DNA of 49,598 nt from Chloroflexota bacterium (lineage in GTDB: Bacteria; Chloroflexota; Dehalococcoidia; Dehalococcoidales; RBG-16-60-22): the NCBI GenBank assembly GCA_016190695.1, contig JACPQC010000013.1, positions 1-49,598 of the forward strand. Direction: 5' to 3'. The translations under genes and the position numbers were made by a program. This document shows, in pieces, positions 1 through 49,598 of this stretch (within the stretch, counting starts at the first letter, position 1; every line of letters begins with the position of its first letter). The notes beneath the pieces were generated by a model, which did not search any database, was not told the origin of the DNA, and saw nothing but the letters and a program-made list of their open reading frames with translations.

Positions 1-1
1 C

Positions 2-1531
2 AATCCTTATGGGGTAGCGGTAGACAGCGGCGGCAACCTGTTCATCGCCGATTACGAAAATCACCGCATCCGCAAGGTAGCGGCATCAACCGGTATCATA
101 ACCACCGTTGCCGGGACCGGGACTGCGGGTTACGGCGGAGACGGCGGAGCGGCTACCAGCGCCCAGCTACGCTATCCCAATGGAGTAGTGGTAGACAGCG
201 GCGGCAACCTGTTCATCGCCGATAGCAACAATCACCGCATCCGCAAGGTAGACGCCGCGACTCAGGTAATAATCACCGTGGCCGGGACCGGGGAGGAGGG
301 TTTCATGGGGGTGGAGGCGGGTTACAGTGGAGACGGCGGCCCGGCTGCCAGCGCCCAGCTAGCCAATCCTTCTGGAGTAGCGCTGGACAGCGCCGGCATC
401 CTGTTCATCGCCGATAGGGGCAATAACCGCATCCGAAAGGTTGAGCAGCTTGACCCTGTGCCTCCAGCAACAGTTACAGTTTCCCCTGATTTGTTCTATG
501 GCGCTGCCACAGCGCCGGCCTCTTTTTCAGGCACAGCGGCGGATGACAGCCTGGGTATGGGACTGGATGCCAACAGCACCACCTTTTCCCTGCAGCGAGG
601 TTCGGATGCAAAATACTGGACCGGTTCCGCCTGGCAGAGCGGCGTGGCCTGGCTGGCCACCAATCACAACTCTACCACAGGCGGCGCACCGGTCAACTGG
701 ACCAGCTCGGCGGCCGTGCCCGCCTGGGCCGATGGCAGCTATACCATCCAGGCCAAGGCTACCGATAAAGCCGGAAACTTCGCCACCGGTGCGGCGGCCG
801 GCTTCACCTTCGATAGCACCGCGCCGGTAATAACATTTAGTCCCATGCTGGGATTCGCCGGGCCACAAAAGGCCCAGCAAGTCAGTTGGAACGCCACCGA
901 TGCCAACATCGCTCCTGATTCCGTCGTGCTGGAAGGCTTCGACGGGACATCCTGGCTGCCCCTCGCCTCGGCCCAGCCTGCCCAGGGGAATTATAGCTGG
1001 GCGGTGCCGGCTGTAGACACCAGCGCCGCGAAAGTGCGGGTCACCGCGTCTGACCTGGCAGGAAATGTAAACGCCCTGGAGAGCGGGACCTTTGTCATTG
1101 ACTCGACCAACCCCACAGTAAGCATGAATGACATTCCCGGTACCGTGAGCTATTTGCAGGTTATGGCAGGAACAAGCTCGGACTCCGCTCCCGGACAGGT
1201 GGACAAGGTACAGGCGGCGGTCAGTGACAACACATCGGGAACATACTGGAACGGCGCTGCCTGGGTCGGCGAGGAGACCTGGCTGGAGACGTTGAGCAAC
1301 GCGGCAGGGACGAACTGGGCTTACATTATGCCGGCGCTGGTTCAAGACCACAGCTATATCGTGAAGGCCCGGTCACTTGATAAATCCGGAAATATGTCAC
1401 CCCTGGCCACGGACAACTTCACCTTTGCGGCGGCCCAAACGTCAGGTATTCCTGGTGACGCCAACGGAGATGGGCAGGTGAACGCGCTGGACATCACTAA
1501 AACAGAGAGGATTATTGCCGGGCTGGACTAA
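2..1531 (+). CDS. NHL-repeat surface protein with C-terminal half dockerin (5' partial)
   Basis: The frame is open from the left edge of the window, so the N-terminus is missing; the first GTG at 188 is inside a repeat and is not a real start. Three NHL-type beta-propeller blades are visible (GVAVDSGGNLFIAD, GVVVDSGGNLFIAD, GVALDSAGILFIAD), each followed by HRIRKV or NRIRKV; the first two are almost identical at DNA level with a 171-bp period. Two Ig-like blocks follow (both with YWxGxAW and a D-SG/AGN motif), separated by another beta-sandwich. The last 25 residues form a single dockerin-like EF-hand (D-A-N-G-D-G...ITKTERIIAGLD). Type I dockerins normally have two such repeats. The same ending occurs in the large protein at 44991. 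Likely exported and cell-surface; ligand unknown. Confidence 0.85.
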   Translation, partial: NPYGVAVDSGGNLFIADYENHRIRKVAASTGIITTVAGTGTAGYGGDGGAATSAQLRYPNGVVVDSGGNLFIADSNNHRIRKVDAATQVIITVAGTGEEGFMGVEAGYSGDGGPAASAQLANPSGVALDSAGILFIADRGNNRIRKVEQLDPVPPATVTVSPDLFYGAATAPASFSGTAADDSLGMGLDANSTTFSLQRGSDAKYWTGSAWQSGVAWLATNHNSTTGGAPVNWTSSAAVPAWADGSYTIQAKATDKAGNFATGAAAGFTFDSTAPVITFSPMLGFAGPQKAQQVSWNATDANIAPDSVVLEGFDGTSWLPLASAQPAQGNYSWAVPAVDTSAAKVRVTASDLAGNVNALESGTFVIDSTNPTVSMNDIPGTVSYLQVMAGTSSDSAPGQVDKVQAAVSDNTSGTYWNGAAWVGEETWLETLSNAAGTNWAYIMPALVQDHSYIVKARSLDKSGNMSPLATDNFTFAAAQTSGIPGDANGDGQVNALDITKTERIIAGLD

Positions 1532-1598
1532 TTCCAACTCGCAATCATAACGACACCAAACAGAAGTTGTCATTCCAGCGAAAATAGATGCCGTGAAT

Positions 1599-1694
1599 TG
1601 TCACCCTGAGCCGAAGCGAAGGGTCTGGGGAGGGGAGGTATCTGTCTTCCACCCCCCCCAGATTCTTCAGTCGCTACGCTTCTTCAGAATGACA
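1599..1694. repeat. Dispersed palindromic repeat (TGTCAC...GAATGACA)
   Basis: The element opens with TGTCACCCTGAGCCGAAGCG and closes with GCTTCTTCAGAATGACA, with a GGGGAGGGGAGG / CCCCCCCC core, so it can fold on itself. It resembles the elements at 10548, 10869, 24690 and 43626. It fills most of the gap between the surface-protein gene and the next promoter. An open frame across it has no protein features. Confidence 0.7.
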
Positions 1695-1810
1695 TTTTCA
1701 TATTTCATGGTACCCGCCACAAGCGGGCATGGAGGGTTAGAACGTTATCAAAGGGGCTTTCACACGTTTGCGGAAGCCCCGCGATTCCACATCTGAACGA
1801 GCGCACTGCC

Positions 1811-1849
1811 TTGACACCGCCTACCGAGGCGGGTATACTCTCTAGAGAG
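1811..1849 (+). promoter_or_regulatory. Sigma70 promoter with palindromes in spacer and at start site
   Basis: TTGACA (1811-1816), a 17-bp spacer and TATACT (1834-1839) form a near-consensus promoter for the gene at 1923. The spacer is itself an inverted repeat (CCGCCT-accg-AGGCGG, 1817-1832). A perfect 12-bp palindrome, CTCTCTAGAGAG (1838-1849), covers the predicted start site. Either could be an operator. Confidence 0.7.
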
Positions 1850-1922
1850 TTCAACCCCTTCCCTTTAGTCCGCTGTATGACTTTGACTGTAACCGGAAAG
1901 TCCGAGTAAAGGGGGCAACCTG

Positions 1923-2150
1923 ATGGCGAAGGCTTTTGTTCTGATGGAGACAGCCGTGGGCAGGAGCAAGGAAGTGGTCGCTGCCCTGAACAAAATTCCG
2001 GGCGTAACCTCTGTGGACGCTGTGACCGGCCCCTATGACATCATCGCCATTATTCAAGGCGAAACGCTGAACGACATCGGCGATACGGTCACCGGGAAGA
2101 TTCATCCCATCCCCGGCATTTCCAGGACGGTGACCTGCCTGGCCATATAA
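1923..2150 (+). CDS. Stand-alone Lrp/AsnC ligand-binding (RAM) domain protein
   Basis: This 75-residue protein consists only of the alpha-beta RAM/SAM effector-binding fold of Lrp/AsnC regulators. Visible family features are KAFVLMET at the N-terminus, the GxxxVVAALNKIPGV helix, VTGPYDIIAII in the middle and the GISRTVTCLAI C-terminal strand. There is no helix-turn-helix, so it cannot bind DNA alone; stand-alone RAM proteins form oligomers that bind amino acids or partner with full-length Lrp proteins. A GGGGG stretch eight bases upstream of the ATG serves as ribosome site. It lies 45 bp ahead of the acyl-CoA dehydrogenase and is probably cotranscribed from the 1811 promoter, so it may respond to a branched-chain amino-acid or acyl-CoA related ligand (inference). 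Confidence 0.85.
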   Translation: MAKAFVLMETAVGRSKEVVAALNKIPGVTSVDAVTGPYDIIAIIQGETLNDIGDTVTGKIHPIPGISRTVTCLAI

Positions 2151-2195
2151 GCCCCGGCGCGAAGTTTTGTCCCGCCAAGAGCAAGGAGGAGATGG

Positions 2196-3350
2196 ATGCA
2201 CTTTGACCTAAATGAAGAACAGGTCATGATCCAGAGCACGGTCAGGGATTTCGCCCAGAAGGAAGTAGCCCCGGTCGCCCGTGATGCCAGCCGGGAAGAG
2301 CGCTTTCCAGAGGATCTGGCCAGGAAGGCCGCCGAGCTGGGACTGTTCGGCCTGAACCTGCCGGTGGAGTACGGGGGCGGCGGGGCTGACTACGTCTCTT
2401 ATTGCGTCATGCTGGAGGAGCTGGCCCGGGTTGACCTGTCTATAGCCGTCACCATTTCCTCGCACATCTCTCTGAGCGGGAAGACCATATCAAAATGGGG
2501 CACTGACGCCCAGAAACAGAAGTTCCTGCCCCGCCTGGCCAGCGGCCAGATGCTGGGATGCCTGGCCACCACCGAGCCTAACGTGGGCAGCGATGTCTCC
2601 AGCATCGAGACCATGGCCACGCTCCAGGGGGACGAATGGGTGTTGAACGGCAACAAGATGTGGATCACCAACGGCGGCCTCGCCGGTGTGGCCGTAGTCA
2701 TCGCCCAGACAGACCGTTCCCTGGGCGGCAAGGGGCTGACCGCTTTCCTGGTGGAGAGGGGCATGCCCGGTTTCTCCACCAAGGACATTCACAACAAGCT
2801 CGGCTGCCGGGCCTCCAACACCGCCGAGCTTATCTTTGAGGACTGCCGCGTGCCCAAAGAGAATGTGCTGGGACCGGTGGGCAAGGGCATGTCGGTAGCC
2901 CTGTCCGCCTTTGACAGCGCCCGGCTGGGGGTGGCTTCCCGCACGGTAGGCGTGGCCCAGGCCTGCATTGACGCCGCCGTCTCATACGCCCAGACGCGCA
3001 AGCAGTTCGGCAAGCCCATCGGCAGCTTCCAGCTTATCCAGGAGCTGATCGCTGACATGACCGTAGAGACCGAGGCGGCCCGTCTCCTGGTCTACCGCGC
3101 CGCTACCATGAAGGACGGCGGAGACCCGGCCACTGTGCAGACCTCGATGGCCAAATACTATGCCTCGGAGATAGCCTGGAAGGCGGCCAACAACGCCCTG
3201 CAGATCCACGGCTCTTACGGCTACACGGACGACTTCCCGGTGGAGCGCTACCTGCGGGATGTACGGGTCTCCTGTATCCTGGAGGGCACCTCACAGGTGC
3301 ACAAGCTAATCATCGGGCGGCACATGACCGGCCTGAACGCCTTCGCCTGA
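2196..3350 (+). CDS. Acyl-CoA dehydrogenase
   Basis: A flavoprotein of 384 residues, the usual length for the short/medium-chain acyl-CoA dehydrogenase family, which oxidises acyl-CoA to enoyl-CoA and passes electrons to ETF. Both family signatures are present: CLATTEPNVGSDVS near residue 130 (FAD/substrate loop) and QIHGSYGYTDDFPVERYLRD near 335. E363 in ILEGTSQ sits where the catalytic base is found in butyryl-CoA dehydrogenases. The ATG follows a strong AAGGAGGAG site. Substrate chain length cannot be read from sequence; no ETF genes are nearby. Confidence 0.93.
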   Translation: MHFDLNEEQVMIQSTVRDFAQKEVAPVARDASREERFPEDLARKAAELGLFGLNLPVEYGGGGADYVSYCVMLEELARVDLSIAVTISSHISLSGKTISKWGTDAQKQKFLPRLASGQMLGCLATTEPNVGSDVSSIETMATLQGDEWVLNGNKMWITNGGLAGVAVVIAQTDRSLGGKGLTAFLVERGMPGFSTKDIHNKLGCRASNTAELIFEDCRVPKENVLGPVGKGMSVALSAFDSARLGVASRTVGVAQACIDAAVSYAQTRKQFGKPIGSFQLIQELIADMTVETEAARLLVYRAATMKDGGDPATVQTSMAKYYASEIAWKAANNALQIHGSYGYTDDFPVERYLRDVRVSCILEGTSQVHKLIIGRHMTGLNAFA

Positions 3351-3371
3351 GGCAGAGCGCCGGTCACCCAT

Positions 3372-4697
3372 CTACCTGAACATCCCCATCAGGTTCCGGG
3401 GCAATTTGCCGGCGGCCCCCATCTTCATCAGCTTCTGCATCTGACTGAACTGGTTGAGAAGCTGGTTGACGTCCTGGGGCAGGGTGCCGCTGCCGCGGGC
3501 GATGCGCTTGCGCCGGCTGCCGCCGATGACGCCCGGATTGCGCCTCTCTTCGGGGGTCATGGACAGAATGATGGCCTCTACTTTCACAAGCTGTTTCTCC
3601 TCGACGCCGGCAGGCAGCTTGCTGGTCAGCCGGGACATGCCGGGCAGCATCTCGGCGAGCTGTCCCAGCGGCCCCATCTTCTTGAGCATCTTTAGCTGGG
3701 ACAGGAAGTCCTCCAGGTCGAACCGGGCGCTCTTGACCTTCTTCTCCAGCTCCCTGGCCTGTTGCTCGTCAAGGGTGGCCTCCGCCTTCTCGATGAAGGT
3801 GAGGACATCGCCCATGCCCAGTATCCGCGAGGCGAGCCGGTCAGGGTAGAACGGCTCAAGGGCCTCCGCCTTCTCGCCCACGCCGATGAACTTGATGGGC
3901 ACGCCGGTGACCCAGCGGATGGACAGGGCAGCCCCGCCCCGGGCGTCTCCGTCCATCTTGGTCAGCACCAGGCCGGTAAGTTGTACCCTGGAGTGGAACT
4001 CCTCGGCCACCCGCACCGCGTCCTGGCCGGTCATAGCGTCGACCACCAGCAGCACCTCGTCCGGTTTGAGCACCCGCCTGAGCTGTTCCACCTCGGCCAT
4101 CATTTCCTCATCGATGTGGAGGCGGCCGGCGGTATCCACGATGACCCAGGTAATCCCCAGCCCCTTCGCCCTGGACAGGGCGCGGCTGCAGATGTCCTTG
4201 CTGGAAGTGCCCGGCGGCTCGCTGTGCACCGGGATATCCAGTTGCCGGCCCAGAGTGGCCAGTTGCTCAACGGCGGCGGGGCGGCGGTTATCGGCGGCCA
4301 CCAGCAGGGGGCGGTGACCGGCATTCTTCAGGTGCAGGGCCAGCTTGGCGGCGGTAGTGGTCTTGCCGTAGCCCTGAAGCCCCACCAGCATGGCCACCGA
4401 GGGGGGCTGGGAAGAAGGCGTCAGGCGACTCTGCTCGCCCAGGGTGGCGATAAGCTCCTCGTTGACGATCTTGATCATCTGCTGGGCCGGGGTCAGGCTC
4501 TGCAGCACCTCGGCGCCGAGTGAGCGTTCCCGCACCCGGGCCACGAAGTCCTTAACCACCTTGAAGTTGACGTCAGCCTCGAGCAGGGCCAGTCTCACCT
4601 GGCGTAGCGCCTCGTCCACGTCCTTTTCGGTGAGCTTGCCCCGGCTGCCCAGCGCCCGGAAGACCTGGTTCAGTTTGTCGGTCAGAATTTCGAACAT
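3372..4697 (-). CDS. ffh: Signal recognition particle GTPase Ffh
   Basis: SRP54/Ffh binds SRP RNA and signal peptides and docks at FtsY to deliver nascent membrane proteins. At 441 residues it has the N domain (1-90), then the G domain with P-loop GLQGYGKT (106-113; most family members have S where Y110 stands), AADNRRPAA (usually CDTYRPAA), DTAGR (188-192) and TKMD (246-249). The methionine-rich M domain follows (MLKKMGPL, MLPGMSRL, GSRRKRIARGSGT). It is transcribed leftward from the TTGACA/TTAGAA promoter at 4714-4742. The first 36 codons plus the whole promoter region are duplicated about 1 kb upstream (5614-5803). Confidence 0.96.
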   Translation of the reverse strand: MFEILTDKLNQVFRALGSRGKLTEKDVDEALRQVRLALLEADVNFKVVKDFVARVRERSLGAEVLQSLTPAQQMIKIVNEELIATLGEQSRLTPSSQPPSVAMLVGLQGYGKTTTAAKLALHLKNAGHRPLLVAADNRRPAAVEQLATLGRQLDIPVHSEPPGTSSKDICSRALSRAKGLGITWVIVDTAGRLHIDEEMMAEVEQLRRVLKPDEVLLVVDAMTGQDAVRVAEEFHSRVQLTGLVLTKMDGDARGGAALSIRWVTGVPIKFIGVGEKAEALEPFYPDRLASRILGMGDVLTFIEKAEATLDEQQARELEKKVKSARFDLEDFLSQLKMLKKMGPLGQLAEMLPGMSRLTSKLPAGVEEKQLVKVEAIILSMTPEERRNPGVIGGSRRKRIARGSGTLPQDVNQLLNQFSQMQKLMKMGAAGKLPRNLMGMFR

Positions 4698-4786
4698 ATA
4701 AACCCCCAGTCAATTCTAACCACAGTCCGATGGGGCTGTCAAAGTAAGTGAGTGCGGACTAACTTGTTGGCTTCCTGGGTGTATCT
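4597..4786. repeat. Direct repeat copy A (ffh 5' end, promoter, tail of R gene)
   Basis: This 190-bp stretch aligns without gaps to 5614-5803 (offset 1017), with 14 mismatches by hand count. It contains the first 34 or so codons of the intact ffh, its promoter, and upstream of that a leftward reading frame ending DTPRKPTS-stop. That matches the DTPRKLTG-stop end of the restriction endonuclease at 5776. This copy is therefore the junction left when the block 4787-5613 was placed between ffh and the endonuclease gene. Confidence 0.9.
4714..4742 (-). promoter_or_regulatory. ffh promoter
   Basis: Read leftward: TTGACA (4742-4737), a 17-bp spacer, TTAGAA (4719-4714), then a GGGGG ribosome site before the ffh ATG at 4697. 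An almost identical promoter exists in the second copy at 5731-5759. Confidence 0.6.
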
Positions 4787-4881
4787 GGAAGGAGTAGCAA
4801 TGGCGCTTGACATTTGATAAGAGCCAGCCTAAAGTGATTGTACGTTTGGACGCATTATATGGCTTGCAGGAAGGACGTGGT

Positions 4882-5064
4882 ATGAAAAGGAAAAAGGCGG
4901 TGGTATTCCACGATGAAGAACTTTACACAGACTTGAAGGTAGAGGCGGCGCGCCGGCACATGGCCGCCAGTGATATTGTGGCGGAAGCGGTACGGGAATG
5001 GTTGGACGCACGGGAGGACGAGGAACTTGCGCCACCCATTAAAGCGGCACTTGTTGAACAATAA
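4882..5064 (+). CDS. Ribbon-helix-helix (CopG-type) small protein
   Basis: The 60-residue protein begins MKRKKAVVF; this ATG is preferred over the earlier in-frame start at 4807 because AGGAAGG lies just upstream. The strand-helix-helix layout (KKAVVFHDEELYTDLKVEAARRHMAASDIVAEAVREWL) fits the RHH family of antitoxins and repressors. TTGACA at 4807-4812 with TAAAGT 17 bp later could be its promoter. It lies at the head of the cassette with DUF4258 and DUF2283, immediately after repeat copy A. No RelE/MazF-like toxin is adjacent. Role as antitoxin is inferred. Confidence 0.7.
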   Translation: MKRKKAVVFHDEELYTDLKVEAARRHMAASDIVAEAVREWLDAREDEELAPPIKAALVEQ

Positions 5065-5185
5065 GAGAAAGGCGGAAGGCCCTGGCCTGAAGTCGAGCGG
5101 GAGTGGGCAGCCACCTGCCTTATGGTAAAATACCCTGTGGAGAAAGATCATAAGAAGCTTTAATTTAACTGCTCATGCGGAGAGC

Positions 5186-5398
5186 ATGCTGAAGGAGCGG
5201 GGCATTGCCCGGGAGTGGTTGACACGGGTGGTAGGGGAACCGGCGCGCATCGAGCGGAGGGATGACGGCACCATCCATTATCTCAAGACGATACCCGAGT
5301 ACGAAGGGCGGGTATTGAGAGTAGTAACGAGGACTGAAGGAGAGCAAACGATAGTTGTCACTGTGTTTTTTGACCGCAGACAAAGGGGGAAAGTATGA
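5186..5398 (+). CDS. DUF4258 protein
   Basis: The ERGI...RVVGEPARIERRDDGTIHYLK...RVLRVVTR...IVVTVFFDRRQRGK pattern is that of DUF4258, a small fold often paired with DUF2283 in putative toxin-antitoxin units. The frame continues upstream of this ATG through LTAHAESM (5165-5188), which is the conserved N-terminal LTxHAxxRM of the family. The true start may therefore be further upstream at a non-standard codon, or the 5' end may be frameshifted. The stop overlaps the next start by four bases (ATGA), implying coupled translation with DUF2283. Confidence 0.7.
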   Translation: MLKERGIAREWLTRVVGEPARIERRDDGTIHYLKTIPEYEGRVLRVVTRTEGEQTIVVTVFFDRRQRGKV

Positions 5399-5595
5399 GG
5401 ATTAAGGTAGACGAAGCCAGCGATGCCCTGTATTTCCGACTCGATGAGAGCCAGATAGTCGAATCAGAGGAAATTCAGCCGGGCATAATCGTGGACTACA
5501 ACGCCGCTGGAAAAGCGGTAGGCATAGAGATTTTGGGCATCAAAGGACGGGTCCCGTTAGAGGAATTGAAACGCCTCCAGTTCGAGACAGTATGA
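5395..5595 (+). CDS. DUF2283 protein
   Basis: This 66-residue protein matches DUF2283 throughout: MRIKVDEASDALYFRL at the N-terminus, then GIIVDYNAAGKAVGIEILG. These proteins usually sit directly after DUF4258 genes and are thought to act as the antitoxin-like partner; the function is unproven. The stop codon lies only 18 bases before the start of repeat copy B. Confidence 0.8.
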   Translation: MRIKVDEASDALYFRLDESQIVESEEIQPGIIVDYNAAGKAVGIEILGIKGRVPLEELKRLQFETV

Positions 5596-5606
5596 GGCAG
5601 CAATGA

Positions 5607-5714
5607 CAGCCGCACCTGGCGCAGCGCCTCGTCAACATCCTTTTCGGTCAGCTTGCCCCGGCTGCCCAGCGCCCGGAAGACCTGGTTCAATTTGTCGGTC
5701 AGAATTTCGAACAT
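5607..5714 (-). pseudogene. Truncated duplicate of ffh 5' end
   Basis: Reading leftward from the ATG at 5714, the first 36 residues are identical to Ffh (MFEILTDKLNQVF to RQVRL), then the frame runs into DUF2283 sequence in antisense. All differences from the intact gene within these codons are synonymous (for example CTC/CTG, GAC/GAT, GTG/GTT, CTA/CTG, AGA/CGG). It keeps a full promoter at 5731-5759, so a short transcript antisense to the DUF2283/DUF4258 genes is likely. Confidence 0.85.
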
Positions 5715-5803
5715 ATAAACCCCCAGTCAATTCTAACCACAGTCCGATGGGACTGTCAAAACAAGTGAGTGCGGGCTAACCTGTGAGTTTTCTGGGTGTA
5801 TCT
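5614..5803. repeat. Direct repeat copy B (ffh 5' end, promoter, end of R gene)
   Basis: Partner of 4597-4786. The non-coding stretch including the ATG and -10 region is identical for over 40 bp. The right part carries the last eight codons and stop of the restriction endonuclease gene at 5776. Confidence 0.9.
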
Positions 5804-6366
5804 ACTCCGAGTACAAGAACCGGTATGTCTATATTGGAGACGCCACGTTGCTCCAGATCCCAAACGAACTGCTCAAAATAGGAAACTCCTGTAGACATCT
5901 CATCTGCCAATTGCTTTATGGGCACAATCTCTACACCTGCATCAATAAAACCCATCTTGCTAAATATGGTCATCTTGGCACAAACGTTATACACCATGAA
6001 CGCATACTTCCCGAACTGCACTTCAACACCCAGCTTGTCTTTCACAAAATCCATCTCTCTGAAAGCACCCGAATTCAGTTTCTTGGGCACATAGTCTTTG
6101 GTATAGTAGCTTGTAGGATAGTCACAGCTTACCTTAATGCTTCGCCACGTCCTTTCAAGGAACGCTTGTTTGAAAGCCCTGTTTAGCAATTGTGGGCTGT
6201 ACAACATCCGCCCTGGCATGGTCTTCTCTTTACTGCTTTTTGTCTTATGCTGAGTCGCATCAACAACAGAAATAATGCCAACTATCTCCTTGAGAAGGTT
6301 TCCATACTTCTTGCTGATAAGCTCCTTGCCTCTGTTGAAAGAGTACTCACCGGCAATAATCACCAC
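5776..6366 (-). CDS. Type II restriction endonuclease, BglII/BstYI family
   Basis: The 196-residue protein has the BglII/BstYI core: DFVKDKLGVEVQFGKYAF around 106-123 with the E115-V-Q117 pair that replaces the usual E-x-K of PD-type nucleases. It also has GVEIVPIKQLADEMSTG and ISYFEQ/VSYFEQ-like segments near 145-165. BglII cuts AGATCT and BstYI cuts RGATCY, so a GATC-centred hexamer is the likely target (inference from family). It starts with GTG at 6366, overlapping the methyltransferase stop by seven bases, so the pair is one leftward operon, methylase first. The DNA is clearly more AT-rich than its neighbours, suggesting acquisition. Confidence 0.85.
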   Translation of the reverse strand: MVIIAGEYSFNRGKELISKKYGNLLKEIVGIISVVDATQHKTKSSKEKTMPGRMLYSPQLLNRAFKQAFLERTWRSIKVSCDYPTSYYTKDYVPKKLNSGAFREMDFVKDKLGVEVQFGKYAFMVYNVCAKMTIFSKMGFIDAGVEIVPIKQLADEMSTGVSYFEQFVWDLEQRGVSNIDIPVLVLGVDTPRKLTG

Positions 6367-7331
6367 TCATCACCTGACTTTTCTTTTGTCCATTCACGTG
6401 GTATCTGAGATATTTTCTCACGACCAGTAGCGACATAAACGGGCTTACCTAAAGGTCTTTTTCTCAGCGCACCATCAAAGTAGTCCTGTATTCTCCGTTT
6501 TGTTATCTCAATATAATCGGGTTCTCTGTCACAGCCTGCCACTTTCCTATTGTGTATCAATCCGGCTAAAAGCGCAGAACCCACCCCACAATAGGGATCT
6601 AACACCCAATCGTGTTCATTTGTAAGAGCTAAAACGCACCTCTCCACCAGTTCAATAGGGAATTGACAAGGATGAATGGTCTTCTCGGGGTGATTTGCTT
6701 TGACGTTTGGGATATCCCACAATTCCCTTTCCCATTCCTCGGCCAGGAACTCCCAGATGTCTGAGGGGTTCTTACCCAGTGGATTCCCTGACGGTTTCCC
6801 CCGATTCGAACCCTTGTAATGCCTCTTGCCAGGGTACTTGGAAGCTACACGCACATCATCGAGATTGAATGTATATTTGTCGCTCTTGGTAAACCACAGG
6901 ATAGTTTCATACCGTCCTGAGAATCTCTTGGAAGCGTGCAGTCCGTGACCAAAATGCCATATTATCCTGTTCCTGAGCTTGAGTTTCCTACTCTTAAAGA
7001 TGTCATAATAAAAAACATCCAGAGGGTATACCTCAGAATTTTCAACATAGTTGCCTACCTGCCAGCATAAGCTCCCCTCTGCACTTAATATCCTGACCAG
7101 TTCATCTATCACCGGCTCTTGTCTTAACAGATATGCCCCGATACTGGTTTTGCTTTCATATTCCTTTCCTATGTTATAGGGTGGAGAGGTGATAATTAGC
7201 GTCGCCAAATTGTCCGGCACATTTCTCAAGAAGTCGCAAGTATCTCCCTCGTGTAACACAATGCGTCGCTCTTCCGAGAAGCAATCGCCGATATCAGGAC
7301 GAGGAAACAATGATAGATTGTGAGCTTGCAT
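6360..7331 (-). CDS. DNA (cytosine-N4)-methyltransferase of the R-M system
   Basis: A beta-class amino-methyltransferase: the catalytic motif TSPPY (48-52) precedes the SAM-binding motif DPYCGVGS (245-252). TSPPY rather than DPPY points to N4-cytosine methylation, as reported for BglII/BstYI-type systems. The start at 7331 (MQAHNLSLF) is chosen because GGAGAG lies just upstream; an in-frame ATG at 7379 would add 16 unlikely residues. It protects host sites from the endonuclease encoded by the overlapping downstream gene. AT-rich composition matches the endonuclease gene. Confidence 0.9.
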   Translation of the reverse strand: MQAHNLSLFPRPDIGDCFSEERRIVLHEGDTCDFLRNVPDNLATLIITSPPYNIGKEYESKTSIGAYLLRQEPVIDELVRILSAEGSLCWQVGNYVENSEVYPLDVFYYDIFKSRKLKLRNRIIWHFGHGLHASKRFSGRYETILWFTKSDKYTFNLDDVRVASKYPGKRHYKGSNRGKPSGNPLGKNPSDIWEFLAEEWERELWDIPNVKANHPEKTIHPCQFPIELVERCVLALTNEHDWVLDPYCGVGSALLAGLIHNRKVAGCDREPDYIEITKRRIQDYFDGALRKRPLGKPVYVATGREKISQIPREWTKEKSGDEW

Positions 7332-7393
7332 CTGTCTCTCCAAACCAACCATCCAACCAGCCTCTCCGAGATTTTTCAAAAACCATTACGTTT

Positions 7394-7801
7394 TCACAGC
7401 ACGAGCACCGTGGGCACCACGATGGCCACTATCCCGGTGAACAGCACCGTGAACAGGAACAGGTTGTACCTGGTGGTGTAATTGGCCAGCAGTGAGGGGT
7501 CGTAGTAGCCTTCTACTCCCTGGTCTTTGTACATCTTGAGCAACCCGTTTATCAGCTTTATCCTGGTCTGCCTCCCCTTGAGCAGCCCTATCTCCGAAAC
7601 AAAGTTGATCACGATGACCAGCGACATAAAGGTGAAGAACACCACCCAGGCGGTCACGTCCTTGTTTGACCCGGAGGCCACCGCCGAGTTGACGCCCAGG
7701 GCCAGCAGGTTGAGCAGGATGGCGGAGAGCACGAAGACGGTGTCCGTCCGCGCGCTCTGCTGTAGCTCGTTGAGAATGTGTTCATGGACTCTCTGTATCA
7801 T
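7394..7801 (-). CDS. Small membrane protein of unknown function
   Basis: The start at 7801 (MIQRVHEHIL) is preferred over the longer frame to 7954 because GGAGGAG directly precedes it. The 135 residues contain an amphipathic N-terminus with H-x-H, three hydrophobic segments (about 19-40, 48-70 and 112-135), and a loop with KMYKDQGVEGYYDPSLL. It ends at the membrane with no tail. I recognise no family. It is divergent from sbcC across a 118-bp gap. Confidence 0.65.
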   Translation of the reverse strand: MIQRVHEHILNELQQSARTDTVFVLSAILLNLLALGVNSAVASGSNKDVTAWVVFFTFMSLVIVINFVSEIGLLKGRQTRIKLINGLLKMYKDQGVEGYYDPSLLANYTTRYNLFLFTVLFTGIVAIVVPTVLVL

Positions 7802-7919
7802 ATCTCCTCCGCCAGGGCAACTTCCGGAATCATTATAAAGGCGCTGGCTGAGGACTTCAACATTGTTAATCAGTCGTTCAACCATTAAAATAAGGTTAGT
7901 TTCCGGCGGAGCAGTTACC

Positions 7920-10487
7920 ATGATCCCGATCAGGCTGAAGATGCGCAATTTCATGTGCTACCGGGAGGCGGAGCTTCCTTTCGGCGGCATTCACCTGGGC
8001 TGCCTCTCCGGCGACAATGGCAGCGGCAAGTCGACCGTGATCGACGCCGTGACCTGGGCGCTGTGGGGCGAGGCCAGGGCCAGGGGCGATGACGACCTGA
8101 TCCGTTCCGGCCATAACGAGATGGAGGTAGAGTTCGACTTCTCCGTGAACCGGCAGGCGTACCGCGTCATCAGGAAACATGCCCGTCCCAGGCGTCAGAA
8201 CACGTCCGGCCAGACCTGGCTGGAGCTACAGGTAGCTTCCGGCGACGGCTTCAAGCCCATATCGGGCAACCAGTTGAGGCAGACGCAGCAGAAAATAGTC
8301 GATATCCTGCACATGGACTACGCCACCTTCATCAACAGCGCCTTTCTGCGCCAGGGGCACGCCGACGAGTTCACCAACCAGCAGCCGGCGCGGCGCAAGG
8401 AGGTGCTGGCCAGCATACTGGAGCTATCGGTCTATGACCAGCTTGAGGCCAGGGCGAAGGAACTGGCCCGGCTGCAGGAAGACGCCAGGAACGCCCTGGA
8501 AAGCGCCATCAGGGAAATCGCCAGGGAGCTGGCGCGCAAGCCGGAATACGAAGCTGAACTGGTGAAGGCGCAGTCGGCGCTCAGCCTGGCCGAAGATGCC
8601 GTCAAAGAAGGGGAAACAGCGCTGGAGGGACTGCGCCGCCGTAAAGAGGGCCTCGAGAAGAAAAAGGCCCGGCTGGAGCAGATAGAAGCCCACATGACGG
8701 CAACAACAGCCGACATCGCCCGCTGGCAGTCACAGGCCAGGCAGCACCGCGATAGCGTCGTCGAATACGAGGAACTGCTCGGCCGGCGCGCCGAGATAGA
8801 TTCGGGCTACGCCCGGTTTACCCGGACCAGGCAGCTTTGCGAGGAACTGGACGGCAAGCTCAGACGGTCGGCCAGCCTGGAAAAGCAGAAGTCCCAGTTG
8901 GAGACCAGGATAAACCAGGCCGGCCAGCAACTGGTCACCGGGCACACCCTGGTCCAGCGCAAGATAGACGATCTGCAGGCCAGGGCGGCGAAAGTGCCCG
9001 GCATCAGGGAGCAGCTACAGCAGGTGCGGGGCCGGCTGGAGAGGCTGGCCGGGGAAGAGGCCGACCTGCAGCAGAAGCGGCTGGCCAGCCAGGAGCTTAA
9101 GTCGGCCATCGCCCGCCTCGAGGCCGAGGAGTCCAGGCTGACCGGCGAGATACAGGACATCGCGGAGAAGCTGGAGATGCTGTCCCACCAGGAAGAGGCC
9201 CGGTGCCCGTTGTGCGATACCGAGCTAGCCGGCGATGGTCTCGGCCTTATCCGCTCCCGCTACGCCGCCGACCGCCAGGCCAGGGAAAGATCGCTGGAAA
9301 CGGCGAGGCAGGACCTGGTCCGGGGCAGAACGGGGCTGCAAGCGGCCACGGCGGAGATAGCCCGCCTGGAATCCGGGCTGGGCAAAGAGAAGGCCGCGGC
9401 GCAGGGAAGGCTGGGCGCCCTGGAAAAAGAGTTGGGCGAATGTGAAGAGGCGGGGCGGGAGCTGGGTGGTGAGAAGGACAGCTTGCAAGCCATCGAGGAA
9501 CGCATGGGCCGGCGCGACTACGCCCTTCCAGAACAGGAGGCGCTGAGAGAAATACTGGGGGAACTGGCCCGGTTGGCCTATGACCCTGAGCGCCACGAAG
9601 AAGCCCGGCAACAGCTCAAAGACCTCGAAACTTTCGACCAGGCGCACCAGCGTCTTGGCGAAGCCGACCGTTTGATTATCAGGGAGAAGGAGGCGCTGGC
9701 CGGGGCGGAAAAGGCGTTGCAGGAACTGCGCCTCAGCCTGGAGGCAGACCGGCAGCAACAGTCCTCCCTGGCGACGGAAGTAAAAGCGCTGCCGGAACTG
9801 TTGAACGACCTGGACCGGGCCGAGGCGGCCCACCGCCGGCTGGTGGCGCAGCGGGGGCAGGCCCTGGAGGTGGTGGGGGCGGTCAAAGGCAGCCTCCAGC
9901 GCTGTGATGAACTCGAGGCCAGGAAGAAAGAGAAAGAGGCGCTGCTATCCAGGGCGGCCAGGGAGGAAGACATCTACCGCCAGTTGGGCCGCGCCTTCGG
10001 CAAGGGTGGCATCCAGGCCATGCTCATCGAGACGGCCCTCCCTGAAATAGAGGCCGAGGCTACCGGGCTGCTGGGCCGCATGACCAACAACCGGATGCAC
10101 GTCAAGTTCGAGCCGCAGCGGGAGACCCGGAAGGGCACAGTGGTGGAGACCCTGGATATCAAGATATCCGATGAGCTGGGCACCAGGAACTACGAGATGT
10201 TCAGCGGCGGCGAGGCCTTCCGCATCGACTTCGCCATACGCATTGCCCTGTCCCGGCTGCTCGCCAGGCGCGCCGGCGCCCCACTGCCCACCCTGATAAT
10301 CGACGAGGGGTTCGGTACCCAGGACAGCACCGGCATCGAGAAGATCAAGGAGGCGATAAGCTCTATCCAGGACGACTTCGAAAAGGTCATCGTCATCACC
10401 CACATTGACGAGCTGCGGAACGCCTTCCCCGTCCGCATTGACGTGGTAAAGACACCTGATGGCTCAGTGCTGGAGATAAACGCCTGA
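7920..10487 (+). CDS. sbcC: Exonuclease SbcC-type SMC-like ATPase
   Basis: This 855-residue ATPase belongs to the SbcC/Rad50 family, which with SbcD/Mre11 processes DNA hairpins and double-strand ends. Walker A GDNGSGKST lies at 31-39. Two long coiled coils flank a zinc-hook CPLC (429-432) exactly mid-protein, and the ABC signature SGGE (762) and Walker B LIIDEG (D795, E796) lie near the end. Start ATG at 7920 has GGAG nine bases before and gives the family N-terminus MIPIRLKMRNF. No sbcD is adjacent, which is unusual since the two are normally an operon. Confidence 0.93.
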   Translation: MIPIRLKMRNFMCYREAELPFGGIHLGCLSGDNGSGKSTVIDAVTWALWGEARARGDDDLIRSGHNEMEVEFDFSVNRQAYRVIRKHARPRRQNTSGQTWLELQVASGDGFKPISGNQLRQTQQKIVDILHMDYATFINSAFLRQGHADEFTNQQPARRKEVLASILELSVYDQLEARAKELARLQEDARNALESAIREIARELARKPEYEAELVKAQSALSLAEDAVKEGETALEGLRRRKEGLEKKKARLEQIEAHMTATTADIARWQSQARQHRDSVVEYEELLGRRAEIDSGYARFTRTRQLCEELDGKLRRSASLEKQKSQLETRINQAGQQLVTGHTLVQRKIDDLQARAAKVPGIREQLQQVRGRLERLAGEEADLQQKRLASQELKSAIARLEAEESRLTGEIQDIAEKLEMLSHQEEARCPLCDTELAGDGLGLIRSRYAADRQARERSLETARQDLVRGRTGLQAATAEIARLESGLGKEKAAAQGRLGALEKELGECEEAGRELGGEKDSLQAIEERMGRRDYALPEQEALREILGELARLAYDPERHEEARQQLKDLETFDQAHQRLGEADRLIIREKEALAGAEKALQELRLSLEADRQQQSSLATEVKALPELLNDLDRAEAAHRRLVAQRGQALEVVGAVKGSLQRCDELEARKKEKEALLSRAAREEDIYRQLGRAFGKGGIQAMLIETALPEIEAEATGLLGRMTNNRMHVKFEPQRETRKGTVVETLDIKISDELGTRNYEMFSGGEAFRIDFAIRIALSRLLARRAGAPLPTLIIDEGFGTQDSTGIEKIKEAISSIQDDFEKVIVITHIDELRNAFPVRIDVVKTPDGSVLEINA

Positions 10488-10547
10488 CGCCCCTTCCCGG
10501 CGGGATTTGACGGGGATGAAAAACGAATAGATGTTTCCGTGAACCTA

Positions 10548-10659
10548 TCCGAGAATGTCATGCTGGAAGGAGCGAAGCGCCTGAAGCATCTCAGGGAATG
10601 GTGGGGAAAAGACAGGTCGGGACTCCAGCATGACAACCCTATCATTTTCGGACAGCCTC
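10548..10659. repeat. MITE-like dispersed repeat, short form
   Basis: Starts TCCGAGAATGTCATGCTGGA and ends GCATGACA...TCGGACAGCCTC. It shares its right terminus with the elements at 10869 and 43626; its left terminus has lost GAGGCTG. Confidence 0.75.
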
Positions 10660-10713
10660 CGACATACTATTTGCCCTCCGGATGCATGTTCGAGAGGCGC
10701 AAGCCCGGTGTGC

Positions 10714-10719
10714 TATAAT
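10714..10719 (+). promoter_or_regulatory. TATAAT -10 element, candidate promoter of the Crp/Fnr gene leader
   Basis: A consensus TATAAT without a good -35 lies after the 10548 repeat. Transcription from about 10726 would give a 350-nt leader to the gene at 11076, containing the possible stem below and the repeat at 10869. Confidence 0.4.
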
Positions 10720-10747
10720 TAAAGGAATTATTCTCACTAATCAACCC

Positions 10748-10819
10748 TGACCCCGCGCCATATACGAAACCAGGCAGTGCCGCGGAGCGAAACGGAGCAT
10801 CCGGCCGGGCTGGGGGTCA
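10748..10819 (+). other. Candidate structured leader
   Basis: TGACCC(C) at 10748-10754 can pair with GGGTCA ending at 10819, closing an arm whose inner ends CCAG (10770) and CTGG (10810) also pair and which holds a GCGAAACGG loop. I cannot assign it to a known RNA family; it may be a regulatory leader or chance structure. Confidence 0.25.
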
Positions 10820-10868
10820 AACCTTCGCCAGGTCCTTTGGAGACTCGCAAACTATTGATTGATCATAA

Positions 10869-11060
10869 GAGGCTGTCCGAGAATGTCATTCTGAGAGAGC
10901 GACCCACCTCCGCCGAGGCTTTGGTGGACAAGCGCGATCGAAGAATCTCGGGGTGGGGAAACAGATACTTGCAACCTCCCCCAGCCGAGATACTTCGCCG
11001 TCCCTGTACTAAGCTCAGGGCTGCTCAGCATGACAATTTGCAACTTTTCGGACAGGCTCT
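10869..11060. mobile_element. MITE-like element with GAGGCTGTCCGA termini
   Basis: A 192-bp element without coding capacity. Its ends GAGGCTGTCCGA and TCGGACAGGCTC are inverted repeats (11 of 12 paired), followed inward by AATGTCATTCTG and CAGCATGACA. It belongs to the same family as 43626-43792 and lies in the leader of the Crp/Fnr gene, ending 16 bp before its start. Confidence 0.75.
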
Positions 11061-11075
11061 GAAAGGTTAGCTAGT

Positions 11076-11756
11076 TTGGACAAGGCGGCCAGGGCTGAAA
11101 TTCTGAAGAAGACGCTGATTTTCTCTGGCTTGAAAGAGGCTGAACTGGTGGTGCTGAGCCAGCTCGCCACAGAGCGACATTTCCAGCCCGAAGAGTTCGT
11201 CTTCTGGGAGGGGGACCCCTCCGATTACCTCTACATCGTCGCCGAAGGCCGCGTCAAGATAGTCAAGCACTCTTCCCAGGGCAAGGAGTTCATCGTCGGC
11301 TTTTTCGGCCCGTGTGAGATGTTCGGCGCTGTAGCGGTATTCGAGAACAGGCCCTTCCCGGCATCGGCCCAGGCGGCCGCCAATACCACGGTGCTCGGCA
11401 TCAAGAGGGAAGACCTGCTCAAGTTCCTGGCCACCCGCCCCGAGGTGGCGCTGAGGATCATCAACGTCCTGGGGGGGCGGCTCAGGGAGGCCCAGGGCCG
11501 GCTTACCGCCCTCGCCGGAGAGCGCGTGGAACAGCGCCTGGCCAGGACGCTGCTGGCGCTTTCAGCAAGACTCGGCCCCACCCTGCCCTTTACCCGCCAG
11601 GAGATCGCCGATATGTCCGGCACCACCACCGAGACCACCATCCGCTTTATGAGCCGCATGAAAGAGCGCGGCATCATCCGCTCCGTCCGCGGCAAGACCA
11701 CCATAGTAAACGAGACCAAGCTCAGGATCCTGAGCGAAGGCCCTCCCCTGGTATAA
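11076..11756 (+). CDS. Crp/Fnr family transcriptional regulator
   Basis: The 226-residue regulator has an N-terminal cyclic-nucleotide-binding jelly roll (FWEGDPSDYLYIVAEGRVKI; GEMFGAVAVFENRPFPASAQA) and a C-terminal winged helix (FTRQEIADMSGTTTETTIRFMSRMKERG). No cysteine cluster of the Fnr [4Fe-4S] type is present, which fits the DNR/HcpR-like NO- or redox-responsive branch better than O2-sensing Fnr (inference). The TTG start at 11076 is required by the family N-terminus (AEILKKTLIFSGL). It heads the hemerythrin/DUF2249 block, and a suitable binding box lies 26 bp downstream of its stop. It probably controls that block. Confidence 0.9.
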   Translation: MDKAARAEILKKTLIFSGLKEAELVVLSQLATERHFQPEEFVFWEGDPSDYLYIVAEGRVKIVKHSSQGKEFIVGFFGPCEMFGAVAVFENRPFPASAQAAANTTVLGIKREDLLKFLATRPEVALRIINVLGGRLREAQGRLTALAGERVEQRLARTLLALSARLGPTLPFTRQEIADMSGTTTETTIRFMSRMKERGIIRSVRGKTTIVNETKLRILSEGPPLV

Positions 11757-11781
11757 CCCCGCCAAACTGTCTCCGAATTTT

Positions 11782-11824
11782 ATGATGTAAATCATGGTCG
11801 ATAGTTGACTTGTCTGTTTATTAT
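11782..11824 (+). promoter_or_regulatory. Crp/Fnr-type activator box plus -10 element
   Basis: ATGATGTAAATCAT (11782-11795) has TGAT-N4-ATCA half sites as in FNR/DNR boxes. A TATTAT -10 (11819-11824) follows after 23 bp, placing the box near -42, the class II activator position. The identical 14-mer with identical spacing occurs at 34163-34205. It precedes the zinc-ribbon gene at 11856. Confidence 0.75.
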
Positions 11825-11855
11825 TATATTGACGAGTAAACGGAGGAAGTCCAAA

Positions 11856-12077
11856 ATGCATTGTCCCGGTCACGAAGAAAAGATGTTGCGAGTGGAACTC
11901 TATAAGTGCCCCAAGTGCGGCGCTGAAGTAGAGGTCTTTTCGGACGAGGAAAAGGTCAAGTGCCAGGACTGCGGCGAATACATCTACCGGGGCCAGACGC
12001 CTTCCTGCATTGACTGGTGCGCCTCGGCCCGCCAGTGCCTGGGCGAACAAAAATGGCGGCGGCTGACACGGCCGTAG
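11856..12077 (+). CDS. Small zinc-ribbon protein with CIDWC motif
   Basis: The 73-residue protein has one zinc ribbon (CPKC...CQDC, about 18-41) followed by CIDWCASARQCLGE, a cysteine motif typical of small proteins that accompany HD-domain and hemerythrin genes. The ATG at 11856 is chosen for the CGGAGGAAG site and the MHCPGHEE start. First gene behind the Crp/Fnr box; its stop is 11 bp from the next start. A metal-binding or sensing role is likely; the exact function is unknown. Confidence 0.75.
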   Translation: MHCPGHEEKMLRVELYKCPKCGAEVEVFSDEEKVKCQDCGEYIYRGQTPSCIDWCASARQCLGEQKWRRLTRP

Positions 12078-12088
12078 CGGAGTTTTCT

Positions 12089-12778
12089 ATGAGCAAGCAG
12101 CAGCTAAAGACAGTATACGGTGCCGGCTTGTCCGGAGCCTTCCGGGACTTCTTCGCGGACGTTGAGCCGGTCAGGGTCAGGGAACCCCTGGCGGAGACGC
12201 TGGGCGCCGTCCAGCCGGGCACAGTCATCGAGTACAGCTTCATCGACACGGTCAAGATGGCGGGGCATGCCTGCCCTACCGTTGCCGGCGCGTACATTGT
12301 CTGCCTGAAAGCCCTGGAGGCGCTCTATCCCGGCGAGACTCCGGTGCGAGGCGAGATCGGCATTACCGTATACGGCGAGCCGGACGAAGGGGTCTACGGC
12401 GTCATGGGGCAGGTGTTCAGCTTCCTCACCGGGGCGGCTCCTCTTTCCGGCTTCAGGGGGCTGGGACCTAAATTCCGGAGAAAGGACCTGCTCACCTTCA
12501 GCATGGAAAAGCCAGACCCGCAGGCCATGTGTTTTCAGTTCAAGAGGCTGGACACCGGCCGCACTGCCCTGGTCCGTTTCTATCCCCAGCTTGTCCCTTC
12601 TTCTCCGGAGACGGCGGGGCGCATGCGCCCGCTCATGGATGCCGTCGTCTGGGAGGCGGCTGCGGAAGAGGAAAAGGCTGAGTTCCACGAGCTATGGCTG
12701 GAGAAGGTCCGGGATATGCTGGTAGACAGGAAAGACATCGACAAGTGGTTAACAATCGAGGTAAAGGAGGGGAGATAG
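12089..12778 (+). CDS. FmdE-like domain protein
   Basis: A 229-residue protein with the FmdE family motif GHACPTVAGAY near residue 55 (family: GHxCPGxxxG), named after an accessory gene of molybdenum/tungsten formylmethanofuran dehydrogenase operons. FmdE-type proteins bind metal through the Cys/His motif and are found in non-methanogens beside redox enzymes. GGAG lies before the ATG at 12089. The gene abuts the DUF438/hemerythrin gene (next start is the very next base after this stop), so they are translated together. Its presence in an iron/NO block suggests a metal- or heme-handling role (inference). Confidence 0.75.
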   Translation: MSKQQLKTVYGAGLSGAFRDFFADVEPVRVREPLAETLGAVQPGTVIEYSFIDTVKMAGHACPTVAGAYIVCLKALEALYPGETPVRGEIGITVYGEPDEGVYGVMGQVFSFLTGAAPLSGFRGLGPKFRRKDLLTFSMEKPDPQAMCFQFKRLDTGRTALVRFYPQLVPSSPETAGRMRPLMDAVVWEAAAEEEKAEFHELWLEKVRDMLVDRKDIDKWLTIEVKEGR

Positions 12779-13789
12779 ATGAGCAACGTGAGGACTATTG
12801 ACATAAAAGGCCTGCAGCATGCCGAAAGGGAGGCGCTCATTTTCCCGGGCGTCGAGAGCCTGACCGACGGCGATATGCTGAGGATCGTCGTCGAATTCAA
12901 CCCGGTGCCCCTGGTGTACATGCTCAACGCCCAGGGCGAGTACGACATCGCTTACGAGAAAGAGGGGCCGGACGAGTGGATACTCAATGTGAAGCGCACG
13001 GCCCCCAGGCAGGACCGGAAAGGCCAGTTCAAGGAGCTGCTCTCCGAGATGAAGGAGGGTGAGGTCTCCGCGGAGACCAGGGACAAGGCCAAGCAGCTTT
13101 TCCAGGCCGTTGACGCCACCACGCTGGGGCTGCTGGAGCAGGAGCTTATCAGGGAGGGCATCTCCCACGACCAGATACGGAAGAGCCTGTGCGATATCCA
13201 CCTTGAGGTGATGCGGGACAGCCTGGTGGCCCAGAGGAAAGAGGTCGCCTCGCCCCACCCGGTGCACACCCTCATGGAGGAGCACAAGATCATCGTTGAA
13301 AGCCTGAACGATCTGGATGCCCTGACCCGGCGGATGGAGGCGACGGACAGCTTCGAGGCCTTCGGGGCTGACCTGGAAAGGCTCCGGGATATAGCCCACC
13401 ACCTGGTCGAGGCAGAAAGCCATCACCAGCGAGAAGAGGACGTCCTGTTCCCCAGGCTGGAGGCGCACGATGTCGTTGAGCCGCCGGAGATAATGAAGCA
13501 GGACCACGTCGAGTTCCGCCAGCGCAAGCAGGAGCTTTTCCGGCTGGCCCACAACCCCGGCTCGCTTGAGTACCACGCCTTCCGTGCCAGGGTGATCGAA
13601 CTGGGCCAGTACCTGGCAAAGGAACTGGAAAGCCATATCTTCAAGGAGGACAACATCCTCTACCAGATAGCCCTGCAGGTGCTCAGCGACGAGGAATGGC
13701 AGCAGGTGAAGCGAGACTGCGACAAGATCGGCTACTGCTGCTTCAGCCCGGAAGACATCAGGGGGGAGCCGGCCACCGAAGCGAAATGA
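12779..13789 (+). CDS. DUF2249-DUF438-hemerythrin fusion protein
   Basis: Three modules are visible. A DUF2249 domain spans 1-78 (TIDIKGLQHAERE...LTDGDMLRIVVEFNPVPLVYML...EWILNVKR). A DUF438 domain spans about 80-175 (FKELLSEMKEGE...LIREGISHDQIRKSLCDIH). The C-terminal hemerythrin HHE domain has HHLVEAESHHQREEDVLFPRLE, HVEFRQR and LESHIFKEDNILY, giving the His/Glu/Asp set of a di-iron site. DUF438-HHE proteins are cytosolic and associated with nitric oxide and oxygen stress. Fusion with DUF2249, also encoded alone at 13918, supports these domains acting together. Confidence 0.9.
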   Translation: MSNVRTIDIKGLQHAEREALIFPGVESLTDGDMLRIVVEFNPVPLVYMLNAQGEYDIAYEKEGPDEWILNVKRTAPRQDRKGQFKELLSEMKEGEVSAETRDKAKQLFQAVDATTLGLLEQELIREGISHDQIRKSLCDIHLEVMRDSLVAQRKEVASPHPVHTLMEEHKIIVESLNDLDALTRRMEATDSFEAFGADLERLRDIAHHLVEAESHHQREEDVLFPRLEAHDVVEPPEIMKQDHVEFRQRKQELFRLAHNPGSLEYHAFRARVIELGQYLAKELESHIFKEDNILYQIALQVLSDEEWQQVKRDCDKIGYCCFSPEDIRGEPATEAK

Positions 13790-13917
13790 CCTGGGGCTGT
13801 CCTGACCAGATAAACGATTTCTGCCAGCGGCTGAAAGTAGAGTGCGCCCCGGGAAGAAAGGGGTGTATCCTCAGCGGTAGAATCACTTTTCTCAAACCTG
13901 AAGAGGAGGCGACGAAA

Positions 13918-14154
13918 ATGGCAAAAGCTAATGTAGAGGTCCTGGACCTCAGACAGATAATGCCCTTTGAAAGGCATGAAAAGATTTTTGAGATGTGGGA
14001 GGCGCTGAAACCGGGCGAGACGCTCCAGATAATCAACGACCACGACCCCAAGCCCCTGCACTACCAGTTCGAGGCCGAATACAAGGGCAAGTACGAATGG
14101 GAGTACCTTGAGAGCGGCCCTAAAGACTGGAGAGTGAACATCAAAAAAGTCTGA
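13918..14154 (+). CDS. DUF2249 protein
   Basis: A single 78-residue DUF2249 domain (VEVLDLRQIMPFERHEKIFEMWEALKPGETLQIINDHDPKPLHYQFE...W). It is a TusA-like fold found beside hemerythrins and denitrification genes. GAGGAGG precedes the ATG at 13918; the longer open frame upstream overlaps the previous gene and is not supported. Paralogous to the N-terminal module of the 12779 protein. Confidence 0.85.
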   Translation: MAKANVEVLDLRQIMPFERHEKIFEMWEALKPGETLQIINDHDPKPLHYQFEAEYKGKYEWEYLESGPKDWRVNIKKV

Positions 14155-14277
14155 ACCTTCCTCCCCGTAAACTTCGCCCGGGCCTGGCGGTGTCGGTATG
14201 TCGAGGGCTGCGAGGCCCGCTTTGGGGAGATTTTTGCGACTAAAGTAATTGCAGAACCGGAGGAGAATAGCTATATT

Positions 14278-14772
14278 ATGATTAACACAAAGAAGCCGAC
14301 ACAAATTCTTAAGGAAGAGCACAAGGAGGTGCTCCAGAAACTTGATGCGCTGGAAGAAATATTTGCCAAACTGGACAGCAAACAGGAGGTGGCTGAGCGG
14401 CTGAAGGAGTTGGCTGGCTTTTTCGCCGTCGATTTCTGGCTCCACTTCGCCAAAGAAGAGGAAGCCCTCTTCCCCGAGATCGAGAAGTTCATCCCCCGAG
14501 ACGGCGGGCCGACCGGTATGATGCTGATAGAGCACGAAGACCTGAGAAACACCAATGCCAGGATCCAGGAAGCAGTAAGCCAGTATCTCAGCGGCTCCGA
14601 TGCCCCGGAGACCAGGGAAGTGATTCGCAAGAAAGGCATTTACTTCATCGCGTTGCTCAGGGAGCACATCACTAAGGAGGATAATATCCTGTTCATGATG
14701 GCAGACATGCACATGGACGGGAACCAGGCAGAAAAGGTCCTCAAGCTCTTCGGGGAAATAGAGAAGAGATAA
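14278..14772 (+). CDS. Hemerythrin HHE-domain protein
   Basis: A 164-residue four-helix bundle with a likely di-iron site: H15, H56-x3-E60, H86 and H130-x3-E134-D135 follow the hemerythrin ligand spacing. GGAGGAG lies upstream of the ATG. Such stand-alone cytosolic hemerythrins bind O2 or NO or, like YtfE/Ric, donate iron for Fe-S repair. It lies third among the di-iron genes of the block, 22 bp before the next one. Confidence 0.88.
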   Translation: MINTKKPTQILKEEHKEVLQKLDALEEIFAKLDSKQEVAERLKELAGFFAVDFWLHFAKEEEALFPEIEKFIPRDGGPTGMMLIEHEDLRNTNARIQEAVSQYLSGSDAPETREVIRKKGIYFIALLREHITKEDNILFMMADMHMDGNQAEKVLKLFGEIEKR

Positions 14773-14794
14773 TATTGAAGGAGGTGATCGGAAT

Positions 14795-15292
14795 ATGGTA
14801 ACCAGACTAAATCCCATCACCGAGTTTCGGGAAGACCACCGCAAGGTCCGGGATGCGCTGCTGGCGCTTTCCCAGGCCGCCTTGGACCGCGATATCGCCC
14901 AGGCCAGAGATGTCCTGGGGCTGATAGATTCAATGGTCGGGCCGCATTTCCGCTATGAAGAGGAAACCCTGTACCCGGCCATGAAAGAGTTCCTGGGAGA
15001 CTACGTGGACAGCCTGCTGGCGGAGCATGACACCGCCATTGATACCGCCAGGACCGCCGCCAGGCTGCTGGCCCAGCCCTCTCTGTCAGAGGAGGATGGC
15101 AAAGCGGTAGCCAGTGCGGCCAGGGCGCTGCTGGTGCACGTGAGCAACTGCGATGGCCTGAACATCCTGGCCGAGCGTTTCAGCCCGCAGAAACTGGACG
15201 ATCTGGGCGAGCGCTTCGCCCGGTCCCGCGCCGAAGGCGTGCCCCTGCTGCGCTGGGCAAACACTATTCGAAAGAGGGCGCAGGCGAGTTGA
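14795..15292 (+). CDS. Hemerythrin-like protein
   Basis: A second four-helix bundle protein (165 residues) with H15, H51-x3-E55, H78 and H115-x4-D120 (HVSNCD). The last motif contains a cysteine and lacks the usual KED, so the iron site may differ from that of its neighbour. AAGGAGGTGAT precedes the ATG. The stop overlaps the DsrE-like start by four bases. Confidence 0.82.
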   Translation: MVTRLNPITEFREDHRKVRDALLALSQAALDRDIAQARDVLGLIDSMVGPHFRYEEETLYPAMKEFLGDYVDSLLAEHDTAIDTARTAARLLAQPSLSEEDGKAVASAARALLVHVSNCDGLNILAERFSPQKLDDLGERFARSRAEGVPLLRWANTIRKRAQAS

Positions 15293-15702
15293 CAACGGAG
15301 AAAGAGCGGGTCGCCATTATCCTGCACAGCGGGGCTTATGATCGTGTGTCCTACGCGCTGACGCTGGCGCTGGTAGCTCTGGCTAGCGGCATGGAGGTAC
15401 ATATATTGCTCACCTTTGAAGCGCTGAGGCGCTTCACAAGAGGGCATCTGATGGACCTGGGAGAGGAGACCGCACTGGCATTGCGGGAGCAAATCGGGCG
15501 CGGGCTGGAGTCCGGAGGAATTGAACCCATTGAGGCACAGCTATCTGAGGCCAGGAAGCTGGGGCTAAAGCTCTATGCCTGCCCTAACGCCATGGCAGCG
15601 CTGAATATCGCCTTGGCCGATTTATTGCCGGAGATAGACCAGGTCATGGGGCTGGCTGCTTTTACCAGGTTGGCTCGCAACGCCGTTAACTGGTATATCT
15701 GA
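15289..15702 (+). CDS. DsrE/DsrF-like protein
   Basis: This 137-residue protein has the DsrE-like alpha/beta pattern: VAIILHSGAYDRVSYALTLALVALASGMEVHILLTFEAL, then a membrane-free helical middle and GLKLYACPNAMAALNIA with one cysteine near 105. Family members relay sulfur or act as peroxiredoxin-like accessory proteins. Starts with TTG inside the preceding stop (TTGA), so translation is coupled to the hemerythrin-like gene. Confidence 0.78.
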   Translation: MTTEKERVAIILHSGAYDRVSYALTLALVALASGMEVHILLTFEALRRFTRGHLMDLGEETALALREQIGRGLESGGIEPIEAQLSEARKLGLKLYACPNAMAALNIALADLLPEIDQVMGLAAFTRLARNAVNWYI

Positions 15703-15747
15703 GCCAGGGCCGGGACGCTATCCTTTAAGATGTGGAGGTAGGTAAAC

Positions 15748-16128
15748 ATGGTTTCTGACCTTAAAGAAAAGGTGGTCTCTTCACTGGTGGACAACCAGTT
15801 GCCCTGTGCCACGGCCTTTGACATCGCCAGGGAAATGAAGGCAAGCCTGCGCCAGGTGGGCGATGCGGCCAACGAGCTAAAGGTGAGGCTGGTCAGTTGC
15901 CAGCTTGGCTGTTTCCAGGTGAAGAAGTCCACCCATGACGACCTGCAGGGCGCCGCGCCAGACCAGGAGTTAGCGGCCAAAATCAAAGCCTCGCTGATAG
16001 AGGGGCACCTGCCCTGCGCCGTGGCCATGAAGCTGGCCAGCGAAACGGGGGTCACCCCCAGGAAGATCGGCGACACAGCTACCCTGGAGAAGATCAGGAT
16101 AGCCAAATGCCAGCTTGGCTGCTTCTGA
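15748..16128 (+). CDS. Duplicated CQLGCF-motif protein (FeoC-like?)
   Basis: The 126 residues consist of two tandem units of about 44 residues that are 20/44 identical by hand alignment. Each has LPCA near the start, a helix-turn-helix-like middle (ASLRQVGDAAN / VTPRKIGDTAT) and CQLGCF at the end. Every unit thus offers three cysteines (C and C-x3-C). The winged-helix-plus-cysteine design recalls FeoC or Fe-S regulators, but I recognise no named family with certainty. GGAGGTAGGTAAAC precedes the ATG. It may be an Fe-S or metal sensor of the block. Confidence 0.7.
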   Translation: MVSDLKEKVVSSLVDNQLPCATAFDIAREMKASLRQVGDAANELKVRLVSCQLGCFQVKKSTHDDLQGAAPDQELAAKIKASLIEGHLPCAVAMKLASETGVTPRKIGDTATLEKIRIAKCQLGCF

Positions 16129-16148
16129 CCTTGAGGGAGGAAATTTCG

Positions 16149-16520
16149 ATGATGAAATTGAAGCGCGCGTACCAGCCTGAAGAACCGGGAGACGGCATCA
16201 GGGTGCTGGTGGACCGGCTGTGGCCCAGGGGCCTGTCCCGCGGCAGCGCCGCTATCGATGAGTGGGCCAGGGAGCTTGCCCCCAGCAGCGAACTTCGCCG
16301 CTGGTTCGGCCACAAACTGGAACAGTGGCCGGAGTTCCGGCGGCTCTACCGGAAAGAGCTATCTGCCCGCGGTGAAGACCTGGAGAGACTGGCCAGGATG
16401 GCTGCCAAGGGGAATGTTACCCTGGTGTATGCGGCTAAAGACGTTGAGCACAACAATGCCCGGGTGCTTGCCGAAATGATAAGCGAGATCGGTAGCAGGC
16501 TGGAGATGGTAAAATTCTAA
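16149..16520 (+). CDS. DUF488 (YeaO-like) protein
   Basis: A 123-residue DUF488 protein with the hallmark VDRLWPRGLSR (about 24-34), then IDEWARELAPSSELRRWFGH and VTLVYAAKDVEHNNA. The biochemical role is unknown. GAGGGAGGAAATT precedes ATGATG; the first ATG is taken. It follows the CQLGCF gene by 20 bp and ends the tightly packed part of the block, before a repeat-filled gap. Confidence 0.88.
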   Translation: MMKLKRAYQPEEPGDGIRVLVDRLWPRGLSRGSAAIDEWARELAPSSELRRWFGHKLEQWPEFRRLYRKELSARGEDLERLARMAAKGNVTLVYAAKDVEHNNARVLAEMISEIGSRLEMVKF

Positions 16521-16615
16521 GCTCTGATATCTAAATCCAAAACAAGGCGCAAAATCCAAATGTCAAATAGCAAGAAGTTCAGCTTCTCGCGAAACACATT
16601 GCCCACTTCAATGCT

Positions 16616-16710
16616 TGTCATTCCCCGCGCAGGCGGGGAATCCACTTGGTGCCCAAGCAGACCCTCCGCTCCCGTATCAAGTACGGGACAGGCTTCGCGG
16701 AGGGTGACAG
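16616..16710. repeat. Dispersed repeat (TGTCATTCCCCGCGCAGGCGGGGA...)
   Basis: Begins with TGTCATTCCCCGCGCAGGCG and includes the palindromes CCCCGCGCAGGCGGGG, CCCGTATCAAGTACGGG and CCCTCCGC.../...GCGGAGGG, ending GGTGACAG. It is flanked by AAATCCAAA and TTTGGATTT arms, a common composite repeat style. Confidence 0.7.
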
Positions 16711-16763
16711 TTTCACGGGAGGCTAAAGTTTTAAGCTTTGGATTTTGTAATTTGATCCACAAT

Positions 16764-16967
16764 CGTCATTGCGAGCCATCCCGTCTTAAGCGGGAGGCGT
16801 GGCAATTCCTATAGTTGGATGAACACTTAATGTGAGAGATTGCCACGCCTGCGTGCCGTAACGCTTGCGCGTAGTCGCTTGGCGTAGGCGGGCACTTCGG
16901 TGTGCAGGCACGTCGCCCTTGCCTGCCGGAGCCTTGGCGTAGGTAGGTCGGATCCTCGCGATGACAA
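16764..16967. repeat. Dispersed repeat (CGTCATTGCGAG...CTCGCGATGACA)
   Basis: A 204-bp element whose ends are near-perfect inverted repeats, with inner GGCGTGGCAAT / ATTGCCACGCC arms and several smaller palindromes. Together with the element at 16616 it occupies nearly all of the 480-bp gap; no gene is seen there. Confidence 0.75.
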
Positions 16968-17000
16968 ACTGTTAATCAATTCAATAGAAAGTGACAGACA

Positions 17001-17375
17001 ATGGCCGAGATATTCACCAGGTTGACCGGTAAAAAAGCCAGGGACATCAAGGTCCTGGCGGATTTCGTCTCTATCTTTTGCCGGGAAAGACACCAGAACA
17101 TGGTCAAAAACGCCTTCCCCATCCGGGATGACCGGCTCCGCGAAGTGCTGGACGCCAGGGAGCCGAGGCTGTGCCAGGAATGCAACAAGCTGCTGAACCA
17201 CGGCATCGCCAAGCTGATGCTCTGTCCTCATGACCCCAAGCCAATGTGCAAGAAATGCACCACCCACTGCTACGCCCCCGGCTACCGCGAGCGGGTCAGG
17301 GAGGTCATGAAGTTCTCCGGCCTGCACCTTATCAAGCATGGCCGGGTGGATATGCTGCTGCATTACTTTTTCTAG
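17001..17375 (+). CDS. YgbA-like nitrous-oxide-stimulated-promoter family protein
   Basis: The 124-residue protein carries the family pattern LCQECNKLL...LCPHDPKPMCKKCTTHCYAPGYRERVREVMKFSGLHL near its C-terminus, with six cysteines and two histidines able to hold zinc or Fe-S. E. coli YgbA belongs to the NsrR (nitric oxide) regulon, so its presence here supports a nitrosative-stress role for the block. It is separated from the DUF488 gene by repeats and followed after 6 bp by the HD gene. Confidence 0.8.
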   Translation: MAEIFTRLTGKKARDIKVLADFVSIFCRERHQNMVKNAFPIRDDRLREVLDAREPRLCQECNKLLNHGIAKLMLCPHDPKPMCKKCTTHCYAPGYRERVREVMKFSGLHLIKHGRVDMLLHYFF

Positions 17376-17381
17376 TGAGGG

Positions 17382-17924
17382 ATGATGGATACCAAACAGG
17401 CGCTGCTTAAAGTCATGGAAGACTACTTCGACAGCGATGTCAAGAGGATAAACCACGCCCGCTGGGTCACCGAATACGCCGAAAAGCTCCTGGACAGGGA
17501 AGGCGGAGACCGCCCGGTGGTCATCGGGGCTGCCATCCTTCACGATATCGGCATTCACCAGGCCGAGCAAAAGCACGGCAGCACCCTGGGCAAGTACCAG
17601 GAGATGGAAGGGCCGCCCATCGCCCGCGATATCCTGGCCAGGCTGGGGTATTCACCGGAGCACATCACTGAAATCTGCGACATCATCGCCCACCACCATA
17701 GCCCAGGTAAGATAACCACCAGGAACTTCAGCATCGTCTACGATGCCGATTGGCTGGTGAACCTCCGGGACGAATACGACATCGGGGACAAGGCCAGGCT
17801 CGGCCACATCATCGACCGGGTTTTCCTCACCGGCAGCGGCAAGGCCCTGGCCAGGAGCATATACCTGGTCGAGCCAGGCAGCTTGAAAGACCTGGTGTGG
17901 CGTGATATGATAATGTTCAGATAG
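17382..17924 (+). CDS. HD-domain phosphohydrolase-type protein
   Basis: The 180-residue protein has the HD metal-site order: HARWVTEYAEKLL (H near 25), AAILHDIGIH (HD near 54), IIAHHHSP and VYDADWLVNL (D near 122). Such proteins hydrolyse nucleotides or phosphate esters; the substrate is unknown. A GAGGGATG sequence precedes the ATG. Last gene of the block, and its stop lies six bases before the riboswitch of the tungstate operon. Confidence 0.85.
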   Translation: MMDTKQALLKVMEDYFDSDVKRINHARWVTEYAEKLLDREGGDRPVVIGAAILHDIGIHQAEQKHGSTLGKYQEMEGPPIARDILARLGYSPEHITEICDIIAHHHSPGKITTRNFSIVYDADWLVNLRDEYDIGDKARLGHIIDRVFLTGSGKALARSIYLVEPGSLKDLVWRDMIMFR

Positions 17925-17930
17925 CAAAAA

Positions 17931-18022
17931 TTCTCCGAGCCTGCTCTCCTGGTTCACGTCCTGGAGACTGGCCATTGGGTCTCGCTGGAAACGGCGCGGC
18001 CTCCCATCTTTGGAAAGGAGAA
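17931..18022 (+). promoter_or_regulatory. Moco/tungsten-cofactor riboswitch candidate
   Basis: TTCTCC (17931-17936) pairs with GGAGAA (18017-18022) as the closing stem. Inside are a CTCC/GGAG arm and a CGCTG-GAAA-CGGCG hairpin with a GNRA tetraloop. The 3' part reads GGCCTCCCATC...GGAAAGGAG, the most conserved part of the Moco RNA motif as I remember it. The location just upstream of a tungstate-binding-protein gene fits the tungsten-cofactor (Tuco) variant. It lies 142 bp before the tupA ATG. Confidence 0.75.
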
Positions 18023-18164
18023 GGCGGCATGATTGGAATTGTTAGCCTCGTTGTATGTCCCACGGTTGTAATCCCTTTGCCTCATCCCTACTTTATGGCG
18101 TCACGCGCACCGCCCGCATAGCGCTCGATTGTGTTACACGTAAGAATTGCGATGAGGTGAAGTT

Positions 18165-19049
18165 ATGGCTTTGAAACATATTCGCAAAGGTCGCACTTTG
18201 CTGGCGGGCATTTTGCTTATCATCGTCCTGGCGAGCACAGTGCTGACAGGCTGCGGCGCAGAGACGCCGGTGCTGGAGCCGAAGGCCCGGCTGAAGCTGG
18301 CCACTACCACCAGCCTGTACGACACCGGCCTGTGGGGACATCTGGAGACGCTGTTCGAGAAGAAGTACGGCGTGGAGCTGGACATATTATACGCCGGTAC
18401 GGGCAAGGCCCTGGAGCTTGGCCGCAGAGGGGATGTGGATGTACTGGCCGTACATGACCTGCCTAGCGAAGAGCGGTTCATCGCTGACGGCTACGGCGTC
18501 AAGCGGGTCCCCTTCGCTTACAACTACTTCATCATCGTGGGGCCGTCTGCCGACCCGGCGGGCATCAAGGGCCTCAGCCCGGAGGCAGCCTTCATCAAGG
18601 TGAAGGAGACCAGCGGCGCCTTCGTGTCCCGGGGCGACGACTCCGGCACCCACGCCAAAGAGAAGGCCATCTGGAAGGCAGCCGGACTCGACTATGAGAT
18701 GGTGAGGCAGTCCGGCCAGTGGTATATAGAAGCCGGTAGCGGCATGGGGCCGACCCTGATGATGGCCAGCGAGAAGCGCGCCTATACCCTCACCGACATC
18801 GGCACCTTCCTGGCCTACAAGGGCAAGCTCGACCTCGTACCGCTGGTGGACAAGGGAGAAACGCTGCTCAATGTCTATGCTGCCATAGCGGTGAACCCGG
18901 AGAAGGTGAAAGGGGTCAACTACGACATGGCCAATAACCTGATAGGCTTCCTCACCTCAACCGGGATACAGAAGCTCATCGGCGACTACGGCGTGAAGGA
19001 GTACGGCACACCGCTTTTCAGCGCATACAGTGACGAGGTGGAACAATAA
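18165..19049 (+). CDS. tupA: Tungstate ABC transporter, substrate-binding lipoprotein
   Basis: The 294-residue protein begins with a lipoprotein signal (TVLTGC, lipidated C30). The mature part opens KLATTTSLYDTGL, the TupA/WtpA-type oxyanion-binding TTTS motif, and continues with SRGDDSGTHAKEKAIW and GSGMGPTLMMASEKRAYTLTD. TupA binds tungstate (and sometimes molybdate) with high selectivity. GAGGTGAAGTT precedes the ATG. The upstream riboswitch would turn expression down when the cofactor is plentiful. Confidence 0.9.
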   Translation: MALKHIRKGRTLLAGILLIIVLASTVLTGCGAETPVLEPKARLKLATTTSLYDTGLWGHLETLFEKKYGVELDILYAGTGKALELGRRGDVDVLAVHDLPSEERFIADGYGVKRVPFAYNYFIIVGPSADPAGIKGLSPEAAFIKVKETSGAFVSRGDDSGTHAKEKAIWKAAGLDYEMVRQSGQWYIEAGSGMGPTLMMASEKRAYTLTDIGTFLAYKGKLDLVPLVDKGETLLNVYAAIAVNPEKVKGVNYDMANNLIGFLTSTGIQKLIGDYGVKEYGTPLFSAYSDEVEQ

Positions 19050-19109
19050 CGTAGAGTAGCCGTTTCGCGAGAGAGTTGCTCATTGAGTAAGCTATGGCAC
19101 AGGTGAACG

Positions 19110-19793
19110 TTGACTGAAATATGGCAGGGTCTGGTCCGGGCCATAGAACTGATCGTAACCCTCGATGCCGAGGTCATAGAGATAACCTGGCGCTCCCTGA
19201 CTATTTCGGTCATTGCGACAGTCCTTGCTTCAGTCCTTTGCCTGCCCCTGGGCGCTCTCGTTCATTTCCGCCGCTTCCGGGGAAAGCGCCTGCTGATAAG
19301 CCTGGTGCAGACCCTGTACAGCGTGCCCACCGTGGTCATCGGCCTCCTCGTTTTCATCCTGCTCTCACGCTCCGGCCCCCTGGGGGGCTTGAATCTCCTG
19401 TTCACTCCGGCGGCGATGGTGGTGGGGCAGGTCGTCCTGATAATACCCATCCTGCTCGGCCTGACCATCTCCGCCCTTAGCTCGGTTGACCGGACCATCG
19501 CCGATACCGCCCGCTCGCTGGGGGCCAGCGGCCCTCAAACGGCCGTGCTGGTGCTCACCGAGGCCAGGTTCGCCGTCACGGCGGCGGTCATCATGGCCTT
19601 TGGCCGCGCCATATCAGAGGTAGGCATAGCCATAATGGTCGGCGGCAACATCCGCGGCTTCACCAGGGTGCTCACCACCGCCATATCACTGGAGACATCA
19701 CGCGGAGACGTAGAGCTATCAATGGCGCTGGGGCTGATATTGCTCCTGATCGCCCTGGCCGTGAACTTGACGCTTAACAGGATACAGAGATAA
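19110..19793 (+). CDS. tupB: Tungstate ABC transporter, permease
   Basis: A 227-residue inner-membrane permease with about five helices and the binding-protein-dependent transport signature (DTARSLGASGPQTAVLVLTEARFAVTAAVIMAFGRAISEVG). The TTG start at 19110 is preceded by AGGTGAA. It follows tupA by 60 bp and is followed two bases later by the ATPase gene. Confidence 0.92.
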   Translation: MTEIWQGLVRAIELIVTLDAEVIEITWRSLTISVIATVLASVLCLPLGALVHFRRFRGKRLLISLVQTLYSVPTVVIGLLVFILLSRSGPLGGLNLLFTPAAMVVGQVVLIIPILLGLTISALSSVDRTIADTARSLGASGPQTAVLVLTEARFAVTAAVIMAFGRAISEVGIAIMVGGNIRGFTRVLTTAISLETSRGDVELSMALGLILLLIALAVNLTLNRIQR

Positions 19794-19795
19794 TC

Positions 19796-20884
19796 ATGCC
19801 ACTGATAGAGACGAATGACCTCTGCCAGAGATACGATGGGCGGCACATCCTCAGGAACATCAACCTGAGCATTGAAGCAGGCGAAGTGCTGGCCCTCATC
19901 GGCCCTACCGGCGCCGGCAAGACCACGCTGCTGCGGCTGCTCGCCCTGCTCGATACACCCACATCCGGGGCGATATTTTTCGACGGGGCGAACGTGGCCG
20001 GGTCTCCCCGCTTCAGGCTGGAGATGCGGCGGCGGATGGCCTTCGTCCTGCAGAAGCCGATGGCCTTCAATGCCAGTGTCTATGACAACGTGGCCTCCGG
20101 CCTGCGGTGGCGGGGGCTGGGCCGGGCGGAAGTGCGTGACCAGGTGGAACGCGTCCTGGAGATGATAGGCCTGTCCGCCGACAGGAACAGGAACGCCCGC
20201 ACCCTGTCCGGCGGCGAGATGCAGCGGGTGGCCATCGCCCGCGCCATCGCCCTGGACCCGGAAGTGCTGCTGCTGGACGAGCCAACCGCCAATCTGGACC
20301 CGGTCTCGGCAAGGCGGACCGAGGAGCTACTGGCCGCGGTGATACGGCAGCGCTCCGCTACCGTCATCCTCTCCACCCATGACCTGGCCCAGGGCCAGCG
20401 CCTCGCCGACCGGATAGGCGTGCTCATCAACGGCGAGATTCCCCAGATAGGCACCTCCCGTGACATATTCGTCTCCCCCGGCAGCAGGGAGGTGGCCGAG
20501 TTCGTCGGGGTTGAGAACATCCTGGACGGAACGGTACTATCCAGCGCAGAGGACGTTGTGACCGTCGATATCGGCGGGGGACTCATTGAGGCGGTCTCCG
20601 ATGTCGCTGTGGGGCAAAGGGTGTCCGTCTGCGTCAGGCCGGAGAACGTGACGCTGGCCCTGTCCCGGCTCTCCAGCAGCGCCAGAAACTCTTTTACCGG
20701 CAAGGTGACCTGGCTCTCGTCGGCGGGGCCTCTTGCCCGCGTTCACGTGGACTGCGGCTTTCCCCTGGTAGCCCTGGTCACCAGGAGGTCAGCGGCCGAC
20801 CTCGACCTGCACATAGGCCGGCAGGTATACGTCACCTTCAAGGCCAGCGCTACCCATGTGATCAGGACGGAAAGAGATAGCTGA
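19796..20884 (+). CDS. tupC: Tungstate ABC transporter, ATP-binding protein
   Basis: This ATPase has Walker A GPTGAGKTT (36-44), Q86, the signature LSGGE (137-141), Walker B LLLDEP (158-163) and H195. At 362 residues it is longer than a bare ABC domain: residues from about 240 on look like a C-terminal oxyanion-responsive or TOBE-like regulatory domain (VSVCVRPENVTL...FTGKVTWLSS...). The order tupABC is the standard one. Confidence 0.9.
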   Translation: MPLIETNDLCQRYDGRHILRNINLSIEAGEVLALIGPTGAGKTTLLRLLALLDTPTSGAIFFDGANVAGSPRFRLEMRRRMAFVLQKPMAFNASVYDNVASGLRWRGLGRAEVRDQVERVLEMIGLSADRNRNARTLSGGEMQRVAIARAIALDPEVLLLDEPTANLDPVSARRTEELLAAVIRQRSATVILSTHDLAQGQRLADRIGVLINGEIPQIGTSRDIFVSPGSREVAEFVGVENILDGTVLSSAEDVVTVDIGGGLIEAVSDVAVGQRVSVCVRPENVTLALSRLSSSARNSFTGKVTWLSSAGPLARVHVDCGFPLVALVTRRSAADLDLHIGRQVYVTFKASATHVIRTERDS

Positions 20885-21040
20885 AAGTACCGGGTGGAAA
20901 TGGTTGCAATTACTTTTTGTTTTGAGTAAAATAGTCCATTGAAATCATGTTTTGTTTAATATCTCGATCCGGCCTCTGGAACGGGTCCCAGCATACCGAG
21001 GAGAGACTTTTTCAAAGCAAAACAGCTTGCCGGACAACTC

Positions 21041-21069
21041 TTGACCTGGCGTTCGACAAGAGGTATAGT
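21041..21069 (+). promoter_or_regulatory. Sigma70 promoter with long leader
   Basis: TTGACC (21041-21046), a 17-bp spacer and TATAGT (21064-21069). It would start a leader of about 154 nt before the zinc-ribbon gene at 21230; the leader has GC-rich self-complementary stretches (GCCGGGC...GCCCGCGGGC) but no RNA family I recognise. The rest of the 345-bp gap is AT-rich and holds no gene. Confidence 0.65.
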
Positions 21070-21229
21070 AGGGACAGTAGACCTTGGGTTCAGTGTCGTC
21101 TGAGCTTGGCTTCTGGCCGGGCATCAGCCCGCGGGCAAATTGCTCGCTAAGAATTAACCGGGCGACCTCAGGGCCGCAGGACCGCACTGAAGACAGGGGG
21201 GATTATCGCGATGCTTGGAGGTACAATCA

Positions 21230-21520
21230 ATGGCCACGGACAAGACCCTGGTGTGCGCCGACTGCGGACAGGAGTTCATTTTCACCGCCGGTGAGCAGGA
21301 GTTCTACTCCTCTCGCGGTCTGATGAACGAGCCAAAACGCTGCCCTGAGTGCCGCTCTACCCGGCGACGTGAACGGGACGGGGACTATCGGGGGGCAAAA
21401 CAGGCCCATAACGTCGTATGCGCCGCCTGCGGGGCAGAGACCACGGTGCCCTTTGAGCCTACCGAGGGGCGTCCTGTGTACTGCCGGGACTGCTACACCC
21501 GGATGAGATCACAGTCCTGA
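21230..21520 (+). CDS. Double zinc-ribbon protein (zf-trcl / CxxC-x17-CxxC)
   Basis: The 96-residue protein has a first ribbon CADC...CPEC (TLVCADCGQEFIFTAGEQEFY...EPKRCPEC) and a second, CAAC-x17-CRDC (VVCAACGAETTVPFEPTEGRPVYCRDC). The two halves match small zinc-ribbon families common in Chloroflexota and Firmicutes. GGAGGT lies eight bases before the ATG at 21230. Function unknown; possibly nucleic-acid or protein binding. Confidence 0.85.
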   Translation: MATDKTLVCADCGQEFIFTAGEQEFYSSRGLMNEPKRCPECRSTRRRERDGDYRGAKQAHNVVCAACGAETTVPFEPTEGRPVYCRDCYTRMRSQS

Positions 21521-21536
21521 GCAGCTCAGAGACGCG

Positions 21537-21728
21537 CTAACAGAACAGCCTGAAGACCAGATTCAGCAACACCGTCAGGACCAGGCTGGTAGCCAGGGGA
21601 AAGAAGAAGCGGGCATTCTCCCGTTGGATGATGATGTCGCCGGGGAGCCGCCCCAGGAAGGGGGCTTTGCCCCACAGGGTGAAGGGCAGTCCCGCCGCGA
21701 TGAGTCATTTCCCCAGTTAACCTGCCAT
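21537..21728 (-). pseudogene. DUF2905 membrane-protein pseudogene
   Basis: Read leftward from the ATG at 21728, the frame gives MAG-stop-LGK-stop-LIAAGLPFTLWGK and then an intact tail (APFLGRLPGDIIIQ...FFFPLATSLVLTVLLNLVFRLF) typical of DUF2905. Two in-frame stops (TAA, TGA) fall in the first helix, which also looks shortened. The tail is preserved, so the decay is probably recent. A rescue by a downstream non-ATG start is possible but would lack the first membrane helix. Confidence 0.65.
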
Positions 21729-21763
21729 AGCTGATCCTCTTATTCCCCTTTACAAATAATACG

Positions 21764-21793
21764 AAAGGGGGGCGGAGAATTCCAACCCCCCTT
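21764..21793 (-). terminator. Rho-independent terminator downstream of the SIMPL gene
   Basis: AAGGGGGG (21765-21772) pairs with CCCCCCTT (21786-21793), with an inner GGA/TCC pairing; on the minus strand a TTTC run follows the stem. It lies 28 bp beyond the stop of the leftward SIMPL gene. Confidence 0.65.
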
Positions 21794-21820
21794 CCTTTTA
21801 CTTCAAGGGTATCGAGATAA

Positions 21821-22597
21821 CTATTCCAGGCTGTAGGCGATCTGCACGCTGAGCCTTATCTCGGTCTCGCCGGGGCTTATCGGCGCCGGGGCCGGGGCGG
21901 GCATCGGTACGGCCGACTCGAACGCCATCCGGGCTACTGGCATGGGGGGAATGAACCCGCCGCTCTCGCTGATGAAAGTGGGCTTGCCCAGCCTGGCGCC
22001 GGCCAGTCCAGCCAGTTGCTCCGCCTTGGCCTTTGCATCCGCCACCGCCTTTTCCCTGGCCTCCTGGTGGTAGACCTCCGGTTTGTCAACGGTGAAGCTG
22101 ATGCCGCTCACCCTGACGTTGTCCCCGCCGGCCCGGGCCACCACGTCAATGACCGTTCCGGCATTCTCCACCTGGCGCACCTTGGCAGTGACCATGTTGT
22201 TCACCCGGTAGCCGATGAGCACTTCCTGCTGCCTGTCCTCCGCCCATCTCCGCACCGGATAGATGCTGAACTGGGTGGTCCTGATGTCCTTTTCGGCGAC
22301 CCCCTGGGCCTTCAGCTCGTCCATGACGGACTGCATGGCGGTGGTGGCCTTTTCCTGGGCCTCGGCTACGGTCGCCGCCTGGGCCTCAACCCCCAGGTTG
22401 ATTATCGCCACATCAGGAACGACAGTGACTTTTCCTTCGCCGCTCACCCAAACGCCCTGCTGCTGCGAATTCAGGGCCAGGCTCAGATTGGACGGCAGTT
22501 CCACCGCCCCTGTGGTTGTCCCGCAAGCAGCCAACCCGATCATGCCTAGTATCAGTGCCAGCACTATGCTCGGCGCTATTAACCATTTCTTTTTCAT
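21821..22597 (-). CDS. SIMPL-domain (DUF541) lipoprotein
   Basis: A 258-residue lipoprotein (signal with GLAAC, lipidated C25). The mature domain has the SIMPL/DUF541 features: VSGEGKVTVVPDVAIINLGVE, then KDIRTTQFSIYPVRRW, GYRVNNMVTAKVR and REKAVADAKAKAEQLAGLAGARLG. SIMPL proteins are periplasmic or surface proteins linked to envelope stress; the mechanism is not settled. It lies 87 bp after the anti-sigma gene on the same strand and is likely in its regulon. Confidence 0.88.
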   Translation of the reverse strand: MKKKWLIAPSIVLALILGMIGLAACGTTTGAVELPSNLSLALNSQQQGVWVSGEGKVTVVPDVAIINLGVEAQAATVAEAQEKATTAMQSVMDELKAQGVAEKDIRTTQFSIYPVRRWAEDRQQEVLIGYRVNNMVTAKVRQVENAGTVIDVVARAGGDNVRVSGISFTVDKPEVYHQEAREKAVADAKAKAEQLAGLAGARLGKPTFISESGGFIPPMPVARMAFESAVPMPAPAPAPISPGETEIRLSVQIAYSLE

Positions 22598-22684
22598 TTG
22601 TTTAAACCTCCTCTTGCTGTTATCGATTGTCCCGACTCATAGAACTCCTGCCTGTCCTCACACTCATTCATCACCTCCCTCCCA

Positions 22685-24043
22685 TTACTTCCCCTGAAGC
22701 GGTATCCTGAACTCCCAGGGACCCTGCCAGTCGTTAAGCTGGGTTATGGTAAAGATAAGCTCTCCGGCGTCACTGGGCACCGGGTCAAGCTTATGCATCC
22801 CCACTCCCCAGACCAGTCTCATACCATCGCCTCTGGTGTTGAATCCAGCCGTTCCGGCATTTCGGGTCACGCCGTCAAAAGAATACTCGGCACTGGCCGC
22901 GACTGCTATCCGCGGCGGCATAGGAGGCATCCCCGGCGTGGCAGGCGGCGGGGAGTAGCCCGGCGGGATGAAGAAGACAGAGAACCCGGCGCCATCCGCC
23001 GTCATCTCCACACGCTGGAGCGTCACCGTGATCCCGTTCACCGTCTGCGCCTGGTCCAGGTCAATGGTCTTTTCCATGGCCCCCTGGGGGTGCTGGATCA
23101 ATACCCTTGCCGTAGGGCTCATGCCATATGTTCCAGTCCCGCCATGCTGAATGGTGATATCTTTGAAGGTGACCGCATACCAGCCGGGTGCCGCCTGCTG
23201 CCCCTGGCCGTCCCTCTGGTCCCAGGCGAAGTCCAGCGTTGCCGTCTCACCGGGCCTTATCTCCAGCGGCTGCGTCCCGCCAGGCCGGGAGGACAACACC
23301 TGGTCGCGGTCCAGCCAGGGCGTCACCTCTATCTCCGGCGGGTACTGGCTGATAGTAAAGGTGTCCGCCGATGTATTGGCGAATGATAGCCTGACCTCGA
23401 CACTTTCGCCGGGCAGGTAAACGGCCTCTTCAGGGACCAGGCTCGCCCGGAATGGAGGCGCTGGCGCAGGGCGGGGCGCCGGGGCGGGTGTGGGAGCCGG
23501 GGCCGGGGCGGGTGTGGGAGCGGGCACAGGTGCCGGGGCAGGCGCGGGCATTGGCGCAGGTGACGGGGCTGGAGGCGGCACCTGAATTGTCGGCGGTGGC
23601 GCGGCCTCCATGGCCCGGTCCTTTTCCGGGGCCATAGCCGGCATCGGGGCGGGAACAGGCACCGCCGCCCGGTCGAAGACCCCGGCGTACCAGAAGAAGG
23701 CGACCGCCGCCAATACAAGCACGACGCTGGCGGCGGCAGCGCCCCATACCGGGTGTTGCAGGGACAGGCGGCCCAGCCTCTCCCATAGCGACGGCCTGGC
23801 CTCCAGGCGTTCTTGCAACCTCTGCCAGGACTGTGACAAAGGAGTGACATCCGCTGCCATGTCGGTGAAGGCGCGACGCAGTCCCTGCCGGGTGGCCCTC
23901 AGCCCGTCCAGGTCGTCAAGGCAAAGCTGGCAGGCATCCAGGTGGGACTCGATGTGCGCCCGCTCTTCGCCGGTGACCTCGCCGTCAAGATAGGCCACCA
24001 GCAGTTCTTTTATCATATTGCAGTTGACCATTTTATCCATCAT
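22685..24043 (-). CDS. Membrane anti-sigma factor with zinc finger and Pro/Ala linker
   Basis: The 452-residue protein begins with a zf-HC2 anti-sigma domain (C8, H34-x3-C38-x2-C41), then a single transmembrane helix (about 101-121). A Pro-Ala linker with PAPAPAP repeats (about 125-200) and an extracytoplasmic beta-sandwich region (VYLPGESVEVRLSFANTS...) follow. The topology fits a sensor that holds the ECF sigma factor at the membrane and reads an envelope signal. Its start codon shares one base with the sigma stop (TGATG), so production is coupled. Confidence 0.88.
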   Translation of the reverse strand: MMDKMVNCNMIKELLVAYLDGEVTGEERAHIESHLDACQLCLDDLDGLRATRQGLRRAFTDMAADVTPLSQSWQRLQERLEARPSLWERLGRLSLQHPVWGAAAASVVLVLAAVAFFWYAGVFDRAAVPVPAPMPAMAPEKDRAMEAAPPPTIQVPPPAPSPAPMPAPAPAPVPAPTPAPAPAPTPAPAPRPAPAPPFRASLVPEEAVYLPGESVEVRLSFANTSADTFTISQYPPEIEVTPWLDRDQVLSSRPGGTQPLEIRPGETATLDFAWDQRDGQGQQAAPGWYAVTFKDITIQHGGTGTYGMSPTARVLIQHPQGAMEKTIDLDQAQTVNGITVTLQRVEMTADGAGFSVFFIPPGYSPPPATPGMPPMPPRIAVAASAEYSFDGVTRNAGTAGFNTRGDGMRLVWGVGMHKLDPVPSDAGELIFTITQLNDWQGPWEFRIPLQGK

Positions 24044-24576
24044 CAGGCCCCCGCCTCTCCCGTCTCCAGGAATTGTTCCCGCAACGACCGGATACCCTTG
24101 TTTATCCTGGACTTGACCGTCCCCAGGGGTATGCCCAGCACCTGGGCGATCTCGGCATAGGACAGGTCGTTGAAATATCTCAGCACCAGCACGGTGCGGT
24201 GCTCATTGTCCAGCTTTTTTACCGCCGCAGCGACCCTCTCCCGCTCCTCCTGCTTCATCACGTGGTTCTCGAAACCCTCATCGGCCAGGTCGGCCTCTGC
24301 CACGTCCCGGACCACCACCGGCTGCTTCTTGCGCCGCCTCCTGGCGCACTCGTTGACCGTTATAGCGTGCAGCCAGGTGGTGAACTTCGCCTTCTCCGCA
24401 TCGAAGGAGTTGCGGGACTTCCACACCGAGGAGAAAACGTCCTGGACCACGTCCTGCGCTTCCTCTCTGCTGCCCACCATCAGATAGGCGTTGCTCAGTA
24501 CCAGCCTTTCATACTGCCGGAAAAGTGCCTCAAACGCTGCCATATCCCCTGACTGCCATTTCTCTTTTTGCGTCAT
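24043..24576 (-). CDS. ECF-type RNA polymerase sigma factor
   Basis: The 177-residue protein has sigma region 2 (FEALFRQYERLVLSNAYLMVG...AQDVVQDVFSSVW...FTTWLHAITVNECARRRRK) and region 4 (LDNEHRTVLVLRYFNDLSYAEIAQVLGIPLGTVKSRINKG), without regions 1 and 3. It likely directs transcription of its own operon from the ECF-like promoter 22 bp upstream and is inhibited by the product of the next gene. Confidence 0.93.
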   Translation of the reverse strand: MTQKEKWQSGDMAAFEALFRQYERLVLSNAYLMVGSREEAQDVVQDVFSSVWKSRNSFDAEKAKFTTWLHAITVNECARRRRKKQPVVVRDVAEADLADEGFENHVMKQEERERVAAAVKKLDNEHRTVLVLRYFNDLSYAEIAQVLGIPLGTVKSRINKGIRSLREQFLETGEAGA

Positions 24577-24597
24577 TTGAAGTCATCCATATACATA

Positions 24598-24623
24598 TAG
24601 TCGTTTCGGGGCCAAAAGGTTCA
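24598..24623 (-). promoter_or_regulatory. ECF-type promoter (TGAACC / CGACTA)
   Basis: Read leftward: TGAACC (24623-24618), 14 bp, CGACTA (24603-24598), resembling the GAAC...CGTC layout of ECF promoters. It lies 22 bp before the sigma start and suggests autoregulation. Confidence 0.55.
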
Positions 24624-24639
24624 CCGGCTCAGGCGCCAA

Positions 24640-24659
24640 TTTTTTAGGGTGCTAAAAAA
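24640..24659. repeat. AT-rich perfect inverted repeat
   Basis: TTTTTTAG-ggtg-CTAAAAAA, eight-base arms with a four-base loop, upstream of the ECF promoter. It could be an upstream activator site or the terminator of an unrecognised transcript. Confidence 0.4.
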
Positions 24660-24689
24660 AATGTCTCATTGGTCTTCACAGATTGACAA

Positions 24690-24813
24690 TGTCGTCCTGG
24701 TTCCACTGAGTCACGCCGAGGCGAGCCACGAAGTGAAGGATCCCGGGGCGGACCGTGGGCCTATTCTCCCATCCCCGATATCCTTCGTTCGCTTTAGCTC
24801 TCTCAGGATGACA
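24690..24813. repeat. Dispersed repeat (TGTCGTCCTGG...CAGGATGACA)
   Basis: Inverted ends TGTCGTCCTG / CAGGATGACA enclose GAAGTGAAGGATCC and GATATCCTTCGTTCGCTT, so it folds on itself. Same general class as 1599 and 43626. With the ECF promoter it accounts for the 399-bp gap; no gene is seen. Confidence 0.7.
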
Positions 24814-24975
24814 GGCATCGTTCTGCCAGGGCAGCTTTCAAACAACGTCGTAAAACAGGTGAAAAGCAAGGGAAAAGCTTACCCGCGAAAAAGAGGCATG
24901 CGCTGGTGAAAGTTCCCGGACACGCATCACCCTGAGACGCCTCCTCTGGTTCAAAACGAAGATGCTGGCAAAAGG

Positions 24976-25599
24976 TTAGCCGGCGGAGGGGTTTACTTCG
25001 TCCAGGTAAAGCCTGTGCTCCCGGATGTATCTCAACACCGGCGGGGGGACCAGGTGGTCGACGGGGAGGCCGGCCGCTATCCTGCGCCTGATATCGGTGG
25101 CGCTGACGTCTATCACAGGGGCATCCAGAAGCACCACGCGCCCCGATATGCCGGGGATAGCCGCTTCCAGGGCAGTGAGGTCTGTCCGGGGGCATCCGGG
25201 GCGGGGTACCGCCACCAGGCGGCACATCTTGATGATACGCGCGGGGTCCTGCCACCGGGGCAGCCCCGCCAGGCTGTCGCAGCCCATGATGAAGAACAGC
25301 TCGGCCTCAGTGCCGAGGCAGCGCCGCAGCTCTTCCACAGTATCAGCAGTGTACGAAGGCCCGCCCCGCACAATCTCCAGTGGAGAGACGGTCAGACCGG
25401 CCCTCTCGGCCAGTGCCAGCCGCAGCATGGCGATCCGGTGTTCCGGTGGCGTCACCTGGCGGTCTTTCTTGAGCCAGGGCAGGCAGGCAGGCACAAAAAT
25501 GATCTGGTCCAACTGCAGTCTGTCCCTGACTGCCTGGGCCACCGCCAGGTGACCGTTGTGGACAGGGTCGAAGGTCCCACCGAGAACTCCCAGCCTCAT
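24976..25599 (-). CDS. nadD: Nicotinate-nucleotide adenylyltransferase
   Basis: NadD adenylates nicotinate mononucleotide in NAD synthesis. The 207-residue protein starts MRLGVLGGTFDPVHNGH (7-17), the HxGH nucleotidyltransferase motif, and ends with VIDVSATDIRRRI, the ISSTxIR-like motif. The ATG at 25599 is chosen because it gives the family N-terminus; the longer frame overlaps obgE. The gap to the obgE stop is one base, and the obgE-nadD order is common. Confidence 0.94.
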   Translation of the reverse strand: MRLGVLGGTFDPVHNGHLAVAQAVRDRLQLDQIIFVPACLPWLKKDRQVTPPEHRIAMLRLALAERAGLTVSPLEIVRGGPSYTADTVEELRRCLGTEAELFFIMGCDSLAGLPRWQDPARIIKMCRLVAVPRPGCPRTDLTALEAAIPGISGRVVLLDAPVIDVSATDIRRRIAAGLPVDHLVPPPVLRYIREHRLYLDEVNPSAG

Positions 25600-25600
25600 G

Positions 25601-26848
25601 TCAGCGCCACTCCCATTCCAGTTCTCCGCAGCGGATGCGGTCACCGGGCCTGACGCCGGCGCGCTCCAGCTTCTTGCTCAGCCCCATCCGGTCCAGGTGC
25701 CGGGTGAGCTGCCAGCGCAACTCGTTCTCGGAGGCATCGGCTGCGGCCATCAATCTCTCCAGTCCCGGGGCTTCAACCACGAAGACGTTGTCCTCCCGGC
25801 GCACCGTCATCCCCCGCCGCCGCGGCTCCGGGCGGAACACCTTGACCACTTCCACTGCTTTTAGAGGCATTCGCTCAAGCTGTAAGGCCGCCTTCGCCAC
25901 AAGCTCGCTAACTCCTTCGCCGGTGGCCGCTGAGATGAAGTGGACGCTCAGCCCGGCAGCCCTGAACCGATCCCGTATCTCGTCCATCCTGGAACGCACT
26001 TCGGGCAGGTCGATCTTGTTGACCGTCACCAGTTGCGGCTTCTCCGCCAGCGCCAAGTCAAACTGGGATAGCTCTTCGTTTATCTGCCTCATGGCCTCCA
26101 CCGGGTCTGCCGAGCTGCCGTCAATAAGGTGAATGAGCGCCCTGGTGCGGAGGATGTGGCGCAGGAAATCATGCCCCAACCCCTTGCCCAGGTGAGCGCC
26201 CTCTATCAGTCCCGGTATCTCGGCCAGGATGAACCGTCGCTGGCCGGAGTAGACCACTCCCAGCACCGGCTCGGTGGTGGTGAAGGGATAGGCGGCAATC
26301 CTGGGACTGGCCGCCGAGGCCATTGACAGCAGCGTGGACTTGCCGGCGTTGGGTGAGCCAATGATGCCCACATCGGCGATAAGCCTCATCTCCAGGACCA
26401 GGGAGACCTCTTCTCCGGTCTCGCCGCGCTGGGCCAGGCGGGGCACCTGGTTGGTGGATGTGGCATAGTGGACGTTGCCCCAGCCACCCCTGCCGCCGCG
26501 GGCCACCAGGACGCGCTGCCCGGGCTCAGCCAGGTCAGCAATAACCTCCCCGCTATCGGGATAGGAAAGCACCGTCCCCACCGGCACAGAGATGACCATT
26601 TCTTCGCCGTTTTTCCCATGCCGCTTCTTACTCTGTCCCGCGCCCCCTGCCGGTGCGAGGAATATCCTCTTTCTCCTGAACCTGGCCAGGCTGGTGACCG
26701 AGGGGTCTGCTAGGAATATGACATTGCCGCCATTGCCCCCGTCTCCCCCATCCGGCCCACCGAAGGGGACAAACTTCTCCCTGCGGAAGGTGATAGCCCC
26801 TGCGCCCCCGTCCCCGGCTTTCACGCTTATCTGTACCTTGTCAAACAT
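25601..26848 (-). CDS. obgE: GTPase ObgE/CgtA
   Basis: The 415-residue protein has the glycine-rich Obg fold (1-160; GDGGAGAITFRREKFVPFGGPDGGDGG). The GTPase domain has G1 GSPNAGKST (164-172), switch AYPFTTTEPVLG and NKID, and a C-terminal OCT domain (about 330-415) is present. Obg acts in 50S ribosome assembly and stress control. Leftward operon with nadD; dnaA lies 235 bp upstream on the same strand. Confidence 0.96.
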   Translation of the reverse strand: MFDKVQISVKAGDGGAGAITFRREKFVPFGGPDGGDGGNGGNVIFLADPSVTSLARFRRKRIFLAPAGGAGQSKKRHGKNGEEMVISVPVGTVLSYPDSGEVIADLAEPGQRVLVARGGRGGWGNVHYATSTNQVPRLAQRGETGEEVSLVLEMRLIADVGIIGSPNAGKSTLLSMASAASPRIAAYPFTTTEPVLGVVYSGQRRFILAEIPGLIEGAHLGKGLGHDFLRHILRTRALIHLIDGSSADPVEAMRQINEELSQFDLALAEKPQLVTVNKIDLPEVRSRMDEIRDRFRAAGLSVHFISAATGEGVSELVAKAALQLERMPLKAVEVVKVFRPEPRRRGMTVRREDNVFVVEAPGLERLMAAADASENELRWQLTRHLDRMGLSKKLERAGVRPGDRIRCGELEWEWR

Positions 26849-27083
26849 ACAAAGTCCTGTTCACAAAAACTCTTATAAGAAGATAGTAATCACTTTGTCT
26901 TCTCTCTTCTTAGTTTATAATAATTTCCGTAATAATATCTCGTTCCTGGCATTGCGAATTTGGTGGTTTCTTCGTGGCGGCACGCTGGAAGACATCCAGG
27001 GGGAAACACAAAATTTTCACAATGTGACAGCAGGGGGACATTGCGATGTCGGGAACATCGGTCTGGTGGGGAGAGACCCTGGC

Positions 27084-28421
27084 TCAGGCAGCAGGTGTCG
27101 CGCCGGGGTTTATTCTTTCCTGTATGTCATGGATCAGCCGCCTCAGATAGGAGTCTGTGGCCATATCGCTTTCCACCTTCTTGCAGGCGTTGGTCACCGC
27201 GGAGGCGTCGCGGCCCCCCAGGTCCCGCCCAACCTGGGCCAGGGAGCAATTGGTCTCGCGCCGGACCAGGTACATGGCCACCCGCCGGGCCATCGCCGTT
27301 TGTTTATCCCGCCTGGGGCCTTTCAGGTCATCATAGCCCAGCTTGAAGCTGTCAGCGACCAGCTTTATTACCGATTCCGGTGTGGCAGATGTGCCGGGGA
27401 CCTTGCTGGCGACGTCCTGCAATGCCTGTGCCGCCGTCTCGACGGTGGGCGAGGAACGGAGTAGCCTGGAGAAGGCCACCACGCGGTTGAAGCCGCCTTC
27501 GAGGTCACGGACGCTTTTGAAGGTGCGCTCGGCGATGAAAGACAGCACCTCGGCGGGCATGGCCACCTGCTCCCGCTGCGCCTTGGCATCGAGTATGGCC
27601 AGCCTGGTGTCAAGGTCCGGAGGCTGTACGTCCACAATGAGGCCCCATTCGAGGCGGGAGCGCAGCTTGTCTTCCACCGGCATTGAACCGGGCGGCCGGT
27701 CGCTGGTGATAACTATCTGCCGGTTGGAGTTATGGAGTTCGTTGAAGGTGTGGAAAAAACTCTCAGCCGTCTGCTCTTTGCCCCCGATGAAGTGCAGGTC
27801 ATCGATGAGCAGGATGCCGGCGTTCCGGTAGCGGTTGCGGAACTGCTCAGTTTGCCTGTCCCTGAGCGCTATGACAAATTCATTGGTGAACTGCTCGCCG
27901 CTGACGCAGAGCATGGCGGTCTGGCGGCTGCGGGCTTCATGTCCGATGGCGTGGAGCAGGTGAGTCTTGCCCAGCCCCGTCCCGCCGTAGATGTACAGGG
28001 GGTTATAGCTTTTGCCCGGGTTCTGGACCACGTCCAGGGCCGCCCTCAGTGCCAGGCAATTGCTCTTGCCTTCGACAAAGGACTGGAAAACATACCTGGC
28101 GTTAAGGTTGGCAGAGGCTGGAACGCCCTGAGAGGCGCTGCCGGCGGTTGACGGGCCCTGCTGGTGGCGGCCGTTGACCTGGAAGACCACCTCGATGTCG
28201 GGAGAGGTCAGCTCCATCAGCGTCTTCTCGATCAGGGAGCGCTGGTTCTGCGACAGGTACTCGGCGACAAAGGTGTTGGGCACCGAGATGGTAAAACGGT
28301 TGTCCTGGTAGCTCAGCCCTGTGGTATCTTTGAACCAGGTCTGGTAGTTGGAACTGCTGACCTGTATTTCAAGCTCTCCCAGGGCGGCGACCCAGATTTC
28401 TCGTGCGGTGCGGTTTTGCAT
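27084..28421 (-). CDS. dnaA: Chromosomal replication initiator DnaA
   Basis: The ATG at 28421 gives a 445-residue protein with domain I (IWVAALGELEIQVSSSNYQTWF), a short linker, and AAA+ domain III with YIYGGTGLGKTHLLHAIG and LLIDDLHFI. Domain IV follows; its signature reads GGRDASAVTNACKKVE instead of the usual RDHTTV motif, so residues that contact the DnaA box differ. An in-frame open stretch extends to 28610 but lacks family sequence. I see no cluster of TTATCCACA boxes on either side, so an origin next to this gene is not supported. Confidence 0.92.
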   Translation of the reverse strand: MQNRTAREIWVAALGELEIQVSSSNYQTWFKDTTGLSYQDNRFTISVPNTFVAEYLSQNQRSLIEKTLMELTSPDIEVVFQVNGRHQQGPSTAGSASQGVPASANLNARYVFQSFVEGKSNCLALRAALDVVQNPGKSYNPLYIYGGTGLGKTHLLHAIGHEARSRQTAMLCVSGEQFTNEFVIALRDRQTEQFRNRYRNAGILLIDDLHFIGGKEQTAESFFHTFNELHNSNRQIVITSDRPPGSMPVEDKLRSRLEWGLIVDVQPPDLDTRLAILDAKAQREQVAMPAEVLSFIAERTFKSVRDLEGGFNRVVAFSRLLRSSPTVETAAQALQDVASKVPGTSATPESVIKLVADSFKLGYDDLKGPRRDKQTAMARRVAMYLVRRETNCSLAQVGRDLGGRDASAVTNACKKVESDMATDSYLRRLIHDIQERINPGATPAA

Positions 28422-28754
28422 GCTTATATACGCGCCCTGCTCAATTCGGAGACAAAGACCGGGCTTAACAACAATGTTTTCTCCTGATACACGTCCGAGA
28501 TATTTCTCCAGGGGGGTCGTTCCGTTGGCGGCAGGCCGGAGGAGGCGGCCGGGAACTGACGCCATCAGCATACTACCGATTGCCCCCTCCGGCAAGGTTT
28601 CGGGAGGCATTGCCGGGGATTTTTGACCCCACCCCCTGCTTCATCAACCCCGCCAAACTTTCAATTTTCGGCAAAAATCAACCGTTTCAGATTGGAAAAG
28701 GCCTCTTGGCCACAGGTTTTTTTGGATGGTACAATGAGTCAGGAGGTATTCCTG
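28422..28754. other. Divergent dnaA-fmt intergenic region with fmt promoter
   Basis: This gap holds no gene. TTGGCC followed after 18 bp by TACAAT (28730-28735) is a plausible rightward promoter for fmt. Only one poor DnaA-box-like sequence (TTGGCCACA) is seen. Confidence 0.5.
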
Positions 28755-29687
28755 TTGCGCACCGTCTTCATGGGCACACCTGAGTTCGCAGTCACCCCTC
28801 TCCGGCACCTGGTGGTGAACAGTTACGAGGTAGCCGCTGTTTATACCCGGCCGGACCGGCCCGCCGGGCGGGGGAGAGGACTGGCAGCCTCGCCGGTCAA
28901 GCGAGCGGCGCTGGAACTGGGCCTGCCGGTGGTCCAGCCAGCCAGCCTGAAGCCGGCGGAGGTGGTGGAGGCGCTGGCGGCGCTCAAGCCGGAGGTGATA
29001 GTGGTGGCGGCCTACGGGCGTATCCTGCCCCAGGCGGTGCTTGACCTGCCCCCTCATGGCTGTGTCAATATCCACCCCTCCCTGCTGCCCCGGTTCCGCG
29101 GGGCCTCACCGGTGCCTGCGGCCATCCTGGCCGGAGACGAGTTCACCGGGGTGAGCATCATGCTGATGGATGCCGGTCTGGACACCGGGCCGGTGCTGAA
29201 CAGGGGCTGCATCCCCATTTCGCCGCGGGATAACGCCGGCTCGCTGATGGTCAAGCTGTCGCAGGTGGCCGCCGGGCTGCTGCAGGAGGCGCTGGTGGGC
29301 TGGTCGCGGCGGGAATTGACGCCCCGGCCCCAGGACGAAGCGCAGGCCACCTGTTGCGGGGAGATAACCAAGGAGCAGGGCGAGATTGACTGGCATTTGT
29401 CCGCCCTGGAGCTGTCCCGCCGGGTGCGCGCCTTCACCCCCTGGCCGGGCTGCTACACCCGGTGGCGGGGAAGGCGGTTGATAGTCCAGGAGGCGGTGGC
29501 CCTCCCCGGCGATGGCCAGAGCGGGCGCGTGGTTGCCCTCGACCGGGAAGAGGCGGCCCTCGGCGTCTATGCCGGGAGCGGCGTCCTGGGCCTGGTGACG
29601 GTGCAGCCGGAGGGGGGCCGGGCTATGCCCGCCGCCGAGTTCCTCCGCGGTCACAAAGAGCTTATCGGGGCGGCGCTGCCGGGGTAA
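28755..29687 (+). CDS. fmt: Methionyl-tRNA formyltransferase
   Basis: Fmt formylates initiator Met-tRNA using 10-formyl-THF. The TTG at 28755 is chosen: AGGAGG lies eight bases before it and the protein then starts LRTVFMGTPEFAV, the family N-terminus; the upstream in-frame ATG at 28734 overlaps the -10 box. N105, H107 (VNIHPSLLPRFRGASP) and D143 match the catalytic triad. The length of 310 residues is normal. Confidence 0.94.
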   Translation: MRTVFMGTPEFAVTPLRHLVVNSYEVAAVYTRPDRPAGRGRGLAASPVKRAALELGLPVVQPASLKPAEVVEALAALKPEVIVVAAYGRILPQAVLDLPPHGCVNIHPSLLPRFRGASPVPAAILAGDEFTGVSIMLMDAGLDTGPVLNRGCIPISPRDNAGSLMVKLSQVAAGLLQEALVGWSRRELTPRPQDEAQATCCGEITKEQGEIDWHLSALELSRRVRAFTPWPGCYTRWRGRRLIVQEAVALPGDGQSGRVVALDREEAALGVYAGSGVLGLVTVQPEGGRAMPAAEFLRGHKELIGAALPG

Positions 29688-29715
29688 TGTCGGTACTAAC
29701 GGCTTTCCGTGAGAA

Positions 29716-29724
29716 TGTTATAAT
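29716..29724 (+). promoter_or_regulatory. Extended -10 promoter of mazG
   Basis: TGT-TATAAT, an extended -10 element, 20 bp before the mazG TTG start; no clear -35. Confidence 0.5.
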
Positions 29725-29744
29725 TATTGTCTGGAGAGAGTCAA

Positions 29745-30521
29745 TTGGCAGATTATCTAAAAGAGTTTGAAAGATTTGTAACCCTGGTCGCCCGGCTGCG
29801 CGGCCCCGGGGGCTGTCCTTGGGACCGGGAGCAGACCCACGCCAGCCTGAGAGAGAACCTGCTCTCCGAGTGCTATGAGGTGCTCGACGCCCTGGACGAG
29901 GGCCATGCCGAGAAGCTGCGCGATGAACTGGGAGACCTGCTGATGCAGGTGGTGCTCCACGCCCAGATCGCCGCCGAGTCCGGCGATTTCGAGGTGGCCG
30001 ACGTGATACGCCGGATAACGGACAAGCTGGTGCACCGCCACCCGCACGTTTTCGGGGACGTGAAGGCGAGCACCGCCGAGGACGTGATCAAAAGCTGGGA
30101 GGCCCTGAAACTGAAGGAGAGAGGGAACGGAGCTTCCGTGCTGGACAGCGTCCCGGCGCACATGCCGGCCCTGGCCTACAGCCAGGAGATACAGAACCGC
30201 GTGGCCCGGAAGGGCTTTGACTGGGAGAGCATCGAGGGCGTCTTCGAAAAGCTGGTGGAAGAGATAAAGGAACTGGAGCAGGCCGGAGACCAGCAGCAGC
30301 AGGAGCAGGAGTTCGGCGACCTGCTGTTCACCATGGTCAATGTCTCCCGGCGCATGGGCATCGACGCCGAATCGGCGCTGAGACAGGCCAGCCGGCGCTT
30401 TCTGCAACGCTTCAGGCACATGGAGGAGGCCTGCCGCCAGCGCGGGATAGATATAGGGGCCCTATCCCTGGCGGAGCAGGATGCCCTCTGGGACGAGGCG
30501 AAGAAGGGGCTGGCAGAGTGA
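29745..30521 (+). CDS. mazG: Nucleoside triphosphate pyrophosphohydrolase MazG
   Basis: This 258-residue protein has two MazG domains. The first carries RGPGGCPWDREQTHASLRENLLSECYEVLDAL and LRDELGDLLMQVVLHA (metal-binding acidic helix pairs). The second has VARKGFDWESIEGVFEKLVEEIKELEQ and EFGDLLFTMVNVSRR. It hydrolyses (d)NTPs, including aberrant ones or ppGpp-related substrates, to monophosphates. The TTG at 29745 follows GGAGAGAG; an in-frame TTG at 29727 lacks a ribosome site. Confidence 0.92.
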   Translation: MADYLKEFERFVTLVARLRGPGGCPWDREQTHASLRENLLSECYEVLDALDEGHAEKLRDELGDLLMQVVLHAQIAAESGDFEVADVIRRITDKLVHRHPHVFGDVKASTAEDVIKSWEALKLKERGNGASVLDSVPAHMPALAYSQEIQNRVARKGFDWESIEGVFEKLVEEIKELEQAGDQQQQEQEFGDLLFTMVNVSRRMGIDAESALRQASRRFLQRFRHMEEACRQRGIDIGALSLAEQDALWDEAKKGLAE

Positions 30522-30586
30522 GGGGGGAAGCGGGGGTTAAAGGGCATGGCCGGGACTTTCTCTTTGACCTTTGAATTACAGCATGC

Positions 30587-30615
30587 TTGACAGGGGGGAG
30601 GCTATTATGGATAAT
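30587..30615 (+). promoter_or_regulatory. higBA promoter and operator
   Basis: TTGACA (30587-30592), 17 bp, GATAAT (30610-30615). The inverted repeat ATTAT-GG-ATAAT (30604-30615) covers the -10 box, a likely HigA operator for autorepression. Confidence 0.65.
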
Positions 30616-30636
30616 ATCTAACCATAGGGTGTATGG

Positions 30637-30933
30637 GTGGAAATAGAGTTCTCATCAAACCGTCTGGCTAACGCCAGTTTGAGCCTCTCAGAGGCTAGCC
30701 GGTTTTTGGGTGTTCCAATTGGCCGGAAGTATATTCAAAGGCTGGCGGTTATAAGAGCTACAGACAATTTCTCTCAACTACATGGACTCCGGGCGTTGAG
30801 ATTGCATCCTTTGAAAGGTGACCGCGCCGGGCAGTACGCAATAACCCTCACCGGAAACTATCGGCTTATCATTGAAAAGGTAAAAGAAGACAGGGTGCGC
30901 ATTATGAATGTGGAGGATTACCATGGCGACTAA
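30637..30933 (+). CDS. higB: HigB-type toxin (RelE superfamily)
   Basis: The 98-residue protein has the plasmid-maintenance killer/HigB pattern: FSSNRLAN...LSEASRFLGVPIGRKYIQRLAVIRATDNFSQLHGL, then HPLKGDRAGQYAITLTGNYRLIIE and a final IMNVEDYHGD. HigB toxins cleave mRNA on the ribosome. GTG start. The toxin gene precedes and overlaps the antitoxin gene by 11 bases, the usual hig order. Confidence 0.87.
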   Translation: MEIEFSSNRLANASLSLSEASRFLGVPIGRKYIQRLAVIRATDNFSQLHGLRALRLHPLKGDRAGQYAITLTGNYRLIIEKVKEDRVRIMNVEDYHGD

Positions 30934-31210
30934 GACGAATGCTTATCCAGATATCGCTATTCCTCCCGGCGAGTATCTTTTGGAGGAAATCGAGGCGCGG
31001 GGTATCTCTCAAAAGGAATTAGCCCGGCGAATGGGGCGGCCGCTGAATGCTATCAATGAGATTGTCAACGGCAAGAAGGCTATCACCGCCGAGACCGCCC
31101 TGCAGCTTGAGGAAGTCATGCCGGAGATACCGGCACGGTTCTGGTTGAACCTTGAAACTGACTACCAGCTCACCAGGGCTTTGATTAGCAAGCGTGCCAA
31201 GCCCGCTTAA
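30923..31210 (+). CDS. higA: HigA-type antitoxin (XRE family)
   Basis: The 95-residue protein begins MATKTNAYPDIAIPPGEYLLEEIEARGISQ and has an XRE helix-turn-helix (QKELARRMGRPLNAINEIVNGKKAITAETALQLEEV), then the HigA-like FWLNLETDYQL. It neutralises HigB and probably represses the promoter at 30587. GGAGG lies eight bases before the ATG at 30923. Confidence 0.9.
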   Translation: MATKTNAYPDIAIPPGEYLLEEIEARGISQKELARRMGRPLNAINEIVNGKKAITAETALQLEEVMPEIPARFWLNLETDYQLTRALISKRAKPA

Positions 31211-31302
31211 ACAAGCCTCGGCTCCAGTGGGCTTCGACGGCGAAGTAGCTGCTACAATATAAAAGCGTGCCGGGGTACTGATGCCGATGAAGGCAGGGAA
31301 AA

Positions 31303-31380
31303 TGGTCGGGGCGAGTGGATTTGAACCACCGACCTCAGCGTCCCGAACGCTGCGCGCTAACCGGGCTGCGCTACGCCCCG
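31303..31380 (-). tRNA. tRNA-Pro (anticodon CGG)
   Basis: On the minus strand the seven-base acceptor CGGGGCG pairs with CGCCCCG. The anticodon stem CAGCG/CGCTG holds loop TTCGGGA (anticodon CGG), and the T arm GGTGG-TTCAAAT-CCACT is intact. Discriminator A and CCA are encoded. Confidence 0.95.
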
Positions 31381-31485
31381 CAAGACTTATTATAAGGCCT
31401 GATGGCGGTGCGATACAAGTGACGCGCCGTTGAGGATGTTTTTCGGAAGGCCTTACCCACAGAAAACAGAAAGAAAAACGGATAG

Positions 31486-32673
31486 ATGAAATATTGCGTT
31501 GTCATAATGGACGGCGCCTCCGGCCTGCCTTTACCCGGGCGCGGCGGCACCTCCCTGGAGTTGGCCCGCACCCCCAACCTGGATGCCCTGGCGGCGGAAG
31601 GCGTCCTGGGCCTGGTGCGCACCGTGCCGCCGGGGATGGAGGCGAGCAGCGCCTGCGCCTGTATGTCCCTGCTCGGCTATGACCCCGCCGTTTACTACCG
31701 GGGCAGGGGGGGCATCGAGGCCAGGAGCATGGGCATATCCGTGACCGGCGAAGAAGTGGTCTTCCGCTGCAACCTGGTGGCCGTCCGCGATGGCCTGATG
31801 TGGAGCTACAGCTCCGGCTATATCAGCACCGAAGAAGCGAGACAGCTTATCGATGCCGTCAACCTGGGCCTGGGCAGCGACGAGGTGATATTCTATCCCG
31901 GCGTGAGCTACCGGCACATCTGCAAGCTGAGGGGACACCTGGAGACGCTCGAGGCGGTCTGCACCCCGCCCCACAACATCTCCGGCAGGCCCATTGAGGG
32001 GTCTTTGCCCTCCGGGCCTGGCAGCGAAATTCTGCGCGACCTCATGGCCCGCTCCGAGGACATCCTCCGCGACCATCCGGTCAACGCCAGCCGCCGCTCC
32101 CGCGGCGAGATACCGGCCACCACCATCTGGCTCTTCTGGGGCAGCGGCCCGGCCCCGGATATGCCTTCCTTCAGGGAGGTCTACGGGCTGGAGGCGGCCA
32201 TGACCTCCGGGGTGGACCTGCTCGGCGGGCTGGGCAAGATGGCCGGCATAGCCATGCTGGAGATTCCCGGCGTGACCGACGGCCTGGACAACGACTATGC
32301 CGCCCAGGCAGAGGGGGCGCTCCGGGCGCTGGAGAGCTATGACCTGGTGGTCGTCCACATCGAAGCCCCTGACGAGGCGGCACATGACGGCTGTGTTGAG
32401 CACAAGATAGGGGCCATCGAGAAGATTGACAGCGAGATGGTAGGCCGCCTGCGCGCCTGGCACAAGGATGGCCTGAGGCTTCTGGTCATGCCCGACCATC
32501 CCACTCCCATCGTGGAGCGGACCCACACCGATGATCCCGTGCCCTTTCTGCTCTGGGGGGCGGGCTTCTCCGGAAACGGGGCCGGCCGCTTCACCGAGGC
32601 CGAGGCCGGGCGCTCCGGTCTGGTCATCCAGCGCGGGCATGACCTCATGGGGCGGCTGGTCGGGAAAGGATAG
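31486..32673 (+). CDS. apgM: Cofactor-independent phosphoglycerate mutase, archaeal type
   Basis: ApgM interconverts 3- and 2-phosphoglycerate using two metal ions. The 395-residue protein shows the alkaline-phosphatase-like metal sites: VIMDGASGLP near 8, TPNLDALAAEG near 29, SSACACMSLLGYDP around 50, then VVVHIEAPDEAAHDG, and MPDHPTP...HTDDPVPFLLWG. The family is common in Chloroflexota and archaea. It lies six bases before lysC. Confidence 0.92.
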   Translation: MKYCVVIMDGASGLPLPGRGGTSLELARTPNLDALAAEGVLGLVRTVPPGMEASSACACMSLLGYDPAVYYRGRGGIEARSMGISVTGEEVVFRCNLVAVRDGLMWSYSSGYISTEEARQLIDAVNLGLGSDEVIFYPGVSYRHICKLRGHLETLEAVCTPPHNISGRPIEGSLPSGPGSEILRDLMARSEDILRDHPVNASRRSRGEIPATTIWLFWGSGPAPDMPSFREVYGLEAAMTSGVDLLGGLGKMAGIAMLEIPGVTDGLDNDYAAQAEGALRALESYDLVVVHIEAPDEAAHDGCVEHKIGAIEKIDSEMVGRLRAWHKDGLRLLVMPDHPTPIVERTHTDDPVPFLLWGAGFSGNGAGRFTEAEAGRSGLVIQRGHDLMGRLVGKG

Positions 32674-32679
32674 ACTTTT

Positions 32680-33903
32680 ATGGCCCTGGTAGTACATAAA
32701 TATGGCGGAACATCGGTGGCCGATGCCGGGCGGATAAAGAACGTGGCACGGCGCATCATCAAGGCCAGGGAGAGGGGAGACCAGGTGGTGGTGGTGGTCT
32801 CGGCGATGGGCGACGCCACCGACGACCTGATCGCGCTGGCCTACCAGGTCTCGGAGAAGCCGAGCAGCCGTGAGCTTGACGTCCTGCTCTCCACCGGGGA
32901 GATCGTCTCCAGCACCCTGCTCACCATGGCCCTGCAAAACATGGGACACCCGGCTATCAGCCTGAACGGCGCCCAGGCGGGCATCGTGACCGATTCTTCC
33001 TACAGCCGCGCCCGCATCCTCAAGGTGGAGTCCCAGCGGGTGGTAAAGGAACTGGACAAGGGCAACATCGTCATCGTGGCCGGCTTCCAGGGGATAACTG
33101 ACGGCATGGACGTGACCACGCTGGGGCGGGGAGGCTCGGATACCACGGCGGTGGCACTGGCCGCGGCCCTGGGCGCCAGGGCCTGTGAACGATATACCGA
33201 TGTGGAAGGCATCTTTACCGCCGACCCCCGGCTGGTCCCGGAGGCGCAGCGCCTGGACGAGATAAGCTACGAAGAAATGCTGGAGATGGCGACCTACGGG
33301 TCCAAAGTGATACATCCCCGGGCGGTGGAACTGGGAGAGCTTTACAATATCCCCATCCTGGTGGCCTCCAGCTTCACCGATAACCCGGGCACCTTAATTC
33401 ATGGAGAGGTAAAAGTGGAAGCGCGTAATAAAGCGAGGGGAGTGGCCCATGACTTCGATGTGGCCAAGATAACGGTGGTAGGGGTCCCTGACCGGCCTGG
33501 CATTGCTTCAGCCATCTTCGTGCCCCTGGCCGAGGCCGGCATCAGCGTCGATACCATCGTCCAAAATGCAAGTATCGAAAATATAACCGACCTGACTTTT
33601 ACCGTGGCCAAGAGCCAACTAGCCAGGGCGATGGAGGTAGTGCAGCCGATCGCCCGTTCCATCGGGGCCAGGGAATGCGTCAGCGATTCCAGGCTGGGCA
33701 AAGTGAGCGTCATTGGCAGCGGGATGCAGAATGCCCCCGGCTACGCCGCCAGGATGTTCCGCACCCTGAGCGAGGAGAAAATAAACATCCAGCTCATCAC
33801 TACTTCGGAGATCAGGATAACCTGTATTATCGCCGAGGACAGGGTCAAGGATGCGGTCCAGGCCCTGCACCGTGCCTTTGAGCTGGATGTCGAGGAAAGC
33901 TGA
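32680..33903 (+). CDS. lysC: Aspartate kinase
   Basis: The first enzyme of Lys/Thr/Met synthesis. The 407-residue protein has the kinase signature VHKYGGTSV (5-13), GRGGSDTTAVALAAALGA and YTDVEGIFTADPR. Two C-terminal ACT domains follow (ITVVGVPDRPGIASAIFVPLAEAGISVDTIVQN; VSVIGSGMQNAPGYAARMFRTLSEEKINIQLITTSEIRITC), which give feedback control. It is convergent with the NifU-like gene, two bases apart. Confidence 0.95.
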   Translation: MALVVHKYGGTSVADAGRIKNVARRIIKARERGDQVVVVVSAMGDATDDLIALAYQVSEKPSSRELDVLLSTGEIVSSTLLTMALQNMGHPAISLNGAQAGIVTDSSYSRARILKVESQRVVKELDKGNIVIVAGFQGITDGMDVTTLGRGGSDTTAVALAAALGARACERYTDVEGIFTADPRLVPEAQRLDEISYEEMLEMATYGSKVIHPRAVELGELYNIPILVASSFTDNPGTLIHGEVKVEARNKARGVAHDFDVAKITVVGVPDRPGIASAIFVPLAEAGISVDTIVQNASIENITDLTFTVAKSQLARAMEVVQPIARSIGARECVSDSRLGKVSVIGSGMQNAPGYAARMFRTLSEEKINIQLITTSEIRITCIIAEDRVKDAVQALHRAFELDVEES

Positions 33904-33905
33904 CC

Positions 33906-34124
33906 TTAGACGGCCAGGACTTCTTTGATCTCGGGGATCTCTTTCCTGAGAATGCGCTCGATGCCCATCTTGAGGGTCATCGTGGACATGGCGCAACTGC
34001 CGCAAGCGCCCATAAGCTTGACCTTGACAGTGCCATCGGTGACGTCCACCAGTTCCACATTCCCGCCGTCCATCATCAAGCTGGGGCGTACTTTATCCAG
34101 GACCTCTTCAACTCTCTCTTTCAT
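33906..34124 (-). CDS. NifU C-terminal-like Fe-S scaffold protein
   Basis: The 72-residue protein is a NifU-like domain ([24 protein letters not shown]...[27 protein letters not shown]) with the C-x2-C cluster ligands. Such proteins carry and transfer [4Fe-4S] clusters. The ATG at 34124 is preferred over 34142 because AAAGGAG lies just upstream. A Crp/Fnr-type box and -10 precede it (34163-34205), identical to the promoter at 11782. This suggests control by the Crp/Fnr regulator and a role in cluster repair under nitrosative or oxidative stress (inference). Confidence 0.9.
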
Positions 34125-34162
34125 CAAGAGTGCTCCTTTCAAAAAAAACTTCCACTTATTAA

Positions 34163-34205
34163 ATTGTAATCCTGCCAGGTAAGCGTGTCAAATGATGTAA
34201 ATCAT
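34163..34205 (-). promoter_or_regulatory. Crp/Fnr-type activator box plus -10 for the NifU-like gene
   Basis: ATGATGTAAATCAT (34192-34205), then leftward 23 bp and TACAAT (34168-34163), placing the predicted start about 32 bases before the ATG at 34124. Same 14-mer and same spacing as 11782-11824. Confidence 0.75.
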
Positions 34206-34329
34206 ATAGGTAAGGTTTCGTTTCGCGTTACTCACCCTGCGGTGCTGATTCCTTTGTCTGTATATCCACCTGTTGACGGTGCTGGCCTCATCGTAGCTGC
34301 TTGCGTAGATGGCCCCCAAAGCAGGCTAC

Positions 34330-34358
34330 TTGATAAATGGGTCTTATCAGAGTATAGT
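34330..34358 (+). promoter_or_regulatory. Promoter of the tRNA nucleotidyltransferase gene
   Basis: TTGATA (34330-34335), 17 bp, TATAGT (34353-34358). The predicted start at about 34365 coincides with the ATG at 34366, so the mRNA may be nearly leaderless, and any start upstream of 34366 is unlikely. Confidence 0.6.
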
Positions 34359-34365
34359 TTTAAGG

Positions 34366-35901
34366 ATGCAATGCAGCGTGGAAAAGTTGAACTTGGATAT
34401 CAGCGCTGATGTCTCCGCAGTCCTGTTGCGAGTCATTGGTTTTCTCTCTGAAAAGGGCGTTCGTTCATATCTTACCGGCGGCTTCGTCCGCGATATGCTG
34501 CTGGGCCGGGACACCGCAGATATAGACATCGCCGTGGCCAGGGACGCGCTGGAGACCGGGCAGGAGATAGCCGCCGCCCTGGATGGGAAGTACGTGCTGC
34601 TCGACCGGGAAAACGGCGTGGCCAGGGTGGTGCTCGAAGACCCCTCCGGCAGTGGCCGCTGGATGATAGACCTGTCCACCCTCAGGGGAGATGCGGTCGA
34701 GGACATGTCCCGGCGGGACTTCACCATCAACGCAATGGCGGTGAACGTAGACAGCCTCCGGCCAATGCTCGAAGAGCCGGGCGGGGTCGCGCTCGCCCCG
34801 GAAGAGATAATAGACCCTTTTGGCGGCCAGGGAGACCTGGAGCGCCGGCTGATAAGAGCCGTCAGCCCTTCGGTGTTTCCGTCTGACGCGGTGCGCCTGC
34901 TCCGGGCGGTGCGCCTGGCCGGGGAGCTTGATTTCACTATCGAGGAGGAGACCTCGGTGATGATCGAGCGCTGCTGCCAGCTTATCACCGGTGTGGCCGG
35001 GGAACGGGTCAGGGAGGAACTGCTCCGGATACTGGCAGTGCCCGGGGGCCACCTTATCGTCCTTATGGACAAGCTGGGACTGCTCACCGCCGTCTTCCCG
35101 GAGTTGGCCCCGGCCAGGGGGGTTGACCAGCCGGTGGTGCATTTCTGGGACGTTTACCGTCATTCCATAGAGACAGTAGCCGCGGTGGACTTCCTGCTGC
35201 GGCGAGGCGGCTGGGAGTATGGCGGCGAAGAGGCGCTCGCCCCTGTGCCCTGGTCCGAGGCGCTGGAAAGGCATTTTGAACAGGATACCGGCGGCGCGAC
35301 CGGGAGGGTGCTCCTCAAGCTGGCGGCGCTGCTTCATGACATCGCCAAGCCGCAGACCAAAAGGGCGGTGGAAGAGGGGGGGCGGGTGCGCTTCCTCGGT
35401 CACGCCACGGAGGGCGCGGCGGTGGTGGCTGGCATACTGGAAAAGCTCCGGTTCAGCACCAGGGAGATCAAGCGGGTATCGCTCATAATAGAAAACCATC
35501 TCCGGCCAAGCCAGATGAGTAGCGATGGTCTCCCCACGCGGCGGGCCATCTACCGTTTCTTCCGCGATACCGGGGACGCCGGCATAGACCTCCTCTATCT
35601 GAACCTGGCCGACCACCTGGCGGCGCGAGGGCCAAATCTGGACTGGCAAGGGTGGCTGGAACATTGCCGCACGGCGGCTTACGTGCTGGAGCAGCATTTC
35701 AGCCAGGAGGCGGCTGCCGCCCCGCCCAAGCTGGTAGACGGCCATGAACTTATGAATGCCTTTGGCCTGGGGCCGGGCCCCCGGCTCGGCGAGCTTCTTG
35801 AGGCAGTGCGCGAGGCCCAGGCAGCCGGCGAGGTGACCACCAGGGAGGCAGCCCTGGAATACGTGGCAGCGCTGCTGTCGGCGGTTAATAAATCATCATA
35901 G
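34366..35901 (+). CDS. cca: tRNA nucleotidyltransferase (CCA-adding / polyA polymerase family)
   Basis: The 511-residue protein has the class II nucleotidyltransferase head (YLTGGFVRDMLLGRDTADIDIAV with the D-I-D metal pair), DLSTLRGDAVEDMSRRDFTINAMAV and the RNA-binding body with RLLRAVRLAGELDF. An HD domain follows (LAALLHDIAKPQTK...FLGHATEGA). It adds or repairs the tRNA 3' CCA. The start is uncertain: ATG 34366 sits at the predicted transcription start, and GTG 34378 in the same frame is an alternative. HD-containing members can also remove phosphates. Confidence 0.9.
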   Translation: MQCSVEKLNLDISADVSAVLLRVIGFLSEKGVRSYLTGGFVRDMLLGRDTADIDIAVARDALETGQEIAAALDGKYVLLDRENGVARVVLEDPSGSGRWMIDLSTLRGDAVEDMSRRDFTINAMAVNVDSLRPMLEEPGGVALAPEEIIDPFGGQGDLERRLIRAVSPSVFPSDAVRLLRAVRLAGELDFTIEEETSVMIERCCQLITGVAGERVREELLRILAVPGGHLIVLMDKLGLLTAVFPELAPARGVDQPVVHFWDVYRHSIETVAAVDFLLRRGGWEYGGEEALAPVPWSEALERHFEQDTGGATGRVLLKLAALLHDIAKPQTKRAVEEGGRVRFLGHATEGAAVVAGILEKLRFSTREIKRVSLIIENHLRPSQMSSDGLPTRRAIYRFFRDTGDAGIDLLYLNLADHLAARGPNLDWQGWLEHCRTAAYVLEQHFSQEAAAAPPKLVDGHELMNAFGLGPGPRLGELLEAVREAQAAGEVTTREAALEYVAALLSAVNKSS

Positions 35902-35911
35902 GAAGAAGGAC

Positions 35912-37447
35912 ATGCTCAGGAAAAACACGGTAGTCTTTGGGGTACTGGTGGTGCTGCTGGGCCTGGCCCTGTGGGCCGTCTTTCCCCTGGGAGGGGAGCG
36001 GTTAGGCCGGCAGGGGTTGCGCCTGGGGCTTGACCTAGTGGGTGGGGTACACCTGGTATATGAGGCCCAGTTTCCCGAAGGGGCTACCCCCGAAGAGCGG
36101 GCCGGCAACATGGACCGGGCCGTGGATACCATCCAGAGACGTATCGATAAGTACGGCGTCACCGATCCCATTATCCAGCGCCTGGGTACCGACCGGATTT
36201 TGGTCCAGCTGCCCGGCTTTACCGACATCGATGCCGCCAAGAGCCTGGTGGAGCAGACCGGCTTCCTCGAGTTCCGCAGGGTGGAGGTGAAAGACAACGG
36301 CCAGCCGGTGCGCCTGAGCGACTACCGCGCCCAGGACAAGCTGGCCTTTATCGAGGGCGGAGAGACCGGCAACCGCGTGTTCGTAGACGAGCGGGGGAAT
36401 CCAGCCGCCTTCCTGGTCGAAGGCCCTGAAGGACCTCAATTTGTTGACGAGGAAGGCAAGCCGGTGGATGCGGCCGGCCTGTCAGGGGAGGCGCTGTCAT
36501 GGGTAGCCGCCAGGGGAAGCGGCGGCGCCCAGTTGACCGGCGAGTTCCTGGAGGAAGCCGCCCCCAGTATCAGGACCATGCCCACCGGCGCCGAGGCAGA
36601 GGTCAGCATCAGATGGAACAGCGAGGGGGCCAGGAACTTCGACGAAATCGCCGCCCGCCTGTTCGATGCCGGGGCATACGGCACCCCGCAGCGCGCCCTG
36701 GGCATTTTCCTGGACAATAACCTGCTCTCGTCTCCTCAGATACTGGAGCGTTCCTACCGGGGCAGCGCGGTAATAACCGGCAACTTCTCGATAGAAGACG
36801 TCAACCGGATGGCGAACCTGCTCCAGTCAGGCGCACTGCCCATGCCGCTGAAAAAGCCGCCCCTTTTCCAGGAGAAGGTCTCGGCCACGCTGGGGGCCAA
36901 TTTCGCCGAGATGAGCGCCACGGCGGGCATTATCGGCCTGATACTGATCATGCTGTTCATGATAGCCTACTACCGGCTGAGCGGGGTGCTGGCCAGCCTG
37001 GCGCTCATCTTCTACGCCGTGCTGGTGCTGGCCCTGTTCAAGATGATCCCGGTCACCCTGACCCTGGCAGGGATAGGCGGCTTTGTCCTGTCAGTGGGCA
37101 TGGCGGTAGACGCCAATATCCTCATCTTTGAAAGGATGAAAGAGGAACTGAGGAGCGGCAGGACGCTGGGGGCGGCGGTGGAGGCCGGTTTTGACCGCGC
37201 CTGGTCGGCGATACGGGACAGCAACATGACTACCTTTATCGTCTGTATCATCCTTTACTGGCTGGGCAGCAGCATAGTTGCCAGCGCCCCGGTGATGAGT
37301 TTCGCACTGACCCTGTTCATCGGCGTGGCGGTGAGCATGTTCACTGCCCTCACTGTAACCAGGACCTTGTTGCGGATGACCATCAGCACCGGCCTGGCCA
37401 GGCATAAATCGCTTATGAGCGTGAGCGGGGGCAGAGAGAATGTTTGA
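35912..37447 (+). CDS. secD: Protein translocase subunit SecD
   Basis: SecD and SecF form the RND-like motor that helps SecYEG export proteins. The 511-residue protein has an N-terminal membrane helix, GLDLVGGVHLVYE, the periplasmic P1 domain (VDTIQRRIDKYGVTDPIIQRLGTDRILVQLPG) and five C-terminal helices including SVGMAVDANILIFERMKEEL. An insert around 130-200 (FLVEGPEGPQFVDEEGK) is not in minimal SecD. Overlaps secF by eight bases. Confidence 0.95.
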   Translation: MLRKNTVVFGVLVVLLGLALWAVFPLGGERLGRQGLRLGLDLVGGVHLVYEAQFPEGATPEERAGNMDRAVDTIQRRIDKYGVTDPIIQRLGTDRILVQLPGFTDIDAAKSLVEQTGFLEFRRVEVKDNGQPVRLSDYRAQDKLAFIEGGETGNRVFVDERGNPAAFLVEGPEGPQFVDEEGKPVDAAGLSGEALSWVAARGSGGAQLTGEFLEEAAPSIRTMPTGAEAEVSIRWNSEGARNFDEIAARLFDAGAYGTPQRALGIFLDNNLLSSPQILERSYRGSAVITGNFSIEDVNRMANLLQSGALPMPLKKPPLFQEKVSATLGANFAEMSATAGIIGLILIMLFMIAYYRLSGVLASLALIFYAVLVLALFKMIPVTLTLAGIGGFVLSVGMAVDANILIFERMKEELRSGRTLGAAVEAGFDRAWSAIRDSNMTTFIVCIILYWLGSSIVASAPVMSFALTLFIGVAVSMFTALTVTRTLLRMTISTGLARHKSLMSVSGGRENV

Positions 37448-38357
37448 CATCATCACCAAGCGGTTCTGGTTCTTTCTAATCTCGGTTGCCGTCATCCTTA
37501 TCGGGATAATCGCCCTGGCCACCTTCGGGCTGAGCGCGGGCATCGAGTTCAGCAGCGGCTCGATCCTCTCGGTAAACTTCGAGCAGCCGGTTGACCAGGG
37601 CGAACTGCGCCAGGCGATGGCAGACCTGGGCTATGTGGATGTCATCATCCAGGGCACCGGAGGCGGGGACTTCCTCATTCGCACACACGAGCTTACCGAC
37701 GAGGCCAAGGACGAGATAGAGGCGGCCCTGGGGCAGCGCTTCGGCGCTCTCAGCGAGACGCAGTTCTCCTCGGTATCCCCCATCGTGGCCACCGAGACGG
37801 CCCGCAACGCCGGCATCGCGGTGATTGTGGCCGCGGGCGGCATACTTCTCTACATCACCTGGGCGTTCCGCCGCATGCCCAAGCCTTTTCACTACGGCAC
37901 CTGCGCCATAATTGCGCTGATGCATGACGCGCTGGTGGCCCTTGGCATCTTTGCCATCCTGGGCGGGATAATGGGCTGGCAGGTCAACCTCATGTTCATC
38001 ACCGGCATACTGACCGTCATCGGCTACAGCGTGAACAACACCGTGGTCGTGTTCGACCGGATACGGGAAAACCTGAAGATGGGCATAAGCGCCGACTTCG
38101 AGGTGGTGGTCAACAACAGCCTGGTGGAGACCCTGGGCCGCTCCTTGAACACCAGCACAACCACGCTCATCGTGGTGCTGGCCCTGCTCCTCTTCGTGGG
38201 GGCATCCATCCAGAACTTCGCCGTGGTGCTGCTGGTCGGTATCATCGCAGGGACCTTTAGCTCACTGTTCATTGCGCCTGGCCTGCTGGTGGTCTGGGAC
38301 AAGGGTGAGTGGGGACGTTTCCTCCACTGGCTGCCCGGTCGCAGGGTACAGGCCTGA
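37440..38357 (+). CDS. secF: Protein translocase subunit SecF
   Basis: A 305-residue partner of SecD with the GIEFSSGSILSVNF periplasmic motif, six helices and GYSVNNTVVVFDRIREN, the conserved SecF loop. Translation is coupled to secD by the overlap. The cation transporter gene follows 17 bp later. Confidence 0.95.
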   Translation: MFDIITKRFWFFLISVAVILIGIIALATFGLSAGIEFSSGSILSVNFEQPVDQGELRQAMADLGYVDVIIQGTGGGDFLIRTHELTDEAKDEIEAALGQRFGALSETQFSSVSPIVATETARNAGIAVIVAAGGILLYITWAFRRMPKPFHYGTCAIIALMHDALVALGIFAILGGIMGWQVNLMFITGILTVIGYSVNNTVVVFDRIRENLKMGISADFEVVVNNSLVETLGRSLNTSTTTLIVVLALLLFVGASIQNFAVVLLVGIIAGTFSSLFIAPGLLVVWDKGEWGRFLHWLPGRRVQA

Positions 38358-38374
38358 CCGGGAGGTGACCGGGG

Positions 38375-39289
38375 ATGTGGTCATCCAGGAGCGGCGTAGT
38401 CAAGCTGGCCATCGCCATAATAATCGGGCTGACGCTGCTCAAGATAGCCGTCGGCGTGATGACCGGCAGCCTCAGCATCCTGGCCCAGGCGCTGGACAGC
38501 TTTCTCGACCTTTTCGCCGTCGGGGTCACCTTCCTGGCGATGCACATTGCCGTCAAGCCGGCTGACTGGGAGCACCCCTTCGGCCACGGCAAGGTGGAGT
38601 ATATCGCCGCCATAGCCCAGGCGGTGTTCATCTTCGGCGCCGGCGGGGGGGTAATCTACTCCGCGGTCCTCCGGATAGCGGGCGAGGCAGAGGTGGCCAT
38701 GACCGAGGCCGGCATGGGAGTGATGCTGGTCTCTATCATCGCCAGCGTCTTCCTTTCCCGCCGTCTGCTGAAGGTGTCACGTGAACTGGACTCGGCGGCG
38801 CTGCAGGCCAACGCCCATAACATCGCCACTGATGTCTACTCGGCGGCGGCGGTGCTGGTGGGACTGCTGGCAGTGCGCCTCACCGGCCTGAGCATCATCG
38901 ACCCCATCATCGCCATCATCGTGGCCCTGCTCATCCTCAAGGTGGCCTATGACGTGCTGAAAAGGGCCTTCGGCGGACTGATCGATGTCAAGCTGCCCGA
39001 AGAGGAAGAGCGCATCATCAGGGAGTGCATTACGGAGCACTTCGGCGAACTGGTCGGCTTTCACGAGCTGCGCACCCGGAAGTCAGGCAACCAGCGCTAC
39101 GCCGACCTGCACGTGGTCATGCCCAGGGGCACCAGCGTGGAGGACGCCCACCGCCTCTGCGACCACCTGGAAGAAGACATCGCCCGGAAGCTGCGCCATA
39201 CCAGCATGACCATCCACGTAGAGCCTTGCGGCAGCGAGTGCGCCCAGTGCCCGGTCACCTGCGGGCCCGATGGTCACGCCAGGCCGTGA
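38375..39289 (+). CDS. Cation diffusion facilitator with cysteine-rich tail
   Basis: The 304-residue protein has the CDF pattern: ILAQALDSFLDLFAVG (metal-site D residues in helix 2), HPFGHGKVEYIAAIAQ, ANAHNIATDVYSAAAVL (helix 5 H-x3-D) and a cytoplasmic ferredoxin-like C-terminal domain with HVVMPRGTSVEDAHRLCDHLE. It likely exports Zn, Fe, Co or Mn by proton antiport. The tail CGSECAQCPVTCGPDGH adds four cysteines not usual in the family and could bind metal. The last 16 bases overlap the convergent deacetylase gene. Confidence 0.93.
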   Translation: MWSSRSGVVKLAIAIIIGLTLLKIAVGVMTGSLSILAQALDSFLDLFAVGVTFLAMHIAVKPADWEHPFGHGKVEYIAAIAQAVFIFGAGGGVIYSAVLRIAGEAEVAMTEAGMGVMLVSIIASVFLSRRLLKVSRELDSAALQANAHNIATDVYSAAAVLVGLLAVRLTGLSIIDPIIAIIVALLILKVAYDVLKRAFGGLIDVKLPEEEERIIRECITEHFGELVGFHELRTRKSGNQRYADLHVVMPRGTSVEDAHRLCDHLEEDIARKLRHTSMTIHVEPCGSECAQCPVTCGPDGHARP

Positions 39290-40308
39290 ACCCTGGCCAC
39301 CTGCCTGAGTAAAGGGGCGATGCCGGGCTGACCGGCACGCGGCGAAGGGCCGAGCGGGTCTTCGATCTCACCTTTGCCCAGTAGCACGTCAAAGGTGGCC
39401 TTTACCGAGTCGGCCAGGGCGTCCAGGTTATAACCGCCTTCCAGCACCAGGGCAAGCCGTCCCCGGCATAGCTCCCCGGTCAGCCCTTTTATTATCGTCA
39501 CCATCCTGGCGAAGCCGGTCACGCTCAACTGCATTAAGGCCAGATCATCGGCCCAGTGGGGGTCATAGCCGGCGGAGACCAGGACAAGCTGGGGGCGGTA
39601 GCGCCGGGTGGCGGGGACAATTATCTCCTCGAAGGCCTGGAGGTATTCTGCGTCGCCGCAGCCTGCGGGCAGGGGGATGTTCAGGGTTGTCCCTTCGCCG
39701 GCCCCCCTCCCTGTCTCCTCGATGCCGCCGCTGCCGGGGTAGAAGGGATACTCGTGGGTTGAGACATACAATACGCTGGGATCGTCATAGAAGGCGTCCT
39801 GGGTGCCGTTGCCGTGGTGCACATCGAAATCGATGATGAGGACGCGTTCCAGTCCCAGGCGGGTCAGGGCATAGCGGGCGGCGATGGCCGCGTTGTTGAA
39901 CAGGCAAAAGCCCATGGCGCGGTGGGGGGTAGCGTGGTGGCCGGGCGGCCTGACTAGGGCGAAGGCGCTGTCCACCTCCCCCTTCACCACCGCCGCAGCC
40001 GCCTCGATGGCCCCGCCGGCGGCATACAGCGCGGCCTCGTAGGAAGCCTGGGACATCATCGTATCGGCATCGAGCCAGCCGCCGCCTTTTTTCGCCGTCT
40101 CCTGGACCCCGGCGATGTGCTGCCGGTCGTGCACCAGGGAAAGTTCTTCCAGCGTGGCCGGCCTGGCCTTGATGGCGGTCAGCTCCTGCTTCAGCCCGGA
40201 CTGCTCCAGGCGGGACATTATGGCTTCCAGCCTGCGGGCGTTCTCGACGTGGGGGCCGGTATCGTGCTCCAGGTAGATGGGGTCGTAGACAAAGCCAACT
40301 TTCGGCAA
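39274..40308 (-). CDS. Histone-deacetylase / AcuC family deacetylase
   Basis: The 344-residue protein has the arginase-deacetylase fold motifs RPPGHHA, GFCLFNNAAIAARYA, IDFDVHHGNGTQDAFY (zinc ligands D and H), SAGYDPHWADDL and LEGGYNLDALA. Bacterial members remove acetyl groups from lysines (AcuC acts on acetyl-CoA synthetase) or from polyamines. The TTG start at 40308 is preceded by GGAGGGGAG and gives MPKVGFVYDPIYLEHDTG. No acs gene is nearby. Confidence 0.93.
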   Translation of the reverse strand: MPKVGFVYDPIYLEHDTGPHVENARRLEAIMSRLEQSGLKQELTAIKARPATLEELSLVHDRQHIAGVQETAKKGGGWLDADTMMSQASYEAALYAAGGAIEAAAAVVKGEVDSAFALVRPPGHHATPHRAMGFCLFNNAAIAARYALTRLGLERVLIIDFDVHHGNGTQDAFYDDPSVLYVSTHEYPFYPGSGGIEETGRGAGEGTTLNIPLPAGCGDAEYLQAFEEIIVPATRRYRPQLVLVSAGYDPHWADDLALMQLSVTGFARMVTIIKGLTGELCRGRLALVLEGGYNLDALADSVKATFDVLLGKGEIEDPLGPSPRAGQPGIAPLLRQVARVHGLA

Positions 40309-40459
40309 GGCTCCCCTCCGGCGGCTCCAGTCAGGATGATAGCAGAAACGGGGGCGGCGGGCAAGGGATAAATGGAGAAGGGAGAAAATTGCGGCCTCGT
40401 GGGAGACGGGCCTCCCCTCTTGATAAAAGAGGCCGGGGAGGATTTCCGCACCCGGTCAA

Positions 40460-41077
40460 TTACATCGCCATCACCCCGGACACGATAAACCAGAGGCCGA
40501 AACCGGCCAGCAGCAGCCCGCAGCCGGTGAAGAGCCATCCCTTGAAACGGGGCTGCCACAGCGATTGGGTGCGGTTGACCACCTGGGACACCAGCGACAG
40601 CCAGGTGAGGTCGCAGAGCCAGTGCACCACGATGAGCGCCGCCAGGCCATACAGGCCGAAATCGAGGAACTTCATCACCAGCAGGCTGCCAATGGTGGCC
40701 CACCATAGCAGGAAGGCGGGGTTGAAGGCGCTGGTGAGGATGCCGGAGACGAAGGCGCTGCCGGGCAGGTCCCTGGCCTCCTGCCCTGTCGGGGCGCGGG
40801 AGCGGAGCAGGCTCACCCCCAGCCAGAGTATCATGCCGCCGCCCGCCACGCTGAGGACCAGCCGCACCAGGTCTTCCTGGAAAAACCTGGCGAAGCCGAA
40901 ATAGACTAGCATTATCAGTGGCACCTCGATGACGGCGTGCCCCAGGGATATCCAGGTCCCCGCCCAGGGAGAGCGGTAGCTCTTGGCCAGGGTCACCGCG
41001 AACATCGGGCCGGGCAGCATCACCCCGGACAGGGAGATCACCACAACGCTGGTCAGAAGCGGCAGCATCTGCAACAT
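40460..41077 (-). CDS. LysE-family amino-acid exporter
   Basis: A 205-residue membrane protein with about six helices and the family motif SLSGVMLPGPMFAVTLAKSY at the N-terminus, then GMILWLGVSLLRSR and SAFNPAFLLWWATIG. LysE/RhtB proteins export lysine, threonine or related compounds; the substrate is not predictable. It lies 151 bp after the deacetylase gene on the same strand. Confidence 0.88.
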   Translation of the reverse strand: MLQMLPLLTSVVVISLSGVMLPGPMFAVTLAKSYRSPWAGTWISLGHAVIEVPLIMLVYFGFARFFQEDLVRLVLSVAGGGMILWLGVSLLRSRAPTGQEARDLPGSAFVSGILTSAFNPAFLLWWATIGSLLVMKFLDFGLYGLAALIVVHWLCDLTWLSLVSQVVNRTQSLWQPRFKGWLFTGCGLLLAGFGLWFIVSGVMAM

Positions 41078-41255
41078 GAGAACAACCCGGGACTATTGTA
41101 ACACAAGGGGCCGTTTACCAGCCTGATATTCCCGCTTGCATCTCCCAACAACGTCTTTCAGCACAGAAATACGTAAGCCTACGGATATACATTCACGCTG
41201 GCACCTGCCAACATGAAAGTGAAGACAGAGGTTATACTGTGAACGGATGGATTAA

Positions 41256-42143
41256 ATGAAGCGGTCCAACCGGTGGAAGCAATGTCTGTTAATGCTGGCG
41301 TCGCTCTTGCTGGCGTTTCTCGTTGCCTGTTCACCGCCGCCCGCTGCGCCGCCGCCCCCACCCCCGCCAGCGCCCCCGGAAGCACCTTTACCCCCGACAC
41401 CGCCGCCTCCCCAGACCGGAGCGCCCCCAGGCTCCGTTTCGCCTGAAGCAGTGGATAGCGCTGAAGTCACCTTCAGCAGTGAAGGCTTCACTATCAGGGC
41501 CTATCTGTCCAGACCCAGGTCGGCGGGGAGTTCCCCCGGCTTGATAATAATTCACGAAAACCGGGGACTCAACGACCACATAAGGGATGTCGCCCGGCGC
41601 TTCGCCAATCAAGGCTATGTGGCCCTGGCCCCCGACCTGCTTTCCCGCAGCGGGGGCACTGCCCAGTTTGCCACGGTGGAGGATGCCGTCGCCGCCATCG
41701 GCAGGCTGTCACAGGAGGGCGTTGTCCAGGACCTGGATGCCGCCTTCACATATTTACAGTCGCTGCCGTATGTAGAGAAGGATAGCATCGGCGTAATCGG
41801 CTATTGCTGGGGAGGGGGGAACTCCTTGCTTTATGCCACGCGCAATCCCGCTCTTAAGGCGGCGGTAGTTTACTATGGCCCCAATCCGGCCAATATAGAT
41901 GATGTGGCTGGTATCGCGGCGCCGGTGCTCGGCATATATGGCGAAGAAGATACCCGGATTACGGTTAACGTTCCCAAACTGGAAGAGACTATGGCCGGAC
42001 ACGGCAAGCCTTTTGAGTTCAAAGTGTATCCGGGCGCGGCCCACGCCTTCTTCAACGATACCGGCGCCCGCTACAATGCCGCCGCCGCCGCCGATGCCTG
42101 GCAACGCACCCTCTCCTTCCTGCAGAAGCACCTCGAGCCCTAG
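41256..42143 (+). CDS. Dienelactone-hydrolase family lipoprotein
   Basis: A 295-residue exported lipoprotein (LVAC, lipidated C25) with a Pro-rich tether (27-55) and an alpha/beta-hydrolase of the dienelactone hydrolase family. Catalytic C184 lies in GYCWGG, D232 in GEEDTR and H263 in GAAHAFFN; the family Glu is in HENRGLND (E101). Substrate unknown. The TAG stop lies inside the left inverted repeat of the 42140-42274 element. Confidence 0.92.
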   Translation: MKRSNRWKQCLLMLASLLLAFLVACSPPPAAPPPPPPPAPPEAPLPPTPPPPQTGAPPGSVSPEAVDSAEVTFSSEGFTIRAYLSRPRSAGSSPGLIIIHENRGLNDHIRDVARRFANQGYVALAPDLLSRSGGTAQFATVEDAVAAIGRLSQEGVVQDLDAAFTYLQSLPYVEKDSIGVIGYCWGGGNSLLYATRNPALKAAVVYYGPNPANIDDVAGIAAPVLGIYGEEDTRITVNVPKLEETMAGHGKPFEFKVYPGAAHAFFNDTGARYNAAAAADAWQRTLSFLQKHLEP

Positions 42144-42274
42144 TACTTAGTTACAATAATCCGCGTCATCACGTGCGCCGTTCGTGGTGAGCTTGTCGAA
42201 CCATCGGCGCGCCCTTCGACAGGCTCAGGGCGAACGGAGTTGATGTAACGCTTTTTTATCAAACTAAGTACTAG
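42140..42274. mobile_element. 135-bp MITE-like element with perfect 13-bp inverted ends
   Basis: CTAGTACTTAGTT (42140-42152) and AACTAAGTACTAG (42262-42274) are perfect inverted repeats. Inside are a second imperfect pair (GCGTCATCA / TGATGTAACGC) and a widespread palindrome core (CCGTTCG...CGAACGG with GAGCTTGTCGAACC / CCTTCGACAGGCTC). No coding capacity. The left end supplies the stop codon of the upstream gene. Confidence 0.75.
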
Positions 42275-42339
42275 CCTTTGCCTGTCTGAGAGATATTCTT
42301 CACTTTCCCCTGTGCCCCCGCGCCTTCGCCATCCCCGGT

Positions 42340-42368
42340 TTGAGTTGACCTTTTAGTTCCACTATACT
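42340..42368 (+). promoter_or_regulatory. Promoter of the NurA gene
   Basis: TTGAGT (42340-42345), a 17-bp spacer and TATACT (42363-42368), 29 bp before the ATG at 42398. Confidence 0.65.
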
Positions 42369-42397
42369 ATGGCTGGAATGACCTTTTGGGGGGCGAA

Positions 42398-43594
42398 ATG
42401 ACGCTTGACCTGGCGAAGGTGGTGGCACAGGTCGCCGAGATGGTAGCCGGGCTGCGTGACCGCCGCCAGGACAGGGCGGAGCGGTTGAGACATGCCCTGG
42501 AAACTTTGGGCGGAACTGGTGACATCGAAGCCCTGCGAGAGAAGATACGGAAGAGCCGCACCACCTGGCTGGTGGCGGATATCCTGGAGAAGCCGGACGC
42601 CCGCCATGCCGCGCCTTCCCTCCCCCCGGATTTTACCGTCCTGGCCACTGACGGCTCTCATATCGATATCGACCGTCATCGCTCGGCGAGGTGCTACCTG
42701 ATAAACACCGGCGGCGTCACCCTGCGCTACGGGGCCGCCCCCGATGCCAGGCTGGAGAGCCAGCCCCGGCTGTATGCCCGCGATGAAGACTTCGCTATCG
42801 CCCCGCCCGGCGGTAAAGGGCGCGAGCAGCCGGTGGACAGCGCCCTCCTGGGCATAAAACGTGGTATCGAAGAGTGCCGGCGGCTGGCCGGACTGGTGCG
42901 GGAACAGCCGGGGGAAGACCCGGTGCTGGCCCTGCTCGATGGGACGCTGATCCAGTGGGGGCTGGAGGCCTATCCCGACTTTGTCGGTGACGTGCTGTTG
43001 CACCAGGGACTCCTCGCCTCCATGGAGGAGATGCGGCAACTCGGCCAGCGGAAGAAGGTCGCCCTGGCCAGCTACATCAGCCTGCCCCGGAGCGCCGATG
43101 TGGTCAATGCCCTGCGGGTGGCCCTTTGCCCCCAGGAGGTCGTCAACAGCGACCGCTGCTGCCCGGACTGCCAGACCAGGGAGTGCGACGCCCTGGCCGC
43201 CCTCCAGGACCGGGAGCTTTTTGCCAGCGTGCTCGACCCCGGAGAGAGGTCGGCGCTGTTCGCCAGCCGGTCATCGGTGGTGGAGAAGCGCTACGGAGAG
43301 CACGCCGTCCATTTCTTCTACCTGCGCCTTGAGGACGAGGTCGCCCGTATCGAAGTGCCGCAGTGGGTATCACAGGATAGTGACTTGCTCGGCCTGGCCC
43401 ACTGCCTGGTGCTGGATCAGTGCCGCCGCGGCCAGGGATACCCGGTGGCGCTGAGCGAGGCCCACGAGCAGGCCATAGTGACCAGGGCCGACCGCGAGGA
43501 CTTCTGGCAACTGGTGGAGACCTCGCTGGTGGCGGAGCGTCTGCCCTCGGTCTCCTCCGCCAAGAGTTTCAGCAAGAGGACGAGGTGGGTGTAG
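42398..43594 (+). CDS. NurA-domain nuclease
   Basis: The 398-residue protein has the NurA pattern: LATDGSHIDIDRH (first metal Asp near 87), LALLDGTLIQWGLE (second acidic motif) and GYPVALSEAHEQAIVTRADREDFW at the C-terminus. Archaeal NurA is a 5'-3' nuclease and ssDNA endonuclease working with HerA and Mre11/Rad50 in end resection. No herA is adjacent. A four-cysteine insert (CCPDCQTREC) near 255 may bind zinc. The ATG at 42398 follows GGGGGG. Confidence 0.85.
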   Translation: MTLDLAKVVAQVAEMVAGLRDRRQDRAERLRHALETLGGTGDIEALREKIRKSRTTWLVADILEKPDARHAAPSLPPDFTVLATDGSHIDIDRHRSARCYLINTGGVTLRYGAAPDARLESQPRLYARDEDFAIAPPGGKGREQPVDSALLGIKRGIEECRRLAGLVREQPGEDPVLALLDGTLIQWGLEAYPDFVGDVLLHQGLLASMEEMRQLGQRKKVALASYISLPRSADVVNALRVALCPQEVVNSDRCCPDCQTRECDALAALQDRELFASVLDPGERSALFASRSSVVEKRYGEHAVHFFYLRLEDEVARIEVPQWVSQDSDLLGLAHCLVLDQCRRGQGYPVALSEAHEQAIVTRADREDFWQLVETSLVAERLPSVSSAKSFSKRTRWV

Positions 43595-43625
43595 GGGGCG
43601 GAAGCCAGAGTGCAAGCTATCTGGT

Positions 43626-43792
43626 GAGGCTGTCTGATAATGTCATTCTGGAAGGAGCGGAGCGACTGAAGAATCTCAGGGTGGGGGGAACAGATATGAG
43701 ATACCTCCTCCCCCACCGAGATCCTTCGTTGCCCCTTCGCTTCGCTCAGGGCTGCGGCTCAGGATGACAACCACGCACTCTCGGACAGCCTC
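43626..43792. mobile_element. MITE-like element with GAGGCTGTCTGA / TCGGACAGCCTC ends
   Basis: A 167-bp element with inverted ends paired at 11 of 12 positions, then AATGTCATTCTGGAAGGAGC inward and GGATGACA near the right end. Same family as 10869-11060. It fills the gap between the NurA gene and folE. Confidence 0.8.
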
Positions 43793-43831
43793 TGACATTT
43801 ATCTGCGCGCATTAACATACGGAGGCTTAAA

Positions 43832-44398
43832 TTGTTTGACGAGGCGAAGATAAAGGCGGCGGTGACCTCCATCATCGAGGCCATCGGCGAAGACGTAAAC
43901 CGGGACGGCCTGGTCGGGACGCCGGAGCGCGTCGCCGAGATGTACTCAGAGCTGTTCATGGGGCTGGGCAAGGACCCCAGGGAGGAGCTGAGTGTCGGCT
44001 TCGAGCTGGGGCACCGGGAGATGGTCATCCTGAAGGACATCCCCTTCTACTCCCTGTGCGAGCATCACCTGCTGCCCTTTTACGGCGTGGCCCACATCGG
44101 CTATATCCCCAATGCCGAGGGGCGAATCGTGGGCATCAGCAAGCTGGCCAGGGTGGTGGAGATCATCGCCAAGCGCCCCCAGATACAGGAGCGGATGACC
44201 ACCGATATCGCCGAGGCCATCGTCGAAGGGATAAAGCCGGACGGGGTGGCCGTGGTCATCCAGGCGGAGCACCTGTGCATGATCATGCGCGGCGTCAAGA
44301 AGCCGGGGAGCAACGTCATCACCTCGGCCATCCGGGGCACCTTCCAGCGCCGCGCCGCCAGCCGCGCCGAGTTCTTCTCCCTGATACAGGGCAGGTAG
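43832..44398 (+). CDS. folE: GTP cyclohydrolase I
   Basis: FolE converts GTP to dihydroneopterin triphosphate, the first step of folate (and pterin) synthesis. The 188-residue protein has GLVGTPERVAEMY, the zinc/active-site FYSLCEHHLLPFYGVAHIGYIP and EHLCMIMRGVKKPGS. The TTG start at 43832 follows GGAGG by eight bases. The last 40 bases of the gene region are repeated exactly at 44769-44808. Confidence 0.95.
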   Translation: MFDEAKIKAAVTSIIEAIGEDVNRDGLVGTPERVAEMYSELFMGLGKDPREELSVGFELGHREMVILKDIPFYSLCEHHLLPFYGVAHIGYIPNAEGRIVGISKLARVVEIIAKRPQIQERMTTDIAEAIVEGIKPDGVAVVIQAEHLCMIMRGVKKPGSNVITSAIRGTFQRRAASRAEFFSLIQGR

Positions 44399-44399
44399 A
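44360..44399. repeat. Direct repeat, left copy (folE 3' end)
   Basis: The final 39 bases of folE including its stop, plus one base. Identical to 44769-44808, offset 409. Confidence 0.9.
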
Positions 44400-44427
44400 T
44401 GGCAAACCGCGTCTGCACAACTTCATC

Positions 44428-44456
44428 TTGACATCCGTATACAGTTTGTATACAAT
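44428..44456 (+). promoter_or_regulatory. Consensus promoter with GTATAC operator
   Basis: TTGACA (44428-44433), 17 bp, TACAAT (44451-44456). GTATAC-AGTTT-GTATAC (44437-44453) is a perfect inverted repeat spanning the spacer and -10, the expected position for autorepression by the RHH protein encoded 20 bp further on. Confidence 0.8.
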
Positions 44457-44475
44457 CCTGACCAGGAGAGATTCA

Positions 44476-44715
44476 GTGGCGGGTCTGGATAAGGAAATAG
44501 AGCGAATCGAGCAGGGCGATGCCTGGGATAAAGGCGATGAGGTCGTCCGGGTGGAGGTCAAAAAGCCCCTGGACAAGGTGATACCGGTGCGGCTCTCATC
44601 GGAGAAGTGGGAGGAACTGCGGCATGAAGCCAGGGAGCTTGGCATCGGGCCGACTACCCTTGCCCGCATGTGGATACTGGAGCGTTTGCGCCAGAAGACA
44701 AAGGCCAGCGTCTAG
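44476..44715 (+). CDS. Ribbon-helix-helix (CopG/BrnA-like) antitoxin-type protein
   Basis: The GTG at 44476 follows AGGAGA and gives 79 residues: an acidic N-terminal arm (LDKEIERIEQGDAWDKGDEVV), the DNA-binding strand DKVIPVRLSSE and two helices (KWEELRHEARELGIGPTTLARMWILERLRQK). No toxin gene is visible on either side, so it may be an orphan antitoxin or a repressor. The gene and its promoter lie between the two folE-tail repeats, suggesting they arrived together as one insertion. Confidence 0.75.
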   Translation: MAGLDKEIERIEQGDAWDKGDEVVRVEVKKPLDKVIPVRLSSEKWEELRHEARELGIGPTTLARMWILERLRQKTKASV

Positions 44716-44768
44716 CCGGTGCAACACGCCCTGTCTGACAAGATCATTTACTTCTCAGGTACTGGACG

Positions 44769-44808
44769 AGCCGCGCCGAGTTCTTCTCCCTGATACAGGG
44801 CAGGTAGA
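44769..44808. repeat. Direct repeat, right copy (duplicated folE 3' end)
   Basis: Exact 40-bp copy of 44360-44399, outside any gene. It marks the right border of the RHH insertion. Between the RHH stop and 44769 nothing further is recognised. Confidence 0.9.
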
Positions 44809-44901
44809 CCGCCTGAACGAGTATAAACAAGGATAACCGCTTTCAAGGCCGATATTCCCCTTTCTTTGCAGATAAGCTGTCCTTCTCTGACCAAGACCGC
44901 C

Positions 44902-44930
44902 TTGACATCTGCCTGCTGCCGGCGCATGAT
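44902..44930 (+). promoter_or_regulatory. Promoter of the large surface-protein gene
   Basis: TTGACA (44902-44907), 17 bp, CATGAT (44925-44930), 61 bp before the ATG at 44991. Confidence 0.5.
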
Positions 44931-44990
44931 TAGTCTGGCAGGCCCCGCGTCCGCAGGGTTTTCCGCGTAATCTATGGCGGGAGGTGTCCC

Positions 44991-47900
44991 ATGAGAAGGA
45001 CAGGCAGAGGGAGGCGGTGGCGGGGTGCGGCAGCAGGGCTGGCGGCGGTGATGGTCGTGGCATTGATTGTCGGGACAGGACTGGTATCTCAGCAACCGGT
45101 CCAGGCTTCAGCCGGTGTACACTTATGGGTTGACGCCGATAACGTTACCGCCGGGGTACAGAGCACCAGGCTGCTCCAGCCCACTGATGACAGCTTTTCC
45201 GTGGTGGTATTCCTTGACCAGGGCACGAACGCCGATGGCGTGTCCGGCGTAGATGTGCACCTGACCTACGATCCAGCGAAAATAAAGGTGGCCAGCGTGG
45301 TCAATTTTGGGTTGCCCGCAGGCTATACCGCGCTGAACTATACTAATACAAACAACGTCGCTGGCATGTTGTCAGTATCTCGTGCCAAGCTATCCGCTCC
45401 CTTCACTACCGTCAGTTTCACCATAGTCAGGGTCACCTTTGACGTCCAGGCGGCCTTCAAGGCAGCGCCGGGCAGCACCGACATAAATTTCAGCACGTCC
45501 GGTGTTGATACCACTACCGACGTACGTGACGGTAATGAAAACCCGGCGCTGGCCCCCGGCGGCCTGCACAAGGCCGCCATCACCATGACCGGCCCGGCCA
45601 CCAGTTTGCTGGTGAGCGGCATAGCCGACCCGGTGACGGCCGGAAGCGCCTCCAGCGTGACGGTGACCGCCCGGGACGCATCGGGCAACACCGCTGGCTA
45701 TACCGGCACCGTGCAGTTCTCGTCCTCGGATACCCAGGCCAGTCTACCGGGAGATTACACCTTCCAGGCGGGCGACAACGGGGTCAAGACCTTCGCCGGC
45801 CTGGTGCTCAGGACGGCCGGGGAGCAATCGGTCACGGTCACTGATACCCTTAGTAGCAACATAACGGGGACGCAGTCCGCCATCACGGTCGCCCCGGCGG
45901 CGGCTAACAAGCTGGCGTTCAACCCGCCTCCGGCGTCTCCGGTCACAGCGGGAGCCGTTTGGGACACCTTTAAGGTGGAGATACGCGACCAGTTCGATAA
46001 CCTGACCACCTCCACGGCTAATGTGACAGTAACGCCGTCAATCGCTTCCTTCATCTCCGGCGTCACCGATAAAGCGGCGGTGTCGGGCATTGCTACTTTC
46101 AATGGCCTGGCATTCAATGTCCCCGGCACCATCACGGTGACCGCTTCCTCGGCCGGGCTGACTCCGGCGACCAGCGGCAACATCACGGTCACGCCCAGTG
46201 TCGCGCCTTCCTGGACTGAAGTGACCCTGCCTGGGACTACTGGCAATGTGCTTCTGCCCGGCTCGGACGTGGTAGACATAGCGGTGGCCCCCGACGGCGA
46301 CACCATTTACGCCGTCACCGGCGGCGCCACCGTCTATAAGTCAACTAACCGCGGCGATACCTGGTACACCATCGCCACCAGCGCCGGCGGCAATCCGGCC
46401 ATCAATGCCAGCCTGGTGGCGGTCGCCCCCGACAACGCCAATATTGTTGTGATTGCCGATGCGGCTTCTGCGAAAGTGTACGCCTCCACCAGCGGCGGCT
46501 CCACCTGGGGCGTCCTGGGCGTCCCCCAGGAGGCTAACGGGGCTGCGGCCAACACCCTGACTGACCTGGTGGTATCCGCCGCCAGCGCCGGCACCAACTT
46601 CATCGCCGTGTCCGGCACCGAGGCCGGTGATGTGGGCAACGTCTGGTACTTCAACCTGGGCGCGCAAGCCCCGGTATGGAAAGAGACCAATAGCCTGAGC
46701 GGCTTCTCCAGCGCTACCGCCCCCGGGGCCGTCGGGGCCATTGCCTTCTCGCCCAACTTCGCCTCGGACCAGGTTCTGACCGCGCTCACCTATGACAACA
46801 CCAGCAAGGACGTCCGCTTCCAGTTATTCAGCCTGGGCCCGAAGATATGGAACGCAAATATGGGCTTCATCGGTTACCCATTGCTGGTAGCCAGCGCCAC
46901 TTCCGGTACTGGGCTGACTGCAGCCTCCATTGCCTTGGCACCGGACTACCTGGGCAGCGATGATACCCTGCGCCTGGCCTTCGTCGGCCTGGATATCACG
47001 GGTGACGTCGCCAGAAGCGGCATCTACCGGCTGCTTGATACCACCGTGAAGCAGATGAAGGACAGCGTCGGCATCAACAGCGTCGCCTTCAACGCCGTTA
47101 CCCTGGTGGCCGGGGAGACCGCTAAGAACGCCGTATGGAGCAGCGCCACCCCCCTGGTCTCCACGCCCACCGTCACCCCGACCACCTCTCTGAAGAGACC
47201 CGGCAGCTCGGCCAGCGACAGCGTGGTGGTGGCCTGGGCGGGGAATGATGTCGTCGCCGGCACCACCGGTGATGATTCTGCCTTCTCTATCTCCACCGAC
47301 GGCGGCGCCGCCTTCAATGATATCAGCCTCATTGACGCCTCCCTGGACGTGCTGGAGGATGTTGCCGTCTCGACCTATGGCGGCGTGGTCTACCTGGTCA
47401 CCAGGGATGCTGAAAACGACCACAGCGTCTGGCGCAAGGCGGGCGACAACTGGCAGCGGGTACTCAATCTGCAGGCGGACTCCGGCGATTACATCGTGCG
47501 CCTGTCCCCTGACAGCGCCGATGTGGCCTACCTGGCCAGGAAAGGTACCCAGACACTCTACTATACCAGGGATGGCGGCATGACCCGCTGGTTCACCCGC
47601 ACCGCCCCCGACAACCTGGTTGACCTAGCCGTTGAGAGCACCGACGTGGCCTACCTGGCCGTTGATAGCGCCAACACGGTGCGCAAGACCACCAATGGCG
47701 GCTTCATCTGGGCCACCGCCAGGGACACCGAGCTTGTCGCCGGCAACATCGCCACCATCGCCGCCCTGGGCAATGGCCAGGTGATAGTGGGCGGCGCGGC
47801 TGGCTACGTCTCATATTCCTCAGATGGCAACCTGTCCTGGACCGCCATCCCCTATCAGATAGAGCCTGGAGCCCTGCTCACCCAGACCGCTGCCACCGGC

Positions 47901-48833
47901 CTGAACCCCGGCGGCTACATCTATGCCGCCACTTCTAAAGCGAGTACCACCGTAAAGCGCTGGCAGATCGGCGTGAGCACCGCCTGGACAGACCTGGCCG
48001 CGCCTGTCCCCGCCGGCTATGGGGCTACAGGAGTAGCTTCGTGGAAGGATGTCCTGTACGTTCTGGCCTCCGATGGTAATGACAGCACGTTGCTGTGGCT
48101 GTCCGGCGGGACGTGGCAGACCGCTGATAGCGCCGGTGAGGTGTTCAACTTTGCCCCCTCAGCCCTCAAACTGAGTTCCGCCTGGCCCACGCTGTGGGCT
48201 ATTGATACCAGCGCCGGGGCGCTTTACAGCTTTACTCTCAATACGGCGTGGGCGGATGTAATGGTGGACGCCCCTGCGTATGTATCGCCCGGCAGCACTT
48301 TCACCGCCAGCCTCAAGATACAGTGGGTGGAAGACCTGGACGCCGCCAGCTACATTGTCTCAGCCAACCGCAGTGTCCTGCAACTGGTGGACGTCACCAG
48401 CGGCAACATAAGCGGTACGGGAATCCCCGTGTCCTTGTGGAACGAGAACCCGGCCGGCTCAGGCAGCTACAGCGTGGTGCAGAACCTGGACGGCTTTCAG
48501 GGGGTCAGCGGCGAGGGCGTGCTGGCGGTGCTCCACTTCAAAGCGGTCGGCGACCTGGGAACGAGCACCTGGATAACGGTAAGCGACGGTGTGCTCTCCA
48601 ACAACCTGGCACAGGAGATACAGTCGGTGTGGGCCGGCCAGCAGGTGAACATCTCCATACTCCCCGGCGATGCCAACGGTGACGGCAAAGTAAACTCCAT
48701 TGACATCACCAAGGTGGAGCGGATAATCGTGGGGCTGGATGACGCCACCCCCGGCGCCGACGCCAACCAGGATGGAAAGATCAACGCCGTAGATGTGACC
48801 AAGGTGGAGAGGATAATCGCCGGGCTGGACTGA
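44991..48833 (+). CDS. Cohesin-propeller-cohesin-dockerin surface protein
   Basis: A 1280-residue exported protein (signal AAAGLAAVMVVALIVGTGL, cut near QASA). Domains in order: a cohesin-like sandwich (about 42-205); two Ig-like domains (206-400, each with VTAG near the start); and a long beta-propeller (405-1080) with Asp-box motifs (STNRGDTW, STSGGSTW, TTNGGFIW, SSDGNLSW) of the sortilin/BNR type. A second cohesin-like domain follows (1088-1225), then a complete type I dockerin with two calcium loops (1226-1280, each ending TKVERIIxGLD). Cohesin and dockerin in one chain allow self-assembly or linkage to other dockerin proteins such as the one at 2-1531. No glycosidase domain is seen, so a cellulosome is not implied; a surface layer or adhesion role is inferred. 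GGGAGGTG precedes the ATG. Confidence 0.88.
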   Translation: MRRTGRGRRWRGAAAGLAAVMVVALIVGTGLVSQQPVQASAGVHLWVDADNVTAGVQSTRLLQPTDDSFSVVVFLDQGTNADGVSGVDVHLTYDPAKIKVASVVNFGLPAGYTALNYTNTNNVAGMLSVSRAKLSAPFTTVSFTIVRVTFDVQAAFKAAPGSTDINFSTSGVDTTTDVRDGNENPALAPGGLHKAAITMTGPATSLLVSGIADPVTAGSASSVTVTARDASGNTAGYTGTVQFSSSDTQASLPGDYTFQAGDNGVKTFAGLVLRTAGEQSVTVTDTLSSNITGTQSAITVAPAAANKLAFNPPPASPVTAGAVWDTFKVEIRDQFDNLTTSTANVTVTPSIASFISGVTDKAAVSGIATFNGLAFNVPGTITVTASSAGLTPATSGNITVTPSVAPSWTEVTLPGTTGNVLLPGSDVVDIAVAPDGDTIYAVTGGATVYKSTNRGDTWYTIATSAGGNPAINASLVAVAPDNANIVVIADAASAKVYASTSGGSTWGVLGVPQEANGAAANTLTDLVVSAASAGTNFIAVSGTEAGDVGNVWYFNLGAQAPVWKETNSLSGFSSATAPGAVGAIAFSPNFASDQVLTALTYDNTSKDVRFQLFSLGPKIWNANMGFIGYPLLVASATSGTGLTAASIALAPDYLGSDDTLRLAFVGLDITGDVARSGIYRLLDTTVKQMKDSVGINSVAFNAVTLVAGETAKNAVWSSATPLVSTPTVTPTTSLKRPGSSASDSVVVAWAGNDVVAGTTGDDSAFSISTDGGAAFNDISLIDASLDVLEDVAVSTYGGVVYLVTRDAENDHSVWRKAGDNWQRVLNLQADSGDYIVRLSPDSADVAYLARKGTQTLYYTRDGGMTRWFTRTAPDNLVDLAVESTDVAYLAVDSANTVRKTTNGGFIWATARDTELVAGNIATIAALGNGQVIVGGAAGYVSYSSDGNLSWTAIPYQIEPGALLTQTAATGLNPGGYIYAATSKASTTVKRWQIGVSTAWTDLAAPVPAGYGATGVASWKDVLYVLASDGNDSTLLWLSGGTWQTADSAGEVFNFAPSALKLSSAWPTLWAIDTSAGALYSFTLNTAWADVMVDAPAYVSPGSTFTASLKIQWVEDLDAASYIVSANRSVLQLVDVTSGNISGTGIPVSLWNENPAGSGSYSVVQNLDGFQGVSGEGVLAVLHFKAVGDLGTSTWITVSDGVLSNNLAQEIQSVWAGQQVNISILPGDANGDGKVNSIDITKVERIIVGLDDATPGADANQDGKINAVDVTKVERIIAGLD

Positions 48834-49017
48834 TATCACCGGGCCGCAAGGCTGGCTTGACAAACCGGCGGCGCAATACTAAGCTTGTTCAAGAAGCGTC
48901 CCAAACTGTCCGAACTACGACCTAATGATAGTACCAGGTGGTGTCGAGATAACCGGAAGTAGATAAATAAGTTCAGCCCCGGAGCAGGCCTTAGTGCCGG
49001 AGCAAGGCAGAGCGCCG

Positions 49018-49598
49018 ATGAAAAAGACGGGGGGTACGGCAGCAGGGCTGGCGGTGGTGTTGGCACTGCTGCTGGTCTTGCTGCCGGGACAGGCGCAATA
49101 TCAGGCACGGGCTTCGTCATCTGATACCACTTCCAGGGCGGCGCTGGCCGGCATGTCCGTTCTCGATCGCCTCGTACACGCCCCAGGCGGCTTCTTCAGC
49201 CTGGTATCCGCGACCGGCGACAACTCCACAGTCACCGAGCCGGATATCTCGGTCAGCCCTGCCGCTATAGACTTTGGCACAGTGGTTGTCGGGACTTCAA
49301 GCCCTGCGCAGACAGTGACCATCACCAACAGCGGCACGGCCAACCTGACCATCGGCACGGCCAACATCAGCGGGGACAGTGCCGCCGAGTTCCACATTGA
49401 GAGCGATAACGCCTCCCAGCAAACGCTGGCCCCCAGCGTCAATGCAACTATCCAGATAGTATTCAGCCCGGTCAGCGGGGGGACTAAATCGGCCACCCTC
49501 TCCATTCCCTCTAATGACCCCGACCAGCCCACCGCCAGCGTCTCCCTCAGCGGAGTGGGGGCTATACCTCCCGCCCCTCCCCCCGCTCCTTCACCCCC
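49018..49598 (+). CDS. Exported protein with ASPM/HYDIN-like domain (3' partial)
   Basis: An open frame runs from the ATG at 49018 to the right edge (193 codons). It begins MKKTGGTAAGLAVVLALLLV, a signal peptide resembling that of the preceding gene (TGxxAAGLA). An immunoglobulin-like choice-of-anchor/HYDIN-type repeat follows (ISVSPAAIDFGTVVVGTSS...VTITNSGTANLTI...FSPVSGGTKSATLSI), then a Pro-rich stretch starts. The rest, possibly again with a dockerin, lies outside the window. Confidence 0.8.
   Translation, partial: MKKTGGTAAGLAVVLALLLVLLPGQAQYQARASSSDTTSRAALAGMSVLDRLVHAPGGFFSLVSATGDNSTVTEPDISVSPAAIDFGTVVVGTSSPAQTVTITNSGTANLTIGTANISGDSAAEFHIESDNASQQTLAPSVNATIQIVFSPVSGGTKSATLSIPSNDPDQPTASVSLSGVGAIPPAPPPAPSP

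Follow-up and report, generated by a model that had tools for sequence, protein, structure and literature searches.

A predicted HcpR-like nitrosative-stress regulon with a candidate iron-sulfur-protection cassette in a Chloroflexota genome

The window, the whole stretch of 49,598 nucleotides analyzed here, comes from a Chloroflexota bacterium. It carries twelve genes on one strand at positions 11076-17924, as the preliminary description had proposed and as gene calls (ORF check of the window) and Pfam/NCBIfam profile searches confirm. The first gene (11076..11756; + strand, like the others) has a TTG start and encodes a Crp/Fnr-family regulator (cNMP_binding 1e-25, HTH_Crp_2 4e-19), with a predicted operator located 3' of it. 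Profile matches identify the next gene as that of a CIDWC zinc-ribbon protein (11856..12077). An FmdE-like protein with an AGHxCP signature (12089..12778, ATG start at 12089) precedes a DUF2249-DUF438-hemerythrin (HHE) fusion whose C-terminus is Cys-rich (12779..13789; profile match) and a DUF2249 protein (13918..14154; DUF2249 4e-28). An alternative start of the latter, at 13787, overlaps the fusion stop and would add a four-cysteine leader. Two hemerythrin-domain proteins, hereafter 1 (14278..14772) and 2 (14795..15292), were assigned by profile match and alignment, and a DsrE-like protein (15289..15702) by profile match. The CQLGCF protein (15748..16128) was recognized from its sequence, and is followed by a DUF488 protein of the inactive DUF488-N3 subclade (16137..16520; 6e-41). 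A repeat-bearing spacer (16521..17000) then separates this block from a YgbA_NO family protein (17001..17375; YgbA_NO 2e-16) and an HD-domain protein (17382..17924; HD 5e-10). The spacer is 480 bp long with inverted repeats, versus 16 bp in the Chloroflexi relative L202, and is probably a later insertion.

A lack of co-occurrence in relatives, which the preliminary description had taken as a refutation, is not what was observed. Nearly the whole gene set is also found in L202 and large parts of it in L129/L203, L116, L132 and L117. Because the same families recur together in other genomes, with their order partly kept, the clustering goes beyond chance.

Several of the cassette proteins have strongly conserved residues. 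In CIDWC, eight cysteines are 97-100% conserved (34 sequences); this protein carries a fused hemerythrin domain in L202 (confirmed by Pfam) and L129 (by sequence). The His/Glu pattern and C314/C320/C321 are invariant in the fusion (13 sequences), and alignments show C98 of the DsrE-like protein and H25, H54-D55, H104-H105 and D121 of the HD protein to be invariant as well. In hemerythrin-domain protein 2, a conserved HVSNCDG replaces the last canonical HxxxE. The YgbA protein scores 61.1 bits against PF11756 (curated cut-off 25) and 109 bits against NF007714 (cut-off 88); in E. coli, ygbA responds to NO and is under NsrR control (PMC5320621). Genes for DUF2249 proteins are induced during haloarchaeal denitrification (PMC11218638). 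An hhalign comparison of DUF2249 with the sulfur carrier TusA gave a probability of 37% over 40 columns. The duplication noticed earlier in the CQLGCF protein is borne out, as two repeats. No family was matched at cut-off in Pfam/NCBIfam and plasmid searches returned nothing. Its AlphaFold model, built from two sequences (pLDDT 71, pTM 0.41), displays an H-E-H-H-E, winged-helix-like repeat and gave no significant fold match.

The Pfam match of the FmdE-like protein (PF02663) reaches 20.9 bits, below the cut-off of 22.9, and a PDB sequence search with its profile gave zero matches. Fold comparison alone succeeded: the only significant PDB matches of the predicted fold (pLDDT 86.7) are the FmdE structures 2glz and 2gvi (probability 1.00, TM 0.43-0.63). 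The pair formed by FmdE and the fusion is found in Brocadiaceae, Aminicenantes, Calditrichaeota and Undinarchaeales. At such loci in other phyla, Rrf2 lies upstream in four cases and Nfu is present in four; three of the Rrf2-headed loci have a related palindrome within the promoter region. A related FmdE belongs to a nirK-FmdE-hemerythrin neighborhood in Azospirillum, while FmdE is near NnrS, next to Rrf2, in Paracoccus, and near moaA and nap in Sulfuricurvum. A plasmid search with the fusion retrieved just distant DUF438 proteins. Tentatively, FmdE, the fusion, HHE, DsrE and Nfu could constitute an unrecognised, horizontally mobile machine for NO tolerance and Fe-S repair, whose range would span Chloroflexota, anammox planctomycetes and archaea and to which a Crp activator or Rrf2 would have been added per lineage.

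Past the Crp gene and ahead of the next operon is a palindrome, ATGAT-N4-ATCAT. In the window, this predicted operator reads ATGATGTAAATCAT (11782..11795). It is present in 20/20 relatives with such an arrangement, for 0.05 expected. A TATNAT box is conserved 22-23 nt 3' of the palindrome; here, the predicted -10 box TATTAT (11819..11824, + strand) is 23 nt past the operator. A strong -10 at offset 22 accompanies 25 of 28 core sites versus 0 of 34 control sites, and the combined operator and -10 pattern has 52 matches in 245 genomes, versus 5 for the reversed control. The spacing between operator and TATNAT box corresponds to a class II activator geometry, as predicted from sequence. Some class-wide operator matches are inside or near unrelated genes. 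Two sites were not retained as regulon members: C2:98675 has an operator match without a clear target, and C5:21500, flanked by a hemerythrin gene and a CsoR-like gene, has no -10 match. On the regulator side, the residues of the recognition helix T184-x-E186-T187-x-x-R190 are at least 95% conserved (20 sequences). The Crp alignment contains no conserved Cys that could be a sensor site. A PDB search with Crp matched only generic Crp/Fnr and cNMP-binding relatives, which therefore do not identify the sensor.

In the source genome, the operator with its -10 box occurs exactly three times: before the island, before an Nfu gene and before cytochrome c-narGHJ (profile scores of 1568 bits for narG and 646 bits for narH). 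The second copy, located by pattern search (34192..34205; -10 TACAAT on the minus strand), is 67 bp upstream of the gene for a NifU-domain (Nfu) Fe-S carrier (33906..34124, - strand; PF01106 9.5e-31). In relatives, the operator precedes an Hcp-NapH-YgbA-HD operon (L255), Hcp with CIDWC and ferredoxin after it (L252), NrfH-NrfA (L256) and a Crp-ferredoxin-DUF488-flavodiiron operon (L245); the genomes with the operator 5' of hcp include G138 and G143. The family search of the source genome, which is 70% complete, found neither Hcp above cut-off nor a full-length ferredoxin. With genome kinship ignored, narG co-occurs with the fusion in 8 cases against 1.3 expected (p 4e-6) and with CQLGCF in 8 against 2.0.

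Since the island, Nfu and narG have the predicted operator in common here, and relatives have it before hcp, nrfHA and the Crp-ferredoxin-flavodiiron operon, the island can be linked to NO or N-oxide stress and Fe-S repair. This strengthens the NO-stress and Fe-S-repair reading of the preliminary description. The latter had also noted that the set lacks Hcp and flavodiiron proteins. As a stand-alone substitute for them the island does not hold up; it appears instead to be one arm of a regulon that includes both in relatives and the nitrate reductase in this genome. In all, the island is quite probably the principal operon in a nitrosative-stress regulon under an HcpR-like Crp/Fnr activator.

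In the mechanism that we propose, nitrate respiration by NarGHJ would generate nitrite and, chemically or biologically, NO. Crp would sense NO, directly or indirectly, bind ATGAT-N4-ATCAT centered at about -42 and recruit polymerase at class II promoters, which would activate transcription of the island, the Nfu gene and cytochrome c-narGHJ. The di-iron hemerythrin proteins may next act as NO scavengers or as an iron source for damaged centers, while DsrE/DUF2249, Nfu, YgbA and the Cys-rich CIDWC and CQLGCF proteins may rebuild or shield Fe-S centers.

Hemerythrins and flavodiiron proteins can handle O2. The operon could respond to oxygen or iron, with its hemerythrins carrying or sensing O2, and guard the Fe-S enzymes of an anaerobe from oxidative damage, the overlap with NO genes being secondary; in one relative the operator lies 5' of a Fur-family gene that has an encapsulin-like gene nearby, which goes in this direction. 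However, Hcp, NrfHA, NarG and YgbA are among the operator partners, no superoxide reductase, rubrerythrin or catalase was recognized among the operator-linked genes examined, and FmdE neighbors nirK and NnrS elsewhere, so that we judge this explanation unlikely. Assembly or supply of molybdenum/tungsten enzymes, with FmdE, CQLGCF and DsrE maturing NarG or an aldehyde oxidoreductase, leaves the hemerythrins, YgbA, Nfu and Hcp unexplained. It would account for the tungstate (TupABC-like) transporter immediately 3' of the island, for the operator of narG, for the proximity of CQLGCF to AOR genes in L137 and L202 and for the Sulfuricurvum neighborhood. Yet the operator is absent before TupA and many FmdE-fusion operons are without Mo/W genes, which makes such a role quite unlikely.

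A fortuitous gathering, within a single MAG, of small and unrelated stress genes might be suspected from the 480-bp gap and repeats before YgbA-HD, and from the single MAG window behind the preliminary description. It is already contradicted by the conservation of the set in relatives and by the common operator, and is most improbable.

Under the nitrosative-stress reading, an operator-defined regulon for presumed N-oxide stress is now proposed in this Chloroflexota class, for which a literature search of limited scope found no HcpR paper. Genes without a role (CIDWC, CQLGCF, FmdE-like, YgbA-linked HD) are tied to Hcp, NrfHA, NarG and Fe-S assembly, and several are placed in one testable circuit. 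The data suggest a dedicated NO-protection cassette in nitrate-reducing members of the lineage. The link between FmdE and hemerythrin reaches denitrifiers such as Azospirillum, and the operon is short and cloneable for probing the function of YgbA, DUF2249 and DUF438 proteins.

The FmdE-like protein shares the predicted fold and GHxCP signature of the FmdE family (formylmethanofuran dehydrogenase operon protein), but is below the Pfam cut-off and adjoins hemerythrin and NO genes rather than fwd/fmd. Like DrpA/DrpB and the haloarchaeal DUF2249 proteins, which belong to nitrate or denitrification gene sets (PMC6282519 as cited in PMC11218638), the island encodes DUF2249, here both free and fused to DUF438-HHE. 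The di-iron Fe-S repair proteins YtfE/RIC/ScdA are also hemerythrin-domain proteins linked to NO damage; however, the best island score is 37.5 bits, far below the RIC/YtfE cut-off of 204.7 (TIGR03652, PRK10992), and in the island fusion the hemerythrin domain is preceded by DUF2249-DUF438 and followed by a Cys-rich tail. As in the NsrR (Rrf2) regulon of ygbA, ytfE and hcp, YgbA and hemerythrin repair genes would be under one NO-responsive regulator, and Rrf2 heads the FmdE-fusion pair in other phyla. Nevertheless, the island has no Rrf2 and its regulator is a Crp-family protein with predicted activator geometry.

The island also resembles the HcpR regulon. HcpR, hcp and frdX take part in the defence of C. 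difficile against NO (PMC12915319), and frdX and hemerythrin-like genes are among the members of HcpR regulons (PMC1274295). In relatives, a ferredoxin is usually next after Crp (about 25 loci), and it matches one that adjoins Crp/Fnr and hcp in Roseburia, which is the HcpR/FrdX arrangement. The Crp/Fnr-family regulator is encoded beside its predicted targets, as in an HcpR regulon. Both systems have such a regulator, a palindromic operator, hemerythrin-type targets and anaerobe hosts; in relatives, an adjoining FrdX-like ferredoxin and Hcp and NrfHA targets come in addition. In contrast, no Hcp was found in the source genome, and the core targets here are CIDWC and ferredoxin, with the FmdE/DUF438/YgbA/HD cassette. 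The operator ATGAT-N4-ATCAT matches none of the published HcpR motifs (TTGAC-N4-GTCAA, GTAAC-N4-GTTAC, TGTGA-N6-TCACA; PMC1274295), and we therefore class the regulator as HcpR-like and not as HcpR. Hence, of the undescribed island first suggested, the cassette remains undescribed while the regulon belongs to a described type. From gene arrangement and targets, we infer an HcpR-like nitrosative regulon equipped with an undescribed iron-sulfur-protection cassette.

The gene layout confirms the twelve-gene, same-strand island at 11076-17924, carried on contig C33 (the window) of a 1.34-Mb MAG that is 70% complete. Most junctions are tight, with intergenic distances of 11, 0, 22, -4, 45, 8 and 6 bp at seven of them; Crp and CIDWC are 99 bp apart, and wider spacers of 128, 123 and 480 bp occur inside the island. 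Because the 480-bp spacer ahead of YgbA bears inverted repeats and its counterpart in the Chloroflexi locus L202 is only 16 bp long, we read it as a later insertion. Copies of the short repeat TGTCCGAGAATGTCAT, together with inverted repeats, are found at 10546-10889 and 16520-17000, flanking or interrupting the island, and are possibly small mobile elements. The FmdE product scores below threshold in sequence and has a predicted fold that agrees with FmdE structures. At 13787-13917, an earlier in-frame ATG overlaps the stop codon of the fusion gene (DUF2249-DUF438-hemerythrin); translation from it would give the DUF2249 protein a leader with four cysteines.

In 20/20 loci, the window among them, a palindrome, ATGAT-N4-ATCAT, lies in the gap that separates the Crp gene from the following target gene (shuffled expectation 0.05); none was seen upstream of crp among the loci inspected. 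When ferredoxin is separated from CIDWC, a second copy precedes ferredoxin. In 34 sites aligned on this predicted operator, TATNAT begins 22-23 nt downstream, and a strong -10 at offset 22 is present in 25 of 28 core sites versus 0 of 34 control sites. From this spacing the operator is predicted to be centred near -42, as at class II promoters. The recognition-helix residues T-x-E-T-x-x-R of Crp are at least 95% conserved (20 sequences). Across the 245 genomes of the class, which belongs to Chloroflexota and probably to Dehalococcoidia, the composite of operator and -10 box gives 52 matches, against 5 in reversed controls. Only three fall in the window's genome: the island, the gene for the NifU-domain Fe-S carrier Nfu, and a cytochrome c-narG-narH-narJ operon.

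Relatives carry the operator ahead of Hcp-NapH-like-YgbA-HD (L255), Hcp followed by CIDWC-ferredoxin (L252), NrfH-NrfA (L256), Crp-ferredoxin-DUF488-flavodiiron (L245), DUF2249-HHE-CQLGCF (L042), a NapH-like gene with CQLGCF (L044) and, as a weaker site, a NifS-resembling class-V aminotransferase (L246). With a -10 box, the operator also precedes a Fur-family gene (L248) that lies downstream of a gene judged by eye to be encapsulin-like. In genome G008, HHE2-DsrE-CQLGCF and cytochrome c-narG share a contig and strand. narG co-occurs more often than expected with both the fusion and CQLGCF, as does hcp with both CIDWC and CQLGCF, by statistics that ignore kinship.

The island families co-occur in class relatives, as the preliminary description had proposed to check. 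CIDWC is present in 71/245 genomes, CQLGCF in 31/245 and the fusion in 20/245. Gene order is one of building blocks, most commonly Crp-CIDWC-ferredoxin. Other arrangements are an inserted CQLGCF-YgbA-HD (several loci: L049, L050, L117), FmdE-fusion-YgbA-HD (L129), HHE2-DsrE-CQLGCF (L137), CIDWC-HHE1-FmdE-fusion (L116) and ferredoxin-fusion-YgbA-HD (L132). L202 holds almost the entire set (CIDWC fused to hemerythrin, FmdE, fusion, HHE1, nitroreductase, HHE2, DsrE, DUF488, YgbA and HD), with divergent CQLGCF, small ferredoxin and Crp genes alongside. In addition, CQLGCF forms the C-terminus of longer proteins (L055, L141, L150) that start with a TrmO/TsaA-like domain (TIGR00104, 110.7 bits in L141); the region that follows resembles FmdE by eye, which would make these proteins an independent FmdE-CQLGCF association.

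The residues conserved in these proteins are compatible with metal or sulfur chemistry. CIDWC has eight cysteines that are nearly invariant, the fusion and HHE1 keep hemerythrin-type sets of His and Glu, and HHE2 has a Cys close to where the last canonical ligand motif would lie. DsrE conserves C98, YgbA conserves Cys/His, and the HD protein retains the His-Asp set of its site. Downstream of the island comes a tungstate-type ABC transporter (18165-20884), and two relatives have aldehyde ferredoxin oxidoreductase-like genes (L137, 5152-6984; L202, 5743-7503) near their CQLGCF genes; both point tentatively to a Mo/W link.

Scanning named genomes for FmdE gave nine loci, L202 among them. A DUF2249/DUF438-type gene follows FmdE in Brocadiaceae, Aminicenantes, Calditrichaeota and one Undinarchaeales archaeon; Nfu is present at four loci, and an Rrf2-like gene is upstream at four (one Pfam-checked, the rest judged by eye). 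In three Rrf2-FmdE loci from two phyla (L204, L205, L207), a palindrome resembling the operator, ATGATAC...GTATCAT, imperfect in L205, directly follows a TTGACA-like element upstream of the Rrf2 gene, in the promoter region of the operon. This placement hints at a repressor site, which the Rrf2 regulator is a candidate to bind. At L204 (Brocadiaceae, 3455-4857), a standalone gene corresponds to the ferredoxin's C-terminal half and adjoins the gene for a hemerythrin-like protein with an additional N-terminal domain. Related FmdE proteins outside the class (38-43% identity) occur in nirK-FmdE-hemerythrin clusters adjoining nor-like genes in Azospirillum. Paracoccus has one in an Rrf2-FmdE-...-NnrS cluster, and in Sulfuricurvum the neighbourhood includes nap, Crp/Fnr and moaA. 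On haloarchaeal plasmids FmdE instead adjoins a cation ATPase, so its association with NO-related genes is not universal.

The gene families, their conservation, the operator/-10 architecture and the motif-based regulon membership are established at the sequence level, and the island is a real feature. Its proposed role in NO stress is probably right. The predicted operator, our chief addition, links the island with nitrate reductase, with Hcp and with Fe-S assembly. NO would be sensed upstream of activation, the island genes would then be transcriptionally activated, and their products may supply iron, scavenge NO or repair Fe-S clusters. Our literature search found no paper joining FmdE to hemerythrin or HcpR to Chloroflexi. 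Among known systems, HcpR is associated with hcp, frdX, hemerythrin-like and further targets (PMC1274295), and in D. desulfuricans HcpR1 binds both heme and the promoter of napC (PMC5701242). E. coli ygbA is NO-responsive and NsrR-regulated (PMC5320621), and DUF2249 genes are induced in denitrification in Haloferax (PMC11218638). A Roseburia protein whose gene lies beside Crp/Fnr and hcp shares 48.5% identity with the ferredoxin. In C. difficile, hcp and frdX are induced ~200-fold by NO via HcpR, and knockdown of either causes NO sensitivity (PMC12915319).
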